From contig NZ_FOPZ01000019.1 of NCBI RefSeq assembly GCF_900113615.1, positions 1 to 64,000 on the forward strand: DNA of 64,000 nucleotides. The letters run 5' to 3'. The notes under the pieces were generated by a model. It was given only the letters and a program-made list of their open reading frames with translations. It was not told the origin of the DNA and did no database searches. Below, piece after piece: positions 1 to 64,000 of this stretch (position 1 is its first letter; each line of letters begins with the position of its first letter). The DNA comes from Halorubrum aquaticum (lineage in GTDB: Archaea > Halobacteriota > Halobacteria > Halobacteriales > Haloferacaceae). A program made the position numbers and the translations under genes.

Positions 1-189
1 AGCTTCCCGGCGAGCCACGGCGGTACGACTCGCGCGGTCGAGAGGGGGTCGTTGCTGGCGCGGTGGACACGATCACGGGGAACGCGTCCGAAGGCCCGAC
101 CTCGAACGCTCCGCGCCGCCGGCAGCCGGCGGCAACGTCGCCGTCGACCGTCCCGTTTCGTCACGTTTCGTCACGTTTCGTCCCGCCAC

Positions 190-272
190 GTCCTCGCACG
201 ACCCCACACGACTCCGCACCTCACGCCTCCCCAGCCTCGGCCTCGGCGACCCGCCGGAGCCGCCGGCGGGCC
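190..272 (-). repeat. Truncated hairpin-array element, copy E
   Basis: On the minus strand, 214-239 carries the 26-nt core shared with five other places in the window (GAGGCTGGGGAGGYGTGAGG plus flanks). A hairpin with 8-bp arms (CCCGCCGG/CCGGCGGG) lies at 250-270. The second conserved block (TCAAAGGGGCAGTCGC) and the CTTTG block are absent, so this looks like a decayed or partial copy. Three tandem GTTTCGTCAC-like units lie beside it at about 154-184. The rest of 1-531, apart from the 11-bp array at 360-491, shows no gene I can support; the two overlapping small ORFs there look like GC-rich artefacts. Confidence 0.6.
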
Positions 273-359
273 GCCTCGACCTCCCTCGCGCGGGCCGTTC
301 GCGGCCGGCGGCCGCTCACGGGCGCGCGCCACCGCGGTCTGCCGGTGTTTCGACCGGAG

Positions 360-491
360 TGAACGGTCGGTGAACGGTCGGTGAACGGTCGGTGAACGGT
401 CGATGAACGGTCGGTGAACGGTCGATGAACGGTCGGTGAACGGTCGATGAACGACCGACGAACGATCAGCGAGCGATCGGTGAGCGACCGG
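360..491. repeat. Twelve-unit 11-bp tandem repeat (iteron-like)
   Basis: Twelve consecutive 11-bp units of TGAACGGTCGG and variants run without spacers. The first eight differ only at the last base (G or A); the last four are degenerate. The array ends about 40 bp upstream of the ATG at 532 and just before a T-rich stretch (503-511) that could be its TATA box. An 11-bp period is close to one helical turn, so protein bound to each unit would sit on one face of the DNA. It could be an operator array or a simple slippage minisatellite. Confidence 0.85.
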
Positions 492-531
492 TAACCGAAC
501 GTCCTTTTTCTCCCGCCGGCAACGACCTCGT

Positions 532-1020
532 ATGGAAACGAAGGGGGTGTTCGCGCCGACGACCCGCGAGGAGGCGATCGACCGCTACGAGGCCGTCGGC
601 CCGGCCGCGCGGGTGATCGTCCGGGAGACGGCCAAGGCGATGGAGTTCGACGCCGACGAGTACGACGAGCGCGTCACGTCGGGCGTGGTCGAGACCGCCC
701 GCGACGCGACGTTCGCCGAACTGCTCGTCGTCCACCTCGCGGACCGCGACGAGTTCGACGCGTGGCTCGCGGAGAGCGGGTTCGACCCCGACGACCTGAT
801 CGAACTCGGCTCCGAGCACGTCGACCGGGTCGCGTGGCACCCCGTCCCCTTCGCCGACGCCGTGATCGCGACCACGTTCCAGGACGGGCCGGACGCGGCC
901 GCGAGCACCCTCCGACGCAACGCGTTCGGTCGGGTGTATCGCGACGTCTTCGCGGGGGGTGGCGGCTCCGACGACGGTGACGGCTCCGACGACGCGGTCG
1001 CCGACGATCCGGCCGAATAG
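532..1020 (+). CDS. Conserved haloarchaeal protein, DUF5809-like
   Basis: A 162-residue acidic soluble protein with no signal peptide or membrane segment. The N-terminal 130 residues look like a compact mixed alpha/beta domain; the tail from about 138 is a low-complexity Gly/Asp/Ser linker. It resembles the haloarchaeal family I know as DUF5809, which has no known function; that match is from memory. The ATG lies about 25 nt after a T-rich stretch (503-511), consistent with leaderless transcription. The first codons (ATGGAAACGAAGGGGGT) happen to resemble the core of an origin recognition box. Confidence 0.75.
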   Translation: METKGVFAPTTREEAIDRYEAVGPAARVIVRETAKAMEFDADEYDERVTSGVVETARDATFAELLVVHLADRDEFDAWLAESGFDPDDLIELGSEHVDRVAWHPVPFADAVIATTFQDGPDAAASTLRRNAFGRVYRDVFAGGGGSDDGDGSDDAVADDPAE

Positions 1021-1088
1021 GAGCGAACGACTCCGTTTCGGGGTCGACTCGACACCAGCGTTAGGTACCCGCGGGACCTACGTGAGCC

Positions 1089-2192
1089 ATGCCCAACCGA
1101 TCGACCGCGATCGCCCTCCTCGCGGCGGTCGCGTCCTTCGGAGCGGTCGCCGTCCGCCCGGCCGCCGCCCACGTCGACTACGTCACGGAGGACTCCGGCG
1201 ACCCGGTTGACGCCCTCGCGTTTCTCGTCGAGGTGCTCTCGGACCCGTTCAACGCCGCGGTGTTCGGCGGCTCCGGGCTCGTCGTCATCGCCGGGATCGC
1301 GGCGTATCTGTGGGTGCGGCCGACGATCCGCGACGTGGTCGTCCTCCGCGAGAAGCTCGTCGGCTACGGCGACCTGGTCCCGTGGATGCTGCGGCTCTCG
1401 ATCGGGCTCCCGCTCGTCGGAGCCGGCTTTCAGGGATACCTCTTCGCGCCGACGCTGACGTTCGAGACGGCGTCGAGCCCGCTGCTCCGCGTGCTGTTCA
1501 TCGGGATCGGCTTCTGCGTCCTCTTCGGACTGGCGACGCGGATCGTCTCGGCGATCGGCCTCCTGACCTTCGCGTGGGTCCTGCTGGCGGTCGACCCCGG
1601 CGTCGTCATCGCGATGGAGTACGTCCCGGTCCTGCTCGCGCTGTTCGTCCTCGGCGGCGGGCGGCCGAGCGCGGACGACATGCTGCTGGCGGTCGCGAGC
1701 ACGCCCGGAACCTACTACGGCCGGATCGACCCGGTCCACCACCTGAAGGCGTTCCTCGACGGCTCGATGGCCCCGCTCCGCGAGTACGTCCCGACGCTGT
1801 TGCGGGTCGGCATGGGGGTCACGTTCGTCTACCTCGGGCTGATCCAGAAGCTCGCGGACCCCGCACGCGGGCTGCTCGTCGTCGAGAAGTACGACCTGAC
1901 CGCGGTCGTCCCCGTCGACCCCGGCCTCTGGGTCGTGGGCGCGGGCCTGACCGAGATCGCCGTGGGACTGGCGCTGATCGCGGGCTTCTTCACCCGCGGC
2001 GCGGCCGCGGTCTCGTTCGTCCTCTTCACGACCACGCTGTTCGGGCTCCCCGACGACCCCGTACTGGCCCACGTCGCGCTGTTCGGGCTGGCCTCCGCCG
2101 TCTTCACGCTCGGGTCGGGTCCGCTCTCCTTCGACCGGTGGTTCGGGCGTCCCGCCCTCGACGAGGGGGAGTCCGTGATTCCGGCTGACTGA
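1089..2192 (+). CDS. DoxX-family membrane protein
   Basis: A 367-residue integral membrane protein. Residues 1-27 form a signal-peptide-like segment ending in an Ala-rich stretch, followed by about eight hydrophobic helices. The second half (roughly 235-350, from LLRVGMGVTFVYLGLIQKL through AGLTEIAVGLALIAGFFTRG) has the DoxX/SURF4-like four-helix pattern; the first half repeats a similar arrangement. DoxX proteins are linked to quinone/terminal oxidase chemistry or to redox stress, but the role here is not fixed. It stands alone between the 532 gene and pgi. Confidence 0.75.
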   Translation: MPNRSTAIALLAAVASFGAVAVRPAAAHVDYVTEDSGDPVDALAFLVEVLSDPFNAAVFGGSGLVVIAGIAAYLWVRPTIRDVVVLREKLVGYGDLVPWMLRLSIGLPLVGAGFQGYLFAPTLTFETASSPLLRVLFIGIGFCVLFGLATRIVSAIGLLTFAWVLLAVDPGVVIAMEYVPVLLALFVLGGGRPSADDMLLAVASTPGTYYGRIDPVHHLKAFLDGSMAPLREYVPTLLRVGMGVTFVYLGLIQKLADPARGLLVVEKYDLTAVVPVDPGLWVVGAGLTEIAVGLALIAGFFTRGAAAVSFVLFTTTLFGLPDDPVLAHVALFGLASAVFTLGSGPLSFDRWFGRPALDEGESVIPAD

Positions 2193-2308
2193 GGCCGGTA
2201 CGTCGACCCCGCTCCACCGATCCGACTTCACCGATCCCGCTCCACCGACCCCGAGTCGACCGTCCGCCAACGACCCACGCTTATGACCCGCTGGGCCGTC
2301 TCCCCGAC

Positions 2309-3595
2309 ATGGAAGTCGACATCGGCAACGCCCTCGGCACCCAGCCGGGGCTCACGGAGGAAACGCTCGACCGCCTCGACGACCGCGTCGCGGACGCCGA
2401 CGACCGGATCGCCCGCGGGATGGCCGACGACGAGTTCGGCTACGCCTCGTTGAACCTGCCCGAGACGGCGGACCCGGCGGCGATCCGCGCCGCGGTCGAG
2501 CCCTTCGACGAGCCCGAGGCGGTCCTCACCGTCGGGATCGGCGGGAGCGCGCTCGGCGCGGCGACGCTCGCGGACGCGCTCGAGAGCGACGTGGACGCGT
2601 ACTTCCTCGACAACGTCGACCCCGACGCCGTCGACGCGCTGCTCGCCTCCCTCCCGCTCGAGGAGGTCGTCGTCAACGTGGTCTCGCGGTCGGGGACGAC
2701 CGCCGAGACGCTCGCGAACTTCCTCGTCGTCCGCGAGGCGATGGCCGACGCGGGCGTCGACTGGACCGAGCGCACGCTCGTCACGACCGGCGAATCGGGG
2801 AACCTCCGGCGGCTCGCGGAGACGCACGACCTCCCCGCGCTCGACGTGCCCGAGGGGGTTCCCGGCCGCTTCTCGGTCCTCTCGACGGTCGGGCTGGCGG
2901 TCGCCGCGCTCCAGGGCCACGACGTCGAGGCAGTGTTGGCTGGCGGGAGAGACGGGATGGCGTCGCTCGCGGGGTCGCTCCGCGAGTCGCCGGCGTACGC
3001 CTACGGCGCGACGACCTACGCGCTCGCGGAGCGCGGCGCGCTCACCAACGCGTTCATGCCCTATTCGGAGTCGCTGGAGACGTTCGCGGAGTGGTTCGCC
3101 CAGCTCTGGGCCGAGAGCCTCGGGAAGGACGGGCTCGGCCAGACGCCAGCGCGCGCGCTCGGCGCGACCGACCAGCACTCCCAGCTCCAGCTCTACCGCG
3201 CCGGCCCGGCGGACAAGCTCGTCACGCTGGTTCGCCCGAGAGAGCGCGCCGACTCGCGGATCCCCGAGACCGACCTGGAGGGGCTCTCCTACCTCGGCGG
3301 CTCCTCGCTCGGCGACCTGCTCGACGCGGAGTTCGCGGCGACGGAGGCGAGCCTCGCGGCCGCCGACGTGCCAAACGTCCGGGTCGAGATCGACCGGGTG
3401 GACGAGCGTGCGCTCGGCGAGCTGCTGTACGGGATGGAGGCCGCCTGCGTGCTCTACGGCGAGCTCGCGAGCGTCTCGACGTTCACCCAGCCGGCCGTCG
3501 AGTGGGGCAAGAAGGCGGCCCGCGGGCTGCTCGGCGGCGGCGACTTCCCCGAGGCCGAGGCGGTGGCCGACAAACGCGAGTTCCGGATCGACTAA
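2309..3595 (+). CDS. pgi: Glucose-6-phosphate isomerase
   Basis: A 428-residue cytosolic enzyme interconverting glucose 6-phosphate and fructose 6-phosphate. The SIS-type sugar-phosphate sites are visible as VGIGGSALG (about 75-83) and SRSGTTAETL (about 127-136). The C-terminal conserved segment FTQPAVEWGKKAARGLL is also present. Length fits the bacterial-type Pgi used by haloarchaea, not the cupin type of some other archaea. A TATA-like CGCTTATGA lies about 27 nt upstream of the ATG, consistent with a leaderless mRNA. In haloarchaea this enzyme usually serves gluconeogenesis and the semiphosphorylative Entner-Doudoroff route. Confidence 0.95.
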   Translation: MEVDIGNALGTQPGLTEETLDRLDDRVADADDRIARGMADDEFGYASLNLPETADPAAIRAAVEPFDEPEAVLTVGIGGSALGAATLADALESDVDAYFLDNVDPDAVDALLASLPLEEVVVNVVSRSGTTAETLANFLVVREAMADAGVDWTERTLVTTGESGNLRRLAETHDLPALDVPEGVPGRFSVLSTVGLAVAALQGHDVEAVLAGGRDGMASLAGSLRESPAYAYGATTYALAERGALTNAFMPYSESLETFAEWFAQLWAESLGKDGLGQTPARALGATDQHSQLQLYRAGPADKLVTLVRPRERADSRIPETDLEGLSYLGGSSLGDLLDAEFAATEASLAAADVPNVRVEIDRVDERALGELLYGMEAACVLYGELASVSTFTQPAVEWGKKAARGLLGGGDFPEAEAVADKREFRID

Positions 3596-3620
3596 CACCG
3601 CGGGTCGCGTACCTCCGGCG

Positions 3621-4349
3621 ATGACGGAGAACCTCCCCCCGGCGCTTGACCGGGCCGTCCGCGTCGCGAGCGCGGCCTTCGCGATCGTGTTCGCGCTCGT
3701 CGTCGCGAGCGCGATCGCCGCGCCGGTCGCGGACCTCGCGGTCCGGGCCGGGCTCGTCGCCGACGGCGGAAACGGGTGGCAGTTGCTCCGGACGCTCGGC
3801 CAGTTCGCGGGCTTCCTCGCCGCCGTTGGCGGCTATCTCGTGTTCACCGACCAGCGGGACCTCCTCCGGATCGCGCGGCCGTCGCTCCGGGAGGTCGGGA
3901 TCGTCGTCGGCGCGGGGGTCGCCCTCTTGGCGCTCCAGTACGGCTCGCTTCTCGCCCTCCAGCAGGTCGGGCTCTCCACCGGGCAGAACCAGGCGGTCGT
4001 CCCCGCCGGCGACCCGGTCGGCTACTACCTCGCGATGGTCGCCGTCTCGCTTCTCGTCGTCGGGCCGGTCGAGGAGGTCCTGTTCCGCGGCGTCGTCCAG
4101 GGCGGGCTCCGGCGGGCGTTCGACGCCGCCCCGGCGATCCTGATCGCGAGCGCCCTCTTCGGGCTGGTCCACCTCTCGGGGATCCAGGGGACCTTCGCCG
4201 AGCGGTGGGCGTACGTCGGGGTCGTGGTCCTGTTGGGCTGCGTGCTCGGCCTCCTGTACGAACGAACGGAGAACGTGTTGGTCCCCGGGCTCGCCCACGG
4301 CGTGTACAACGCCGCGATCTACGCGGTGTTGCTCGCGAACGTGCTCTGA
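3621..4349 (+). CDS. CPBP-family intramembrane metalloprotease
   Basis: A 242-residue membrane protein with about seven hydrophobic helices. All three Abi/CPBP (CAAX protease-like) motifs are intact: EEVLFRG at 151-157 (paired Glu and Arg), FGLVHLSG with F180 and H184, and HGVYNA with H226 and N230. These residues bind zinc in the Rce1/CPBP family. The ATG at 3621 is chosen over longer in-frame starts because it follows the pgi stop by 25 nt and begins just before the first helix. Substrate unknown. The gene points into the repeat region that starts near 4405. Confidence 0.88.
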   Translation: MTENLPPALDRAVRVASAAFAIVFALVVASAIAAPVADLAVRAGLVADGGNGWQLLRTLGQFAGFLAAVGGYLVFTDQRDLLRIARPSLREVGIVVGAGVALLALQYGSLLALQQVGLSTGQNQAVVPAGDPVGYYLAMVAVSLLVVGPVEEVLFRGVVQGGLRRAFDAAPAILIASALFGLVHLSGIQGTFAERWAYVGVVVLLGCVLGLLYERTENVLVPGLAHGVYNAAIYAVLLANVL

Positions 4350-4404
4350 GATCGGGGTCGACGTGACCTGAGAGTCGATCCATCCCGATGTGTTCTCCGC
4401 GGTC

Positions 4405-4830
4405 GGCGCGCCTCCGAGTGCTCCGGATGGGCACGAGGAGCCCGCGAGGGACGCGGCGAGCGCGAGCGGTGAAACCGCGAGTCGTGAGCCGCGAGGCTGG
4501 GGAGGCGTGAGGTGCGGTCGCGGTGCTGTTGCGGGGTGGGACTCAAAGGGGCAGTCGCGAGGGCGATGGCGGCCGACGTAAGCAGCGTGGCGCTACGCGC
4601 CACGGGCAGCCGGCGGCGGAGCCGCCGGCGACACCACAGCGAGCGGAGCGAGTGAGGAGCGCAACGAGGCCATCGAGTCCTCGTGACTGGGGCTTTGGCG
4701 GTGTTCTCCGCGCTAACAACGACGTACGGCCGACCGACTGGGGCTTCGTGGATACTCCCAGTAGAGGAATCAACTGCGTAGTATCGACCGACTGGGGCTT
4801 CGGAGACGTTCTCCGCGCTCACTCCGAGTC
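4405..4830 (+). repeat. Hairpin-array element, copy A
   Basis: Near-complete copy. A leader (GGCGCGCCTCCGAG, about 4407) is followed by the 26-nt core at 4492-4517. The inner 5' block reads TCAAAG (4543-4548), GGG (4549-4551), CAGTCGCGAGG (4552-4562). The 3' block reads CCTCGTGACTG (4679-4689), GGG (4690-4692), CTTTGG (4693-4698). The two blocks can pair over about 17 bp around a symmetric GGG/GGG internal loop. Between them lie hairpins at 4586-4604 and 4609-4629. The 3' module is then repeated near 4737 and 4790 at about 52-bp spacing. Small ORFs here follow the repeat and are not genes. Confidence 0.85.
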
Positions 4831-5130
4831 CCGAAGCAGGAGGTAGATGACGACGACGAGCAGCATCACGTCGAGGCCCGCGATCACCGCGAGCGGGGTC
4901 CCGAACCCCCACTGCCAGGCCCACTCGCTCCCATGCGAGGTGGCGTCCCTGTAGAGCCACCGTCCGAGGGTGGCCCAGAGGACCAGCAACGCGAGGAGTA
5001 GCCAGAGTTCGTCACGGGCCACGACGACGCCCGGAAGGATCTCGTAGGTCGTCACCTGTACGATGGAGGGCGATTCGAGCATTCGGTCAGATATCTGTGC
5101 GTGTGTTGATGTTTCTGTCGCTCGCGACAT
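4819..5130 (-). CDS. Small membrane protein between inverted repeats
   Basis: An ORF of 103 codons from the ATG at 5130; a shorter start at 5082 gives 87 residues (MLESPSIVQV...). Two hydrophobic segments are clear: ELWLLLALLVLWATLGRWLY, and LAVIAGLDVMLLVVVIYLLL at the C-terminus. I do not recognise a family. Its stop lies at the outer edge of the last 3' module of copy A, and its upstream ATG lies at the outer edge of the last module of inverted copy A', so it fills exactly the space between two convergent repeats. It may be a genuine passenger or orphan gene; confidence is moderate because the N-terminal part derives from repeat sequence. Confidence 0.45.
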   Translation of the reverse strand: MSRATETSTHAQISDRMLESPSIVQVTTYEILPGVVVARDELWLLLALLVLWATLGRWLYRDATSHGSEWAWQWGFGTPLAVIAGLDVMLLVVVIYLLLRDSE

Positions 5131-5385
5131 GGAGAACACTGCCAGAGAGCCAGTCGGTCGACGATATGACGTGATGATATTGGCTGCGGTGAACACCGCC
5201 AAAGCCCCAGCCACGAGGACGGCGCACGCTCGCCGCGCTCCTCACTCAGTCGCTCACTTCGCTCACTCCTTCGTTTCGGTGCTCGCGTCGCCTGCGCCGT
5301 CCTCGCGACTGCCCCTTTGAATCCCACCCCACACCGCACAGCCCCGCACCTCACGCCTCCCCAGCCTCGCAGGCACGCGCCACCG
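5126..5385 (-). repeat. Hairpin-array element, copy A' (inverted)
   Basis: Read on the minus strand, the 26-nt core (5344-5369) is followed by TCAAAGGGGCAGTCGC (5305-5320) and, at the far side, GTGGCTGGGGCTTTGG (5199-5214). The enclosing stem is the longest of all copies: 5294-5311 pairs with 5208-5225 over 18 bp with two G.U-type positions. A degenerate extra 3' module (GACTGGCTCTCTGGCAGTG) follows near 5135-5155. The leader is cut short by the 3' end of the nurA-like gene. Together with copy A it forms a large inverted pair around the small ORF at 4819-5130. Confidence 0.85.
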
Positions 5386-5399
5386 CCTCGATCAGCGAT

Positions 5400-6719
5400 T
5401 CAGTACCGGTCCTTCCCCCAGCGGTGGTCGTCGTAGGTCGCCTGCTGGTCGCTGTCGAACCGCTCCTCGAACTTCCGGCGCAGGGCGGCCTTCTCCGTGG
5501 CGTCGATCCGCGCGAGCGCGTCCGCCTTCCCGACCGCCGCGGGCGGCCCCCGCGTCGTCGCCACGTCCGCGAGCACCTGTCGAGTCAGCCGGTCGCGCGT
5601 CTCCGCGTCGCGGGTGAACGCGTAGGGGGCCTCGAGCTTGTAGGTCACGTCGGTCCGCGGGTCGTACAACACCATGAACGTCGGCTCGTACAGTTCGGGT
5701 TCGAGTTCGCGGTCGATCCCGAGCGCGTCGGCGTCGGCCGCCATCGTCCCGTCCGCGCCGCCGCGGCTGTGAAACCACGTGGTGAACGTGAGGTCGTCGT
5801 CGAGGCGGGCGTCTGTCCCGCGACCGCCGTCGTTTCCGCCACGACCGACGTTGCCGCCGCTTCCACTGCCGTCTCCGCCGCTACCGATGTCCCCCTCCCG
5901 CCGTTCCAAGAGTCGGGTGAAGAGCGCGGTGTCGTCGGGCCAGGGCGACTCGAACCCCTTGCGGGAGAGCGTCCGCACGACCGTCCGGCTCGAGGGGTTC
6001 TTCACGAAGCCGGCGAGCGGGACGTCGCGCTCGACGAACCGCTCGACGAGCCGGATGTACTTCTCGACGACCGCCTGGGGTTTCGCCTCCCGGGCGAGCT
6101 CGCCGAGCTCCGGGTCGCGGTCCCCCCAGGTGAACAGCTCCTTGGGGTAGATCGGGCCGTCGAGGACGAGCAGCTCCTCGACCCGGTCGGCGTGGTCGAG
6201 CGCGTGGGTCCCCTCGGCGAGGTAGAGCGCGAGCGCGTGGACGACCCCCTCGGCGTACCGGTTCACCCGCGGCGCGTGGAGCACGCGCTGGCGGGTGTGG
6301 CCGTCGTCGCGTCTCGTCCACGCCCCGTCGAAGTCGGCGGTCGAGTCGCCCGCGTGGACCGTCGCGACGATCGTCCGGTCGCGGTGGAGGTCGAGGTCGG
6401 TCGGCTCCGCGGCCATCGCCGCGTGCGCCACGTCGACGACGAGCCCGTTCTTGAACGTCGTCGGGTTGATCGTTCCGGAGTCGAGCCCGTGGACCGTCCC
6501 GAAGGGGCGCTCCGCGAGCGCCACGTCGTCGATGGCGGTCCGCCGGCGCTCGTGGTCGGCGACGGGCTCGACCACGACCCGGCCGTCCCGCCGGAGCCCG
6601 GTGAGCCAGTCGTTCCACACCCGCCCCGCGAGGTCCTCGTGGTCCGTCGTGTCCACGTCGCCCGCGATCCCGTACGCGAGCCGCGCGATGTTCTCGACGT
6701 GGATCGGATCGAGGGTCAC
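5400..6719 (-). CDS. nurA: NurA-domain nuclease
   Basis: A 439-residue protein with the NurA RNase H-like fold signature: GLDSG with D80, a second acidic strand VLDGP with D187, then GFVKNPSSRTVV and a late YDPRTDVTYKLEAPYAF segment. NurA with the HerA ATPase resects DNA double-strand ends in archaea; the role is inferred from the family. A Gly/Asp/Ser-rich insertion (about 280-310) interrupts the domain and is probably a surface loop. No herA or mre11-rad50 lies beside it, unlike many archaea, so pairing with HerA would be in trans. It is divergent from the transducer gene at 6950. Confidence 0.85.
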   Translation of the reverse strand: MTLDPIHVENIARLAYGIAGDVDTTDHEDLAGRVWNDWLTGLRRDGRVVVEPVADHERRRTAIDDVALAERPFGTVHGLDSGTINPTTFKNGLVVDVAHAAMAAEPTDLDLHRDRTIVATVHAGDSTADFDGAWTRRDDGHTRQRVLHAPRVNRYAEGVVHALALYLAEGTHALDHADRVEELLVLDGPIYPKELFTWGDRDPELGELAREAKPQAVVEKYIRLVERFVERDVPLAGFVKNPSSRTVVRTLSRKGFESPWPDDTALFTRLLERREGDIGSGGDGSGSGGNVGRGGNDGGRGTDARLDDDLTFTTWFHSRGGADGTMAADADALGIDRELEPELYEPTFMVLYDPRTDVTYKLEAPYAFTRDAETRDRLTRQVLADVATTRGPPAAVGKADALARIDATEKAALRRKFEERFDSDQQATYDDHRWGKDRY

Positions 6720-6949
6720 GGGCGTACTGTGACCGGATCCGTATAAAAGGCGTCGCCCGCGTGGTCCCGTCGGAGCCGAACCCGATCGCGTTCGATCTTC
6801 GTCGATAAACCAGCGAAATTAACCGCCGGGCACGGTATTGGCGTGTTTCCTGACGACTGTCGGTACGAGAACCCTCGCCCCCGATACGTGAGTATCAGCG
6901 ATAATATTCGGAGCCGGGAGTATTTCACCCGGTACGACGATCGACGGAC

Positions 6950-8908
6950 ATGACAGAACCAACGGTCGGATCGACGGCGGGGGACCGCGATCCGTCGAGC
7001 GGGACGGGCGAGGGGGCCGCTGGGGCGTTCGACGCGATCCGGGAGGTCCTCGGGTACGTCCCGGACGGCACGTCGATGCCCGAGGAGATGTGGCGGCCGC
7101 GTCACCGCAACATCCTGATCGCCATCGCGGCGCAGATCCCGCTTTTGATCGCGTTGGGCGTGTACTCGGGCACCGAGCCGTTCACCGGGGCGCGGATCCC
7201 GAACACGCCGGCGTGGATGCTCGGCGGGGTACTCGCGATCGTCGTCGTGACCGGATCGCTCGCGACGTGGTCGGGGTTCGATCGCCGGACGCGGACCGTG
7301 CTCGCGACGTTCAGCGGGCTCACCGTCTCGATGGCGCTCGTGAAGCTGTCGGGCGGGTACATCGAGGCGCACTTCCACTTCTTCGTGTTCATCGCGGTGG
7401 TCGCGGTGTACGAGGACTGGCTCCCCTTCGGGCTCGGGATGGCGTACGTCGCCGCCGGACACGGACTGTTCGGCCTGATCGACGCGAGCCTGGTGTACAA
7501 CCACCCCGCCGCGATCGCGAACCCCGTCGTCTGGGGCGGGATCCACGCGGTATTCATCACGGCGCTCGCGGGCGCGCTCGTGGTCAACTGGTACTCCATC
7601 GAGAAGTCCCGCGAGGAGGCGCAACGACGGCTCGATCAGGTCGCGGAACAGAAGGCGGAGATCGAGGACGTCGAGGCGGCCAAAGCCGAGGCCGAGAAGC
7701 GCCGCGAGGAGGTCGAGCGGCTGAACCGTCACCTCGAGACGAAGGCGGACGACTACCGCGCGACCATGGCCGAGGCGGCCGACGGCGACCTCACGGTCCG
7801 GCTCGACGCCGGGAGCGAGAGCGAGCCGATGGAGCGGATCGCGGTCGCCTTCAACGGGATGATAGACGACCTCGAGTCCACCGTGCGGGAGGTCCAGTCG
7901 TTCGCGGAGGAGGTGTCGGAGGCGAGCGAGGAGACGACGGCCGGCGTCGACGCGGCCGAGGGGTTGAGCGAGGACGTCGGCCGGTCGATCGAGGAGATCG
8001 CGTCGGGAGCGGACGAACAGCGCGAGATGCTCGAGGAGGTCTCCGGCGAGATGAACGACCTCTCGGCGGCGATCGAGGAGGTCGCCGCGTCGACCGAGAC
8101 GGTCGCCGACGCGGCCCGGCGGACGGCGTCGATCGCCGACGACGGGGAGGCGACCGCCGACGAGGCGATGGGGAGCGTTCGGGAGTCGCAGGAGGCGCTC
8201 GACTCGACCGCGGAGACGGTCAGGGACCTCGACGAACGGATGGCGGACATCGGCGAGATCGTCGACCTGATCGGCGACATCGCCGACCAGACGAACCTGC
8301 TCGCGCTCAACGCCAACATCGAGGCCGCTCGCGCGGGCGGCGGAGCGAGCGGCTCCGGTACCGGGTCGAGCGACGGCTTCGCCGTCGTCGCCGACGAGGT
8401 CAAACAGCTGGCGGAGGAGACGAAGGAGGCCGCGGGCGACATCGAGGAGCTCATCGCCGGGACGCAGGCTCGGACCGAGGCGGCCGTCGACGAGGTCCGG
8501 ACGGCGGAGGTCCACATGGAGACGGGAGCGGAGGCCGTTCGGGACGCCGCCGACGCGTTCGCGCGGGTGGCCGAGAACGCGGAGGAGACCGACGACGGGA
8601 TCTCCGAGATCGGCGAGGCGACCGACGACCAGGCGGCGAGCACCGAGGAAGCGGTGGCGATGGTCGAGGAGGTCGCGGAGATCAGTCGGGCGACCGCCGA
8701 CGAGACGGACGACGCCTCCGCCGCGGCCGACAAACAGCTCTCCGCGATGACGACTGCCGCCGCGGAGGCCGGATCGCTCGCCGACCGCGCCGGGCGGCTC
8801 CGCCGGCTCCTCCGGAAGTTCGAGGTCGCCGCGGAGTCGACGACCGACGACCGGCAGCCGACGCCGGGAACTCGCTCGGTCGCGATGGGCGACGGCGGGA
8901 CGGAGTGA
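6950..8908 (+). CDS. Methyl-accepting chemotaxis transducer
   Basis: A 652-residue membrane transducer. About six hydrophobic helices lie between residues 54 and 214 and replace the usual periplasmic sensor. GGYIEAHFHFFVFIAVVAVYE (about 135-155) is the His-rich membrane motif seen in some bacterial transducers and cyclases. A coiled coil (about 215-265), a HAMP-like region and a long MCP signalling domain follow, with the hairpin tip near IGDIADQTNLLALNANIEAARAG. After ARAG the loop before GFAVVADEVK has 12 residues (Gly/Ser-rich), not the usual four. Glu-rich methylation helices flank it. It should signal to CheA and the archaellum; the ligand is unknown. Confidence 0.9.
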   Translation: MTEPTVGSTAGDRDPSSGTGEGAAGAFDAIREVLGYVPDGTSMPEEMWRPRHRNILIAIAAQIPLLIALGVYSGTEPFTGARIPNTPAWMLGGVLAIVVVTGSLATWSGFDRRTRTVLATFSGLTVSMALVKLSGGYIEAHFHFFVFIAVVAVYEDWLPFGLGMAYVAAGHGLFGLIDASLVYNHPAAIANPVVWGGIHAVFITALAGALVVNWYSIEKSREEAQRRLDQVAEQKAEIEDVEAAKAEAEKRREEVERLNRHLETKADDYRATMAEAADGDLTVRLDAGSESEPMERIAVAFNGMIDDLESTVREVQSFAEEVSEASEETTAGVDAAEGLSEDVGRSIEEIASGADEQREMLEEVSGEMNDLSAAIEEVAASTETVADAARRTASIADDGEATADEAMGSVRESQEALDSTAETVRDLDERMADIGEIVDLIGDIADQTNLLALNANIEAARAGGGASGSGTGSSDGFAVVADEVKQLAEETKEAAGDIEELIAGTQARTEAAVDEVRTAEVHMETGAEAVRDAADAFARVAENAEETDDGISEIGEATDDQAASTEEAVAMVEEVAEISRATADETDDASAAADKQLSAMTTAAAEAGSLADRAGRLRRLLRKFEVAAESTTDDRQPTPGTRSVAMGDGGTE

Positions 8909-8940
8909 CGGTGGGAACGATCGACCGACGGACGAGCCCG

Positions 8941-9459
8941 CTACGGTTCCGATCCGCTCCCGACGACCCTCTCCACCGCCGGCAGTACCCGCTTCACGTC
9001 CGCCCCGTCCTCGAGGAACACGAGCGTCCGCGGCGGGCGGACCGCCTTCGGCCTGACGCGTAATCCCGCGTCGCCGGCCGCCTCGGCGACCGCCTCCGGC
9101 GCGCGGCGGAACTCGATCCGGACGCGGTCCGGCTGGACGTACACGTCCGCGACGGCGTCCGCCCCGTTCGCTTCGTCGGGGTCGCCGTCGGCATCACTGT
9201 CGCAGTCGCCGTCGCCGTCACTGTCGCAGTCGCCGTCGCCGTCACTGTCGCAGTCGCTGTCGTCGTCGTCGAGATCATCACCGTCCCCGCCGCCGGCAAC
9301 CTCGACCAGCCGAAACGCCAACGCGCCGTCGGCGGTCGGCTCCACGTCGGGGTCGGCGTCGGTCACGTCGAGGCCCCGAAGCCGTCCGCGGTCGCCGGTC
9401 ACCTCGGAGGCGAGAAGCTGGCCGATCCGGACTCCGTCGGTCAGTCGGTCCTCGACCAT
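8941..9459 (-). CDS. Conserved haloarchaeal protein with Asp/Ser/Cys repeat
   Basis: A 172-residue acidic protein, unrecognised. An N-terminal domain (1-60) and a C-terminal domain (about 105-172, with VRIEFRRAPEAV and RPPRTLVFLEDGADVK) flank an acidic linker built from eight-residue repeats such as DCDSDGDG. The linker comes from three perfect 24-bp DNA repeats at 9194-9265. Its ATG overlaps the stop of the upstream DUF2240 gene (TGATG), so the two are co-translated and probably act together. Cys in the repeats is unusual for a haloarchaeal linker. Confidence 0.75.
   Translation of the reverse strand: MVEDRLTDGVRIGQLLASEVTGDRGRLRGLDVTDADPDVEPTADGALAFRLVEVAGGGDGDDLDDDDSDCDSDGDGDCDSDGDGDCDSDADGDPDEANGADAVADVYVQPDRVRIEFRRAPEAVAEAAGDAGLRVRPKAVRPPRTLVFLEDGADVKRVLPAVERVVGSGSEP
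9194..9265. repeat. Three 24-bp coding tandem repeats
   Basis: Three copies start with TCACTGTCGCAGTC at 9194, 9218 and 9242. They are in frame and encode the Asp/Ser/Gly/Cys linker of the 8941-9459 protein. The copy number is likely to vary between strains through slippage without breaking the frame. Confidence 0.9.
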
Positions 9460-9911
9460 CACTCGCCCCCCGCGAGTTCGGCACGGACGTCCTCGACGAG
9501 GTGGTCGACGCGCGCGCCCTGTTCTTTCGCGTAGAGGACGGCGGCCGCCTCGATGGTCACCGCGAGCGCGCGCTGGCGCTCGTTGATCCCGGCGACCGCC
9601 CGTTGCTTCTCGACGCCCGCGGAGACGATCGCGTCGAGGGCGGTCTCGAAGGTGGACTGCTCGCGCAACACGTCCTCGTCGGGCCGGAAGTCCTCGGGGA
9701 CGACGACGTCGTCGGGGTCGAAGCGCGCGACCAACTCGCCGTCCTCCTCGTCGACGAGCCCGCGTCCCACGGCCACGTCGACGAGCCGCTTCGCCTGGTC
9801 CGGCGAGAACCACTCGCGTTCCAGCGAGAGGGCGACGACGAACTCGCCCTCGCCCAGCCGCTCCGCGGCGTGTCGCTTGAACGGGGCCGCGACGGTGGCT
9901 TCGAGGCTCAT
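9459..9911 (-). CDS. DUF2240-family protein
   Basis: A 150-residue soluble protein starting MSLEATVAAPFKRHAAERL. It matches my memory of DUF2240, a haloarchaeal family with a winged-helix-like N-terminal half (FVVALSLEREWFSPDQAKRLV), an acidic centre and a long C-terminal helix. No catalytic motif is evident. The ATG at 9911 is chosen over a longer start because the upstream extension is low-complexity and overlaps the neighbour's 3' end. It is translationally coupled to the downstream gene through TGATG. Confidence 0.75.
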   Translation of the reverse strand: MSLEATVAAPFKRHAAERLGEGEFVVALSLEREWFSPDQAKRLVDVAVGRGLVDEEDGELVARFDPDDVVVPEDFRPDEDVLREQSTFETALDAIVSAGVEKQRAVAGINERQRALAVTIEAAAVLYAKEQGARVDHLVEDVRAELAGGE

Positions 9912-9955
9912 GTCCAACCCGCGGCCGGCGACGGGCGTAAACGTACCGGGTCGGC

Positions 9956-10684
9956 TCACTCGCCGCGCTCGACCCCACCGACCAGCCGCGTCGCGGTCGC
10001 CTTCCACGAGATCCACACGTCCGTCCCCGACCGGATCCCGAGCCGTTCGGCGCTCCCGTCGGTGACGAGCGCCCGGACCGTGTGGACCGTCTCGTCACGG
10101 TCGACGTTCTCGACGCGGATCCGGACCGCGTGGACCGTCTCCCCGCGGTCGACGCCCTCGACCCGGCCGCGACGGCGGTTCCGCTCGCTCGTCGCGGTCG
10201 GCTCCCCGTCGTCCCCCGCCGCGCGGACCGTCACGGCGTCCGCGCCGATCCGCACTTGGACGCGGTCGCCGACCGCGAGCCCCTCGTGGAGCCCCCACAC
10301 CGCCCCGAGGGCCGTCTCCACCGCCGCCAGCTCGCCGTCGACCGCCTCGACCGTTCCCGCGAGGACGGTCTCTGGCACGCCGGCCGTCGCCTCGAGCGCC
10401 GCCGACAGCCGGTCGTAGCGGCCGAGTATCCGGCTTCCGCGATCGGTCAGTCGGCTTCCGCCGCCGCCGCTCCCGCCCCGGTGGCGCTCCACGAGGTCGC
10501 CGAAGGCGGCCTCCAACGCGTCGATCCGCGAGAGCGCTCGCGCGCGGGAGCGACCGAGGTCGGCGGACGCCCGCGCGACGGATCCGGTTCGAGCGATCGT
10601 GCGGAGCAGGGCGGCGTCCCGTCCGTCGAACTCGACGTCGCCCTCGACGAGCGTCGCACGCCCCCGGCCGGTCGCTTCGTCCAT
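9956..10684 (-). CDS. ModE-like regulator with TOBE domain
   Basis: A 242-residue protein. Residues 20-95 form a LysR/ModE-type winged helix (LLRTIARTGSVARASADLG, then RALSRIDALEAAFGDLVER). The C-terminal half has TOBE-type oxyanion-binding strands (VLAGTVEAV, VGDRVQVRIGADAVTV, LVTDGSAERLGIRSGTDVWISWKATATRLV). The ModE pattern suggests a repressor or sensor for molybdate or tungstate. The tup-type transporter genes lie on the same strand 0.8 kb upstream, separated by a response regulator, and are the obvious target (inference). Confidence 0.82.
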   Translation of the reverse strand: MDEATGRGRATLVEGDVEFDGRDAALLRTIARTGSVARASADLGRSRARALSRIDALEAAFGDLVERHRGGSGGGGSRLTDRGSRILGRYDRLSAALEATAGVPETVLAGTVEAVDGELAAVETALGAVWGLHEGLAVGDRVQVRIGADAVTVRAAGDDGEPTATSERNRRRGRVEGVDRGETVHAVRIRVENVDRDETVHTVRALVTDGSAERLGIRSGTDVWISWKATATRLVGGVERGE

Positions 10685-10798
10685 CGGCGAACGCTACTCG
10701 TGGCTGGCGGTTAGTTCCTCGGACGGACCGGTGGGTGCGGATCGACGACGGACCCGCGAAGGCGGGGCCCGTTCGTGGCCGTGGCCGACGACCGCGGC

Positions 10799-11392
10799 TC
10801 ACTCGAAGAGCGTTTGGACCTTCTTGGCGGTGAACTCCGTGTACACGTCGTCGTTCGGGTCACCCATGTCGACGCCTCGCCGGAGGTCGCGGAACTCCCG
10901 ATCGAGGGCGGCGTACACGCCGCTCGACTCCAGTTCCTCGAGGGTCATCTTGGCCTCGAGCGTCGCCATCTTGGAGGCGAGCGCGACGATCCCGCGGATC
11001 GTCTCGTCACACGAGTTCCGGACGATCATCCGCGAGACGGCGTCGCGGAGTATCTCACCCGTGACCGGTTTGACGAGGTAGTCGTCGAAGGGGAGATCAA
11101 GGACGTCCGTGTCGGGTTTGATCGCCGTGACCATGACGACGCGACAGCCGATGCCACGCGCCCGGATCGTCCGCAATACCTCGTCTCCGGAGGTCCCCTC
11201 CATCCGACGGTCGAGCAGTACGACCGAGACGTCCGCGCCCAAGTGGTCCGGATCGAGCGCCTCCTCGCCCGAGTATGCCGTGCGGGTCGTGTACTCCTCG
11301 GCCAACAGCTCCGCGTAGAGGTCGGCCATCTCCGGGTCGTCGTCGACGACCAACACGGTCGGCCGTTCACCGCCGATATCTGAGTCACCCAT
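10799..11392 (-). CDS. HalX-type response regulator
   Basis: A 197-residue protein. The receiver domain (about 10-120) shows the acidic pair VVDDDPE, the phospho-acceptor Asp in VVLLDRRMEG, a Thr/Ser switch in VMVTA and the conserved Lys in DDYLVKPV. The C-terminal 70 residues, rich in Leu/Glu with DREFRDLRRG, match the HalX helical domain found in haloarchaea. There is no DNA-binding domain, so output is probably through protein contacts. No histidine kinase is adjacent. It is unclear whether it relates to the flanking metal-oxyanion genes. Confidence 0.85.
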   Translation of the reverse strand: MGDSDIGGERPTVLVVDDDPEMADLYAELLAEEYTTRTAYSGEEALDPDHLGADVSVVLLDRRMEGTSGDEVLRTIRARGIGCRVVMVTAIKPDTDVLDLPFDDYLVKPVTGEILRDAVSRMIVRNSCDETIRGIVALASKMATLEAKMTLEELESSGVYAALDREFRDLRRGVDMGDPNDDVYTEFTAKKVQTLFE

Positions 11393-11501
11393 AACATCAC
11401 AACGCCTCCGACACGAGTAATGCTTTTGTGAGAATTCCGGTGAAATTTTCAGACCGGATCGGTGTATCCGTGGCTCGTGTCGGACGTCGCGACCGGCCCC
11501 C

Positions 11502-12266
11502 TCAGTACACCAGCTCGCCGTCGATGAACCGTCGAGTCCGCGGATCCCGCGGGTCCTCGAACACCCGATCGGTCGGGCCGACCTCCGAGATCCCCCCGTC
11601 GAGAAGCACCGCGACGCGGTCCGCGACCCGCTCGGCCTGGTGCATGTCGTGGGTCGCGACGACGACGCCGATCCCCCGGTCCCGCGCCTCGTCGATCGCG
11701 TCCTCGATGACCGCGGTGTTCCGCGGGTCGAGATCCGACGTGGGTTCGTCCAGCAGCAGGACGTCCGGGTCGTAGGCGATCGCGCGCGCGAACGAGACCC
11801 GCTGGGCCTCGCCGCCCGAGAGCGACTCCGCGTGCTGGTCCGCCTTGCCCGCCATCCCGACGACGTCGAGCGCGTCGCTGACGGCGGCGGCGGTCCCGTT
11901 CGACCCCGCGATCGACCGGAGTTCGTCCCGGAGCCGTTCCGACCACGACCGCCGGACCCGCAGCCCGTACTCGACGTTGCGGGAGACCGGCGCGTCGAAG
12001 AGGCTCGCCTCCTGAAACACCATCCCGACCCGCCGCCGCAACGAGAGCCGTTCCGCCTCGTCGACGGCCCACGCGTCCGTTCCGTCGAACGTCACGGACC
12101 CCTCGTCCGGCTCCCGTGAGAGCGCGAGGGTTCGGAGCAGCGTCGTCTTCCCGACGCCCGACGGCCCGATGACCGAGACGACCTCCCCGGTCTCGATGTC
12201 GAGCGAGAGGTCCTCGAACACGCGTTCGTCCCCGTGCGATCGAGTGACGTCACTCACGTGGAGCAT
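11502..12266 (-). CDS. tupC: Tungstate-type ABC transporter ATP-binding protein
   Basis: A 254-residue ABC ATPase. Walker A is GPSGVGKTTLLRTL (about 34-47), the signature is LSGGEAQRVSFARA, Walker B is VLLLDEPTSDLDP, and the switch His is in VVATHDMHQ. The neighbouring permease and binding protein point to tungstate (Tup) or a related oxyanion. Its ATG overlaps the permease stop (TGATG), so the three genes form one operon, tupA-tupB-tupC, transcribed right to left. Confidence 0.85.
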   Translation of the reverse strand: MLHVSDVTRSHGDERVFEDLSLDIETGEVVSVIGPSGVGKTTLLRTLALSREPDEGSVTFDGTDAWAVDEAERLSLRRRVGMVFQEASLFDAPVSRNVEYGLRVRRSWSERLRDELRSIAGSNGTAAAVSDALDVVGMAGKADQHAESLSGGEAQRVSFARAIAYDPDVLLLDEPTSDLDPRNTAVIEDAIDEARDRGIGVVVATHDMHQAERVADRVAVLLDGGISEVGPTDRVFEDPRDPRTRRFIDGELVY

Positions 12267-13009
12267 CAGCGCCGTCCCCCCCTATCGCCGAGGCGGACGA
12301 CCACGGCGTTGACCGTCAACACGAGCGCGACCAGGACCGCCCCGAGCAGCATCGCGGTCTCGTACTGGCCCTGTCGGGCCTCGAGCTGGATGGCGGTCGT
12401 CAGCGTCCGCGTCTTCGAGATGCCGTCCGCACCCGTGATGTTCCCGCCGACGATGAGCACGGAGCCGACCTCGCTGATGGCGCGGCCGAACCCCGCCAGG
12501 ACCGCCGTCGCGATCCCGTACCGCGCCTCCTTGAGCACGACCAGCGCGGCGTCGAGACGCGTCCCGCCGAGGACGCGCGCGGCGTCGCGGACGTTCCCGT
12601 CCACGCCCGTGATCGCCGCGAGGCTGATCGCCGTGATCGGCGGCGTCGCGAGCACGAACTGCGACATGATCATCGCCTCCCTCGTGAACACCAACTCCAG
12701 CGACCCGAGCGGCCCCTGGTTGGAGACCGCGAAGAGCACCACCAGCCCCACGACCACGCTCGGAAAGCCCATCCCCGTGTTGATGACCGACTTCACGAAC
12801 CGCTTTCCGGGGAACTCGGCGAGACCGAGCAGGACCGCCACCGGGACGCTGAACAGCGTGCTCAACGCCACCGCCACGAGGCTCACGTACAGCGAGACGT
12901 AGACGATGCTCGAGACGTACCCCTCCCTGAACGGGAGGTCGAAGAGAGTCGACGACGAGTCGACGACGACCGGCAGCAGCGGTACGACCGGATCGATCGG
13001 CATGCTCAC
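12266..13009 (-). CDS. tupB: Tungstate-type ABC transporter permease
   Basis: A 247-residue permease with about six helices and the coupling-helix signature EAxxxG near [49 protein letters not shown], where the EVGSV/GGNI segment is typical of TupB. The GTG at 13009 overlaps the tupA stop (GTGA), giving translational coupling; an ATG at 13003 is the alternative. With TupA and TupC it should import tungstate for tungsten enzymes such as ferredoxin oxidoreductases. Confidence 0.83.
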
Positions 13010-13935
13010 GCGTCCGGGGAGTCGCCACTCCAGCCTTCCGGTACGTACTGCTGGAAGTCAGGGTCCTCCGAGACGGCCTCGGGGAAGAACAGCTGTTCCC
13101 CGTTCATCTCGTAACTCGAGATGGCCTCCTGGGTTCCGGGACTCGTGATCCAGCCGATGTACGCCATCGCGAGGTCGTAGTTGACGTTCTCGTGGACGCC
13201 GGGATTGGCCGCCATGATCCCGTAGGGGTTCGAGAGGACCTCCGGGCCGTCCTCGATCGGACCCTGGACCAGGACGGTGAGGTCGACCTCCGAGCGTTGC
13301 GAGATGAACGTTCCCCGGTCCGAGAGCGTGTACGCGCCCTGCTGGTCGGCGACGTTCAACGCCTCGCCCATCCCGGTCCCGGTCTCCTGGTACCAGTCGC
13401 CGCCCGGCTCGGCGCCGGCTGCCTCCCAGAGGTTCAGCTCCTTGGTGTGGGTCCCGGAGCCGTCACCGCGCGAGACGAACGTCGCCCCCGCGTCGGCGAT
13501 GGTCGTGAGCGCCTCGGTCGCCGACCCCGTCCCCCCGATCCCGGCCGGGTCGTCCTCGGGGCCGACGATCACGAAGTCGTTGAACATGAGGTCGCGCCGG
13601 TTGACCCCGTAGCCGTTGCGCATGAACTCGTCCTCGAGGCCGCGGGCGTGGACCATCACGGCGTCGGCGTTGCCGTTGCGGGCAGACTCGAGGGCCGCGC
13701 CGGTCCCCTGTGCGACCGCGTCGACGGTCACGCCGTACAGCGCCTCGAAGTCGCCGTGGATCGAATCGAGCAACCCGGTGTCGTAGGTGCTCGTCGTCGT
13801 GGTCAGCGTGAGCGTCTCGCCCGCGACCGCCGCGCCTCCCTCATCGCTATCACCCGTGACCCCCGAGCAGCCCGCGAGCCCGGCGAGCGCCCCCGTGCCC
13901 AACGCCGTGAGCAGCTCCCGCCGTTGTATCGTCAT
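13006..13935 (-). CDS. tupA: Tungstate-binding lipoprotein
   Basis: A 309-residue substrate-binding protein. The N-terminus [25 protein letters not shown] shows twin Arg and a lipobox with Cys, typical of haloarchaeal Tat lipoproteins. TupA hallmarks follow: [13 protein letters not shown] near the start of the mature domain and [21 protein letters not shown], which build the oxyanion pocket. Later segments [16 protein letters not shown] and [23 protein letters not shown] fit the same family. The ATG at 13935 begins exactly at the signal; longer in-frame starts read through the promoter. TupA and molybdate-binding proteins are hard to separate by eye, but the motifs favour tungstate. Confidence 0.85.
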
Positions 13936-13980
13936 GGAAACATCGATGGCGGCGACCCCGAAATAGGTTGTGGTCGCGAC

Positions 13981-14126
13981 GAAACCGGAATCCGACACTC
14001 GACCGCCAAACACGGGTGATCCGGTTTCGCGGTGAACCAACGGTAGGTCCGTTGAATGTCGCGAAAACGCCTGACACTCGCTGTGGATACTCCGGCAGAA
14101 CCTGCTTGAGGAAACCAATATCGGTT
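13981..14126. promoter_or_regulatory. Inverted repeats upstream of tupA
   Basis: Three inverted repeats lie in the 333-bp gap between tupA and the NOG1-like gene: GAAACCGG (13981-13988) with CCGGTTTC (14021-14028), perfect 8-bp arms; CAACGG-5 nt-CCGTTG (14038-14054), perfect; and AACCAATATCGGTT (14113-14126), one mismatch. A TATA-like CCTATTT on the minus strand lies at about 13960-13968, so the first arm sits at the BRE position. These are candidate operators for the TOBE regulator at 9956. The rest of the gap carries the promoter of the gene at 14269 (TTATA near 14240). Confidence 0.5.
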
Positions 14127-14268
14127 AATCGAGTCGATGGCGGGGCCGACCGTATCGCCCTCGCGACGGGGTCACTCGCCGCCGCCGAGGCGGCTTGTTC
14201 CGTGTCCCGCGGTGTCGTGGAGTCCCGAAACGGACGCGCTTATACGCCTCGGCGGGGTATACCGGGGC

Positions 14269-15255
14269 ATGATATTCGAGGGCCTCCCGACGACCCCCCG
14301 TTCGGAGGAGCTCGTCGACAAGGCGTTCTCGCGGGCGGCCCGCGCCGGTCGCGCGAAGCGCGGCCACGAGGCCCAGGAGTCGATGCTGCGGACGGCCGGC
14401 AACGTGCTCTCGGACAACCTCGAGAACGTGGTCGTCTCCTGGCCCGACTTCGGCTTCGACGTCGACCCGTTCTACTACGAGCTCGCCGACGCCATCGTCG
14501 ACGTCGACCGCCTCCGGCAGGCGCTCGCACAGGTGATGTGGGCGAGCCGGCAGATCGAGTCGCTGCGCGACGAGTACACGACGAAGGTCCGCAACTCCGA
14601 CGTCGACACCGCCCGGAAACACCGAAAGCAGGCGTTCGCCCGCATGGCGGACGTCATGGACCAGATCGAAGACGACCTCCGGTACATCGGCGACTCCCGC
14701 GACGACCTCCGTGACCTGCCCGACATCCGGCCCGACGAGCCCGCGATCGTCGTCGCCGGCTACCCAAACGTCGGCAAGTCCTCGTTCGTCAACCGGGTCA
14801 CCCGCGCCTCGAACGAGATCGCGGAGTACCCCTTCACGACCCGCGGCGTTCAGGTCGGCCACTTCGAGCGCGACCACGTCCGCTACCAGATCGTCGACAC
14901 GCCCGGGCTGCTCGACCGGCCGGAGGACGAGCGCAACGACATCGAGCGGCAGGCGGTCAGCGCGCTCGAACACCTCGCCGACGTCGTCCTCTTCGTGCTC
15001 GATCCCTCCGGCGACTGCGGGTACCCCCTCGACGTACAACTCGAGCTCCGCGAGGAGGTCCGGGCGCTCTTCGACGAGTCGATCCCGATGCTCACCGTCG
15101 CGAACAAACACGACCGCTTCGACGCAGTTCGCGCCGAGTCCGTCGACGCCACCATGAGCGTCACCGCCGAGGAGAACGTCGAACGAGTCCTCGACATGGC
15201 CGTCGAGGCGGCCGCCTTCGAACCGGACCTCCCGACCCGCGACCCCGAGGAGTAG
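14269..15255 (+). CDS. NOG1-type GTPase
   Basis: A 328-residue GTPase of the Obg/NOG1 group. The N-terminal helical domain (about 1-155) carries the NOG1 pattern (RSEELVDKAFSRAARA, DPFYYELADAIVD, MWASRQIESL). The G domain has G1 GYPNVGKSSFVN, G2 around EYPFTTRG, G3 DTPGLLDRP and G4 NKHD. In eukaryotes and archaea NOG1 proteins act in large-subunit ribosome assembly; the same role is inferred. The ATG at 14269 is preferred because a TTATACG box lies about 30 nt upstream. Confidence 0.9.
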   Translation: MIFEGLPTTPRSEELVDKAFSRAARAGRAKRGHEAQESMLRTAGNVLSDNLENVVVSWPDFGFDVDPFYYELADAIVDVDRLRQALAQVMWASRQIESLRDEYTTKVRNSDVDTARKHRKQAFARMADVMDQIEDDLRYIGDSRDDLRDLPDIRPDEPAIVVAGYPNVGKSSFVNRVTRASNEIAEYPFTTRGVQVGHFERDHVRYQIVDTPGLLDRPEDERNDIERQAVSALEHLADVVLFVLDPSGDCGYPLDVQLELREEVRALFDESIPMLTVANKHDRFDAVRAESVDATMSVTAEENVERVLDMAVEAAAFEPDLPTRDPEE

Positions 15256-15291
15256 TCGCCTCCCGGACAGGCCCCGCGGGGTCGACCTCGA

Positions 15292-17487
15292 TCACTTCGA
15301 GTCCGTTTCGTCGTCCTCGTCGTCGCTCTCGCCGTCGTTTTCGTCGTCGTTTTCGTCACCGTCGCTCTCGTCGTCCCTACCATCCTCGTCGTTCTCGCCC
15401 TCACCTTCCTCGCCCTCCTCGTCGGGATCGTCGTGATCCGTTATCACCGCTCGCTCGGGAGCGAGGCCCTCGGCGTCGTCGTGGTCGGTGACGACCGCCG
15501 GCTCCGGCTCGTCGCCGTCGTCGTCTCCGCCGTCGTCGTCTCCGCCGTCGGGATCCGTCGCCGACGGCTCCGAGTCGTTCGGCTCGTCCGTCCGGCGAAC
15601 GTCCGTCCCGCTCGACCCGTCCGGGTCGCGCTCGACCGCCCCGTTCGGCGGCCCCGTCTCCCGCCTCCCGGAGCCGAACAGCCGGTCGCGGATCGAACGG
15701 CGGCTTGGACGCTCGGCGAGCAGTACCGAGCAGTCGACGTCGTGGATCACGTCGAGGTGGAGCGAGTTCGAGACGAGCCGCGAGAGCAGCCCCTTCTCCG
15801 TCGCGCCGATGATCACGAGCGTGCTCTCCTCGGCCTCCCGCACGATGGCCGCCTCGACGTCGCCGGAGTCGTCGACGACCCGCTCGGCGTCGCCGATCCC
15901 GTTCTCCGCGGCCCACGCCTCGAGGAACCGCTCGCCCTCGTCCCGATTCCCGGGGCCGTCGACGACGTGGAGCAGCGTCACCTCGGCGTCGGCGGTCCGC
16001 GAGAGCACGCTCGCCACCTCCGCGCCCAGTTGCGAGTCCGGCCCTCCGGAGGTGGGCAACAGGACCCGTGAAGTGTCCAGGTCGCTCTCGCTCAGGATGA
16101 GGAAGTCACAGGGGAGCTGGTTGGTGAGTTCGTCGACCGGCCGCTCCGCGCGGGCGGCGTTCCAGAGCTGGTCCTCGCCCCACCCCATCAATACGGCTTC
16201 GGGGCGGGTCCGGCGGGCCATGTTGAACACCTCCTCGAAGGAGCGGTGTGAGACCACCGTCGAGGTGGAGACGTCGACGTCGTACCCCTCGGCGGTCTCG
16301 CGGAGCCCCGTCATCCCCTCCTCGGAGACGTCGGCGATCCGGCCCGCGCCCGCCGACAGCGACATGCGCTCCGGTGCCTGAACGACGTGGACGATGTGGA
16401 CGAGGCCGTCCTCGTGGTCGCTGGCGAGCCGGCTCGCGAGTTCGACGATCGGGCCGTCGGTCCGCGGGTTCGAGATGGGGACCATGATCCGGTGGCCCTC
16501 GTTGGCGAACAGCGTCGCCTCCGTGGCGTCAAGGATCGGGACGTACGACCGCCCGGCCGCCCGGCCGAGCACCCACTCGGGCACCGTGAGCCGACGGGTC
16601 ATCCCCTCGAAGCGCGCCTCCTCGAGGCGCTCCTCGCTGGTCTGGAAGTAGTTCACCAGCGTGACGAGCACCACGCCGCCGATCGTGTTGCCCAGCAGGA
16701 CGGGGAGCACGAACCCGACCAGCCCGCCGTAGAGGGTGAGCCCGCCGTCGTAGAGCCCGAGGGTCCCGGCGAAGAGCAGGTACAACACCTCGGTGAAGGA
16801 GACGACGACGTGGTAGAGGTTCCCGAGCGGGATCGCGAGGAACGCGAGGTAGACGACGAGCAGCCGGGTCACGGAGTCGGTGGAGGCGAACCCGACCCAG
16901 ACGACGCCCGCGACGATCAACCCCGCCATCGCGGCCTTGAAGAAGAGCGGCCAGAAGCCGACCTCGAGCCCCCCGCTGGAGACGTAGATCGCGGACTCGA
17001 CCGTGTCGCCGGAGAAGACCCCGCCGTACGAGAGGACGATCGCGCCGAACGCGCCGCCGGTGAAGTTCCCCGCGAGCACGATCCCCCAGTGACGCAGAAG
17101 CGTCGGGAGGCTGGCGAGCCGCTCCAGGGTCAGCGCCACCGGCGGCAGCGTGTTCTCGGTGTACAGCTGGTAGCCGCCGATGATGATGTAGATGAACCCC
17201 AGCGGGTACAGGAGGACGCTCAGGATCGGGTGGCCGTCGGTCGCGGCGGTCAGCGAGACGTACAACAGGAAGGTGATCGTGATCGCCAACCCCGCGGCGA
17301 CGCCGCTGAAGAAGAGCTCGCGGCTCCCGGAGGTCACCTCCTCGTCGGCGGCGGCGATGATCCGCTGGAACACCTCGTCCGAGGAGAAGCGGTCCCGGAC
17401 CGCCTCGCCGACGGCGGGCGCGCCGCTGCGCGAACGCTCGACCACCTCCCGCATCGAATCGTCGTCCGGTCCCGTGGGGTCTGTCAC
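15292..17487 (-). CDS. FNT anion channel fused to two Usp domains
   Basis: A 731-residue fusion. Residues about 50-290 form a formate/nitrite transporter channel with six helices (AAGLAITITFLLYVSL, WGIVLAGNFTGGAFGAIVL, LLVVYLAFLAIPLGNLYHVV, GLVGFVLPVLLGNTIGGVVLVTLVNY). Residues about 330-465 and 470-595 are two UspA-like domains, the second with the glycine loop VIIGATEKGLLSRLVSNSLH. The last 130 residues are an acidic tail containing two VTDHDD-type repeats. FNT channels move formate, nitrite, hydrosulfide or lactate; substrate unknown here. The soluble part may gate the channel by nucleotide binding (inference). Confidence 0.87.
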   Translation of the reverse strand: MTDPTGPDDDSMREVVERSRSGAPAVGEAVRDRFSSDEVFQRIIAAADEEVTSGSRELFFSGVAAGLAITITFLLYVSLTAATDGHPILSVLLYPLGFIYIIIGGYQLYTENTLPPVALTLERLASLPTLLRHWGIVLAGNFTGGAFGAIVLSYGGVFSGDTVESAIYVSSGGLEVGFWPLFFKAAMAGLIVAGVVWVGFASTDSVTRLLVVYLAFLAIPLGNLYHVVVSFTEVLYLLFAGTLGLYDGGLTLYGGLVGFVLPVLLGNTIGGVVLVTLVNYFQTSEERLEEARFEGMTRRLTVPEWVLGRAAGRSYVPILDATEATLFANEGHRIMVPISNPRTDGPIVELASRLASDHEDGLVHIVHVVQAPERMSLSAGAGRIADVSEEGMTGLRETAEGYDVDVSTSTVVSHRSFEEVFNMARRTRPEAVLMGWGEDQLWNAARAERPVDELTNQLPCDFLILSESDLDTSRVLLPTSGGPDSQLGAEVASVLSRTADAEVTLLHVVDGPGNRDEGERFLEAWAAENGIGDAERVVDDSGDVEAAIVREAEESTLVIIGATEKGLLSRLVSNSLHLDVIHDVDCSVLLAERPSRRSIRDRLFGSGRRETGPPNGAVERDPDGSSGTDVRRTDEPNDSEPSATDPDGGDDDGGDDDGDEPEPAVVTDHDDAEGLAPERAVITDHDDPDEEGEEGEGENDEDGRDDESDGDENDDENDGESDDEDDETDSK

Positions 17488-17580
17488 TGCCCTACACAGA
17501 GTGGCGCCGATAAAAAGTAGTTGCTCTTCCCGCCGACTCCCGGTTTCACGCGGTCGCCTCGGACCCGACCCCGAAACGAG

Positions 17581-18873
17581 TCACGACCGGTCGACCGTCA
17601 CCAGCCGGACCTCCACGTCGGGATCGTCCCCGCTCATCCGCTCGATCCGCTGCTCGAGCGTCGTCGCCACCCCGTCGATCGGGACGCCGGGCGGGGCGCC
17701 GACGGTGACGATCACGCGGTCGGTCTCCCGCGGCGGGATCGTCCCGGTACGTTCGATCTCCAACTCGAGGAGCTCGGCCGCCGGATCGAGTGTCGTCAAC
17801 TCGTCGCCCACCGCGTTCCGGATGTCGGCCTCCGTGGTGGACGCGACGTAGCTGTCGTAGGTGACGCCGCCGAGGAACACGCTCAACACCGCGATCGCGG
17901 CGACGAGGACGACGACGCGTTTCACGACCGTCGCCCGCGTGTCGTCCTCGCGGAACCAGCGCTGAGGGCGATACCCCTCGTACCACAGCATCACGAGCGC
18001 CGCGAGGTTGATCGAGAGCACGTTCACCGCGACGATCACGCCCGCGCCGATCACGAGTCGCGGGATCCCGAAGGCGATACCGATGCCCACGGCGGCCGCC
18101 GGCGGGATCAACGCGACCGCGATCATCACGCCGACGAGCGTGGCGGAGACGCCCGTCATGAGCGAGACGATCCCCGCGACGCCGGCCCCGATCGCCACCG
18201 CGAGCACGAGCACGTTCGGGGCGATCCGCTCCGCGACCTCGGCGAGTTCGAGCGGGTCGAGGCCGGGGGGGACCAACCCCAGCGACCGGAATCCGACGGC
18301 GAACAGCGTCGCGGCCGCGACCGCGACGGCAACGCCGATCACCTGCATCCGCACGCCCCGCCGGAACATCTCCTCGTCGTCGACGACGGTGCCGATGGCC
18401 GCCGACATCGCGGGCCCGATGAGCGGCGCGATCACCATCGATCCGACGACGGTCGCCGGCGAGTCCAGGAGCAGGCCAGCCGTGGCGATCACCGCCGAGA
18501 TCACCGTCATCAGGACGTAGGTCCGGAGCCCCGAGGCGAGGTCGTCCGCCTTCGCCTGGAGCTCCTGTCTCGATATCCGGTCTTCGTCCCGCTCGGAGTC
18601 CTCGGCGTACTTCGTCTCCAACTCCTCGAACCGTCGGGAGATGACCGTCTCGGCCGCGACGATGACCGTGTAGGTCCGCTCGTCGATCCCGGCCTCGCGC
18701 AGCCGCTCGAGGACGGGCTCGACGGCCGCCTTCGGCAGCGGAAACGTCGCCACGCCCGTGTACTCGCGGTTGCTCGTCTCGTCCGTGACGACGTAGTCGA
18801 CCCCCTCCTCTTCGAGCGCGCGGACGACCGCCGCGCGCTTTCCCGCCGGGATCATGACCTGTACGAGTCGCAC
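17581..18873 (-). CDS. DUF389 / TIGR00341 membrane protein
   Basis: A 430-residue protein. The first 80 residues are a soluble ferredoxin-like domain (MRLVQVMIPAGKRAAVVRALEEEGVDY). From about 115 to 345 there are six to eight helices, including the DUF389 signature segment SPATVVGSMVIAPLIGPAMSAAIGTVV. A C-terminal soluble domain (about 350-430, VIVTVGAPPGVPIDG...LEQRIERM) resembles a small regulatory fold. The function of TIGR00341 proteins is not established. It follows the FNT-Usp gene in the same direction but 93 nt upstream of it, so co-expression is possible. Confidence 0.85.
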   Translation of the reverse strand: MRLVQVMIPAGKRAAVVRALEEEGVDYVVTDETSNREYTGVATFPLPKAAVEPVLERLREAGIDERTYTVIVAAETVISRRFEELETKYAEDSERDEDRISRQELQAKADDLASGLRTYVLMTVISAVIATAGLLLDSPATVVGSMVIAPLIGPAMSAAIGTVVDDEEMFRRGVRMQVIGVAVAVAAATLFAVGFRSLGLVPPGLDPLELAEVAERIAPNVLVLAVAIGAGVAGIVSLMTGVSATLVGVMIAVALIPPAAAVGIGIAFGIPRLVIGAGVIVAVNVLSINLAALVMLWYEGYRPQRWFREDDTRATVVKRVVVLVAAIAVLSVFLGGVTYDSYVASTTEADIRNAVGDELTTLDPAAELLELEIERTGTIPPRETDRVIVTVGAPPGVPIDGVATTLEQRIERMSGDDPDVEVRLVTVDRS

Positions 18874-18968
18874 GATCCGTGCTCTCCCGGGCGAGGCTTA
18901 TAACGAGGGGTCGACGCGTCGGCAGAAACGGAACTTTAATGCGAGAATCGCTCCCATTTCCCGACGAG

Positions 18969-19220
18969 ATGCTCTCGCCGCTGTTCATCGACACGTTCCT
19001 GCTCGATTATCACCTCGGGCACGTCCTGTTGCTCGCGTTCGTCGCCTCGCTGCTCGGGGCGCTTCCGCTGAAGTCACGGAAGGTGATCGCCGCAGTGATC
19101 GTCACCTTCGGGCTGATCTTCACGATCTCCCCGTCCACGACCATGCCGGCGACGTACATCCTCTTCGGGATCGGCCTGGTGATCGTCGGGCCGCTCCTGT
19201 GGACGACGGCGGATTCGTAG
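18969..19220 (+). CDS. Small haloarchaeal membrane protein
   Basis: An 83-residue protein with three hydrophobic segments: HVLLLAFVASLLGALPL, VIAAVIVTFGLIFTI and YILFGIGLVIVGPLLW. The LGALPLKSRK turn is conserved in haloarchaeal homologues as I recall them, and they begin near MLxPLFIDTFLLDYH, which favours this ATG. An in-frame ATG at 18939 would add ten residues and lies closer to the TATA-like CTTATAACG near 18897. Divergent from the DUF389 gene. Function unknown. Confidence 0.7.
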   Translation: MLSPLFIDTFLLDYHLGHVLLLAFVASLLGALPLKSRKVIAAVIVTFGLIFTISPSTTMPATYILFGIGLVIVGPLLWTTADS

Positions 19221-19337
19221 GTCCCCTTCCACCCCCCTCCTCCGCTCCGTGTTCCCCGCTCTATCGCCTCTCAGTTTCGCGTTCCCGTGTCGGCTGCGAT
19301 CCCGCTCCTTTTTGACGCCCCGGAGTAACGCCTCCGC

Positions 19338-20219
19338 ATGGTAACGGTACGGGCACCCGCGACCAGCGCGAACCTCGGGAGCGGCTTCGACGTCTTCGGG
19401 GCGGCGCTCTCGCGGCCCGCGGACGTCGTCACGGTCGAGCGGGCCGACCGGACCACCATCGAGGTGACCGGCGTCGGGGCCCAATACATCCCGGAGGACC
19501 CCGAGGGCAACACCGTCGGGGCGGTCGTCGAGGCGCTCGACGCGCCCGCGCACATCCACATCGACAAGGGCGTCCGCCCGGCGTCCGGGCTCGGCTCCTC
19601 GGCGGCCAGCGCCGCGGGCGCGGCGGTCGCGCTCAACCGGCTGTACGACCGTGGCTACTCCCGCGAGGAGCTCGTCCCGATCGCTGCCGAGGGCGAGGCG
19701 GTCGTCTCCGGCGTCGCCCACTCCGACAACGTCGCCCCCTCGCTTCTCGGCGGCTTCACCGTCACCACGACCGACGGCACCCACAGCGTCGACGCCCGGG
19801 TCCCGCTCGTGGTGTGTCTCCCGGACGTGGCGGTGTCGACGCGGGACGCCCGCCGGGTCGTCCCCGAGACCGCCTCGATGGACGACCTCGTCGAGACCGT
19901 CGGCAACGCCGCCACGCTCGCGGTCGGGATGTGTCGCTCGGACCCGACGCTCGTCGGCGCGGGGATGAGCGATCCGATCGTCACGCCCGAGCGCGCCCGG
20001 CTCATCACCGGCTACGACGCGGTCCACGACGCCGCCCTCGCGGCCGGTGCGACCGGCGTCACGGTGAGCGGGGCCGGTCCCGCGGTCGTCGCCGCCTGTC
20101 GCGAGGGGAGCCGGCAGGCGATCGCGGCCGCCATGCTCGACGCCTTCGCCGAGGCCGACATCGACGCCCGCGCCTACCAGACGCGGATCGGCAGGGGCGC
20201 GACGGTGCTGGAGGAGTGA
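19338..20219 (+). CDS. thrB: Homoserine kinase
   Basis: A 293-residue GHMP-family kinase that phosphorylates homoserine on the way to threonine. The N-terminal MVTVRAPATSANLGSGFDVFG is the family start, the ATP-binding glycine motif is PASGLGSSAASAAGAAVALN (about 81-100), and the C-terminal GVTVSGAGPAVVAAC motif is present. A T-rich box (TCCTTTTTGA, about 19306) is about 27 nt upstream of the ATG, consistent with a leaderless mRNA. No other threonine genes are adjacent. Confidence 0.93.
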   Translation: MVTVRAPATSANLGSGFDVFGAALSRPADVVTVERADRTTIEVTGVGAQYIPEDPEGNTVGAVVEALDAPAHIHIDKGVRPASGLGSSAASAAGAAVALNRLYDRGYSREELVPIAAEGEAVVSGVAHSDNVAPSLLGGFTVTTTDGTHSVDARVPLVVCLPDVAVSTRDARRVVPETASMDDLVETVGNAATLAVGMCRSDPTLVGAGMSDPIVTPERARLITGYDAVHDAALAAGATGVTVSGAGPAVVAACREGSRQAIAAAMLDAFAEADIDARAYQTRIGRGATVLEE

Positions 20220-20225
20220 GGCGTT

Positions 20226-21455
20226 CTACGCCCGCCGGATCGGCGAGGTCATACAGTGGATCCCGCCGCCGCCGTTCGTGAGCTGGTCCGGGTCGAGGCC
20301 CTCCCCGTCCGGTAAGACCTCGACGCCCTCGGCTTTCAGCCGCTCGATGGTCCGGTTCTCCTCCGGGTCGTACGTCCCGTCGTCGGTCTCGTAGATGGGG
20401 AGGACGACCCCGTCCGAGACCGTGAGGAAGTTCGTCGCCCACCGTTCCGGGTACGGCGCGTCGATGGTTTCGTAGCCGTGGCGGTCGAGGAGCCCCGCGA
20501 CCGTCTCCTCGCCGCGGCGCTCGTACCCCTCCCCGGCCCGCTCGAACACCTCGACGGTCGCCGCCTCGATCAGCGGCTCGCGCGCGACCGCGAGCCCCTC
20601 CGCGGCGACGTTGAGCCACCCATCGAGGTGGAGGAGTCGCGAGGAGGTGCCGTGTTCGGCGGCGAGCCGCTCGTCGGCCGCGAGCGGCGGGCGGACCAGT
20701 CCGACCTCGTCGTAGCCGACCGCGCCCGCCTCGAGCAGCTCCAGCCCGCCGTCGTAGGTGGTCCGGAAGACGGTCTCCTCGCCCTCCTCGAGCGCCGAGA
20801 CGCCGACGAGCGCGAAGTCGCCGAGGGGGAGGAAGTCGCCGCCCTCGAGGGTCTCCGTCGCGCTCGTCCGGTGGGCGAACTCCGCCCCGCGGGCGCGCCA
20901 CGCCGCCTCGATCAACGGCTGCTCCCGCCGCCGCGTGACCGTCCCGAGCCGCGGCAGGATCGGGCCGCGGTCCCCGACGAGCTGGCAGTCCCGCTGGAAG
21001 TAGAGGTTCGTGATCGCCCGGTCGACCCGGACGCTCGTGTCGAGCGATCCGGCGTCCCCGGAGTCGTCGTCGCTCCCGCCGGTCCGTCCGACGGTCGGTC
21101 CGAGGAGGACGGCCTGGAGCCGCTCGTAGGCCGACGCGTCGCGGAGGTTCCCCGCGAGTTCCTCCCGTGACGACGGGGACGCCCCGGCCTCGTCGACCTC
21201 GATCGCCGCCTCCAGGAACTCCTCGAGCAGGTCGCCGTCGGCGAGGTCCTCGTGGATGTGGCGGACCTCGACGCCCGCGTTCTCGAGCACCTCGACCATC
21301 CGGCGGTGCTCGCGTTTCGCCTCGCGCACGGAGAACGGCCGGGCGAAGTGGTTCGGTCCGGGGTCCATGGCCCCGATGGCCGCCTCGATACCCGGCTCGT
21401 GGACTCGCACCGCGCGCAACGTGTCGTACTCGGCCTCGACGGTCGGCTTCGGCAT
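20226..21455 (-). CDS. Arginine deiminase-family protein
   Basis: A 409-residue member of the guanidino-group-modifying superfamily. Visible sites: NLYFQRDCQ (substrate Asp), TLEGGDFLPLGD (Glu/Asp pair), LLHLDGWLNV (catalytic His and Asp) and GGGGIHCMTSPIRRA with the nucleophile Cys401. Spacing fits arginine deiminase rather than agmatine deiminase. Hydrolysis of arginine to citrulline plus ammonia is likely, but no carbamate kinase or ornithine transcarbamylase gene lies nearby, so a complete fermentation operon is not seen. It converges on thrB with a 6-nt gap. Its upstream side is occupied by repeat copy B. Confidence 0.82.
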   Translation of the reverse strand: MPKPTVEAEYDTLRAVRVHEPGIEAAIGAMDPGPNHFARPFSVREAKREHRRMVEVLENAGVEVRHIHEDLADGDLLEEFLEAAIEVDEAGASPSSREELAGNLRDASAYERLQAVLLGPTVGRTGGSDDDSGDAGSLDTSVRVDRAITNLYFQRDCQLVGDRGPILPRLGTVTRRREQPLIEAAWRARGAEFAHRTSATETLEGGDFLPLGDFALVGVSALEEGEETVFRTTYDGGLELLEAGAVGYDEVGLVRPPLAADERLAAEHGTSSRLLHLDGWLNVAAEGLAVAREPLIEAATVEVFERAGEGYERRGEETVAGLLDRHGYETIDAPYPERWATNFLTVSDGVVLPIYETDDGTYDPEENRTIERLKAEGVEVLPDGEGLDPDQLTNGGGGIHCMTSPIRRA

Positions 21456-21499
21456 GGGACGGTGTCACGTACCGAACTCGGAGGAATAAACGGATCGGG

Positions 21500-22110
21500 A
21501 TCGGTCGGTCAATACACCACCTTTTTCTCGTCGGGTGCCCTCGCTCACTGCGTTCGCTTCGGGAACCGCTCCTCGAAAACCTGGAGGGAAAAAGCCGACT
21601 CCGCCGTCTTCGACGGCTCCGTCGGTGAGCCACTCTATCTCCAGTTCAATACAGACCAAGCAGCGATCGATCCATGTAGTGGCGCGCCTCCGAGTGCCCG
21701 ACAGGGCACGAGGAGCCCGCGAGGCTGGGGAGGTGTGAGGTGCGGGGCTGTGCTGTGGGGTGGGACTCAAAGGGGCAGTCGCGATTCCCGCGAGCACAGC
21801 GAGCGGGAAGTCGAGAGACGAAGTCTCTCGGAAGGACGAAGCCTGACGGCGCAAGCACTGGAAGGAGCGAGCGGCGCGAGCGACTGAAGCGCACAGCGAG
21901 TTACGCGAGTCGTGCGAGGGCGACCGAAGGGAGCCCTCGGGTGGCGAACGGCAGCGAGGCGCTCCGCGCCTCTGGCAGCCGGCGGCTCCGCCGCCGGCGA
22001 CGAAGCCGTGAGTCCCCGTGGCTGGGGCTTTGAAAACAGTCACCGCGCCAGCAACGATCCTCTTTCACTCATCCCGATCCCCATCGAAACATCCGTCCTA
22101 CAAGCAATCG
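21500..22110 (+). repeat. Hairpin-array element, copy B
   Basis: The longest copy. A left flank (GGTCAATACACCACC, about 21505) is shared with copy C. A leader hairpin GTGCCC/GGGCAC lies at about 21693-21708 and the 26-nt core at 21720-21745. The paired blocks are TCAAAG-GGG-CAGTCGCG (21767-21783) and CGTGGCTG-GGG-CTTTGA (22017-22033). Inside are many hairpins, including 21956-21972 (GAGGCGC/GCGCCTC) and 21978-21998 (GCCGGCGGC/GCCGCCGGC). A right flank (CCATCGAAACATCCGT, about 22080) is also shared with C. No gene is supported in 21456-22196. Confidence 0.85.
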
Positions 22111-22196
22111 AAACATAGCGATCGAATCACCGGCTCGATAACGAAGAAAACCCGCGTGAAGTACCCACCAACTCTCCGATACCGCCGGCCCCCGAT

Positions 22197-23105
22197 CTAG
22201 ACGCCGCGGCCCTGGAGCCGCTCTTCCTCGGGCAGCGACTCGTTCGACTGGCCCTTCATCCCCTTGCCGATCCCGCTCGCGATGTCGGCGAGCTCGTCGG
22301 GGTCGTCCCAGTTGTTGACGGCCTCGACGATGGCGTTGCCCATCTCGACGGGGTCCTCCGCGCCGAAGATGCCGGAGCCGACGAAGATGCCGTCACAGCC
22401 GTGGTACATCATCAACGCGGCGTCCGCGGGCGTCGCGATCCCGCCCGCCGCGAAGTTGACGACCGGGAGCCGGCCGAGGTCGGCGGTCTCGTGGACCAGA
22501 TCGCGGGGCGCGCCGTGCTCGCGGGCCCACTTCTCGCGCTCCTCGTGGTTGAGCCCCGAGAGCGTGCGGATCTGGTTCTTGATGGTGCGCTGGTGTTTGA
22601 CCGCCTGGTTGACGTCGCCGGTACCGGCCTCGCCCTTCGTGCGGATCATGGCCGCACCCTCGCGGATCCGACGGAGCGCCTCGGGAAGGTTGCGCGCGCC
22701 GCAGACGAACGGCGAGGTGAAGTCGCGCTTGTCGGTGTGGTACTCGTCGTCGGCGGGCGTGAGCACCTCGCTCTCGTCGATCATGTCGACGCCGAGCGAC
22801 TCGAGGATCTCCGCCTCCTTGCGGTGGCCGATCCGCGATTTGCCCATCACCGGGATGGAGACCTCGTCGATGATCTCCGTCACGTTCGCGGGATCGGGCA
22901 TCCGGGCGACGCCGCCGCGCTTGCGGATGTCGGCCGGGACCGCCTCGAGCGCCATCACCGCGACTGCGCCGGCGTCCTCCGCGATGCGGGCCTGCTCGCG
23001 GGTGACGACGTCCATGATGACGCCGCCCTTCTGCATCCGCGCGAAGCCGCGCTTGACGAGTTCGGTCCCTCGCTTCAGCTCCTCCAGATCGGTCGCCTCG
23101 GGCAT
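22197..23105 (-). CDS. pdxS: Pyridoxal 5'-phosphate synthase, synthase subunit
   Basis: A 302-residue (beta/alpha)8 enzyme that builds PLP from ribose 5-phosphate, glyceraldehyde 3-phosphate and ammonia from PdxT. Family segments: [18 protein letters not shown] near the start, [38 protein letters not shown] with the lysine that holds intermediates, [13 protein letters not shown] and [16 protein letters not shown]. It is nearly identical in pattern to bacterial PdxS. pdxT is not in the neighbourhood. The ATG at 23105 is chosen by family alignment; a TATA-like CGTTAAGTG lies about 27 nt upstream. Confidence 0.96.
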
Positions 23106-23271
23106 GTCCGCCGGTACGACCGCGCGCCACTTAACGGGTCGCTTTCGGCGGACTGGCGGCCGTCGACGCCCCGTTTTCGGCCCCGTTCTCCCCCCTTCGT
23201 CCCCCGTCACGACGTCCGAGGACGACCCGGCCACCGCAAACACGAAGGCCGTCGGCCGCGAGGACTCCGGT

Positions 23272-23949
23272 ATGCCGACCGGTGCCATCATCGCGGGCGG
23301 GCGGTCGACGCGCTTCGGCGACGCCGACAAGTCGGTCGCCGAGCTCGCGGGAGTCCCCATGATCCGCCGGGTCGCCGACCGGCTCGCGGGCGCCGACGAT
23401 CCGGTCCCGCCGGGCGCGGCGCGGGCCGCCGGCGGCGACCCGGTCGTCGACGACCTCGTGGTGAACTGCCGACCGGACCAGCGCGAGGCCATCGCCGAGG
23501 CGCTGGAGGGGTATCCGCTCCCGGTTCGGTGGGCGCTCGACGACGAGCCGGACCGCGGGCCGCTCGCGGGGATCCGCAACGCGTGCCGGGCCGCTCCCGG
23601 CGAGTACGCCCTCGTCGTCGCCTGTGACGTCCCGTTCGTCGACCCGACGTTCGCCGAGACGCTCCTCTCGGACGCGGCCGACGCCGGGGCCGACGCGGCG
23701 ATCCCGCGGCTCGACGACCGCTGGTTCCAGACGACGCAGGCGGTCTACCGCGCCGACGCGACGGCGGCCGCCTGCGACCGCGCGCTCGCCCGCGGCGACG
23801 GGAAGATCCTCGCGGCCGTCGAGGAACTGTCGGTCGTCCGCGTCGACGACTCGACCATCCGCGAGCGGACGACGGAGCACACCTTCACGAACGTCAACAC
23901 GCGCGAGGAGTTCGAGGCGGCGGAGGCGCGCCTGGCGGAACACGTCTGA
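23272..23949 (+). CDS. mobA: Molybdenum cofactor guanylyltransferase
   Basis: A 225-residue nucleotidyltransferase. The N-terminal GTP-binding loop is [21 protein letters not shown], the base/ribose site is [13 protein letters not shown], and the metal Asp is in [11 protein letters not shown]. MobA adds GMP to molybdopterin to form the guanine dinucleotide cofactor; F420-type CofC enzymes are more distant. The C-terminal segment [16 protein letters not shown] is typical of MobA. A tungstate/molybdate transporter and a TOBE regulator lie 10 kb to the left, but no other cofactor gene is adjacent. Confidence 0.88.
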
Positions 23950-23977
23950 GCCTCCCGTTCGCGGCGACACCGTCCGC

Positions 23978-24532
23978 TCAGTCCGTCAGGACCTCGTATG
24001 CCCGGTTCAGCTCCTTGAACGCCTCCTCGTCGCCGTCCTCCCCGTCGGGGTGGAGTCGCTTTGCCCGCTCGCGATACGTCGACCGGACGGTCTCGCCGTC
24101 GGCGCTCGGGTCGAGATCCAGCGTCGCGTAGGCCTCCCGTTCCGACATCCCGTGCGTCGAGGGCGCTCGGTCGCGGGCGTCGCCGGCGGCCGTCCGGTTC
24201 CGCCCGCGAGTCCCGCCTCGCGCGCCCGTCGTCCCGGACGCCGACCGCGACCCGCTCACCCCGGCGGTCCGGTACGTGTCCCGTCGGTTCTCGGCGGCTC
24301 GGGCGCGCTGTTCGGCGCGTTCGCGCTCCGTCGGGCCGAGTCGGTCGGCCTCGCGGCGCACCCGCTCGCGGAGCCGACCGCTGGCGTGGAACCACATGAG
24401 GTACGCCGCGGCCCCGAACGGGACGGCGACGGCCAACAACAGGGGGTTGACGACGACGCCGGCGACGACGAGCAGGGCCGTCAGCCCGACGAACGTCGCC
24501 GCCAGCCCGACGACGACGGTGCGGTTCGTCAC
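23978..24532 (-). CDS. J-domain membrane protein
   Basis: A 184-residue protein. Two hydrophobic segments at residues 5-50 anchor it, an Arg-rich helix and low-complexity linker follow (55-125), and a J domain ends it. The HPD tripeptide that activates Hsp70 is at 161-163 in [27 protein letters not shown]. It is thus a membrane-tethered DnaJ-like co-chaperone, not the classical DnaJ (no zinc-finger or Gly/Phe region). Convergent with mobA, 28 nt apart. Confidence 0.85.
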
Positions 24533-24654
24533 GGTCCCACTGGGGGTTCCAGAACCGTAAGGGTCCCGGGGATCGAGGCGTCGAACCCCGCACCGTGCCG
24601 ACCCGCGCCACCTGCCCGCGCCACCTGCCCGCGCCGCCTACCCGTGGGTCCGTG

Positions 24655-24687
24655 TCGTTTATGCCCGCGGGCGACCCGCTTGCGGGT
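24655..24687 (+). promoter_or_regulatory. mutS promoter deciding the start
   Basis: A TATA-like TCGTTTAT (24655-24662) is centred about 28 nt before the ATG at 24688. This places the expected transcript start at or next to that ATG and makes the mRNA leaderless. The in-frame ATG at 24661 overlaps the TATA box and the one at 24595 precedes it, so both are rejected as starts. Confidence 0.65.
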
Positions 24688-27600
24688 ATGTCAACCGCGG
24701 ATCGGGAGACGGTCACGGGGGTTCCGCCCGGGATCGCGGCGGCCCGCGAGGAGCTCACGCCGATGCTCTCACAGTACGCGGAGCTGTGTGCCGCCCACGA
24801 GGACGCCCTCGTCCTCTTTCAGGTCGGCGACTTCTACGAGGCGTTCTGCGAGGCCGCCGAGGCCGTCGCGCGCGTGTGCGAGGTGACGCTCACCGAGCGC
24901 TCGGACTCGACCGGCGACTACCCGATGGCCGGGATCCCCATCGACAACGCCGCCTCCTACCTCGAGGCGCTGCTCGACGCCGGCTACCGCGTCGCGATCG
25001 GCGACCAGGTCGAGGACGCCGAGGCGGCCTCCGGGCTCGTCGACCGCGCCGTGACGGAGGTGATCACGCCGGGAACCGTCGTCGAGGACGACCTGCTGGA
25101 GTCGGGAACGACCAACTACGTCGCCGCGGTGACGCGCGAGGAGGGTGACCCGGCCGAGACCGACCGCGAGCTGGGTCCGACCCTCGGGCTCGCCGCCGTC
25201 GACGTCGCCACCGGCGAGTGTCTCGTCACCGCTGGCGACCCCGGAACCGTCGCCGAGGAACTCGACCGGATCGCGCCCGCGGAGGTGATCGTGGGGCCGG
25301 GTGTGGCCGGTCCGGATCGCGGCGACGGACGTATCGCCGACGGTCGCACAGCCGCCGGCGACCTCGACGGGTTCGACCCCGCCGCCGGCGACCCGGACCG
25401 GACGGTCCACGGCCACGACCCCGCCGCCTTCGAGCGTCGGGCCGCGATCGATCGGCTGGAACCGTACGTCTCCGCGCCCGAACGTCGGTTCGGCGGGGAC
25501 GCGGAGCTGCGCGCCGCGGGCGCGGTGTTGGCGTACGCGGAGTACACCCAGGGCGACGACGGCCCCCTCGAGTACGTCTCGCGGGTCCGGCGGTACGACC
25601 CCCGCGACCGGCTGCGGCTCGACGCGGCGGCCCAGCGGAGCCTCGAACTCTTCGAGAACCGCGGGCTCGGCGCGAGCGACACGCTGTTCGACGTCCTCGA
25701 TTCGACGAACTGCGCGCTCGGCCGCCGGTGTCTCGAGCGGTGGCTCCGCCGCCCGCTCGTCGACGCCGAGGCGATCCGGTCGCGACACGACGCGGTCGGC
25801 GAGCTCGCGGACCGGACGCTCGTTCGCGAGGGGATCGCCGACGCGCTCGCGACCGCCTACGACCTCGAACGGCTGGTGGGGCGGGTCTCCCGCGGCCGCG
25901 CCGACGCCCGAGACCTCCGGTCGCTTCACGCCACGCTCGCGGTCGTCCCCGAGTTGAGGGCGACGCTGAACGAGGGAGAGGGTGAAGTGGGCCCCGAGGA
26001 GCTCCCCCGAACCGACCACCTCCGTGCCCTCCGCGACCGCCTCGACGAGTTGGCGGAGGTCCGCGACCTGATCGACTCGGCGATCGCGTCGGATCCGCCC
26101 CAGGAGATCACCGAGGGCGGCGTGATCGCGGGAGGGTTCGACGACGACCTCGACGACCTCCGCGCGACCGAGCGCGAGGGCCGCGAGTGGATCGCCGACC
26201 TGGAGGCGCGCGAGCGCGAGCGCACCGGGATCGACTCGCTGTCGGTCGGGCACAACCAGGTCCACGGCTACTACATCGAGGTGACCGACGCCAACCTCGA
26301 TCGGGTCCCCGACGACTACCGCCGCCGGCAGACGTTGAAGAACAGCGAGCGGTACTACACGCCGGCGTTGAAGGAGCGGGAGGAGGAGATCGTCGGGGCC
26401 ACGGAGCGCGCGGACGCCCTGGAGTACGAGCTGTTCGCCGAGGTCCGCGATCGGGTCGCCGAGGAGACCGAACGGGTCCAGGCGCTCGCGGACGCGCTCG
26501 CCGAGCTGGACGCGCTGGCGTCGCTCGCGGCGGTCGCCGTCGAGAACGACTACGTTCGACCCGAGGTCGTCGACGACCCCGACGCGGGCATCGAGATCGA
26601 GGGGGGCCGCCATCCGGTCGTCGAGCGCGCCGAGGAGTCGTTCGTCCCCAACGACGCGGACCTCCCGCGGGGGTCGATCGCGGTGATAACGGGGCCGAAC
26701 ATGAGCGGCAAGTCGACGTACATGCGGGCGGTGGCGCTCGCCGTGGTGCTCGCCCAGACCGGCTCGTTCGCCCCCGCACAGACCGCCCGGCTCCCCGTCT
26801 TCTCCCGGCTTTTCACCCGGGTCGGTGCCTCCGACGACATCGCCGGCGGGCAGTCGACGTTCATGCGCGAGATGAGCGAACTCACCGAGATCCTCCACGA
26901 CGCCGGGCCGGACTCGCTCGTCCTCCTCGACGAGGTCGGCCGCGGCACCGCCACCACCGACGGCCGGGCGATCGCCCGGGCGGCCGCGGAGTTCGTCCAC
27001 GACGAACTCGGCGCGACGGCGCTGTTTGCCACCCATTACCACGACCTCACGGACCTCGCCGCGGAGCGCGAGCGCGCGTTCAACCTCCACTTCACCGCCA
27101 CCCGCGAGGACGGCGAGGTGACGTTCCTCCACCGAGTCGTCCCCGGCGCGTCCTCCTCGTCGTACGGCGTCGAGGTGGCCGAGCTCGCGGGCGTGCCGGC
27201 CGCGGTCGTCGAGCGCTCGCGCGACCTCGTCGCCGAGACCGACTCCGCCCGCGAGACCGACTCCGCCCACGAGACCGACTCCCCCATCGGATCCGATACC
27301 GGAACCGAGACCGACCCCGACGCGGAGGACGTCTCGCTTCGCGAGTTCCTCGCGGAGGAGGAGGTCGACGACCTCCCGGCGATCGAGTCGGCCGACGATC
27401 CGATAGCCGACGATCCGGCGGCCGACGATCCCGCACCCGATCCGGATGCCGACCCCGCCGCCGACCGCGACGCGAACCATTCCGCCGATCGCGACGCGAA
27501 CCCCGCCGCCGACGAGCCGGCCGACACGGTCGACGATTCGACCGTCGCCGATACGGCCGAGGACGCGACGGACGACCTCCCGCCGTCGGTCGCCGCGAGG

Positions 27601-27693
27601 CTCCGCGATCTGGACCTCGCGCGCACGACCCCGATCGAGGCGTTGAACGCGCTTCACGACCTCCAAACCCGGCTCGAGAGCGATGACGACTGA
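24688..27693 (+). CDS. mutS: DNA mismatch repair protein MutS
   Basis: A 1001-residue MutS1-type protein. The mismatch-reading domain near the N-terminus shows [15 protein letters not shown] with the intercalating Phe and the Glu. Lever/clamp domains follow. The ATPase has Walker [14 protein letters not shown] (about 669), ED motif [16 protein letters not shown] and the ATHYHDL switch. An acidic insertion of about 110 residues (nt 27240-27560), with repeats such as ETDS and [15 protein letters not shown], separates the ATPase from a final helix-turn-helix ([24 protein letters not shown]). This insertion makes it longer than the usual 850-900 residues. Start set by the promoter at 24655. It overlaps mutL by 11 nt. 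Confidence 0.96.
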
Positions 27694-29443
27694 ACGGAAA
27701 CGGGAAGGGGGAGGGAGCGACTCCGAAGGCGACACGGGGGACGAGGCTCCCGACCGCGTCCGCCGGCTCGACCCCGCCACCGTCGACCGGATCGCCGCCG
27801 GCGAGGTGATCACCCGGCCCGCGCGGGTCGTCGCCGAACTGGTCGACAACGCGCTCGACGCGGGGGCCTCGCGCGTCGAGATCACGGTCGACGGCGACGG
27901 CACGGACCGGATCCGGGTCGCCGACGACGGTCGCGGCATGGACCGCGCGGACGCCCGACTCGCCGTCGAGCGACACGCGACGAGCAAGCTCGCGCCCGAC
28001 GCGGACCCCGTCGGCGTCGGCTCGCTCGGGTTCCGCGGGGAGGCGCTCGCGGCCATCGCCGACGCCGCCCGCCTCGAGGTGACGACGGACGACGGCGGCG
28101 GGGGCGACGTCGCCGACGCGGTCGGGACGCGGGTCGTCGTTGGCCCGCGGAGCGACGGGGACGGGGACGACGCGCCCGACGTGTCAGACGCCGGGCGCGC
28201 CCGCGGAACGACCGTGGTCGTCCGCGACCTCTTTTCCACTCGGCCGGCCAGACGGGAGTCGCTCGCCGGCGCTCGCGCCGAGTTCGCGCGGATCTCCGCG
28301 CTCGTCGCCGACTACGCGCTCGCGAACCCGGAAGTCGCGTTCACGCTCGAACACGACGGGTCGACGACGCTGTCGACGCCCGGAACCGGGGTCGTCGACG
28401 CGCTGTTCGGCGTCTACGACCGGGAGACCGCGAGCCAGTCGACGGAGGTGTCGGCGAGCGTCGGGATCGAGAAGGGAGGGATCACCGTCGACGTCTCCGG
28501 CGCGCTCGCGTACCCCTCGGTCACCCGCGCCGCGAGGGATCACCTCCGAGTCTCCGTGAACGGCCGACCCGTGCGCGACGATCGGCTCGCGGGCGCGGTG
28601 CGGGCGGGGTACGGTCGACTGCTGCCGGACGGCCGAGAGCCGGTGGCCGCCGTCGACGTCGCGGTCCCGCCCGAGCGCGTCGACCCGAACGTCCACCCGG
28701 CGAAACGCGAGGTGGGGCTCCAGGACGCCGACGCGGTCGCCGAGGCGGTCGAGTCCGTCGTCTCTGACGCGCTCACCGGCGCGGACCTCCGGCGGAAGGC
28801 GACCGTCGACACCGACCTCGAGACCGCGCTCGAGCCGGTCGGCGAGGACGACGGCTCCCGGTCGGCGGCGTTCGCGGACACGGAGCCGATCGGGACGTTC
28901 CGCGACCTCTACGCGCTCGTCGAGTCGGGCGACGAGCTGCTCGTGATCGACTCCCACGCCGCCCACGAGCGCGTGAACTACGAGCGGCTCGCCCGCGCGT
29001 TCGAGGACGAGGCCGTCCCGACCGCCGCCGTCGACCCGCCGGCGACGCTGTCGCTGTCGGCCGGGGAGGCCGCGGCCGCGGAGGCGCACGCCGAGACGCT
29101 CGACGCGCTCGGGTTCGAGACCGAGCCCTTCGGCGGCGGGACGATCCGGGTGCGGACGGTCCCCGCCCCGTTCGGACGGACCGCCGACCCGGACTCGCTG
29201 CGCGACGCCCTCGCGGCACTCTCGGAGGGGGAGTCGCCGCGCGACGCTCGCGAGCGGCTTCTGGCCGACCTGGCGTGTCACCCGTCGCTGAAACGGGGTG
29301 ACGCGATCGACCGGACCGCGATCCGCGCGCTGCTCGACCGGCTCGACGAGTGCGAGCGCCCCTTCGCGTGCCCGCACGGCCGGCCGACGGTGCTCACGGT
29401 GGACGAGGCGACGTTCGCCGCCGGGTTCGAGCGGGACCGGTAG
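27683..29443 (+). CDS. mutL: DNA mismatch repair protein MutL
   Basis: A 586-residue MutL. The N-terminal GHKL ATPase shows [11 protein letters not shown] (E52, N56), DGRGM and [14 protein letters not shown]. The C-terminal dimer domain carries [12 protein letters not shown], matching the endonuclease pattern DQHAx2Ex4E with Q replaced by S, plus [11 protein letters not shown] and CPHGRPTVL, the metal-site motifs of nicking MutLs. It is therefore probably a strand-nicking MutL as in organisms without MutH (inference). It overlaps mutS by 11 nt, so the pair is one operon. Confidence 0.95.
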
Positions 29444-29481
29444 CCGGAACCGTTTTGGCTCGCTCTCCCCTCCGTCGGTCC

Positions 29482-31137
29482 GTGCCGCTGGAGTCGAACG
29501 CGCGGATCGTGGGCGAACTCGCCAGCCGCGGCTACAACGCCGAACGCGAGGCCGTGACCCTCCTGGCCGGTGCCGACGACGCCGCCGCGGCGCTCGAGGC
29601 CGCCGTCGAGGCCGCACCCGACGACGCGCTCCGGATCACGACCGACCACGTCCGCGCCGCCCTCGACGATCACGGACCCGTCTCGAACGACGACTCGGAC
29701 GGTGTTCCGTCCGGGCAACCCCCCGCTACGCCCGCCAACGACGACGGATCTCCAGTTGAAACGAAGGGGTCAGGGGTCGCGGACGAGACGGAGCCGACCG
29801 CGGGCGTCGGCGCCGACGAGCGACCCGGAGTCCGGGAGGACCGCGACGGCCACCGCGACGCCAACCACGACGGCCACCGCGACGCCAACCACGACGGCCA
29901 CCGCGACGCCGACCACGACCGTGACCCGTCCCGCCGCGAGCTCGCGGTCGGCAACGACATGACCGGCCACAGCACGGGGACCGGCGAGTACGCCGACTTC
30001 GTCCGGACGTTCCGCGACCGCTACGAGCGGCTCTCCGGCCTCCTGCGCGGCCGCGTCAACCACCGGCCGGCCGAGGCGATCGCGGACATGCCCGGCGGCA
30101 GTGACGCCGCGATGATCGGCTTGGTCAACGACGTACGCTCCACCAAGTCGGGCCACTGGCTGATCGAGCTCGAGGACACCACCGGGACGTTCCCCGCCCT
30201 CGTGATGAAGGACAAGGGGCTCGCCGACGTCGTCGACGAGATCCTCATGGACGAGTGTCTCGCGGTCGAGGGGACGCTCGCGGACGACTCGGGGATCCTC
30301 TTCGCGGACTCGCTCCACTTCCCCGACGTCCCGCGCACCCGCGTCACCGGCGGGGCCGACCGCCACGTCCAGGCCGCGCTGATCTCCGATATCCACGTCG
30401 GCAGCGAGGAGTTCGTCGCCGACGCCTGGAGCCGGTTCACCGACTGGCTCCACACGCCGGAGGCCGCGCCCGTCGAGTACCTGCTCATCGCCGGCGACAT
30501 GGTCGAGGGCGTCGGCGTCTACCCCGACCAGGACGAGGAGCTGGACGTCGTCGACATCTACGAGCAGTACGAGCTGTTCGCGGAGTACCTCAAGGAGGTC
30601 CCCGCCGACACCGAGATCGTGATGATCCCCGGCAACCACGACGCCGTCCGGCTCGCGGAGCCGCAGCCCGGGTTCAACGACGAGATCCGCGAGATCATGG
30701 ACGTCCACGACGCGCGGATCGTCTCGAACCCCGCGACGGTCTCCGTCGAGGGCGTCGAGGTGTTGATGTACCACGGCGTCTCGCTCGACGAGGTCATCGC
30801 CGAGCTACCGGAGGAGAAGGCCAGCTACGACGAGCCACATAAGGCGATGTACCAACTCCTCAAGAAGCGCCACGTCGCCCCGCAGTTCGGCGGACACACC
30901 CGCGTGGCCCCCGAGGAACGCGACTACCTCGTGATCGAGGACGTGCCGGACGTGTTCCACACCGGCCACGTCCACAAGCTCGGCTGGGGGAAGTACCACG
31001 ACGTGCTCGCGGTCAACTCCGGCTGCTGGCAGTCACAGACCGACTTCCAGAAGTCCGTCAACATCGACCCCGACGCGGGTTACGCGCCGATCCTCGACCT
31101 CGACACGCTGGAGATGACGGTCCGGAAGTTCACCTGA
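29482..31137 (+). CDS. DNA polymerase D small subunit (DP1)
   Basis: A 551-residue DP1. The N-terminal helical domain (about 1-75) precedes a disordered acidic/His linker (about 76-155), an OB fold (about 180-290), then the Mre11-like phosphoesterase core: SDIHVGSEEF, IAGDMVEG, IPGNHDA, MYHGVSLDEV, HTRVAPEERDYL and GHVHKLGWG. All metal-binding motifs look intact, so 3'-5' exonuclease proofreading is expected. The start is GTG at 29482, shortly after the mutL stop; longer in-frame starts lie inside mutL. The large subunit DP2 is not in this window. The linker carries an ORB-like DNA sequence (29750-29771) and 24-bp repeats. Confidence 0.92.
   Translation: MPLESNARIVGELASRGYNAEREAVTLLAGADDAAAALEAAVEAAPDDALRITTDHVRAALDDHGPVSNDDSDGVPSGQPPATPANDDGSPVETKGSGVADETEPTAGVGADERPGVREDRDGHRDANHDGHRDANHDGHRDADHDRDPSRRELAVGNDMTGHSTGTGEYADFVRTFRDRYERLSGLLRGRVNHRPAEAIADMPGGSDAAMIGLVNDVRSTKSGHWLIELEDTTGTFPALVMKDKGLADVVDEILMDECLAVEGTLADDSGILFADSLHFPDVPRTRVTGGADRHVQAALISDIHVGSEEFVADAWSRFTDWLHTPEAAPVEYLLIAGDMVEGVGVYPDQDEELDVVDIYEQYELFAEYLKEVPADTEIVMIPGNHDAVRLAEPQPGFNDEIREIMDVHDARIVSNPATVSVEGVEVLMYHGVSLDEVIAELPEEKASYDEPHKAMYQLLKKRHVAPQFGGHTRVAPEERDYLVIEDVPDVFHTGHVHKLGWGKYHDVLAVNSGCWQSQTDFQKSVNIDPDAGYAPILDLDTLEMTVRKFT
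29750..29771 (+). other. ORB-like sequence inside DP1 gene
   Basis: The 22 bases read CTCCAGTTGAAACGAAGGGG then TC. They match the TCCANNYGAAACNAAGGGGT core shared by the three origin boxes beside orc1, and the archaeal mini-ORB as I remember it. The site encodes part of the DP1 linker (PVETKGSG). It is followed by CAGGGG rather than a long G-tract. No partner box in inverted orientation and no AT-rich stretch lies nearby, so it is unlikely to be a full origin. Confidence 0.5.
29845..29916. repeat. Three 24-bp coding repeats in DP1 gene
   Basis: Three units of GACGGCCACCGCGACGCCAA plus four bases start at 29845, 29869 and 29893. They encode the repeated octapeptide DGHRDANH in the disordered linker of DP1. 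The His-rich charge pattern is unusual for an acidic haloarchaeal linker. Confidence 0.9.
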
Positions 31138-31344
31138 GGATCCGCGTCGCCCGCGCGGTCGCGGTCCGCATCGGCGTCCGCACGTTTATCCCCGAAACCG
31201 AAGCCAGAGCCGGCGTGACCTGATCGTCGCCCGCGGCGCACTGGACGGGAGCGCGACGCCCCGCCGCGGGACCACGTGACGCCCCGCGTCGCCTGTTCGC
31301 CATCACTCCCCGAACGACGTTCACCGATCCGGCCCAGCCGACGC

Positions 31345-31977
31345 TCACCGGTCTATCTCGACCCGCCCGCTCGTCGCGTCGTTGAGCCGCTCGACCAGCT
31401 CGTCGACGTCGCCCACCGGCATCCGAAGGTCGAACCGGACCCGCTCGTCGTAGTCGGCGTCGAACTCGACGCCCGTCGACTCGATCACGCCGCGAACCGT
31501 CCCGGAGTCGTCGTAGTCGGTCCGCACGACCAGCCGGCGGTGCGGTCGTTCCTCGACGACGCCCGCCTCGTCGACCGCGTCCTTGACGGCCCGCGAGTAC
31601 GCGCGGGCGAGCCCGCCCACCCCGAGGTTCGTCCCGCCGTAGTACCGCGTGACCACGCTGGCGACGTTCCGGAGGTCCCGCTTCTCGAGGACGTTCAACG
31701 CCGGCTTCCCCGCCGAGCCGCTCGGCTCGCCGTCGTCGTCGCCGTACTCGCGGAGCATGACCTCCGATCCGGGCGTCCGTTCGGAGGCCTCGCCCGCGGG
31801 CACCCGGTAGGCCGGGACGTTGTGCGTCGCGTCCGCGTACTCGGCCCTGACGGCCTCGATGAACGCCTCGGCCTCCTCGACGGTGTCGGCCGGCGCGACG
31901 TGACCGAGGAACTCCGAGCCGCGGACCTCGAACGTCGCCGTCGCGCGCCCCGCGACCGTGCGGTAGGTGTCGCTCAC
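31345..31977 (-). CDS. IMPACT/YigZ-family protein
   Basis: A 210-residue cytosolic protein. The IMPACT/UPF0029 signature is plain: GDDDGEPSGSAGKPALNVLE and VASVVTRYYGGTNLGVGGLARAYS (about 82-128). The C-terminal 80 residues form the ferredoxin-like YigZ domain. Eukaryotic IMPACT modulates Gcn1/Gcn2; the prokaryotic role is not settled, with translation-factor-like binding proposed. Convergent with the DP1 gene; the 207-nt gap between them shows only a TATA-like GTTTATCC near 31180 with no gene after it. Confidence 0.87.
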   Translation of the reverse strand: MSDTYRTVAGRATATFEVRGSEFLGHVAPADTVEEAEAFIEAVRAEYADATHNVPAYRVPAGEASERTPGSEVMLREYGDDDGEPSGSAGKPALNVLEKRDLRNVASVVTRYYGGTNLGVGGLARAYSRAVKDAVDEAGVVEERPHRRLVVRTDYDDSGTVRGVIESTGVEFDADYDERVRFDLRMPVGDVDELVERLNDATSGRVEIDR

Positions 31978-32016
31978 TGTCCGTCGATCCGGGGCTCGAG
32001 TAATAAGTCGTGTCGG

Positions 32017-32511
32017 TCAGCCGTCCTCCGACTCGCCGCCGTCCGGCTTGCTCCCCTCGGACTCGTCGCCCGCTCGACGAGCCACGACGACGCTCGTCGG
32101 CGGCGCGAGCCGGTAGAGCGCCAGGAACGCGGCCACGCCGACGACCTCGGCCGTCTTCCCGACGATCGCCAGCGGATCGGCCGAGAGCGCCGCGGCTGTC
32201 CCCCCGCCGTGCCAGGCCACGTAGCCGACGAGGTAGGCGGCGAGCGTCCCCGCGCCGAGCGCGTACAGCCGTCGGTACTCGTCGGCTCGCAGCGTCGCGG
32301 CCGCGACGACGGCGGTGAAGGCGGCCGCGAGGACGAAGACGTACGGCCGAGGGTCGGCGGAAGCAGCCGGTTCGACCAGCCGCGGCCACGCCCACAGCAG
32401 GTGGGTCGCCGCGCTCACCGTCGCCGCTTGGACGGCCACGAGCCGGAACGCGCGCTTCCGGCCGCTGCTCCTCGAACCGGATCCGTCCGTCCGGATTCCG
32501 TCTCCTGCCAT
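32017..32511 (-). CDS. Haloarchaeal membrane protein, unknown
   Basis: A 164-residue protein with four predicted helices (about 25-45, 53-73, 80-98, 112-135). A basic N-terminus (SSGRKRAFR) and an acidic C-terminal tail suggest the positive-inside N-terminal side is cytosolic. No family recognised. The ATG at 32511 follows the PspAB stop by 4 nt, so the two genes are likely co-transcribed and may both concern the membrane (inference). Confidence 0.65.
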   Translation of the reverse strand: MAGDGIRTDGSGSRSSGRKRAFRLVAVQAATVSAATHLLWAWPRLVEPAASADPRPYVFVLAAAFTAVVAAATLRADEYRRLYALGAGTLAAYLVGYVAWHGGGTAAALSADPLAIVGKTAEVVGVAAFLALYRLAPPTSVVVARRAGDESEGSKPDGGESEDG

Positions 32512-32515
32512 CCGA

Positions 32516-33121
32516 TCACTCCCAGGGATGCCGCCCGGGAGCGTCGGGCCACAGCGGGTACCAGTAGGACTCGTCGTCCTCGAGTCCGAGCTCCCCGTCG
32601 AGGACCGACTGGAGCTTGAACTCGGCGCGCTGGTTCCGGTCGCTCGTTCCGTCGGGCGCGAACGGGTAGTACGCTCCGCGGCGGAACGAGTAGATCCAGT
32701 AGGCACGGCCGTCGTCGTTCTCGAAGCCGAAGACGGCCGCGAGGAGCCGCGAGCCGAACCCTTCCTCGATGAACTGGTCGGCAGCGAAGTGGACGCTCGT
32801 CACGAGATCCTCGGGGTCGTCGTCCTCGAGGACGAACCAGTGGTAGCCGTGGTCGTCCTCGTGGCGGTGAAAGCCCGTCCCGGTCTCGATCTCGCCGGCC
32901 GCGAGGATCTCCTCGACCATCGAGACCGCGTCGTCGAAGCGGGTGCTGTCGACCCCGGAGAAACAGAGCGCGGCCTCGCCGGCGTGGTCGTAGCCGAGGT
33001 CCGCCTCCATCGTCACGTACGCCGTCGACATCCCGAAGAGGTCCTCGGGGTCGGCCTCGCGGGTCGCGTCCGTCTCGGCGCTCGTCCCGAACACGGCGCG
33101 GATCGTATCGAAGATGCCCAT
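32516..33121 (-). CDS. pspAB: PspA-associated protein PspAB
   Basis: A 201-residue soluble protein starting MGIFDTIRAVFGTSAETD. The opening and the segments SVHFAADQFIEEGFGSRLLAAVF and AYWIYSFRRGAYYPFAP match the haloarchaeal family named PspAB, usually found near PspA-type envelope-stress genes. The molecular role is unknown. Here it sits in a same-strand run (MBL hydrolase, PspAB, membrane protein); no pspA is seen in the window. Confidence 0.82.
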   Translation of the reverse strand: MGIFDTIRAVFGTSAETDATREADPEDLFGMSTAYVTMEADLGYDHAGEAALCFSGVDSTRFDDAVSMVEEILAAGEIETGTGFHRHEDDHGYHWFVLEDDDPEDLVTSVHFAADQFIEEGFGSRLLAAVFGFENDDGRAYWIYSFRRGAYYPFAPDGTSDRNQRAEFKLQSVLDGELGLEDDESYWYPLWPDAPGRHPWE

Positions 33122-33150
33122 CGGTTGGGTTCCCCTAGGCGACGGGGGGT

Positions 33151-34062
33151 TTAGGGCGTTTCTCCCCGGTCGAGGAACCCCAAGACGCCGCGGGCGTTCA
33201 GGCTCGCCTCGGCGCGGGCGCGCTCGGGGTTCCAGAACTCGATGTCGCTGCTCGCCTCCTCGAAGTGCTCGACGACCGCCTCGTCGTCGCCCAGTTCCTC
33301 GCGTTTCGCCCGGACCGCCTCCACCCATTCGACGTACGCCCGCTTCGCCTCCTCGATCAGGTCAGGGTCGTACTCGCGCGGGCCGAAGTGGCCGAAACAG
33401 AGGTACTCGGGCTCCAAGTCGGCGATCGACCCGAGGTCGCGAAGACATCGGTCGAGGTCGAACTGCGGCGGCGGGGTCGTCTGGCGGACCACGTCGACCG
33501 CGGGGACGTAGATCCCGGCGGCGTCCGCGGTGAAGACGACGCCGACCTCCGGGTCGTGATACACCGCGTGGTGGGGAGCGTGTCCCGGCGCGTCGTGGAC
33601 GACGAGCTCGCGGTCGCCCAGATCGATCCGGTCGCCGTCGGCGAGCCCCGTGATCCGCTCTTCGGGGACGGGTTCGGGGTCGTCGTAGTACTCCCACTGC
33701 TCGCGGACCGCCGATTTCGTCCCGGCGACGAGCCTGTCCGGATCGACGAGGTGTCGTACCCCTCGCTCGGGGACGGCGACCTCGGCGTTCGGGTACCGCG
33801 CCGCCAGGTGGCCCGCGCCGCCGGCGTGGTCGAGGTGGGCGTGCGTCGGGACGATCCACGCGAGCTCGTCGGGTCCGATCCCGACCTCCTCGATCGTCTC
33901 GAACAGCGTCTCCCGGTTCGCGCCGGTCCCGGTGTCGATCACGGCGGGACGCTCGGCGTCGTACACGTACACCGACCCGTACTCGTCGGTGTCGAACATC
34001 CCCGTGTCGTGGACGTACAGGTCCGGCACCCCGCGCACCGGCTCGAACTCGCCAGCGTTCAT
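33151..34062 (-). CDS. MBL-fold metallohydrolase
   Basis: A 303-residue protein. The metallo-beta-lactamase metal site is visible as PTHAHLDHAGG (about 76-86), with later ligands in HDAPGHAPHHAVYH and FTADAAG, and LCFGHFGPREYDP toward the C-terminus. The overall pattern resembles the glyoxalase II-like hydrolases of haloarchaea. Substrate unknown; a thioester or lactone is plausible. It is divergent from the SDR gene at 34188 and precedes pspAB by 29 nt. Confidence 0.85.
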   Translation of the reverse strand: MNAGEFEPVRGVPDLYVHDTGMFDTDEYGSVYVYDAERPAVIDTGTGANRETLFETIEEVGIGPDELAWIVPTHAHLDHAGGAGHLAARYPNAEVAVPERGVRHLVDPDRLVAGTKSAVREQWEYYDDPEPVPEERITGLADGDRIDLGDRELVVHDAPGHAPHHAVYHDPEVGVVFTADAAGIYVPAVDVVRQTTPPPQFDLDRCLRDLGSIADLEPEYLCFGHFGPREYDPDLIEEAKRAYVEWVEAVRAKREELGDDEAVVEHFEEASSDIEFWNPERARAEASLNARGVLGFLDRGETP

Positions 34063-34187
34063 ACGGGCCCGCCGACGCCCAGGGACTTTTACGGATCGGT
34101 CGGTGGTTCCCGCTCCCGTCGATCGCCTCCGATGTCCTCCGGACGGTTCGTGCGGGGGCTTATGGTCGCGCCGGCCCTCTCACGGGT

Positions 34188-35126
34188 ATGCGCGTTCTCG
34201 TCACCGGCGCGACCGGGTTCGTCGGACGCCGGCTCGTCCCGGCGCTTCTCGACCGCGGTCACGAGGTCGTCACGCTCGTCCGCGACGCGACCGATTACGC
34301 TCCGTCGCCCGGCGTCCGCGTCGTCGAGGGCGACCTGTTGGAGCCGGAGAGCCTCCCGCCGGCGTTTCGATTCGACGGCGAACCCGTCGACGCCGCCTAC
34401 TACCTCGTCCACTCGATGGACGGCGGCCCCGGCTACGAGGAACGGGATCGGAACTGCGCGCGCAACTTCGCGGCGGCCGCGAGCGCGGCCGGTCTCTCCC
34501 GGGTCGTCTACCTCGGCGGACTCGGCGAGGACCGCGACGGCCTCTCCGAACACCTCCGGTCGCGCCGCGAGGTCGAACGCGTCCTCGCGGAGGGATCCTA
34601 CGCGCTGACGACGCTGCGTGCCGCGATCGTGATCGGCGCGGGCAGCGCCAGCTTCGAGGTGATCCGCGGGCTCGCGAGCCGGCTCCCGGTGATGGTCACG
34701 CCCAAGTGGGTCGACACGCCGTGTCAGCCGATCGCGATCGACGACGTGGTCGCCTACCTCGCCGGGACGCTCGAGGTCCCAGAAACCGCCGGCGAGACCT
34801 ACGAGATCGGCGGTCCAGAGGTGTTGACGTACGCGGAGATCCTCCGGCGGACCCGCCGGCAGTTCGGTCGCAGCCTCCGGATCGTCCGCGTGCCCGTGTT
34901 GAGTCCGGGACTGTCCGCGCGGTGGCTCCGGCTCGTCACCGACGTCGATCCGTATCTGGCTCGCTCGCTCGTGGAGGGGCTCCGCAACACGGTCGTCGTC
35001 GACGACGACCGGATCCGCGAGCTCGTTCCCGTCGAGCCGACCTCGTTCGACCTCGCGGTGGCCCGCGCGCTCGACGCCGACGACTCGACCGAGGCGTCCG
35101 CCGTCGGGGGGGAGGCGACCTCGTGA
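34188..35126 (+). CDS. Atypical SDR-family NAD(P)-binding protein
   Basis: A 312-residue Rossmann protein. The nucleotide-binding loop is VTGATGFVGRRLVPALLDRG (about 5-24), followed by GDLLEPESL and YLVHSMDGGPGYEERDR. It resembles the NDUFA9/NmrA-like group (atypical SDR a5), whose members bind NAD(P)H without the classical YxxxK; indeed no clear YxxxK is seen. The substrate is unknown. It is coupled to the next gene through GTGA at 35123-35126. Confidence 0.82.
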   Translation: MRVLVTGATGFVGRRLVPALLDRGHEVVTLVRDATDYAPSPGVRVVEGDLLEPESLPPAFRFDGEPVDAAYYLVHSMDGGPGYEERDRNCARNFAAAASAAGLSRVVYLGGLGEDRDGLSEHLRSRREVERVLAEGSYALTTLRAAIVIGAGSASFEVIRGLASRLPVMVTPKWVDTPCQPIAIDDVVAYLAGTLEVPETAGETYEIGGPEVLTYAEILRRTRRQFGRSLRIVRVPVLSPGLSARWLRLVTDVDPYLARSLVEGLRNTVVVDDDRIRELVPVEPTSFDLAVARALDADDSTEASAVGGEATS

Positions 35127-35797
35127 GCCGGAGATACGGGGAGACGTGGGTATACGAGAGTCTCGTCGGCGGGATCCCCGGGCTGGCGATCTCGCGACGG
35201 GTCGCCGTCGCGATCCAGTTCGCCCTCTTCGAGGCGGCAGTCCTCGTCCTCGGCTGGTACTACGGGCTGTGGAACGCGGTGCTCGCGGGGACGGTCGCGG
35301 TGCTCGTGGCCGCGGTCGGCAGCGTCGAGATGCACCGGCTCGGCGAGAAGAACCGGCTGTTATCGACGCCGCCGGAGCACAAGCGGCTGCTGTTCGGGTC
35401 GAGCATCGAGATCGTGTTGGGCGTGCTCGCGTTCATCGCGCTCGTGACGTACCTCTTCGTCTGGGACGGGGCGCTGCTCGGGCGGCTGTTCGGCGCGCGT
35501 CCGCCCGCGCCCGTCGTGTACGTGACTCTGCTCGTCCTCTGGGACCTCACCTACCGGATCGGGACCTCCTGGTGGAGCGCGGTCGTCGCGCTCTGGCGAG
35601 CGGTCCACGTCGACTTATCCCCGAACGAGGCCGCGATCGCTCGGCGTCTCGACGCGGAGAACGTCGCGTTCTCGGCGATACAGCTGGGACTGGTTCCGTT
35701 CCTCCTCGAGGAGCCGATCCTGCTCGGCGCGGTCGTCGGGCACGTGCTCGCCGTCGCGGTCGTCTGTTCGGCGGCGATCATCCTCACCCGCGGGTGA
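35123..35797 (+). CDS. Haloarchaeal integral membrane protein
   Basis: A 224-residue protein with five to six helices (e.g. FALFEAAVLVLGWYYGLW, VLAGTVAVLVAAVGSVEM, IEIVLGVLAFIALVTYLFVW, VVYVTLLVLWDLTYRIG, AVVGHVLAVAVVCSAAIIL). A cytosolic loop HRLGEKNRLLSTPPEHKR is basic. No family recognised with certainty. The GTG start overlaps the stop of the SDR gene, so the two products are made together; it may anchor or partner the SDR protein (inference). Confidence 0.7.
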   Translation: MSRRYGETWVYESLVGGIPGLAISRRVAVAIQFALFEAAVLVLGWYYGLWNAVLAGTVAVLVAAVGSVEMHRLGEKNRLLSTPPEHKRLLFGSSIEIVLGVLAFIALVTYLFVWDGALLGRLFGARPPAPVVYVTLLVLWDLTYRIGTSWWSAVVALWRAVHVDLSPNEAAIARRLDAENVAFSAIQLGLVPFLLEEPILLGAVVGHVLAVAVVCSAAIILTRG

Positions 35798-35831
35798 CTC
35801 TCGAACGAACTTCGGAAAAGGCCGGGGCGTC

Positions 35832-36005
35832 TCAGTCGCCTTTCATCTCCTGGAACTTGTCGAGGAGTGCCTCCGCGGAGTCGCCGGAGTCGTACGTGAG
35901 GGAACCCGAATACTCCGGTCGCTCGGCGTCGAAATCTGCGTCGACGGCACTCGTCTTCTGCTCACGACGCTCGTGTTCCGCTTCGTCATAGGCACCCATT
36001 GACAT
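35832..36005 (-). CDS. DUF5786-family small protein
   Basis: A 57-residue protein starting MSMGAYDEAEHERREQKTS and ending SAEALLDKFQEMKGD. It matches the haloarchaeal family I know as DUF5786: a charged N-terminus, a central SGSLTYDSGDS strand and a C-terminal amphipathic helix. Function unknown; small abundant proteins of this sort are often regulatory. It has its own A/T-rich upstream region (36010-36075, with ATGATATTTCAACG). An internal ATG at 35999 is the other possible start. Confidence 0.8.
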   Translation of the reverse strand: MSMGAYDEAEHERREQKTSAVDADFDAERPEYSGSLTYDSGDSAEALLDKFQEMKGD

Positions 36006-36150
36006 GGTACGCCCTCACTTAGCAACTCTCGTACATATACCTGTCGGCGAATTCGCGTACGTTTCTCATTCATGATATTTCAACGGTCGACCGTCGACGT
36101 GTCGACCGATCCACCGGAAACCCTTAGCCGAGGCGTGCGGTAGCGAACGC

Positions 36151-37200
36151 GTGGCACAACCGCTCCGATTCAGGCGCGCGCCCGGCCGGTGGGACGCGAA
36201 CCGGGTCCGCTCGCGGATCGAACGCCCGCTCGACGAGAACCTCGGCGCGACCGCGAGCGATCCGTGGTACAAGCCGCCGTCGCGGTTCGACGCCCGGCGC
36301 TTCGACATGGACGACGGCTCGTGGGCGCTGTTCTGTTGGACCGACGACGACCCCGACCCGCCGGCGGACGCGAGCGGCGGCCCCGCCGGCTACTGGCTCG
36401 GCAACACGGAGACGCCGAGCGACCTCTGGCGAACGGAGAAGTACGGCTTCGATGAGGTCGCCTATCCCGTCTCCAGATGGGCCCAGCGCGAACTGCTCGC
36501 GGGGCTTCACGACGACGAGCCCTGGCTCGCCGACTACCCGCACGTCTCGTGGTTCTTCCTGCCGGTGTTCTGCTCGAAGGACGGCGCGGAGACGACCCGG
36601 GCGTTCTTCCGCGACCACGCCGCCGGCTTCCCCGACGCGACCCGCGAGGAGGGAACCGGCTACGTCGAGCGGCTCCTTCACCCCGGGACCCTCGACGAGT
36701 ACCGCGAGACGATGGCGGGCAAGCTCGGCACGTCGACGTCGATGGACCTCGTGCGGATGAGCGCGACCGTCGCGGAGTTCACGGCCGCGAAGCTCCTCTC
36801 GGACGCGGGGTACGCGATCGTTCCCGAGATCGAGGTGACGACCGGCCACTCGCTCGACTTCCGCGCGACCGACCCGGACACGGGAACCGCCTCGCTCGTC
36901 GAGGTGACCCGCCCGCAGCCGGTCGCGACCCGGGCGGCGAGCGGTCCGGTCGCCGCCGTCCGCGACACGGTCGAGACGAAGACCAGCGGCCAGCTGGAGG
37001 CACACGGCGGCGGTGCGACCCTCTTCGTCGACTGCTCGTCGTTCCCCGACGACGACTGGGCGGCGGTCCGCGCGGCGCAGCCGGACGTCCGCCACCGGCC
37101 CGCGGTCGTCCTCCGCGCCCGGCCGAGCGGCCGGATCGAGGCCTACCGGAAGGGGTCGGTGCCGCTGGACCTCTCCCCGGCGGTCGAGTGGATCGACTGA
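36151..37200 (+). CDS. Conserved haloarchaeal protein, DUF5784-like
   Basis: A 349-residue protein with a GTG start. The N-terminal half is Trp/Phe-rich (GSWALFCWTDDD, PHVSWFFLPVFCSKDG). The C-terminal half contains a restriction-endonuclease-like pattern: AAKLLSDAGYAIVPEIEVTTGHSLDFRATDPD...SLVEVTRPQ, i.e. E, then D and ExT as in PD-(D/E)xK nucleases, without the usual Lys. I recall it as DUF5784. A nuclease-like or DNA-binding role is possible but unproven. It points into repeat copy C. Confidence 0.7.
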   Translation: MAQPLRFRRAPGRWDANRVRSRIERPLDENLGATASDPWYKPPSRFDARRFDMDDGSWALFCWTDDDPDPPADASGGPAGYWLGNTETPSDLWRTEKYGFDEVAYPVSRWAQRELLAGLHDDEPWLADYPHVSWFFLPVFCSKDGAETTRAFFRDHAAGFPDATREEGTGYVERLLHPGTLDEYRETMAGKLGTSTSMDLVRMSATVAEFTAAKLLSDAGYAIVPEIEVTTGHSLDFRATDPDTGTASLVEVTRPQPVATRAASGPVAAVRDTVETKTSGQLEAHGGGATLFVDCSSFPDDDWAAVRAAQPDVRHRPAVVLRARPSGRIEAYRKGSVPLDLSPAVEWID

Positions 37201-37217
37201 GCCCGCCAAAACGTACC

Positions 37218-37705
37218 ACGTCGGTCAGTATACCGCCTTTTGTCGTCGGGTAACGACCGATCTCCTGAGCGGTGGCACGCCTCCGAGCGCCCGAAGGGGG
37301 CGAGGAGCCCGTGAGGGAGTTGCGAGCGCTTGAAAAGCGCGAGCAACGAGGCTGGGGAGGTGTGAGGTGCGGGTGCGGCGCTGTGCGGGGTGGGAATCAA
37401 AGGGGCAGTCGCCGGCGGCTTCGCCGCCGGCTGCCAGAGGCGCGGAGCGCCTCGCTGTCGCGAGGGCGACGGCGGCCGAAGTAAGCACCGCAGCGAGCGA
37501 AGCTCTCTCGTCATCGCCAGAAATCGGAGATTTCTGGCGAGCAGTCAGAACGCGACGCGTTCTGACGACATCACGAAAGGCGCAAAGCACCTTTCGAACG
37601 ACAACGAGGCCCCCGAGCCGTCGCGGCTGGGGCTTTGGACGTGTTCACCGCGCCGGCAACCGTCTCCCATTCATCACCCCGATCTCCATCGAAACGTCCG
37701 TACCA
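37218..37705 (+). repeat. Hairpin-array element, copy C
   Basis: A near-complete copy. The left flank (GGTCAGTATACCGCC) and right flank (CCATCGAAACGTCCGT, about 37686) match copy B. The core is at 37347-37372. The paired blocks are TCAAAG-GGG-CAGTCGC (37397-37412) and GCGGCTG-GGG-CTTTGG (37623-37638). Hairpins between them: 37411-37432, 37437-37453, 37514-37540 (12-bp perfect stem, 3-nt loop), 37544-37566 and 37574-37596. The first two are copy B's cassette in inverse orientation. No gene is supported in 37201-37795. Confidence 0.87.
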
Positions 37706-37795
37706 CTAGCACGCTCGATCGAGCAGTAGGATCGCCGACTCACGGGGTGAGACATCCGGTAGGAATCACCACCCGGCGGACGAACGGAGTCGAAC

Positions 37796-38284
37796 TCAGT
37801 CGCCGTCGCCGTCCCCGCCCTCGGCGTGACTTCCGTCGTCAGCATCGTCCTCGTCGTCAGCAGCGTCCCCGCCGTCGTCCCCCTCGTACATCCGGCGCGT
37901 CAGTTCGCGCGCCTCCTCGACGGCGGCGGCCGTCTCGGGGTCCATCCCGCCGGAACCGCCGCCGTGACCGCCGCCGTGCTCGTGGGCGGAACCGTGCCCG
38001 TGCGCGTGACCCTCGTGACCATCGTGACCACCGATCCCGGCGTCCACCGCCGGCCGGCCGCGGTCGGTCGTGTCCTCGAACACCTCGTGGTACTCGGCGG
38101 GCTCGGCGTGGCCGACGACCTCCTCCGCGAGCCCCGCGGGGTCGGCCGTCCGCCAGTCGGGGGCGTGGTCGTCGAGCCACGCCTCGTGGTCGTCGCCGTG
38201 GAGCATCGCCGTGAACGCGAGGTGGTGCGCCAAGTGCTCGCCGTCGCGCTGCGGGGTCGCACACACCGGACACGCGTATCCCAT
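37796..38284 (-). CDS. DUF5810-like zinc-binding protein
   Basis: A 162-residue protein. It begins [30 protein letters not shown], a C2H2-like zinc site (CxxC then HxxxH). From about 95 a His/Gly-rich loop ([23 protein letters not shown]) could bind metal, then a helix ([17 protein letters not shown]) and an Asp-rich tail. The family is the haloarchaeal DUF5810 as I recall. Function unknown; a nucleic-acid-binding or metal-storage role is possible. Divergent from the eIF2gamma gene. Confidence 0.8.
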
Positions 38285-38403
38285 TCGTGTCGCCGGATAC
38301 GGGCGTGAGCGGTAAATCGGCGTCGGAAGGGCGTCGCCCGCTCGGACGGACACGGGGCGACCCGGATCGGGGGGATGGGGGTCCTGACGCCACCATAACA
38401 GCA

Positions 38404-38463
38404 ACTTTATCACTCGCACGGGGCGAAAATCCGGGTAAGACTGCTCCGTTAGGAGGAAACACA
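38404..38463 (+). promoter_or_regulatory. eIF2gamma promoter and Shine-Dalgarno leader
   Basis: A TATA-like ACTTTATC (38403-38410) lies about 55 nt before the GTG start, leaving a short leader that contains TAGGAGGAAA (about 38449-38458), a strong Shine-Dalgarno sequence 7 nt before GTG. Leadered translation contrasts with the leaderless starts seen for pgi, mutS and thrB. Confidence 0.65.
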
Positions 38464-39708
38464 GTGACCCAAGCCAACACACAACCGGAGGTGAACATCG
38501 GTCTCGTCGGTCACGTCGACCACGGGAAGACGACGCTCGTACAGGCGTTGTCCGGCTCGTGGACCGACCAGCACAGCGAGGAGATGAAACGCGGGATCTC
38601 GATCCGGCTCGGGTACGCGGACGCGACGTTCCGCCGCTGTCCCGGCGTCGACGAGCCCGAGTGTTACACGACCGAGGAGGAGTGTCCCGACGGTTCCGAG
38701 AGCGAGCCGCTGCGGACCGTCTCGTTCGTGGACGCGCCCGGCCACGAGACGCTGATGGCGACGATGCTCTCGGGCGCGTCGATCATGGACGGGGCCGTCC
38801 TCGTCGTGAGCGCGACGGAGGACGTCCCGCAGGCACAGACCGAGGAACACCTGATGGCGCTCGACCTCATCGGGATCGAGAACATCGTCATCGCCCAGAA
38901 CAAGGTGGACCTCGTCGACCGCGACCGTGCCGTCGACAACTACGAGCAGATCCAGGAGTTCGTCGAGGGGACCGTCGCGGAGGGCGCGCCCATCGTCCCC
39001 GTCTCGGCGGGACAGGAGGTCAACCTCGACCTGCTCATCCAGGCGATCGAATCGGAGATCCCGACGCCCGAGCGCGACCCCGACGAGGACGCCCGGATGT
39101 TCGCGGCCCGCTCGTTCGACATCAACCGTCCGGGCGCGACCGCGGACGAGCTGAAAGGCGGCGTCGTCGGCGGCTCGCTCGTTCAGGGCGAGCTGTCGGT
39201 CGGCGACGGCCTCGAGATCCGCCCCGGCCGCGAGGTCGAGGAGGAGGGGCAGACCGAGTGGCGATCCCTCGAGACCTCGATCCGGTCGCTTCAGGCGGGC
39301 AGCAACGACGTCGAGAGCGCCCGTCCGGGCGGCCTGCTCGGCGTCGGAACTGGACTCGACCCGAGCCTGACGAAGGGCGACGCGCTCGCCGGGCAGGTCG
39401 CCGGCGAGCCCGGAACGCTCCCGCCGACCCGACACGAGTTCGAGATGCAGGTCGACCTCCTCGACCGCGTCGTCGGCAAGGAGGACGACGAGAGCGGCGA
39501 GAGCGACATCGAGGAGATCTCGACGGGCGAACCACTCATGTTGACCGTCGGCACCGCGACCACCGTCGGAGCCGTGACGAGCGCGCGCGACGACGAGTGT
39601 GAGGTCAGCCTCAAGCGACCGGTATGCGCCGAGGAGGGCGCACAGATCGCGATCAACCGCCGCGTCGGCGCGCGATGGCGGCTGATCGGCGTCGGGACGC
39701 TGTCGTAA
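38464..39708 (+). CDS. eif2g: Translation initiation factor aIF2 gamma subunit
   Basis: A 414-residue GTPase that carries initiator tRNA to the small ribosomal subunit with the alpha and beta subunits. G1 is [10 protein letters not shown] (16-25), G3 is DAPGHE and G4 is NKVD. A zinc-knuckle region, [19 protein letters not shown], lies after switch 1. Domains II and III (beta barrels) follow to the C-terminus. An acidic loop ([13 protein letters not shown]) lies in domain III. GTG start chosen from the Shine-Dalgarno sequence and family alignment. First gene of the conserved archaeal cluster that runs to 44364. Confidence 0.95.
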
Positions 39709-39709
39709 C

Positions 39710-40120
39710 GTGTCCGACGAGAACCCCGAGGGCGAGACGCGCCCCGTCGTCGCGCTCGACGCGAGCGCGCTGATGGCCCCGGTCGAGGCGAACGTCCGGC
39801 TGTTCGAGGAGCTCGACCGGCTCCTCGGGAGCTACGATCCGGTCGTGCCCTCGTCGGTCGTCGAGGAACTCGACGGGATCGGATCGGGCGCGGGGAAGGC
39901 GGCGACCGCGGCGAGCGTCGGCGCGGACCTCGCGGACCGGGCCCGGACGGTCGAGGTCGACGGGGCGTACGCGGACGACGCGCTCGTCGATCTCGCTCGA
40001 GCGGGCCGGGCCGGGTACGTGGTAACGCTCGATAGACCCCTCGTGGAACGGGTACTGGACGCGGACACACCGGTAATCTGTTTACGGGGGCGGAACACAC
40101 TCACGGTAACGGACCCGTAG
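39710..40120 (+). CDS. PIN-domain protein
   Basis: A 136-residue PIN-type ribonuclease fold. Acidic metal ligands are seen in VVALDASALM, VVEELDG and VTLDRPL. Its fixed position after aIF2gamma in archaea suggests an Fcf1/Utp24-like or other RNA-processing role rather than a toxin, and no antitoxin gene lies beside it. GTG start 2 nt after the upstream stop, so translationally coupled. Confidence 0.85.
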   Translation: MSDENPEGETRPVVALDASALMAPVEANVRLFEELDRLLGSYDPVVPSSVVEELDGIGSGAGKAATAASVGADLADRARTVEVDGAYADDALVDLARAGRAGYVVTLDRPLVERVLDADTPVICLRGRNTLTVTDP

Positions 40121-40269
40121 CGGAGACGGGAAGACGGGCATCGGCGGCCGATCGGGTCGGCGACCGCCCGCGATCGGAAAGGCACCGGCGGAGAAACGAC
40201 GGACGAGAACGCGCGAGCGGACGACGGACGCGACACGCGGACACACGCGATCACACAAACCCCACGCAC

Positions 40270-40851
40270 ATGTACAAACGAGTTCGACTCAAGGACACGG
40301 TCGAGGTCCCGCCGGAGCATCTGGCGGACGTCACCGACGAACGGGTGAAGGCCCTGCTTCAGGACAAGCTGGAAGGACGAATGGACGAGGACGTCGGCAG
40401 CGTCGTGAGCGTCATCGAGGTCCACGACATCGGCGAGGGCGCGGTCCTCCACAACCGTCCCGGCGTCTACTACGAGGCCGAGTTCGACGCGCTCACCTTC
40501 GACCCCGACATGCAGGAGGTCGTCGACGGGACCGTCGTCGAGACGGTCGAGTTCGGCGCGTTCGTCGGGATCGGGCCGGTGGACGGGCTGCTCCACGTCT
40601 CGCAGATCACCGACGAGTACCTCACCTTCGACGGGGCGAACCAGCAGCTGGCCTCCTCGGACTCGGATAAGAGCCTCGGCGTCGACGACGCGGTCCGGGT
40701 GCGGGTCGTCACGAAGAGCGTCGACGAGCGGAACCCCCGCGACTCGAAGATCGGGCTCACCGCCAAGCAGCCGGGGCTCGGTAAACACGACTGGCTCGAG
40801 AGCGACCGCCGGCGGCGAGCCGAGGCGGGCACGACCGGGGAGGACGACTGA
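40270..40851 (+). CDS. rpo7: RNA polymerase subunit Rpo7 (E')
   Basis: A 193-residue subunit of archaeal RNA polymerase, forming the stalk with Rpo4. The N-terminal RNP-like domain starts MYKRVRLKDTVEVPPEHL, and the S1 RNA-binding domain covers about 80-165 (GTVVETVEFGAFVGIGPVDGLLHVSQITDEY). An acidic tail ends the protein. Its stop overlaps the spt4 start (TGATGG), so the two are co-translated, as in most archaea. Confidence 0.95.
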   Translation: MYKRVRLKDTVEVPPEHLADVTDERVKALLQDKLEGRMDEDVGSVVSVIEVHDIGEGAVLHNRPGVYYEAEFDALTFDPDMQEVVDGTVVETVEFGAFVGIGPVDGLLHVSQITDEYLTFDGANQQLASSDSDKSLGVDDAVRVRVVTKSVDERNPRDSKIGLTAKQPGLGKHDWLESDRRRRAEAGTTGEDD

Positions 40852-41048
40852 TGGCGGAGGATCGGCTCGCGTGCCGCGAGTGCCACTACGTCAACGACCC
40901 GGACGCACAGACCTGCGAGCTCTGCGGCTCCTCCTCGCTGACGGAGGACTGGGCCGGATACGTCATCGTCACGAACCCCGAGGAGAGCCAGATCGCGGAG
41001 GAGATGAACGTCTCGAAGCCGGGCTCGTACGCGCTGAAGGTCCGGTAG
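40851..41048 (+). CDS. spt4: Transcription elongation factor Spt4 (Rpo E'')
   Basis: A 65-residue zinc-ribbon protein. The metal ligands are CRECHY (CxxC) and CELCGS (CxxC). The rest, LTEDWAGYVIVTNPEESQIAEEMNVSKPGSYALKVR, matches Spt4, which binds Spt5 and increases processivity of RNA polymerase. It overlaps rpo7 by one base. Its stop codon lies inside the first unit of a short repeat. Confidence 0.95.
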   Translation: MAEDRLACRECHYVNDPDAQTCELCGSSSLTEDWAGYVIVTNPEESQIAEEMNVSKPGSYALKVR

Positions 41049-41090
41049 TCACCGAAGGTTCCGTAGTCACCGAAGATCCGGTAGTCGCCG
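41042..41090. repeat. Short 17-19 bp tandem repeat at spt4 3' end
   Basis: Three imperfect copies of CCGGTAGTCACCGAAGGTT follow each other from 41042. The first contains the spt4 stop codon. The unit is not a clear terminator, since no T-tract follows. It may be a duplication of the gene's end. 41091-41216 holds no gene; the promoter of the kinase at 41217 must lie there. Confidence 0.7.
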
Positions 41091-41216
41091 CGACGCCACG
41101 TCGCCGCCGAAACCGTCCGGATCCGCTCTGCCGAGTTCGCGGAGTCCTCCGCGTGCCACGCCACGGCTGGCGCACGATCACACGATTCTTCATACGACGA
41201 CGCCGTACGGGTCGGT

Positions 41217-41825
41217 ATGCCGAACCCGATCCTCACCCTTCCCGACTCGCTTCGTGACGCGTTCAAAGAGCCGATGGGTCCGGTGACGACCGACGCCGAC
41301 ACGCTGCTCGCGGCCGCGGCCGAAACCCGCGAGGAGTACGGCAGACCCGACGCGCCGGTCGTCGCCGTCGGCGACGTCGTCACGTATCACCTCCGGGAGG
41401 CGGGCCGCGTTCCGGACATCGCGCTCGTCGACGGGAAGACCGAGCGGGAAGCCGTCCGGACGGAGGTATCGGAGGCGCTCGCCGCCGGGAGGGAGAAACG
41501 CGTGACCGTCGAGAATCCAGCGGCGACGCTCACGGTCGCGCTTCTCGAGGCGCTCGCCGATGCGCTCGCGGACCCCGATCCCGTCACGATCGAGGTCGAC
41601 GGCGAGGAGGACCTCGCCGCGCTGCCGGCCATCCTCGCGTCTCCCGACGGCGCGAGCGTCGTGTACGGCCAGCCCGGCGAGGGGATGGTTCGGGTCGAAG
41701 TCTCGCCGGAGAGCCGGGAGCGGGCCCGCGAACTCTTCGAGGGGCTCGACGGCGACGTCGACGGCGCGTTCGACGCGCTCGGAGCGAGTTCCGGGTCCGA
41801 CTCGACGGAGGAGGAACCCCGATAG
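41217..41825 (+). CDS. GTP-dependent dephospho-CoA kinase
   Basis: A 202-residue protein of the DUF359 family, shown in Thermococcus to phosphorylate dephospho-CoA with GTP, the last step of archaeal coenzyme A synthesis. Conserved parts: VVAVGDVVTYHLREAGRVPDIALVDGKTEREAV (about 43-75), VENPAATLT and VTIEVDGEEDLAALPAILASPDGASVVYGQPGEGMV. The last 30 residues are a Ser/Glu-rich tail. It is in its usual place between spt4 and the S24e gene. Confidence 0.9.
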   Translation: MPNPILTLPDSLRDAFKEPMGPVTTDADTLLAAAAETREEYGRPDAPVVAVGDVVTYHLREAGRVPDIALVDGKTEREAVRTEVSEALAAGREKRVTVENPAATLTVALLEALADALADPDPVTIEVDGEEDLAALPAILASPDGASVVYGQPGEGMVRVEVSPESRERARELFEGLDGDVDGAFDALGASSGSDSTEEEPR

Positions 41826-42201
41826 CGACGACGGGTCCTCGATGCGGGCGACGGATCCTCGATGAGGAGTATGGTGGCGACGATCCCCGACGGCGGTTCA
41901 CGTCACGGATTCGGTCCGGAGCGGAAGTGTTCGTACCCGATCGAGAGGTTCCGTATCGGACCGAGGATCACCGTACCGGAGCGGGTTTCACGGCGTTGAC
42001 GCCGAGAGTTCCAGTGGAAGAGCAGGGGTTCGAGAGAACGGACGTGAACCGACCGAGCGGGAACGAACGACCGGGCGCGACCGACCGGGGGAAGCGACCG
42101 ACCGGATGGGAACGCCGCTTCCGGGAGAACCCTCCGGACGGCCCTCCACACGCTTCGAAATCCTTTTACAGCGTTCGGGGGGTAGTACACGTAACTGAAC
42201 C
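41826..42201. other. Gene-free stretch before rps24e
   Basis: Without a supported gene. It begins with a direct repeat of a GGGTCCTCGATGCGGGCGAC-like sequence (about 41833-41865). Near its right end ATCCTTTTACAG (about 42160) is a plausible TATA box for rps24e, 40 nt before the ATG. GC is lower than in the neighbouring genes. Confidence 0.6.
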
Positions 42202-42507
42202 ATGGACGTCGACATCATCTCCGAGGAAGAAAACCCCATGTTGCACCGGACGGACATCCGATTCGAGACGGTCCACGACGAGGCCACCCCCTCCCGGCTC
42301 TCGGTCCGCGACTCGCTCGCCGCCAAGCTCGACAAGGCCTCCGAGGAGGTCGTCGTTCACGAACTCGACACGAAGTTCGGCATGCGCAAGACGGTCGGCT
42401 ACGCGAAGGTGTACGACTCCGCCGCGGACGCGCTCGACGTCGAACAGGACTACATGCTCGAGCGGAACAAGATCGGTGCCGAGGGCGACGACGGCGAAGA
42501 GGCCTGA
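42202..42507 (+). CDS. rps24e: Ribosomal protein S24e
   Basis: A 101-residue small-subunit ribosomal protein. MDVDIISEEENPMLHRTDIRFETVHDEATPSR and FGMRKTVGYAKVYDSAADALDVEQDYMLERNKI are the S24e hallmarks. The C-terminal acidic end (GDDGEEA) is typical of haloarchaea. In many haloarchaea a small S27ae gene follows directly; here only 12 nt separate it from the Kae1-Bud32 gene. Confidence 0.95.
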   Translation: MDVDIISEEENPMLHRTDIRFETVHDEATPSRLSVRDSLAAKLDKASEEVVVHELDTKFGMRKTVGYAKVYDSAADALDVEQDYMLERNKIGAEGDDGEEA

Positions 42508-42519
42508 ACCGCCGATCGA

Positions 42520-44364
42520 ATGCGGGTTCTCGGTATCGAAGGGACGGCGTGGTGTGCGAGCGCCGCCCTCCACGACGCCGAGACCGACTCGACCTTCATC
42601 GAATCCGATCCCTACGAACCCGATAGCGGCGGCATTCACCCGCGCGAGGCCGCGGAGCACATGTCCGAGGCGATTCCCGAAGTCGTCGGGACGGTGCTGG
42701 ACGCCGCCGAAGCGGAGTACGGCCCGGACGCGATAGACGCCGTCGCCTTCTCGCGAGGCCCCGGCCTCGGCCCGTGTCTCCGGACGGTCGGGACCGCCGC
42801 GCGCTCGCTCGCCGGAGCGCTCGACGTGCCGCTCGTGGGCGTCAACCACATGGTCGCACACCTCGAGATCGGCCGCCACGAGTCGGGATTCTCGAACCCG
42901 GTGTGTCTGAACGCCTCGGGCGCGAACGCCCACCTGCTCGGCTATCACGACGGGCGATATCGGGTCCTCGGCGAGACCATGGACGCCGGCGTCGGCAACG
43001 CGATCGACAAGTTCACGCGACACGTCGGGTGGAATCACCCCGGCGGGCCGAAGGTGGAGGCTGCCGCCGCGGAGGTCTCGGGAGCCGGCCGGGGATCCGA
43101 AGCCGCCGACCTGCTGGAGCTGCCGTACGTCGTCAAGGGGATGGACTTCTCGTTTTCGGGGATCAGCTCGGCCGCGAACGACGCGTACGACGACGGCGAG
43201 CCGCTCGAGAGGATCTGTTTTTCGCTTCAAGAGCACGTCTTCGCCATGCTCACGGAGGTCTCCGAGCGCGCGCTCTCGCTGACCGGGGCCGACGAACTCG
43301 TGTTGGGCGGCGGCGTGGGCCAGAACGACCGGCTCCGCGAGATGCTCGCGGAGATGTGTTCGGCCCGCGGCGCGTCGTTCCACGCGCCCGATCCGCGATA
43401 CCTCCGCGACAACGCCGGGATGATCGCGGTGCTCGGCGCGAGGATGGCGGCGGCGGGCGACACCCTCGAGATCCGCGAATCGCGGATCGACCCGAACTTC
43501 CGGCCGGACCAGGTGCCGGTGACGTGGCGGGACGAGGAGTCGTCCGTCGCTCGGGTCGGAAACGGAGGCGGGGGCGACCACGACCGGGAAAGCCACCACG
43601 ACCGCGAAGGCGATCGTGATCGCGCGAGAGACCGCGATCACCGAGGAGCCGAGGCGGTCGTCGACGTCGTCGATGCCGGTTCTACCGGCGATCTCATCGG
43701 AAAGACGGTCGAGGGTCCGATCGTTCGGAAGCGTCGGATCCTCAAGGAGTATCGGCATCCGGCGTTGGACCGTTCGATTCGGCGGGATCGGACGGTCGCC
43801 GAGGCCCGGTTGACGAGCGAGGCACGGCGGGCCGGCGTGCCGACGCCGCTCGTGTACGACGTCGACGTGCCGGAAGCGACGCTGACCCTCCAGTACGTCG
43901 GGGATCGCGACCTCGCGGCGATCCTCCATCGAGGCGGTGAGAGCAGTGAGAGCAGTGAGAGCGGCGGGAGCGACGGGAGTGACGAGGGCCGATCGGACCG
44001 GACGCTTCGGGCGGTCCGCTCCGTGGGTCGACACCTCGCACGGCTCCACCGTGCGGGATTCGTTCACGGCGACCCTACGACGCGAAACGTCAGGGTCGGG
44101 AGCGGGAGATCCGGCTCCGAAGGGGATCGGGGCGGCGATCCGGCCCCCGATCCGACGTACCTCATCGACTTCGGACTGGGGTATCACACCGGACACGTGG
44201 AGGACCACGCGATGGATCTCCACGTCTTCGAGGGGTCGGTGACCGCGACGGCGACGGACTCCGATCGGCTCGTCGACGCGTTCGAGGACGGATATCGGGA
44301 GGAGGGCGACGAGGTGGTCCTCGATCGGCTCCGCGAGGTGCGGCGTCGAGGGCGATATCGCTGA
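42520..44364 (+). CDS. Kae1-Bud32 fusion (t6A37 tRNA modification)
   Basis: A 614-residue fusion, as in many Euryarchaeota. Kae1 (about 1-325) has the ASKHA fold with NHMVAHLEIGRHES (metal His residues) and the late LVLGGGVGQNDRLREML segment. A charged Asp/His/Arg-rich linker (about 345-380) joins it to Bud32 (about 385-614), a small kinase/ATPase with Lys in IVRKRRILKEYRHP, catalytic GFVHGDPTTRNVRV and DFG in LIDFGLGYHTGH. In KEOPS it makes N6-threonylcarbamoyladenosine at position 37 of ANN-decoding tRNAs. A Ser/Gly-rich loop (ESSESSESGGSDGSDE) interrupts Bud32. Confidence 0.94.
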   Translation: MRVLGIEGTAWCASAALHDAETDSTFIESDPYEPDSGGIHPREAAEHMSEAIPEVVGTVLDAAEAEYGPDAIDAVAFSRGPGLGPCLRTVGTAARSLAGALDVPLVGVNHMVAHLEIGRHESGFSNPVCLNASGANAHLLGYHDGRYRVLGETMDAGVGNAIDKFTRHVGWNHPGGPKVEAAAAEVSGAGRGSEAADLLELPYVVKGMDFSFSGISSAANDAYDDGEPLERICFSLQEHVFAMLTEVSERALSLTGADELVLGGGVGQNDRLREMLAEMCSARGASFHAPDPRYLRDNAGMIAVLGARMAAAGDTLEIRESRIDPNFRPDQVPVTWRDEESSVARVGNGGGGDHDRESHHDREGDRDRARDRDHRGAEAVVDVVDAGSTGDLIGKTVEGPIVRKRRILKEYRHPALDRSIRRDRTVAEARLTSEARRAGVPTPLVYDVDVPEATLTLQYVGDRDLAAILHRGGESSESSESGGSDGSDEGRSDRTLRAVRSVGRHLARLHRAGFVHGDPTTRNVRVGSGRSGSEGDRGGDPAPDPTYLIDFGLGYHTGHVEDHAMDLHVFEGSVTATATDSDRLVDAFEDGYREEGDEVVLDRLREVRRRGRYR

Positions 44365-44412
44365 GTGGCCCCCGTCGACACGATTTTTATGCCCGGAGCG
44401 TGAGGTACGGGT

Positions 44413-44712
44413 ATGGGAGACAAACCGTCGTCGGGAGAGATACTCGGGATCCCGTACAACTTCGATCGACCGAGCCTCGGTCGGCTCCTCTCGTCGTACT
44501 GGCAGCCCGAAGAGGGAATGTTGGTCGAGAAGCCGTTCGGGATCGGCTACACGCTGAACCTCGCGAACTGGCGTTCCTGGGTCGTTCTCGCGGTCGCCGG
44601 CGGACTCTACTGGCAACAGAAGGGTTCGGAGGCGTCCACGGCCGGATCGACATCGAGTGAATCCGAGAGCGACGACGCTGGCCCGGTCGAAGTGATCGTC
44701 GACGACGACTGA
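44413..44712 (+). CDS. DUF5808-family small protein
   Basis: A 99-residue protein beginning MGDKPSSGEILGIPYNFDRPS, then YWQPEEGMLVEKPFGIGYTLNLANWRSW and one membrane helix (VVLAVAGGLYWQQ), ending in a Ser/Glu/Asp tail. It matches my memory of the DUF5808 family; function unknown. A TATA-like ATTTTTATG lies about 26 nt before the ATG, consistent with leaderless expression. 44713-44918 shows no further gene. Confidence 0.8.
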   Translation: MGDKPSSGEILGIPYNFDRPSLGRLLSSYWQPEEGMLVEKPFGIGYTLNLANWRSWVVLAVAGGLYWQQKGSEASTAGSTSSESESDDAGPVEVIVDDD

Positions 44713-44918
44713 GACCCGTCGGAACTCGTGATCAGAGACTGACCTCGTGACCGGAGCGTCAGTCTCCGGTCGAGTTTTCGCCGTGGCTGATTCGACGTCA
44801 TCACGTTCGTTTCGAGTGCGGTCGAACGACAGTTGTTTCCAGTCACGGTCGAGCGACGGGTCGGCGGCCCGTCGGCCGCCGACCCGGAAACTTATGACTG
44901 GAAGCCGCCAAAGCCGGC

Positions 44919-45905
44919 ATGATGGACCCCGAAGATCGGCCGGCGTCGAGCGGGGACGACCCGACCGTCGACGGTCCGGCCGGTGACGGATCGGATACCG
45001 ACGATCCGTTCGATGGTGACCTCGATGTCGATCCGGACGGCGACGATCCGGTCGGTGGCGACCCGGATGTCGACGATCCGGCCGACGCCATGCCGATCGG
45101 AGAGAGCGGGAGCGGTGAGGAGGATCCGGGACTACTCTACCGATTCCGTCACGACATGAATGGGCCGCTCATGTGGCTCCGTGAGATGCTCTCCAGCGTC
45201 GCGGTCGTGCTGTTGATCGGGTTGATCCTGTTCGCCGTCAGCGGGGTGTGGCCGCCGATGGTCGCGGTCGAATCGCCGAGCATGGAGCCCAACATGAACA
45301 CCGGGGATCTCGTGTTCGTCACCGAACCCGGACGACTCGCGCCCGACGTCTCCGACAACGATATCGGCGTCGTGACCCACGAGGCGGGCGAGGAGAACGG
45401 GTACCGAACGTTCGGCGACCACGGATCGGTCGTGATCTATCAACCGCCCGGACGACAGGCGTCGCCGATCATCCACCGGGCGATGTTTCACGTCGAGGAG
45501 GGCGAGAACTGGTACGACCGGGCCGATGACCGGTACCACAACGCCGACGGCTGTGCGGAGCTCCGGAACTGTCCCGCGCCACACGCCGGGTTCGTCACGC
45601 TCGGCGACAACAACCAGCAGTACGACCAGGCCAACGGCCTCGCCGAGCCAGTCGCCGCCGAGTGGGTGACCGGCGTCGCCAGGATCCGGGTGCCGTACCT
45701 CGGCTACGTCCGGCTGATCACGACCGGACAGGCGGAGGTGAGCGACGTGCTCGGGACCGTCGTCGTGTCGTCGGCGATCGGATCCGGGGGCAAACTCGAG
45801 AGTAGATCCGGGGTCGACGAGGGTCGAACGCCGGGCGTGGAGAGTCGAACGCCGAGTGTGGAGGGTCGAACGCCGGGCGTGACGTCGGCGACTCGCGCCA
45901 CGTAG
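44919..45905 (+). CDS. Signal peptidase I (archaeal S26B type)
   Basis: A 328-residue membrane protease that removes Sec signal peptides. After an acidic cytosolic N-terminus of about 80 residues comes a helix (SSVAVVLLIGLILFAV), the catalytic Ser in VESPSMEPNM, the archaeal/eukaryotic His in SPIIHRAMF (in place of the bacterial Lys) and the Asp in GFVTLGDNNQQYD. The C-terminal 40 residues carry a repeated RTPGVE/RTPSVE motif. The second ATG, 44922, is an equally possible start. Convergent with orc1, 40 nt away. Confidence 0.9.
   Translation: MMDPEDRPASSGDDPTVDGPAGDGSDTDDPFDGDLDVDPDGDDPVGGDPDVDDPADAMPIGESGSGEEDPGLLYRFRHDMNGPLMWLREMLSSVAVVLLIGLILFAVSGVWPPMVAVESPSMEPNMNTGDLVFVTEPGRLAPDVSDNDIGVVTHEAGEENGYRTFGDHGSVVIYQPPGRQASPIIHRAMFHVEEGENWYDRADDRYHNADGCAELRNCPAPHAGFVTLGDNNQQYDQANGLAEPVAAEWVTGVARIRVPYLGYVRLITTGQAEVSDVLGTVVVSSAIGSGGKLESRSGVDEGRTPGVESRTPSVEGRTPGVTSATRAT
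45819..45881. repeat. Three 21-bp coding repeats in signal peptidase gene
   Basis: Units of GAGGGTCGAACGCCGGGCGT plus G at 45819, 45840 and 45861, the middle one with a few changes. They encode EGRTPGV-type heptapeptides at the C-terminus of the signal peptidase. Confidence 0.9.
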
Positions 45906-45945
45906 GCCGCGGGTGGAGAGTTAGGCCGCGGGGAGATCGACGGTC

Positions 45946-47694
45946 TCAGTTGTCGAAGCGGGCCTGGACGAACGGCTGTGCGTTCTCGATGTCGCCGAGC
46001 CGCGAGTCGGACAGGAGGACCGCCTCGGTCTCCTCGACGGGCACGGAGAGTCCCATCTCCTTGGTCCGACCGTAGCGTCCCTTCGAGACGACGACCGCGT
46101 TGACGATCCCCAGCATGTCGAGTTCGCTGATGAGGTCGGTGACGCGGCGCTGGGTGAGCACGTCGGCGTCGATCTCCTCACAGAGCCGCTTGTAGATGTT
46201 GAACACCTCGCCGGTGTTGATGTTGTGGACGCCGTTCTTCTCGAGGAGGATCACGGCGAACAGGACGATCTTGCTCTGTGTCGGGAGCGTTCGGACTACC
46301 TCGACGACGCGGTCGAGCTCGATCTTGTCCTGGGCCTGTCGAACGTGCTTCTCCGCGACGATCTCGGCTTGCGAACGCTCGGCGAGCTCGCCCGCGGTCC
46401 GGAGGAGGTCGAGCGCGCGACGCGCGTCCCCGTGTTCCTGGGCGGCGAAGGCCGCACACAGCGGGATCACGTCGTCGGTGAGCGCGTCGACCTTGAACGC
46501 GATGTCGGCGCGGTGCTGGAGGATGTCCCGGAGCTGGTTGGCGTCGTACGGCGGGAAGACGATCTCCTCCTCGCCGAGGCTGGATTTGACCCGCGGGTCG
46601 AGGAAGTCGGTGAACTTCAGGTCGTTCGAGATCCCCATGATCGAGATACGGGAGTTGTCGAGCTCGGAGTTCATCCGCGAGAGGTTATACAGGGTGTCGT
46701 CGCCGGACTTCTCGACGAGCTTGTCGATCTCGTCGAGCATGATGACGACCACGCGCTCGTGGTAGTCGACCGCGTCGAAGAAGGTCGTGTACACGCGGTC
46801 GGTCGGCCATCCGGTCATCGGGACCTCCTCCATCTCCTCGGCGTCCTCCCGTAAGCGGTCGATCCGGGCTCGGATCGATTCCCGGCTGGAGAACTCGGTC
46901 GATTCGAGTGCGGTCGGGTCGTCGGCGGCGGCCTCCTCGAGTTCGCGGTACCGTTCGAGGCGATCGGAGATTATCCGCTGGTTCTTCTCGATGAAGGTGT
47001 TCGCGAGCTGTGCGAGCACCCGGTACTGGGTGTCCGTCACCTCGCAGTTGATGTACTCGACCTCGCAGGGAACGTCGTACTTCTGGGAGGTGGACTCGAG
47101 TTCCTGAGAGACGAACTTCGCGGAGGCGGTCTTTCCGGTTCCCGTCTTCCCGTAGATGAGGATGTTGGAGGGGGTCTCCCCGCGGAGCGCGGAGACGAGG
47201 ATCGTCGCCATTCGGTTGATCTGATCGTTGCGGTGAGGGAGTTCGTGTGGGGTATACGAGGGACGGAGGACCTCCTTGTTCTCGAAGATCGGCTCGCCGG
47301 AGAGGAGGTCGTCGAAGAGTCCCTGGTTGTCGTCATCGTCGTCGAGGACGACGCCGTCCAGGTCGACGTCGGTGGACGACCGATCGCGGCTTCCGGCGTC
47401 GAAATCGCCGTCTCGGTCGGGCTCGTTCGAGGCGATTTCGCCGAGATCCTCGTCGGAATTTCGAACGGAGGAGAGCGCGTCTGTGGCCGTGTCGCTTGGA
47501 GGAGGGTCCGAATCGGCGTCGTCGGTACCGGAATCAGCGTTATCGGTACCGGAATCGCCGTCGTCGGTGTCTCGTTTTCCGGTCCCGTGTTCGTCACCGG
47601 TCTCGTGTCCGTCACCGACGTCGTGTCCATCGGCTCCTGGTCCCTCCCCCTTCTCCGGATCGCTCGTGTGCGACGTGTGTTCCTCGTTGTCCAT
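45946..47694 (-). CDS. orc1: Orc1/Cdc6 replication initiator
   Basis: A 582-residue initiator. The first 140 residues are a disordered Asp/Glu/Gly-rich extension with repeats. The AAA+ domain follows: Walker A IYGKTGTGKTASAKFV (about 190), Walker B VVIMLDEIDKLVEK, sensor 1 SIMGISNDL, and an Arg finger/sensor 2 region near DARRALDLLRTAGELAERSQ. The C-terminal winged helix (about 490-582) ends NAQPFVQARFDN. Its place beside oap genes and origin boxes identifies it as the main-origin Orc1. An origin box lies 2 nt upstream of its start, so it may repress itself. The canonical haloarchaeal length here is about 400-570 residues. Confidence 0.95.
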   Translation of the reverse strand: MDNEEHTSHTSDPEKGEGPGADGHDVGDGHETGDEHGTGKRDTDDGDSGTDNADSGTDDADSDPPPSDTATDALSSVRNSDEDLGEIASNEPDRDGDFDAGSRDRSSTDVDLDGVVLDDDDDNQGLFDDLLSGEPIFENKEVLRPSYTPHELPHRNDQINRMATILVSALRGETPSNILIYGKTGTGKTASAKFVSQELESTSQKYDVPCEVEYINCEVTDTQYRVLAQLANTFIEKNQRIISDRLERYRELEEAAADDPTALESTEFSSRESIRARIDRLREDAEEMEEVPMTGWPTDRVYTTFFDAVDYHERVVVIMLDEIDKLVEKSGDDTLYNLSRMNSELDNSRISIMGISNDLKFTDFLDPRVKSSLGEEEIVFPPYDANQLRDILQHRADIAFKVDALTDDVIPLCAAFAAQEHGDARRALDLLRTAGELAERSQAEIVAEKHVRQAQDKIELDRVVEVVRTLPTQSKIVLFAVILLEKNGVHNINTGEVFNIYKRLCEEIDADVLTQRRVTDLISELDMLGIVNAVVVSKGRYGRTKEMGLSVPVEETEAVLLSDSRLGDIENAQPFVQARFDN

Positions 47695-47696
47695 TT

Positions 47697-47720
47697 GTAC
47701 CCCTATGTTTCAGGTGGAGA
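47697..47720 (-). other. Origin recognition box 1
   Basis: On the minus strand TCCACCTGAAACATAGGGGT follows TC and precedes AC. It deviates from the other boxes in having T for A before the G-tract, and the G-tract is short. It lies immediately upstream of the orc1 start, so it probably serves autoregulation rather than initiation. Confidence 0.8.
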
Positions 47721-48110
47721 CAGCACCCGCACGAGTAGAGAGATGCCGGATACGTCCGAAACGGCCCGATCAGGGGACGTCTCGACGTGCGAGTGTGTCC
47801 AATTGATGCAGTCGAACCAGATGAAGACGTGCTACAAAAGTGTTCCTCTCCGAACTAGACCTCGACGGGAACTGTTCGATGTTCGTGCGGAAAGGATCCC
47901 GGATCGCTCCTGTCTCGGTAGCGTTCGTTTTTCTCGATCATTGACGTTCCCGTCGGCGTTCAGTTGCTGAACGATCGGTATTCAGTCGGTGTTCGATCGA
48001 TGGCTCGGTCGGCAGTCGGTCGATGAGAAGGTTCGAACGGGAATCGGATGACTTCGAGTGGAACGGGACGGGGTCGACCGTAAGACGGTGGTGGCTGTAG
48101 ACCCTTACTC

Positions 48111-48146
48111 ACACCCCCCCACCCCTTTGTTTCGGGTGGAACCGGG
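48111..48146 (-). other. Origin recognition box 2 with G-tract
   Basis: On the minus strand TTCCACCCGAAACAAAGGGG continues into TGGGGGGGTGT. The long G-tract after GGGGT is typical of strong haloarchaeal boxes. It points away from the AT-rich stretch in the sense opposite to box 3. Confidence 0.88.
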
Positions 48147-48169
48147 AATCGGAGTGGGGGTGGTGAGAG

Positions 48170-48265
48170 GTGGCATTTATGATGGGTGGTTTTATCACAT
48201 ATAACGTACAACAGGACCCTCGACAATCCTCCATTCCTATTTTCAGAATATAGGTTGTTTGATTA
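48170..48265. other. AT-rich duplex-unwinding element
   Basis: About 96 bp, markedly AT-rich for this genome (GGTTTTATCACATATAAC, CCTATTTTCAGAATATAGG, GTTTGATTAAGTG). It lies between origin boxes 2 and 3. CCTATTTTCAGAATATAGG is itself an imperfect inverted repeat. Assigned as the unwinding element from its position and composition. Confidence 0.8.
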
Positions 48266-48332
48266 AGTGTGTTCTACCCGAGTAGATGCCGACCGACCAC
48301 TGATTCCCACACAACCCATCCCGAGTCTCCCC

Positions 48333-48361
48333 GTCTCCACTCGAAACGAAGGGGTGGGGGG
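48333..48361 (+). other. Origin recognition box 3 with G-tract
   Basis: CTCCACTCGAAACGAAGGGG followed by TGGGGGG on the plus strand. It faces box 2 across the AT-rich stretch. The pair gives the inverted-box geometry expected for two Orc1 molecules melting the DNA between them. Confidence 0.88.
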
Positions 48362-48629
48362 CCAACCGTCTCGGGACGAACCGTGTTGATGTCCACCTCG
48401 ATGACATCCTCCATGAGGAACGTCATCATGGTAACTCGAACCGTGATAAGTCCCGTTCATCTCGTCAGTGTTCTTCCCTCCTGATCGTCTTCTTTAGTCG
48501 AGTTGACCCGTCTGACGCAGTTGTTAAGTGAAAGGGGCGTGGATTCCACGTCATACCCGCACGCGCCTGGAAACACACGATGCGACGCACGGGCCGTCTG
48601 GGAAAGCACCACACTAAGTGGAGGTCAGG

Positions 48630-49271
48630 ATGGGACTGTTAACGAATCTCAGAGACAGCATATCGCGGGTCACGGACGGGCTGTTCGCGGCCGACGAGCC
48701 CAAGCGGATCGGGATCTACGGACCGCCGAACGCCGGGAAAACGACCCTCGCGAACCGTATCGCACGTGACTGGACCGGCGACGCCGTCGGGCCCGAGAGC
48801 CACATTCCACACGAAACGAGGCGGGCTCGCCGGAAGGAGAACGTCGAGATCGAACGGAACGGCCGGAAGGTCACCATCGACATCGTCGACACGCCGGGGG
48901 TGACGACGAAGGTCGACTACAAGGAGTTCCTCGATCACGACATGGACAAGGAGGACGCGGTTCGCCGGTCTCGGGAGGCGACCGAGGGCGTCGCGGAAGC
49001 CATGCACTGGCTCCGTGAGGACGTCGACGGCGTCATCTACGTGCTCGATTCCACGACGGACCCGTTCACGCAGGTGAACACGATGCTCATCGGGATCATC
49101 GAGTCGCAGGACCTCCCGGCGCTCATCCTCGCGAACAAGACGGACCTCCCCGAGTCGGACGTCCAACAGATCGCCAACGCGTTCCCCCAACACGAGACGA
49201 TACCCCTCTCGGCTTTGGAAGGTGAGAACATGGACGAAGTGTACACGAAGATCGCGGAGTACTTCGGATAA
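48630..49271 (+). CDS. oapA: Origin-associated Era-like GTPase OapA
   Basis: A 213-residue GTPase. G1 is GPPNAGKTTLANR (about 32-44), G3 DTPGV, G4 NKTD. It lacks the KH domain of true Era. It is the first of three genes conserved beside the haloarchaeal oriC1; the family is named for that association and its biochemistry is unclear. The ATG at 48630 is preferred to the in-frame GTG at 48618 because GGAGGTC (about 48620) forms a close Shine-Dalgarno sequence. TAATG overlap with oapB. Confidence 0.88.
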   Translation: MGLLTNLRDSISRVTDGLFAADEPKRIGIYGPPNAGKTTLANRIARDWTGDAVGPESHIPHETRRARRKENVEIERNGRKVTIDIVDTPGVTTKVDYKEFLDHDMDKEDAVRRSREATEGVAEAMHWLREDVDGVIYVLDSTTDPFTQVNTMLIGIIESQDLPALILANKTDLPESDVQQIANAFPQHETIPLSALEGENMDEVYTKIAEYFG

Positions 49272-49678
49272 TGCCGGGTGCTACCCCAGACGTCGACGGG
49301 AACGACGACCCGGTCGACGACGGCGTCCGCATCGACATGATAAGCGGAGCTCGGATGGAGGGGCTCACGAGCATGGAGAAGATCCGACTCATCCTCGATG
49401 GAGTCCGCGACGGCAACATCGTCATCTTGGAGGAGGGGCTCTCGCCCGACGAGGAATCCAAACTCATCGAGGTGACGATGACGGAGATCAGCCCGGACGA
49501 CTTCACCGGGATCGAGATCGAAACGTACCCGAAACCGGAGTCGGGAAACCAGAGCTTCCTCGATAAGCTGATGGGACGCGAGTCCACACAGAAACTCACC
49601 GTCATCGGCCCGGCCAACCGGATCGAGACCCTCCACAAGGACGAGAACCTCATTAGCACCCTCGTCTCCAGGAAATAA
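49271..49678 (+). CDS. oapB: Origin-associated protein OapB (DUF2073)
   Basis: A 135-residue protein. The first 20 residues are acidic and variable; from about 21 the DUF2073 core MISGARMEGLTSMEKIRLILDGVRDGNIVILEEGLSPDEESKLIEVTMTEI is evident. No enzyme motif. Its start overlaps the oapA stop and its stop overlaps the oapC start (both TAATG), so the three proteins are made in fixed ratio, suggesting a complex (inference). Confidence 0.88.
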   Translation: MPGATPDVDGNDDPVDDGVRIDMISGARMEGLTSMEKIRLILDGVRDGNIVILEEGLSPDEESKLIEVTMTEISPDDFTGIEIETYPKPESGNQSFLDKLMGRESTQKLTVIGPANRIETLHKDENLISTLVSRK

Positions 49679-50406
49679 TGCCCCACCAGTGTATCGAGTG
49701 TGGTCGGACGTTCCCCGACGGCTCGAAGGAGATGCTCTCCGGCTGCCCCGACTGTGGAGGCAACAAGTTCCAGTTCAAACCCAGCGGTGCGTCGGACCCC
49801 TCGAACTCCGCTTCGTCGGCCGACCCCGAGCCGACCGCGGGTTCCGAACCAGCCCCCGATTTCGACTCGAGCTCGGAAGCCCGCTCCGAAACCGCTCCGG
49901 CGGGCTCGGCTGGTCCAACCGATTCGACTGACCCAGCCGGTTCGACTGACCCAGCCGGTTCGACTGACCCGGCCGACCAGTCGGATCCCGATCCCGCCGA
50001 TCGACCCTCCGAACGGACGGTCTCATCGGATACGATGGAGTCGGATACGACGGACCCGGTCGAGGGAGACGCCGAGCGGATCGACGACGAGGGTGCCGAG
50101 GACACCGCACAGGCGAGCGCCCGATCCGACGTCGTCACGCCGGACGAGCTCGACCGTGCGGCTCGGGAGACCGGATCGACGGGAGTGGACTCCGAATCGG
50201 TCGAACCGCCGGCCTCACAGCCGGGCGTCGACGAACTCCGCGACGAGCTCAACGAGCAGTTCGAGAGCATTCGGATCGTCAGTCCCGGACAGTACGAGCT
50301 CAACCTCATGGAGCTGTACGACCGCCAGGAGTACATCATCTCGCTACAGGAGGACGGCCGATACGTCATCGAAATGCCCGACGCCTGGGGAGTCACGGAC
50401 GAGTAG
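49678..50406 (+). CDS. oapC: Origin-associated zinc-ribbon protein OapC
   Basis: A 242-residue protein. The N-terminal zinc ribbon has CIECG and CPDCG (two CxxC pairs, about 4-26). A long low-complexity linker (about 38-170) includes the repeated hexapeptide STDPAG, encoded by three 18-bp repeats at 49923-49976. A C-terminal domain (about 180-242, VDELRDELNEQFESIRIVSPGQYELNLMELYDRQEYIISLQEDGRY) is the conserved OapC part. A nucleic-acid-binding role is likely. 50407-50631 holds only the argS promoter. Confidence 0.86.
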   Translation: MPHQCIECGRTFPDGSKEMLSGCPDCGGNKFQFKPSGASDPSNSASSADPEPTAGSEPAPDFDSSSEARSETAPAGSAGPTDSTDPAGSTDPAGSTDPADQSDPDPADRPSERTVSSDTMESDTTDPVEGDAERIDDEGAEDTAQASARSDVVTPDELDRAARETGSTGVDSESVEPPASQPGVDELRDELNEQFESIRIVSPGQYELNLMELYDRQEYIISLQEDGRYVIEMPDAWGVTDE

Positions 50407-50631
50407 CCGGAGGCGATCGGATCACCGGCCGTGAGGATCCGATTCATGGAACGAGTGGTCGGTAAACTACCCCATCCCAGTTCGGCTAGCAGTCGAAATC
50501 CGTCGAATTCCTCGAGGTCGATACCGAGCGAGCCCGTCGTGGATCGTGGTCCTTCCGGACCGGCTTCGAAGGGATAGTCGTCCTGAAGCGGCTTCGGAAG
50601 GGCCTTTTAGCCCGCCCGCCGAACGCCGAGT

Positions 50632-52413
50632 ATGTTCAGGCAGCTCCGGTCGGAAGTCGAGACCGCGCTTTTCGACGCGCTCGAGTCCCTCGATCTCCCG
50701 ACCGACGACCTCGGCATCGAACGCCCGCCCGACGAGATGGACGCAACGCTCGCCTCCAGCGTCGCCTTCCGGCTCGCGGGCGAGGTCGGCGACGCGCCGC
50801 CGAACGTCGCGAGCGACGTGGCCGAGGCGGTCGACGTCGAGCCCCACGAGTACCTCGTCTCCGTCGATACCGCCGGCCCGTACGTCAACTTCCACGCCGG
50901 CGAGCGTTACCTCGCCGATACCCTCGCGGCCGCGGCCGGAAACGAGACGTACGGGACCCTCCCGGACCGCGACGCGACGGTCGTCGTCGAGCACACGAGC
51001 GCGAACCCGACCGGCCCGGTCCACGTCGGGCGCGCCCGGAACCCCATCGTCGGCGACGCGGTCGCGAACGTCCTCGAGTACGCCGGCTACGACGTGGACC
51101 GCCACTACTACGTGAACGACGCGGGCCGCCAGATGGCGGTGTTCACGTGGGCATACGAGACGTTCGACGAGTCGGACCTCGAGGGTGAGCCCGCACGCGA
51201 CCGGATCGAGTACGACCTCGTGCGCTACTACCGCCGGGGGAACGCCTACCTCGAGGAGGCCGATCCCGACGAGGTCGAGGCCGCGGAAGCGGAGATATCG
51301 GGCATCCTCCAGGGGTTGGAGGAGGGCGACGAGGAGACCTACGAGCGGGTCGGCGAGGTCGTGGATGCCGTCCTCGGCGGGATGAAGGCGTGTCTCGCCC
51401 GGCTGCCCGCGGAGTTCGACGAGTTCGTCAAGGAGACGCGGTTCATGCGCGACGGCTCGACGGACGACCTCGCGGCGCGGCTCAAGGAGAGCGAACACGC
51501 GGTCTACGACGAGGACGCCTGGCAGCTCGAGCTCGACGAGTGGGGGATCGACAAGAACCTCGTCTTCCTCCGGTCGGACGGCACGAGCCTCTACACCACC
51601 CGCGATCTGGCCCACCACGAGTGGAAGTTCGCGAACTACGACCGCGCGGTGACGGTGCTCGGCGAGGACCACAAGCTGCAGGCCGACCAGCTCGGCGCGG
51701 CCCTCGAACTGCTCGGCAACGACACCGACGTGCTCGGCCACGTCATCTACTCGTACGTCAACCTCCCGGACGGAAAGATGTCCACCCGCGAGGGGACCGG
51801 CGTCATGCTCGACGACCTGCTCGACGAGGCGATCGACCGCGCCCGCGAGGCCGTCGAGAGCCGGATGGACGACCGGATCCGTGACGACGACCTGACCGAG
51901 GCGGACGTCGAGCGGATCGCCCACCAGGTCGGGATCGGCGCGGTGCGGTACGACATCGTCTCGAAACAGCCGGCGAAGGCGATCACCTTCGAGTGGGAGG
52001 AGGCGCTCGACTTCGAGGCGCAGTCGGCCCCGTTCGTCCAGTACGTCCACGCGCGGTGTTGCGGGATCCTCGACGAGGCCGCCGCCGAGGGCGTTCCCGT
52101 CCCGGAATCGGGCGAACCGATCGACGTCGACGTCGGCGTCCTCGAGACCGACGAGGCCGAGGCTCTCCTGCGAGAGGTCGCGCGGTTCCCGGCCGTCATC
52201 GAGTCGGCCGCGGACGACCTGGAGCCGCACACGATCGCGACGTTCACCCGCGAGTTCGCCGACGCGTACAACGCCTTCTACCGCGAGTGCCCCGTGTTGA
52301 CCGCGGAGACCGACGAGCTTCGGGACGCCCGGCTCGCGGTGGTCGCGGCCGCGCGCTACACGATGGCGAACGCGCTCGACGCGCTCGGCGTGGACGCGCC
52401 CGAGTCGATGTAG
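50632..52413 (+). CDS. argS: Arginyl-tRNA synthetase
   Basis: A 593-residue class I synthetase that charges tRNA-Arg. The N-terminal Add-1 domain is followed by the HIGH-type motif in [20 protein letters not shown], the KMSKS-like loop in [12 protein letters not shown] (a common archaeal variant) and the C-terminal anticodon-binding DALR domain ending [24 protein letters not shown]-like CTTTTAGCC lies about 28 nt upstream of the ATG, suggesting a leaderless mRNA. Confidence 0.96.
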
Positions 52414-52437
52414 GATCCGAGGATCCGACGTACCTCG

Positions 52438-52625
52438 TCGTTCGTGCGGAATCTCATCGTTCGTGCGGAATCTCGCCGTTCGCGTGGAGAACGCCTCCGA
52501 AGCCCCGCCCGGCACCGCACCTCACGCCTCCCCAGCCTCGGCGGACGGACCGTCGCGGGCGAGCCGCTCCGGTCCGCCGCCTCCCTCGCGGTCCGGAAGC
52601 GCCCGTTCGGGCGCTTCCGGGCGCG
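52438..52625 (-). repeat. Truncated hairpin-array element, copy D
   Basis: On the minus strand the 26-nt core (52515-52540) is joined almost directly to the 3' module GGGGCTTCGGAGGCGTTCTC (52481-52506); the inner blocks and the hairpin array between them are missing, as if deleted. Two 19-bp direct repeats (TCGTTCGTGCGGAATCTCR) lie at 52438-52475. A perfect 12-bp hairpin with a 4-nt loop (CCGGAAGCGCCC/GGGCGCTTCCGG) is at 52593-52620. The prf1 promoter must lie between here and 52738. Confidence 0.75.
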
Positions 52626-52737
52626 CCGACCCCGATCACGACGCGATATCGTCCACAGCGGTCCGTGAAACGCCCTCCAGGTCGTGCCGCCGGTCAGGTC
52701 AAAGCTTACTTACACACGCCAAGCCGTATTATAGACA

Positions 52738-53988
52738 ATGAGTAGCGACGCCCAGCAGGCGAGCGAGGACCGGCGGAAGTACGAGTTCCGCAGGGTCATC
52801 GAGGAGCTCAAGGACTTCGAGGGCTCCGGCACGCAGCTCGTCACCATCTACATCCCCGAGGACAAGCAGATATCCGACGTGGTCGCCCACGTCACCCAGG
52901 AACACAGCGAGGCGTCCAACATCAAGTCCAAACAGACCCGGACGAACGTACAGGACGCGCTGACCAGCATCAAGGACCGCCTCCGCTACTACGACACCTT
53001 CCCGCCCGAAAAGGGCATGGTGATCTTCTCGGGCGCGGTCGACTCCGGCGGGGGCCGGACCGAGATGGTCACCCGGACGCTCGAGTCGCCGCCGAACCCC
53101 GTCCAGTCGTTCCGCTACCACTGTGACTCCGCGTTTCTCACGGAGCCGCTCGAGCACATGCTCGCGGACTCCGGGCTCTTCGGACTCATCGTCCTCGACC
53201 GCCGCGAGGCCAACGTCGGCTGGCTGAAGGGGAAACGCGTCGAGCCCGTCAAGTCCGCCTCCTCGCTCGTTCCCGGCAAACAGCGCAAAGGGGGCCAGTC
53301 CGCCCAGCGGTTCGCCCGCCTCCGGCTCGAGGCCATCGACAACTTCTATCAGGAGGTCGCGGGGATGGCCAACGACCTGTTCGTCGAGGAGCGCCACGAG
53401 CTCGACGGCATCCTCGTCGGCGGCCCCTCGCCGACGAAGGACGAGTTCCTCGACGGCGACTACCTCCACCACGAGCTACAGGACAAGGTGCTCGGCAAGT
53501 TCGACGTGGCCTACACCGACGAGTCCGGGCTGAAGGACCTCGTCGACGCCGCCAGCGAGGCGCTCTCCGATCAAGAGATCGTCGAGGACAAACGCCACAT
53601 GGAGGAGTTCTTCGAGAACCTCCACACCGGCGAGGAGGCGACCTACGGCTTCGAGCAGACCCGACGCAACCTGATCATGGGTTCCGTCGACCGGCTGCTC
53701 ATCTCCGAGGACCTCCGGTCGGACGTGATCGTCTACGAGTGTCCGAACGGCCACGAGGAGTTCGAGGTGGTCGATTCGCGACACTCCACCCCCGATCACG
53801 AGTGTTCCGAGTGCGGCGAGGACGCCGCGGTCGAGGAGCGCGAGGACGCCATCGAACACCTGATGGCGATCGCCGAACAGCGCGGCACGGACACCAAGTT
53901 CATCTCCACCGACTTCGAGAAGGGCGAACAGCTGCTCGACGCCTTCGGCGGCATCGCGGGCATTCTCCGGTACTCGACGGGCGTATAA
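52738..53988 (+). CDS. prf1: Peptide chain release factor aRF1
   Basis: A 416-residue release factor for all three stop codons. The codon-reading loop NIKS is in EASNIKSKQTRTN (about 60-72), and the GGQ hydrolysis motif is in KQRKGGQSAQRFARLR (about 180-196). The C-terminal domain carries CPNGHEEFEVVD and CSECGEDAAV, a Cys-rich minidomain typical of haloarchaea. ATG start 52738; upstream AGCTTACTTACAC is a weak promoter candidate. Confidence 0.96.
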   Translation: MSSDAQQASEDRRKYEFRRVIEELKDFEGSGTQLVTIYIPEDKQISDVVAHVTQEHSEASNIKSKQTRTNVQDALTSIKDRLRYYDTFPPEKGMVIFSGAVDSGGGRTEMVTRTLESPPNPVQSFRYHCDSAFLTEPLEHMLADSGLFGLIVLDRREANVGWLKGKRVEPVKSASSLVPGKQRKGGQSAQRFARLRLEAIDNFYQEVAGMANDLFVEERHELDGILVGGPSPTKDEFLDGDYLHHELQDKVLGKFDVAYTDESGLKDLVDAASEALSDQEIVEDKRHMEEFFENLHTGEEATYGFEQTRRNLIMGSVDRLLISEDLRSDVIVYECPNGHEEFEVVDSRHSTPDHECSECGEDAAVEEREDAIEHLMAIAEQRGTDTKFISTDFEKGEQLLDAFGGIAGILRYSTGV

Positions 53989-54016
53989 AACCGAAACGCC
54001 TCCCCTTCTCGCCGTC

Positions 54017-54457
54017 CTACTGCTCCGGCTCCGCCGGCACCGCCGCGACCTCCAGACACGCGCAGGCGTCCGTCTCGGGGTCGAAACAGTCCGGACACTC
54101 GGGCTGCCGGTCGATGATCGTGTCCAGCCGGTCGGCGACGGTGTCGTCGATCACCGCCTCCAGCTCGTGGGCCTCCTCGCGGAACTCCTCGACGGCGAGC
54201 ACGTTCGCGAGGAAGCGTTCGATGATACAGTAGGTCTGGAGGGCGTCCCGCGCCTTCACGATCCCGTCGTCGGTGAGTCGAACCCCCTTGTACTTCTCGT
54301 GTTCGGCGAGCCCGCGCTCCTCGAGCTTGCCGATCATCTCGTTGGCGCTCGCCGGGCTGACGCCGAGCGCGTCGGCGATCGACCCCGTCGAGGCGGGGCC
54401 GTCCTCCTGTTTCTGTACGACGTAGATCGTCTTGAGGTACTGGTCTGCGGTGTTCAC
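54017..54457 (-). CDS. DtxR/MntR-type metal-dependent regulator
   Basis: A 146-residue regulator. The winged helix (GPASTGSIADALGVSPASANEMIGKLEERGLAEHEKYKGVRLTDDG) occupies about 20-65. The dimer/metal domain has CIIERFLANVLAVEEFREEAHELEAVID, with C, E and H at the MntR/DtxR ligand positions. A Cys-rich end (CPDCFDPETDACACLE) is an additional candidate metal site. It is short, lacking the SH3 domain of IdeR. The ferritin-like gene lies 82 nt upstream on the same strand, suggesting iron or manganese control. Confidence 0.85.
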   Translation of the reverse strand: MNTADQYLKTIYVVQKQEDGPASTGSIADALGVSPASANEMIGKLEERGLAEHEKYKGVRLTDDGIVKARDALQTYCIIERFLANVLAVEEFREEAHELEAVIDDTVADRLDTIIDRQPECPDCFDPETDACACLEVAAVPAEPEQ

Positions 54458-54539
54458 GGTTCGCCTCCGTCGGTGGTCGTCGTCCCCATCGGTCGGCCCG
54501 TCGGTTCGGCCCTCTCGCTTGTCGGTTCGGTCCGCCGGC

Positions 54540-55034
54540 TCATCGTCGTTCCATGACCTCCGTGACCTCGCTTACCCCCTCGGCTTCCTCCTCGCGGATC
54601 GACTCCAGGGTGTCGAGCAGTTCGGCGCGGTCCAGCGAGAACTCGGCGTCCGACCCCTCTATCGCCTCGATGAGGTCGTCGTAGAACTTGTAGGCGGTCT
54701 CCTCGTTACACAGCTGGTCGTACAACACGCCGTCGAAGTCGTTCGGCTGCGTCCGCCCGTACCGCGCGTCGACGAGCGACTCGATCTCGTCGAACGGGAC
54801 GCTGTCGACGCCGAGCCCCTCGATGAGCCCCTCCAGCCGCGAGCGGTGTTCGGCGGACTCCTCGGCGGCGTCCGAGAGCAGCGTCTCGACCTCCTCGTCG
54901 AGCTCCGCGTCGAGGCTCTCGTAGTGGTGGTGAGCGCGCGCCTCGACGACCTCCTCCAACACGATCCCGATCTGTAACAGCCTGGCGAGCTGGTCGTCGG
55001 AGGTGATCCGCTGGCTGACGCTCACCTCGACCAC
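54540..55034 (-). CDS. Ferritin-like domain protein
   Basis: A 164-residue four-helix protein. Candidate di-iron ligands: EEVVEARAHHHYESLD (helix 1), DAAEESAEHRSRLEGLIEGLG (ExxH, helix 2), CNEETAYKFYDDLIEAI (helix 3) and EGVSEVTEVMERR (last helix). It fits the rubrerythrin/ferritin-like superfamily but lacks the rubredoxin domain. Its neighbour is a DtxR-type regulator, so a link to iron storage or peroxide stress is likely. Confidence 0.75.
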   Translation of the reverse strand: MVEVSVSQRITSDDQLARLLQIGIVLEEVVEARAHHHYESLDAELDEEVETLLSDAAEESAEHRSRLEGLIEGLGVDSVPFDEIESLVDARYGRTQPNDFDGVLYDQLCNEETAYKFYDDLIEAIEGSDAEFSLDRAELLDTLESIREEEAEGVSEVTEVMERR

Positions 55035-55175
55035 CCGTGACCGCTCGACCCGTCGCCGTTCGATACGCCCGTTCGCATACGTGTCACGTCGGGGCCTGCC
55101 CGACTTAAGCGGTTCCCTCGGGGATCGGGTTCTCCGGGGATCGATTTATCACGCCGACCCGCGAGGGGGCTTCCC

Positions 55176-56516
55176 ATGGGCGTGTTCTACAAGTGGGGCG
55201 CGGGCCGGGATCCGGGCCATCCCGAGATCGTCGACGCGTACGACTCGACGCTCGTGACCGCCGAGGGCGAGGAGATACTCGACGCGGCCGCGGGCGCGGC
55301 GGTGGTCAACCTCGGTCACTCGCCGCCGGGCGTCGCCGACGCCATGGCCGAACAGGCCGAGCGGGTCGGCTACGTCTCCACGTCGCACTTCACGACCCCG
55401 TCGGTCGAGTCGGTGGGTGAAAAGCTCGCGTCGATGACGCCGGGCTCGCTGAACGCCGCCTTCTTCGTCGATTCCGGCAGCGAGGCGGTCGAGTCGGCGA
55501 TCAAGCTCGCCCGCGACTACCACGTCGCCCGCGGCGAGCCGACCCGGGAGGCGGTGATCGGTCGGTGGGCGTCGTACCACGGCTCGACGCTCGGCGCGCT
55601 CGCCGCCTCGGGCAACACCGGTCGCCGAACGACGTACGTCCCCTCGCTTCGTGACTGGCCGAAGATCGGCCCCGCCTACCCGTACCGCTGGGACCACGAG
55701 GGGTCCCCCGAGGAGCAGGCGATCGCGGCCGCTCGAGAGCTCGAACGGCTCGTCCGACGGCGCGGCCCCGAGACGGTCGCGGCGTTCATCGCCGAGCCCG
55801 TCGGCGGGTCGAGCATCCCCGCGACGCGTCCACACCCCGCCTACTACCGCGAGATACGGCGGATCTGTTCGGAGTACGGTCTCCTCTTCATCGCCGACGA
55901 GGTGATGGTCGGGTTCGGTCGAACCGGGGAGCCGTTCGCCTGTGAGGGGCTCGGAGTCACCCCGGACCTCATGGCGCTCGGGAAGGGACTCTCCGCCGGC
56001 TACGCCCCGATAAGCGCGACGATGGTCGCCGACCGAGTCGTCGAGACGCTCGAGGAACACGACCACTCCTTCCAGCACGGCCACACCTACGGCGGGAATC
56101 CGATATCCACGGCGGTGGCCGACCGCGTCCTCGACCGCTACACCGAGGACCTGTTCGCGGCGGTTCGCCGGCGCGGGGGGCGGCTCGAGTCGACCCTGGA
56201 ACCGCTCGCCGAGAGCCCGATCGTCGGCGAGGTCCGACGGGTGGGCCTCCAGGTCGGCGTCGAGTTCGTCGCCGACCGGGAGACGAAGGCACCGTTCGAT
56301 CCCGGCGCGGCGGTCGCCGACCGGATCTACGAGGACGCCCTCGAGAACGGCGTGTACACGTATCCCGGCGGCGGGAGCGTCGACGGGCAGGCCGGCGATC
56401 ACCTCATGCTCGCGCCGCCGCTCACGGTCGGCGACGACGCGATCGAGACGATCGGCGAGGCCGTCGTCTCGTCCGTGAACCGCGTCGCCGACGAGGAGGG
56501 GTACGAAACGGCGTGA
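55176..56516 (+). CDS. Class III PLP-dependent aminotransferase
   Basis: A 446-residue enzyme. The PLP-phosphate site is DSGSEAVESAIKLARDYH (about 104-121), the Asp that holds the pyridine nitrogen is in LFIADEVMVGFGRTG, and the Schiff-base Lys is in MALGKGLSAGYAPISAT. HGHTYGGNPIST closes the active site. The substrate is unclear: the family includes ornithine/acetylornithine, beta-alanine and putrescine aminotransferases. No biosynthetic neighbour gives a hint. A TATA-like GATTTATCAC about 32 nt upstream supports the ATG. Confidence 0.85.
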   Translation: MGVFYKWGAGRDPGHPEIVDAYDSTLVTAEGEEILDAAAGAAVVNLGHSPPGVADAMAEQAERVGYVSTSHFTTPSVESVGEKLASMTPGSLNAAFFVDSGSEAVESAIKLARDYHVARGEPTREAVIGRWASYHGSTLGALAASGNTGRRTTYVPSLRDWPKIGPAYPYRWDHEGSPEEQAIAAARELERLVRRRGPETVAAFIAEPVGGSSIPATRPHPAYYREIRRICSEYGLLFIADEVMVGFGRTGEPFACEGLGVTPDLMALGKGLSAGYAPISATMVADRVVETLEEHDHSFQHGHTYGGNPISTAVADRVLDRYTEDLFAAVRRRGGRLESTLEPLAESPIVGEVRRVGLQVGVEFVADRETKAPFDPGAAVADRIYEDALENGVYTYPGGGSVDGQAGDHLMLAPPLTVGDDAIETIGEAVVSSVNRVADEEGYETA

Positions 56517-56560
56517 TCACCTGGCGGAAAAAACGGACCGGACCGCCGCGATCGACCGCG

Positions 56561-57793
56561 CTACTGGAGCCGCTCGATGACGAGCTCCTCGACGTCCTCG
56601 CGGAACTCGTCGACCGCGATCTCCTCTAAGACGGGCACGAAGAAGCCCTCGACGAGCATGTTCCGCGCCGTGCGCGAGTCGATGGAGCGGCTCTCCAGGT
56701 AGAAGAGGTCCTCCGCGTCGACCTGGCCCACGGTCGCGGAGTGTGACGCCTCCGTGTCGTGGTTGTGGATGATCAGCTTCGGCGACGCGTCGGCCTCGGC
56801 GTCGTCCGACAGCATCAGGGTGTTCTCACGCTGGTAACTGGAGGTGTTCCACGCGTCACGGCCGACGTCCTGGACGCCCTCGTAGACCGAGCGCGCCACG
56901 TCGTCGAGCACGCCCCGAGTGACGAGGTCGGCCGTCGTGTGTTCGGCCTGGTGCCAGACGCGGGCGTTGACGTCGAAGTGCTGGTCCTCGCTGCCGAAGA
57001 ACGTCCCGACGATCTGGCTCTCGGAGCCGTCGCCGTTCAGTTCGGTCTCGACGTCGGAGCGGGTGAGCTTCGAGCCGAAGTTGCTCTCGATCCAGTCGAT
57101 CGTGGCGTACGTGTCCGTGATCCCGCGTTTCAGCGAGTAGGTGTAGGTGTCGTCGTCGAGGTTCTGGAGCGACCCGAACTGGACGTCGGCGTTCTCGCCG
57201 CCGACGACCTCGACGAGGTTCGAGAAGTAGCGGTCGCCGTCGATCGCCGGGGCGCCGCCCTCGCTCCCGTCGCCGGACTCGATCGACTCGAGGATCGTCA
57301 CCGACGACGACTCCTCGGCGACGACGAGCGTCTGGCTGAACAGCGACCGGGAGTTCATCTCCGCGCGGACGGTCACGTCCTCGACGTCGACGCCCTCGGG
57401 GACGTAGACGAACGTGCCCGTCGTAAAGAGCGCCACCGACAGCGCCGTGAGGTAGTTGTGCTCGGGGTCGAGCACGGTCCCGAAGTGCTCCTCGAGGACG
57501 TCGCCGTACTCTGCGAACGCCTCGGTGAACGGGGCGACGACGACCTCGTCGTCGCCGGCGGTCCGCTCCGTCGCGTCCGACTGGTTCAGCGGGTCGACGA
57601 GCGCCTCGAAGTCCAGCGCCTCCAGATCCGTCCAGCGTCGGCCGGGCGTCTGGATGACGTCGGGCAGCTCCGCGGTCTCCAATGCCTCCAGCGCGTTCAG
57701 CCGTGTCTCTAAGAGCCACTCGGGCTCGTCGCGTTCCTCCGCAATGTGTCGTACCGTGTCCTCCGAGAGGCTCTCGATTGCTTTCGTGCTCAT
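56561..57793 (-). CDS. sufD: Fe-S cluster assembly protein SufD
   Basis: A 410-residue SufD-type subunit. N-terminal helices begin MSTKAIESLSEDTVRHIAEERDEPEWLLETR. The parallel beta-helix core is followed by HNHDTEASHSATVGQVDAEDLFYLESRSIDSRTARNMLVEGF (about 350-390), the conserved SufB/SufD signature. With SufB and SufC it builds clusters from cysteine sulfur. One nt separates it from sufB, so it is the last gene of sufC-sufB-sufD. Confidence 0.93.
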   Translation of the reverse strand: MSTKAIESLSEDTVRHIAEERDEPEWLLETRLNALEALETAELPDVIQTPGRRWTDLEALDFEALVDPLNQSDATERTAGDDEVVVAPFTEAFAEYGDVLEEHFGTVLDPEHNYLTALSVALFTTGTFVYVPEGVDVEDVTVRAEMNSRSLFSQTLVVAEESSSVTILESIESGDGSEGGAPAIDGDRYFSNLVEVVGGENADVQFGSLQNLDDDTYTYSLKRGITDTYATIDWIESNFGSKLTRSDVETELNGDGSESQIVGTFFGSEDQHFDVNARVWHQAEHTTADLVTRGVLDDVARSVYEGVQDVGRDAWNTSSYQRENTLMLSDDAEADASPKLIIHNHDTEASHSATVGQVDAEDLFYLESRSIDSRTARNMLVEGFFVPVLEEIAVDEFREDVEELVIERLQ

Positions 57794-57794
57794 G

Positions 57795-59222
57795 TTATCC
57801 GAGCGAACCCTCCATCTCAAGCTCGACGAGCCGGTTCAGCTCGACGGCGTACTCGATCGGCAGCTCCTCCGTGATCGGCTCGATGAACCCCGAGACGATC
57901 ATCTGTTTGGCGTCGTCGTCGTCGAGACCGCGCGACTGGAGGTAGAAGATGTCCTCGTCGCCGATCTTCCCGACGGTCGCCTCGTGGGCGACGTCGACCT
58001 TCGACTCGTTGATCTCCATGTACGGCATCGTGTCCGAGGTCGACTCGTTGTCGAACATCAGCGCGTCGCACTCGACGGCCGTCGAGGAGTTCTCGGCGCC
58101 GTCGGCGATGTGGACGAGCCCGCGGTAGTTGGTGCGGCCGCCGTCCTTCGAGATCGACTTCGACTCGATCGTGGATTTGGTGTTCGGCGCGTTGTGGTAC
58201 ACCTTCGCGCCGGTGTCGATGTCCTGGCCCTCGCCCGCGAAGGCGATGGTGATGTGGTTGTCCGACGCGCCGCGGCCCTTCAGGATCGTCGAGGGGTACA
58301 GCATCGTCGCCTTCGACCCCATCGAACCCGATATCCACTCCATGCGACCGCCCTTCTCGGCGATCGCGCGCTTGGTGTTCAGGTTGTACGTGTTCTTCGA
58401 CCAGTTCTGGACGGTCGAGTACTGGACGTGTGCGTCCTCGCCGACGAACACCTCAACGCCGCCGGAGTGGAGGTTGAACGCGGAGTACTTCGGGGCCGAA
58501 CAGCCCTCGATGTAGTGGACCTCCGAGCCCTCCTCGGCGATGATGAGCGTGTGCTCGAACTGGCCCATCCCCTCGGAGTTCATCCGGAAGTACGCCTGGA
58601 TCGGCATCTCGACCGTGGTGTCCTCGGGGACGTACACGAACGAGCCGCCCGACCAGATCGCGCCGTGAAGCGCCGCGAACTTGTTGTCGCTCGGCGGGAC
58701 GGCCTTCGTCATGAAGTACTCCTTGACGAGCTCCTCGTGCTCCTGGACCGCCTTGTCCATGTCACAGAAGACGACGCCCTTCTCCTCCCAGCGCTCCTGC
58801 ATGTTCTGGTAGACGATCTCCGACTCGTACTGCGCGCCGACCCCGGAGAGTGCGTTCTTCTCGGCTTCCGGGATGCCCAGCTTGTCGAAGGTGTCCTTGA
58901 TGTCCTCGGGGAGGTCCGTCCAGTCGTCGACGCCGCCACGGACGTCGATGTCGGGGCGGATGTACGGGACGATCTCGTCGATGTCGATCTCCGAGAGGTC
59001 CGGCGCTTCCGGCCAGTCGGTCGGCATCGGCATCGCCTGGAACTGCTTGAGCGCGCGCAGGCGGCGCTCCAGCATCCACTCCGGCTCGTCTTTGTCCTCC
59101 GAGATGACGCGGACCGTCTCCTCGGTGAGGCCCTTCTCGCTTTTGAACGCCGAGTTCTCCTCCTTTTTGAACTCGAAGCGCGCCTCGGTGTCGGTCTCTT
59201 TCAGGTGGTCTTGTGAACTCAT
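57795..59222 (-). CDS. sufB: Fe-S cluster assembly protein SufB
   Basis: A 475-residue SufB, the scaffold on which clusters form. Near the N-terminus ISEDKDEPEWMLERRLRALKQF is followed by VGAQYESEIVYQNMQERWEEKGVVFCDMDKAV, then FAALHGAIWSGGSFVYVPEDTTVEMPIQAYFR and, near the end, ATVGKIGDEDIFYLQSRGLDDDDAKQMIVSGFIEP. Cys in EGCSAP and the later EC fit family cluster ligands. It follows sufC by 52 nt. Confidence 0.95.
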   Translation of the reverse strand: MSSQDHLKETDTEARFEFKKEENSAFKSEKGLTEETVRVISEDKDEPEWMLERRLRALKQFQAMPMPTDWPEAPDLSEIDIDEIVPYIRPDIDVRGGVDDWTDLPEDIKDTFDKLGIPEAEKNALSGVGAQYESEIVYQNMQERWEEKGVVFCDMDKAVQEHEELVKEYFMTKAVPPSDNKFAALHGAIWSGGSFVYVPEDTTVEMPIQAYFRMNSEGMGQFEHTLIIAEEGSEVHYIEGCSAPKYSAFNLHSGGVEVFVGEDAHVQYSTVQNWSKNTYNLNTKRAIAEKGGRMEWISGSMGSKATMLYPSTILKGRGASDNHITIAFAGEGQDIDTGAKVYHNAPNTKSTIESKSISKDGGRTNYRGLVHIADGAENSSTAVECDALMFDNESTSDTMPYMEINESKVDVAHEATVGKIGDEDIFYLQSRGLDDDDAKQMIVSGFIEPITEELPIEYAVELNRLVELEMEGSLG

Positions 59223-59274
59223 ATCAGTTGGTTACGCCTCTGGTTGTATATCGTTGGTGTATAACCACGAATGG

Positions 59275-60192
59275 TTACGCCGCTCCGTAGACGTCCTCGC
59301 GGACCCAGTCGTATCCCTCGTCCTCGAGCTTCTCCGCGAGCTCCGGTCCGCCGCTTTTCGCGACCTCGCCGTCGATCATCACGTGGACGTGATCGGGCTC
59401 GACGTAGTCCAGGATGCGCTGGTAGTGGGTGATCTGGAGGATGCCGGTGCCCTGCTCGTCGCGGAGCGCGTTGATCCCCTTCGAGACGTCCTGAAGGCGG
59501 TCGATGTCGAGCCCGGAGTCGATCTCGTCGAGCACGGCGATCGCGGGTTCGAGCATCGCGGCCTGAAGGACCTCGTTCTGTTTCTTCTCGCCGCCGGAGA
59601 AGCCGGCGTTGAGGTACCGCTGCATGAACTTCTCGTCCATGTCGAGAAGCTCCATCTTCTCCGAGAGGATCTCCTGGAACTCGGCGACGCCGATCTCGCC
59701 GTCGTCCGCGGGGCCCTCCATCGGGGAGGTGTCGTAGCCCGCGTCGTCGTCGGCGTCGGTCTCCTCCTCGTCTTCCTCCTCGAACAGCTCCTCGCGCTCG
59801 TCCGCCTTCGCGTTGAGCGCCTGTCGGAGGAAGTTCGTCATCGTGACGCCCTCGATCTCCGCCGGGTACTGGAACCCGAGGAAGATCCCGAGCGCGGCGC
59901 GCTCGTTGGGCTCCATCTCGAGCAGTTCCCAGTGGTAGTCCTCGTCGTCGAGGTCGGCGTCGACGTCCTCGACGTCGGCGTCATCGAGGTGGAGCGCGAC
60001 GCTCCCGTCGGTGACCTCGTAGGCGGGGTGACCGGCGATGACCTTCGCCAGCGTCGACTTCCCCGATCCGTTCGGACCCATCAACGCGTGGATCTCGCCG
60101 GACTTGACCTCGAGGTCGACGCCTCGAAGGATCCGTTCTCCGCCCTCTTCGGCCACCCGCACGCGTAGGTCGCTGATCTCGAGAGTTGCCAT
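59275..60192 (-). CDS. sufC: Fe-S cluster assembly ATPase SufC
   Basis: A 305-residue ABC-type ATPase that powers SufBCD. Walker A is GPNGSGKSTLAKV (about 38-50), the signature FSGGEKKQNEVLQA, Walker B AIAVLDEIDSGLD and the switch His is in ILQITHYQR. It is about 50 residues longer than bacterial SufC because of two acidic insertions: one at about 75-90 (DADVEDVDADLDDED) and one at about 137-170 (EEEDEEETDADDD...). First gene of the suf operon. Confidence 0.95.
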   Translation of the reverse strand: MATLEISDLRVRVAEEGGERILRGVDLEVKSGEIHALMGPNGSGKSTLAKVIAGHPAYEVTDGSVALHLDDADVEDVDADLDDEDYHWELLEMEPNERAALGIFLGFQYPAEIEGVTMTNFLRQALNAKADEREELFEEEDEEETDADDDAGYDTSPMEGPADDGEIGVAEFQEILSEKMELLDMDEKFMQRYLNAGFSGGEKKQNEVLQAAMLEPAIAVLDEIDSGLDIDRLQDVSKGINALRDEQGTGILQITHYQRILDYVEPDHVHVMIDGEVAKSGGPELAEKLEDEGYDWVREDVYGAA

Positions 60193-60268
60193 GTGTAGGG
60201 TTCTGCCTCGTAGGTGTAACGTGGGGGTTCCGGAGGTTAATAGTTACGGATATCCAGCCGAAAATCAC

Positions 60269-60285
60269 GAATTAGAGAATAATTC
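60269..60285. promoter_or_regulatory. Inverted repeat upstream of sufC
   Basis: GAATTA-5 nt-TAATTC, a perfect 6-bp inverted repeat, 77-93 nt before the sufC start. The sufC promoter (minus strand) has a TATA-like ACTATTAACC at about 60236-60246. The 123-bp gap between polB and sufC is AT-rich. An iron or redox regulator binding here is a reasonable guess; an overlapping terminator for polB is the alternative. Confidence 0.45.
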
Positions 60286-60315
60286 TTTCAGGAACGAAAA
60301 CGTAGTTTCCAGAGA

Positions 60316-63090
60316 TCACATGAACGAGCCGAGGCCGGTCTGCTCCTGGCCGGTCTTGACCTCCTCCCAGGAGGTGCCGAGCGCCTCGATGACCCGCTCG
60401 ATCGGGCCCTTCAGCGTCTTCTCGAGCATTTTCTCCCAGTCGACCTCGAACTCCTCGGGGATCTGGTCGGCGTACTCGAAACAGATCACGTCCGGGTCGC
60501 GTTTGAACTCGCCGTAGAGCCCGTTCCGCTGGGGATCGAGTCCCTTCTCGGACTCCATCCGCTCCCAGAAGTCGGGGTGGACCTTCTTCACGTAGAGCCG
60601 CTTGGGTTTCGAGCCCCTCGCGAAGTTCGTCCCGAGCAGCTCGTTGGCGTACTGCGCGCCCCTGACCTGCGCGGTCGGCGTCTCGTAGGCGTCGAGCCGC
60701 TTGCCGATCCCGCCGGGGATCCCGACCTCCTCGACGTCGACGTTGCCCGCGAGGAAGTCGTCGATGACCTCAGAGAGGTACGTCGTGATCGCCTCGAGGT
60801 CCTCGTCGATGTCGTCGCCGGTGACGATCGTCTCGATGACGTGCTGTTGGACCTCCTTCGTGACCCCCGCGATGTCCGAGCGCTTGTACTCGAAGCCGGT
60901 GATGTCGATGTCGTCGACGTCCTTCCCCTCCTTCCAGATGATGTGACCCGCGTAGCGCTTCTTCTTGCCCGCCTGGAAGAACCGTCGATAGAGCTTCTCG
61001 AACTCGATCTCGAAGCGGTGGTCGTCGGCGTTCAACTCCTCGCGCGCGAAGTCGTCGTAGCGGTCGTTGATGTGTTCCGCTATCTCGAAGGAGCTCTCGA
61101 TCGCCTTCTCCTTCGAGAGATCGCCGAGCGACAGCATGACGCTGTCAGTGTCTCCATATGTGACTTCCCTATCAAGTTCGCCGGTCACGTCGGCCGTGAA
61201 GTCGATCACCTCGCGGTTGGTCGAGGTGACGCCGGCGCTCATCTCTCGGTCGTACAGGCGGAACCGGTCCCACCCGAAAACGCCGTATAGACTGTTCATC
61301 AGGACCTTGACGGCTCCCTGCTGTCGGTCGTACTGTTCGTACGCCTCGGTCCCTGGATCGTGCTCGTTCCGGAGCGCCTTCTTCTCCTCGCGCTCGTCGA
61401 GGAGTTCGTTCACCATCTCCCGGATGATCCCGTCGGGTTCCTTCCGGAAGTGGACGCCCGTGGGAGTCCGATACGTCTCGCCGTCGTACGCCTCGGGATC
61501 GACCTTCGTCTCCGGCGACGCGTTGATCGTCACCATCGACATGGGGTAGAGGCTCTTCAGGTCGAGCACGCTCACCATCTCGCGGACGCCGGAGATGGGG
61601 TCGAACACCGCCCCGCCCTCGAACTCCTCGGCCTCCTGTTGGCCCTTCGAGGGGAGCGCGAAGTTGCCGTACGCCATGTGGAGCACGTACATGTCGACCG
61701 CGTCGCCCGGCGTCGTCGCGTCCTCGAGCTTACAGCCGACGATCTTCCGGGCGTCGTCCCAGAAGGCGATCACGTCCTGCGTCCGGTCGATCTCGACGCA
61801 CAGTTCCACGTCGCGGATGCTGTACTCGAGCAGGCGCTCCGGGTCCTGCTCCCAGAGGTCGCCGATGTCGCCGGCGTACCGCTCCTTGCCGACGCCGAGT
61901 TCGCGCTCGCCCACGGCGTCGAGCCGGTACGACTCCAGCTCCGTGAACATCGTGCGCTTGTAGGCGTACAGGAGGTCGAAGACGACCCGTCCCTTGACGT
62001 CGGGGCCGCCCCAGCCCGAGCGCCACACCTCGCCGATGCGCGAGAGCCGGTCGGGCGAGAGGCCGACCTCGACGTCGTCCCGTTCGTCGAGTACCTCCAT
62101 GCGGTCGAGCAGATAGGGGGCGTCGAAGTCCTCGAAGTTCCACCCGGTCATGAGATCCGCGTCCGTCCCGTCGATGTAGTCCACGAACGCGTCGAGCATC
62201 CCGGCCTCCGTGTCGAAGACGCGGACCTCGAAATCGAGCTCCCCGTCCTCGACGATGCCCTCGTAGTCGGGGAGTTCCGACGGCGGCGGCACCTCCGCTT
62301 CGGGCGCGTCGTACAGCCAGACGACGTACTCGTCGTCGTAGGAGTCGTGGCTCGTGAGACAGATGATCGGCTCCTCGCCGTCCTCGGGGAAGCCGCGGCG
62401 GTCGTCGACCTCGATGTCGAAGGTGTTCACTCGCATCTCCGCGTCGACGTCGGCGGGCTCGAGGTGACCCTCGTGTACCTGGATCGTTCCCTCGCCGTCG
62501 TCGAGCCGGCGCTCCTCGACGCGAAGCCCGCCGTTGAGCCCGTTGTCGATCAGAAAGCGGTTCGGAAAGAGGATGTCCGCCTCGAAGGTGGTCTCGAAGT
62601 CGTCGCGAATGTTTCCCACGTCGCGGGGCGTGCGCGTGACGATCCGGGTCAGCGGCTCGCCGCGAATGCTCTCGTAGGGCTCGCCGTCCGGCCCTTCCTC
62701 GCGGGTACCGATGACCACGTCGTACGCCTCGACGGGGTCGCGATCGAGCTCGGCCGTGGGGACGTAGAAGTACGGCTCGACGCCGAGCACGCGGAGGTGT
62801 TCCGGAACGTCCTCGCCGTCGGGGTTCGCTCGGCGTCCGAACACGTGGACGACGGGGTACTCGTCGCTGCCGTACCCCTCGACCGCGTAGTCGATCTGGG
62901 TGATCATCAGCTCGACGGTCCCCGTCGATTCCGGGAACTTCGTCTCGTCGACGTCGACGACGTCGCTGACGCGTCCGTGTCCGCCGCCCGCGACGACCCG
63001 CGCCTCCTCCGCGGCGAGGTCGTCGCGGGCGTCGTCGCCTCCGCCCGATCCGGCGGGCGACGAGAAGTCCGAGAGCCCCGACTGAGTCAT
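60316..63090 (-). CDS. polB: Family B DNA polymerase
   Basis: A 924-residue replicative polymerase with proofreading. Exonuclease motif I is NTFDIEVDD, Exo II includes MTGWNFEDFDAPYL, and the polymerase motifs are DLKSLYPMSM (motif A), NSLYGVFGWDR (motif B) and YGDTDSVML (motif C). The N-terminal 60 residues are acidic and low-complexity. It ends GLGSFM. No intein interrupts it, unlike PolB of several haloarchaea. The ATG at 63090 is chosen because longer in-frame starts read through intergenic DNA. It lies about 15 kb from the origin. Confidence 0.96.
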   Translation of the reverse strand: MTQSGLSDFSSPAGSGGGDDARDDLAAEEARVVAGGGHGRVSDVVDVDETKFPESTGTVELMITQIDYAVEGYGSDEYPVVHVFGRRANPDGEDVPEHLRVLGVEPYFYVPTAELDRDPVEAYDVVIGTREEGPDGEPYESIRGEPLTRIVTRTPRDVGNIRDDFETTFEADILFPNRFLIDNGLNGGLRVEERRLDDGEGTIQVHEGHLEPADVDAEMRVNTFDIEVDDRRGFPEDGEEPIICLTSHDSYDDEYVVWLYDAPEAEVPPPSELPDYEGIVEDGELDFEVRVFDTEAGMLDAFVDYIDGTDADLMTGWNFEDFDAPYLLDRMEVLDERDDVEVGLSPDRLSRIGEVWRSGWGGPDVKGRVVFDLLYAYKRTMFTELESYRLDAVGERELGVGKERYAGDIGDLWEQDPERLLEYSIRDVELCVEIDRTQDVIAFWDDARKIVGCKLEDATTPGDAVDMYVLHMAYGNFALPSKGQQEAEEFEGGAVFDPISGVREMVSVLDLKSLYPMSMVTINASPETKVDPEAYDGETYRTPTGVHFRKEPDGIIREMVNELLDEREEKKALRNEHDPGTEAYEQYDRQQGAVKVLMNSLYGVFGWDRFRLYDREMSAGVTSTNREVIDFTADVTGELDREVTYGDTDSVMLSLGDLSKEKAIESSFEIAEHINDRYDDFAREELNADDHRFEIEFEKLYRRFFQAGKKKRYAGHIIWKEGKDVDDIDITGFEYKRSDIAGVTKEVQQHVIETIVTGDDIDEDLEAITTYLSEVIDDFLAGNVDVEEVGIPGGIGKRLDAYETPTAQVRGAQYANELLGTNFARGSKPKRLYVKKVHPDFWERMESEKGLDPQRNGLYGEFKRDPDVICFEYADQIPEEFEVDWEKMLEKTLKGPIERVIEALGTSWEEVKTGQEQTGLGSFM

Positions 63091-63258
63091 ACGCTCCGTT
63101 CGGCGTACCCGGCTAAAAGACCGGCGTTCGTCCCCGGGGGCCGTCGCTCGGGCCGCCCCGGTCGTCCCGGTCCGCCACGCCCGAGCGGTGCCGTCCGGGG
63201 TCCGGCGAGACCCGCACCCACGGAAAAGCATATATCACGTAATGACTTACCACGGTCC

Positions 63259-63432
63259 ATGCCCTCGAACCCGCTTCGGGACGACGGGACGCACCGCTCG
63301 GGCGACCACGACGCGGCCGACGCCGAGGTGGAGGTGTACGAGGACGACGGCAACGTGGTGCTCTTCGAGGCGGAGAACCCGCTCGCGTGGGTCGAGGCCA
63401 GCCGAACGGTTCGACTCGCCGACGCGGCCTGA
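63259..63432 (+). CDS. Small acidic haloarchaeal protein
   Basis: A 57-residue protein, MPSNPLRDDGTHRSG..., with a conserved centre VEVYEDDGNVVLFEAENPLAWVEASRTVRL. It looks like a small beta protein of a haloarchaea-only family (DUF7331-like, from memory). TATA-like ATATATCACG lies about 28 nt before the ATG, so a leaderless transcript is likely. Divergent from polB. Function unknown. Confidence 0.75.
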   Translation: MPSNPLRDDGTHRSGDHDAADAEVEVYEDDGNVVLFEAENPLAWVEASRTVRLADAA

Positions 63433-63535
63433 ACGCGTTCTTTCACGCGTTCCGACCGTTCTTCAATACGTTCGACCGTTTCCCCAGCGACCGCCGGACA
63501 CAACCCCTTTGCCCCGCCGCTCCCTACCGGCGGAC

Positions 63536-64000
63536 GTGTTCCCCTTCGACGAGGACGACGAGGGCGAGGTCTCCTTCGGGGAGAGCTCCGACGCCGAGCG
63601 CGAGATGACGCCCGACATCCCGAAGGCCCCCTCGGTGAAGTCCTTCGACGACGACGGCGACTTCTCGGCCGCCGGCGACGTCGATAGCGACACCCTCCGT
63701 TCGTTCGTCGTCGCCGTGATCTACGCGAACGTCGCGGTCCTCCTCGTCGCGCTCGGCCCGCTCGTCTGGTTCTTCGAGGGGTGGAGCCGGATCGGGATCG
63801 CCCTGATCGTCGGGGGGATCCTCGCCGGGATCCGCACCTACCAGACGTACCGGGCATGGGACCGGTCGCGTGACGCGGACGGAGACGACGAGAGCGGCGA
63901 CGACGGGGAGATCGGGAGTCCCGACGCCGCCGCGGATCCGGTCGACGAAGCCACCGCCGACGAGGCCGCTGCCGCTGACGAGGCCGCTGCCGCTGACGAG
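63536..64000 (+). CDS. Haloarchaeal membrane protein, partial
   Basis: An open frame from GTG 63536 that runs off the window (at least 155 residues, no stop). The acidic N-terminus VFPFDEDDEGEVSFGES precedes two helices (SFVVAVIYANVAVLLVALGPLVWF and IGIALIVGGILAGIRTY), then an acidic tail starting an EAAAAD repeat (about 145 on). Unrecognised family, similar in layout to small haloarchaeal two-helix proteins. The true end and length cannot be seen. Confidence 0.65.
   Translation, partial: MFPFDEDDEGEVSFGESSDAEREMTPDIPKAPSVKSFDDDGDFSAAGDVDSDTLRSFVVAVIYANVAVLLVALGPLVWFFEGWSRIGIALIVGGILAGIRTYQTYRAWDRSRDADGDDESGDDGEIGSPDAAADPVDEATADEAAAADEAAAADE

Follow-up and report, generated by a model that had tools for sequence, protein, structure and literature searches.

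Two copies of a repeat face each other in a 64,000-nucleotide stretch of Halorubrum aquaticum DNA (the window, in contig C19 of genome G000), and an open reading frame (ORF) for a small membrane protein lies between them, in the gap that separates a CPBP (CAAX protease, Rce1-like) gene from nurA. The question raised by this locus is whether the repeats carried the gene to its present place. An earlier note had considered that the two copies, A and A′, could form a composite unit mobilizing a passenger, or else could be independent insertions in the gap. Comparison with related genomes favors, at a probability of about 0.8, the reading that A and A′ inserted separately around a gene already resident in the CPBP-nurA gap.

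A family of dispersed hairpin repeats

The features of the gap and its borders are given below, with genes called by a simple codon-bias script.

3621–4349, + strand: CPBP gene (PF02517, 1e-20), left border of the gap
~4399–4818, + strand: repeat copy A (core and UP matches; outer boundary approximate)
from ~4399, + strand: FAR hairpin region of A
4492–4517, + strand: UP module of A (sequence match)
4536–4559, + strand: core motif of A (sequence match)
to ~4692, + strand: long stem-loop of A
4544–4692, + strand: core stem-loop of A, CAAAG-GGG-CAGTCGCGAGG... / ...TCCTCGTGACTG-GGG-CTTTG
about 4684–4711, 4735–4761, and 4789–4817, + strand: three 3′ RT units of A (read from the sequence)
4819–5082, − strand: small membrane-protein ORF, 87 aa, stop codon at 4819–4821; 16 orthologues in the genus
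5083–5130, − strand: supposed N-terminal codons 1–16, most likely the upstream region of the ORF
~5131–5392, − strand: repeat copy A′ (core and UP matches; outer boundary approximate)
5131–5157, − strand: degenerate RT unit of A′
around 5180–5213, − strand: RT unit of A′
5304–5327, − strand: core motif of A′ (sequence match)
5344–5369, − strand: UP module of A′ (sequence match)
5374–5392, − strand: short FAR end of A′
5400–6719, − strand: nurA (PF09376, 3e-14), right border of the gap

A (+) and A′ (−) do face each other, as the earlier note had described, and their cores and UP modules are matched in the gap; judged from the core matches in G000, such copies are far beyond chance. Both are members of a genus-wide, dispersed, non-coding family of hairpin-forming repeats. 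From 5′ to 3′, the repeat consists of a FAR hairpin region (GGTGGCGCG...), an UP module (CGAGGCTGGGGAGGCGTGAGGTGCGG), a core (GTGGGANTCAAAGGGGCAGTCGCG), a stem-loop, and at least one RT unit (CGACTGGGGCTTTGG...), with core-to-RT distances that cluster near 105–115 or 145–165 bases. RT units recur at about 57 bp; TTTATAA occurs in the units of some relatives, and the units in the window show no clear TATA box.

Predicted RNA folds reach −103 kcal/mol over 200 nt for the core stem-loop of A and −88.5 kcal/mol over 165 nt for A′. The 12-nt stem arms of A pair at 12 of 12 positions. Across 41 copies in G000 and 70 in relatives, the 12-nt arms beside the G-tracts fit their own partners better than those of other copies, a fit reached by 0 of 5000 shuffles. 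A double hairpin of ~50 bp (CAGCGAGGCGCTCCGCGCCTCTGGCAGCCGGCGGC...CGGCGAC) forms an element inside another, nested at varying positions of the repeat; it is found at 21949–22001, 4583–4632, and 37408–37460 of the window and inside many copies.

The core was matched 61 times in G000 at ≤3 mismatches (0 matches with a reversed-pattern control) and is present in 49 of the 52 Halorubrum genomes searched. The highest count seen was 185, in G021, using a 17-nt core pattern with ≤1 mismatch. Since ~17 of the 61 matches in G000 lie <500 bp from a contig end, this assembly is probably broken by the repeat, of which G000 may contain more copies than were counted. One genome, G018, carries same-strand core doubles exactly 89–90 bp apart (e.g., C6:34412/34501, C18:6199/6289, C25:136011/136101, and C41:14878/14967), a duplication inside the element that was seen in no other genome among the matches listed. 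An Rfam search with the repeat gave no structured-RNA match up to E=1, viral contigs held no exact match to a 20-nt core pattern, and a plasmid search returned three partial matches only, covering 11–22% of the query. A literature search found no paper recognizably about the Halorubrum repeat.

Of 83 scored copies, a set that includes loci fetched for holding pairs, 33 lie in convergent gaps, whereas 10 of the 56 gaps in the window are convergent; the single copies of G000, taken by themselves, give 15 of 36. The repeat has no orientation preference in tandem gaps. A role as a sense-strand 3′ UTR element was ruled out, as copies in tandem gaps point either way about equally often (19 vs 19). 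A tendency to point at the shorter gene reached p=0.001 in one gene-calling run and 0.07–0.20 under other settings, and was dropped.

The enclosed gene and its place in relatives

The earlier note had the two copies enclose the ORF exactly, which is true of one side. The last RT unit of A (4789–4817) runs up to the stop codon without an intervening 3′ spacer. At the other side, the ATG at 5130 adjoining A′ is very likely not used as a start, because the conserved protein start in the 16 orthologues is the equivalent of codon 17 (window 5082) and an in-frame TAA precedes that codon in G033. With the start at 5082, A′ abuts the upstream region of the ORF and not its start. Similarity between G000 and G033 upstream of the ORF stops about where A′ begins.

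The ORF has a dN/dS of about 0.2 against G033 and G011 (dS 0.53 and 0.69; dN 0.11 and 0.14). It matched no Pfam or NCBIfam family and had no relative in the phage collection. The gene seems dispensable, since its orthologues in G014 and G045 contain an in-frame stop codon. Elsewhere in the window, an 11-base tandem array (TGAACGGTCGR) occupies 327–502, upstream of an ORF at 532.

In the genus, the usual place of the gene is between mvaD and the Fer2 ferredoxin gene (fer2), which is its ancestral locus. At this locus, G033 retains a nine-codon match to the end of the ORF (a short ghost), G011 has a short gap from which the ORF is missing, and the G000 stretch before fer2 holds no ORF.

The ORF was also looked for in the CPBP-nurA gap of relatives without the repeats, a finding that the earlier note had named as fatal to the composite unit; it occurs so in G033 and nearly so in G011. 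In G033, the order is CPBP, an HTH gene, the ORF, mscS, a remnant of the repeat into which a beta-lactamase-family gene is inserted, and nurA, with no recognizable repeat module directly flanking the ORF on either side. In G011, CPBP is followed by 17 bp, the ORF, a FAR/UP module only, mscS, and nurA. Empty sites, also sought at that note's suggestion, proved to be common: the gap is empty or nearly so in G003, G010, G015–G018, G020, G023, G025, G027, G029, G046, and others. It holds mscS alone in G001, G012, and G024, a single − copy in G004, G008, G014, G026, G031, G036, G038, G045, and G051, and a single + copy in G005, G048, and G050.

A tree of PGI and NurA unites G000, G011, and G033 with G029, G006, G001, and G012 in a supported group. 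The ORF tree lacks the support needed to settle whether the three ORF copies in the CPBP-nurA gap share one origin. Comparison of this gap in G000, G029, and G006 revealed no visible target-site duplication and no precise pair of empty and occupied sites. In the G029 gap (L083), only CGGCGGCGCGCC is left where two FAR ends would stand, which could be the scar of a deletion between them.

A and A′ are 71% identical, while the best other copy of A reaches 84% and that of A′ 81%; by this measure, the two are neither sister copies nor a recent pair. Separate insertion is the best reading because the ORF occupies the gap in G011 and G033 without both copies, because other relatives show an empty gap, mscS by itself, or a single copy, and because A and A′ are not sisters. 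Of the earlier proposals, it is thus independent insertion that gains support, except that the ORF was in the gap beforehand. Nor would both insertions be into a convergent CPBP/nurA gap, as had been supposed: the gap that contains A is convergent (CPBP/ORF), and the one that contains A′ is tandem (nurA/ORF).

Under separate insertion, the ancestor of the species group would have carried the order CPBP-ORF-mscS-nurA. In the window's lineage, mscS would have been lost and A would have entered, or expanded, between CPBP and the ORF, with A′ now apparently at the place that mscS holds in relatives, next to nurA. The repeats would be non-autonomous hairpin elements that depend for their movement on an enzyme acting in trans, of the type seen in the transposase-free palindromic repeats of Haloquadratum, and would accumulate between genes, most often in convergent gaps. 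We infer their mobility from their dispersal and from comparison with these transposase-free repeats of Haloquadratum walsbyi (PMC3119063).

Facing pairs and the origin of the arrangement

Facing pairs around one short gene are present in six other genomes, and G000 contains a second. Among the matches listed, close pairs (0.4–1.6 kb) in seven genomes comprise at least 15 inward, 1 tandem, and 0 outward; the counts for G001, G021, and G048 likewise refer to the matches listed. When distinct loci are counted among these matches, 9 of 10 are inward, the ORF-fer2 pair of G026 included (binomial p 3e-5 vs 25%), and without the two loci found through the ORF, 7 of 8 are inward (binomial p 4e-4 vs 25%). 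Pairs 2–4 kb apart (G001, G006, G022, and G004; loci L275–L286) look mostly tandem in a small sample of the matches listed, and many are spaced near 3.0–3.7 kb, unlike the inward pairs at <1.6 kb.

Genes of recognizable family that are enclosed by facing pairs are Tsr3-like (PF04034), Fer4_15 ferredoxin, PTPS/QueD-like, DUF5802, and NYN. For the first three, 12 genomes were examined that are poor in the element or stand near the window's lineage, and the genes were present in 12/12, 12/12, and 11/12, respectively. Among the cases with recognized neighbors, each was found in several genomes at the same place with no element in flanks of ~1.5 kb: Tsr3-like in G033 and G029, Fer4_15 in G020, G037, G029, G049, and G034, and PTPS in G011 and G033. 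Residency of PTPS rests on these two genomes, the more distant matches (47–55% identical) being without shared neighbors. A copy or module adjoins Tsr3-like in G011 and Fer4_15 in G017 (modules on both sides), G025, and G033. Judged from these neighborhoods, the facing pairs stand around resident genes at the three loci traced.

A composite unit, in which two facing repeats carried the ORF as cargo into the CPBP-nurA gap, would explain why the gene changed locus from mvaD-fer2, and facing copies do bracket the ORF in the window and the ORF plus fer2 in G026. Facing pairs are also over-represented in the counted genomes, being commoner than random orientation predicts. G033 contradicts this account, however: there, as in G011, the ORF is at its new place without the pair, and its neighbor is mscS instead of two repeats. 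Nor are A and A′ closest to each other, and at three other facing pairs, the enclosed genes are residents of element-poor relatives as well. No transposase gene was found between or beside A and A′. The locus therefore fails as a composite transposon, with a passenger that occurs without its elements in G033 and nearly so in G011, copies that are not near-identical, and no linked transposase. Transport as cargo is accordingly very improbable, and the facing orientation has no demonstrated mobilizing role at CPBP-nurA. It is just as improbable that the ORF and its 3′ repeat moved jointly in an old event, with later loss of the copy from G033 and G011 but not from G000. At mvaD-fer2, a copy does face the 3′ end of the ORF ~52–56 bp from its stop in G006, G026, G047, and G048, which leaves a slight chance of an older association between ORF and repeat. 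The junction differs, though, since the repeat unit in G000 touches the stop codon without such a spacer, and A is absent from G033 and G011, the two relatives in which the ORF occupies the CPBP-nurA gap.

Somewhat less doubtful, yet still unlikely, is that inward pairs, with 3′ ends facing, were placed or kept by selection around short resident genes for a function such as isolating them by insulating or terminating transcription, whatever the origin of the pairs. Orientation would then matter, and the gene would not be cargo. The excess of inward pairs is consistent with this, as is the retention of several pairs at the same locus in related species; against it, enclosed genes have no fixed orientation to the repeats and, in some relatives, lack them altogether. 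With separate insertion preferred, the mobile-cassette reading is removed and replaced by a structured repeat family open to study across Halorubrum, in which close pairs, among the matches listed, are inward far more often than chance predicts. The locus also warns against assuming that a gene was moved by the two repeats on either side of it.

Known repeats of haloarchaea

Several repeats described in haloarchaea and their viruses invite comparison. The Class I intergenic repeats of halovirus HF2 are 56–58 bp long and carry promoters (PMC8707807); the Halorubrum RT units resemble them only in their ~57-bp length and AT-rich motif (TTTATAA), and differ in that those of the window are without a clear TATA box. 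Haloarchaeal MITEs (PMC3119063) share with the Halorubrum repeat a non-autonomous, dispersed, and mostly intergenic character. MITEs have terminal inverted repeats and, usually, a target duplication; in the Halorubrum repeat, neither perfect inverted termini nor a duplication of the target site was seen. The SMRs of Haloquadratum walsbyi are short mobile repeats of about 80–110 bp nested in larger palindromic repeats (PMC3119063), much as the ~50-bp double hairpin (CAGCGAGGCGCTCCGCGCC...GCCGCCGGCGAC) is nested in the Halorubrum repeat, although the Halorubrum modules are shorter.

A further likeness in description is to the PATEs (palindrome-associated transposable elements) of H. walsbyi, which are non-coding, palindrome-rich, high-copy repeats with other short repeats nested in them (PMC3119063), all of which holds for the Halorubrum repeat. 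PATEs have palindromes near their ends and termini related to those of an IS605-type transposon; the Halorubrum repeat has strong hairpins with covarying arms, and its ends are approximate. Finally, the "SwitchRepeats" of H. walsbyi are positions that hold copies of one repeat in opposite orientation (PMC3119063), and the CPBP-nurA gap of Halorubrum likewise holds copies in opposite orientation.
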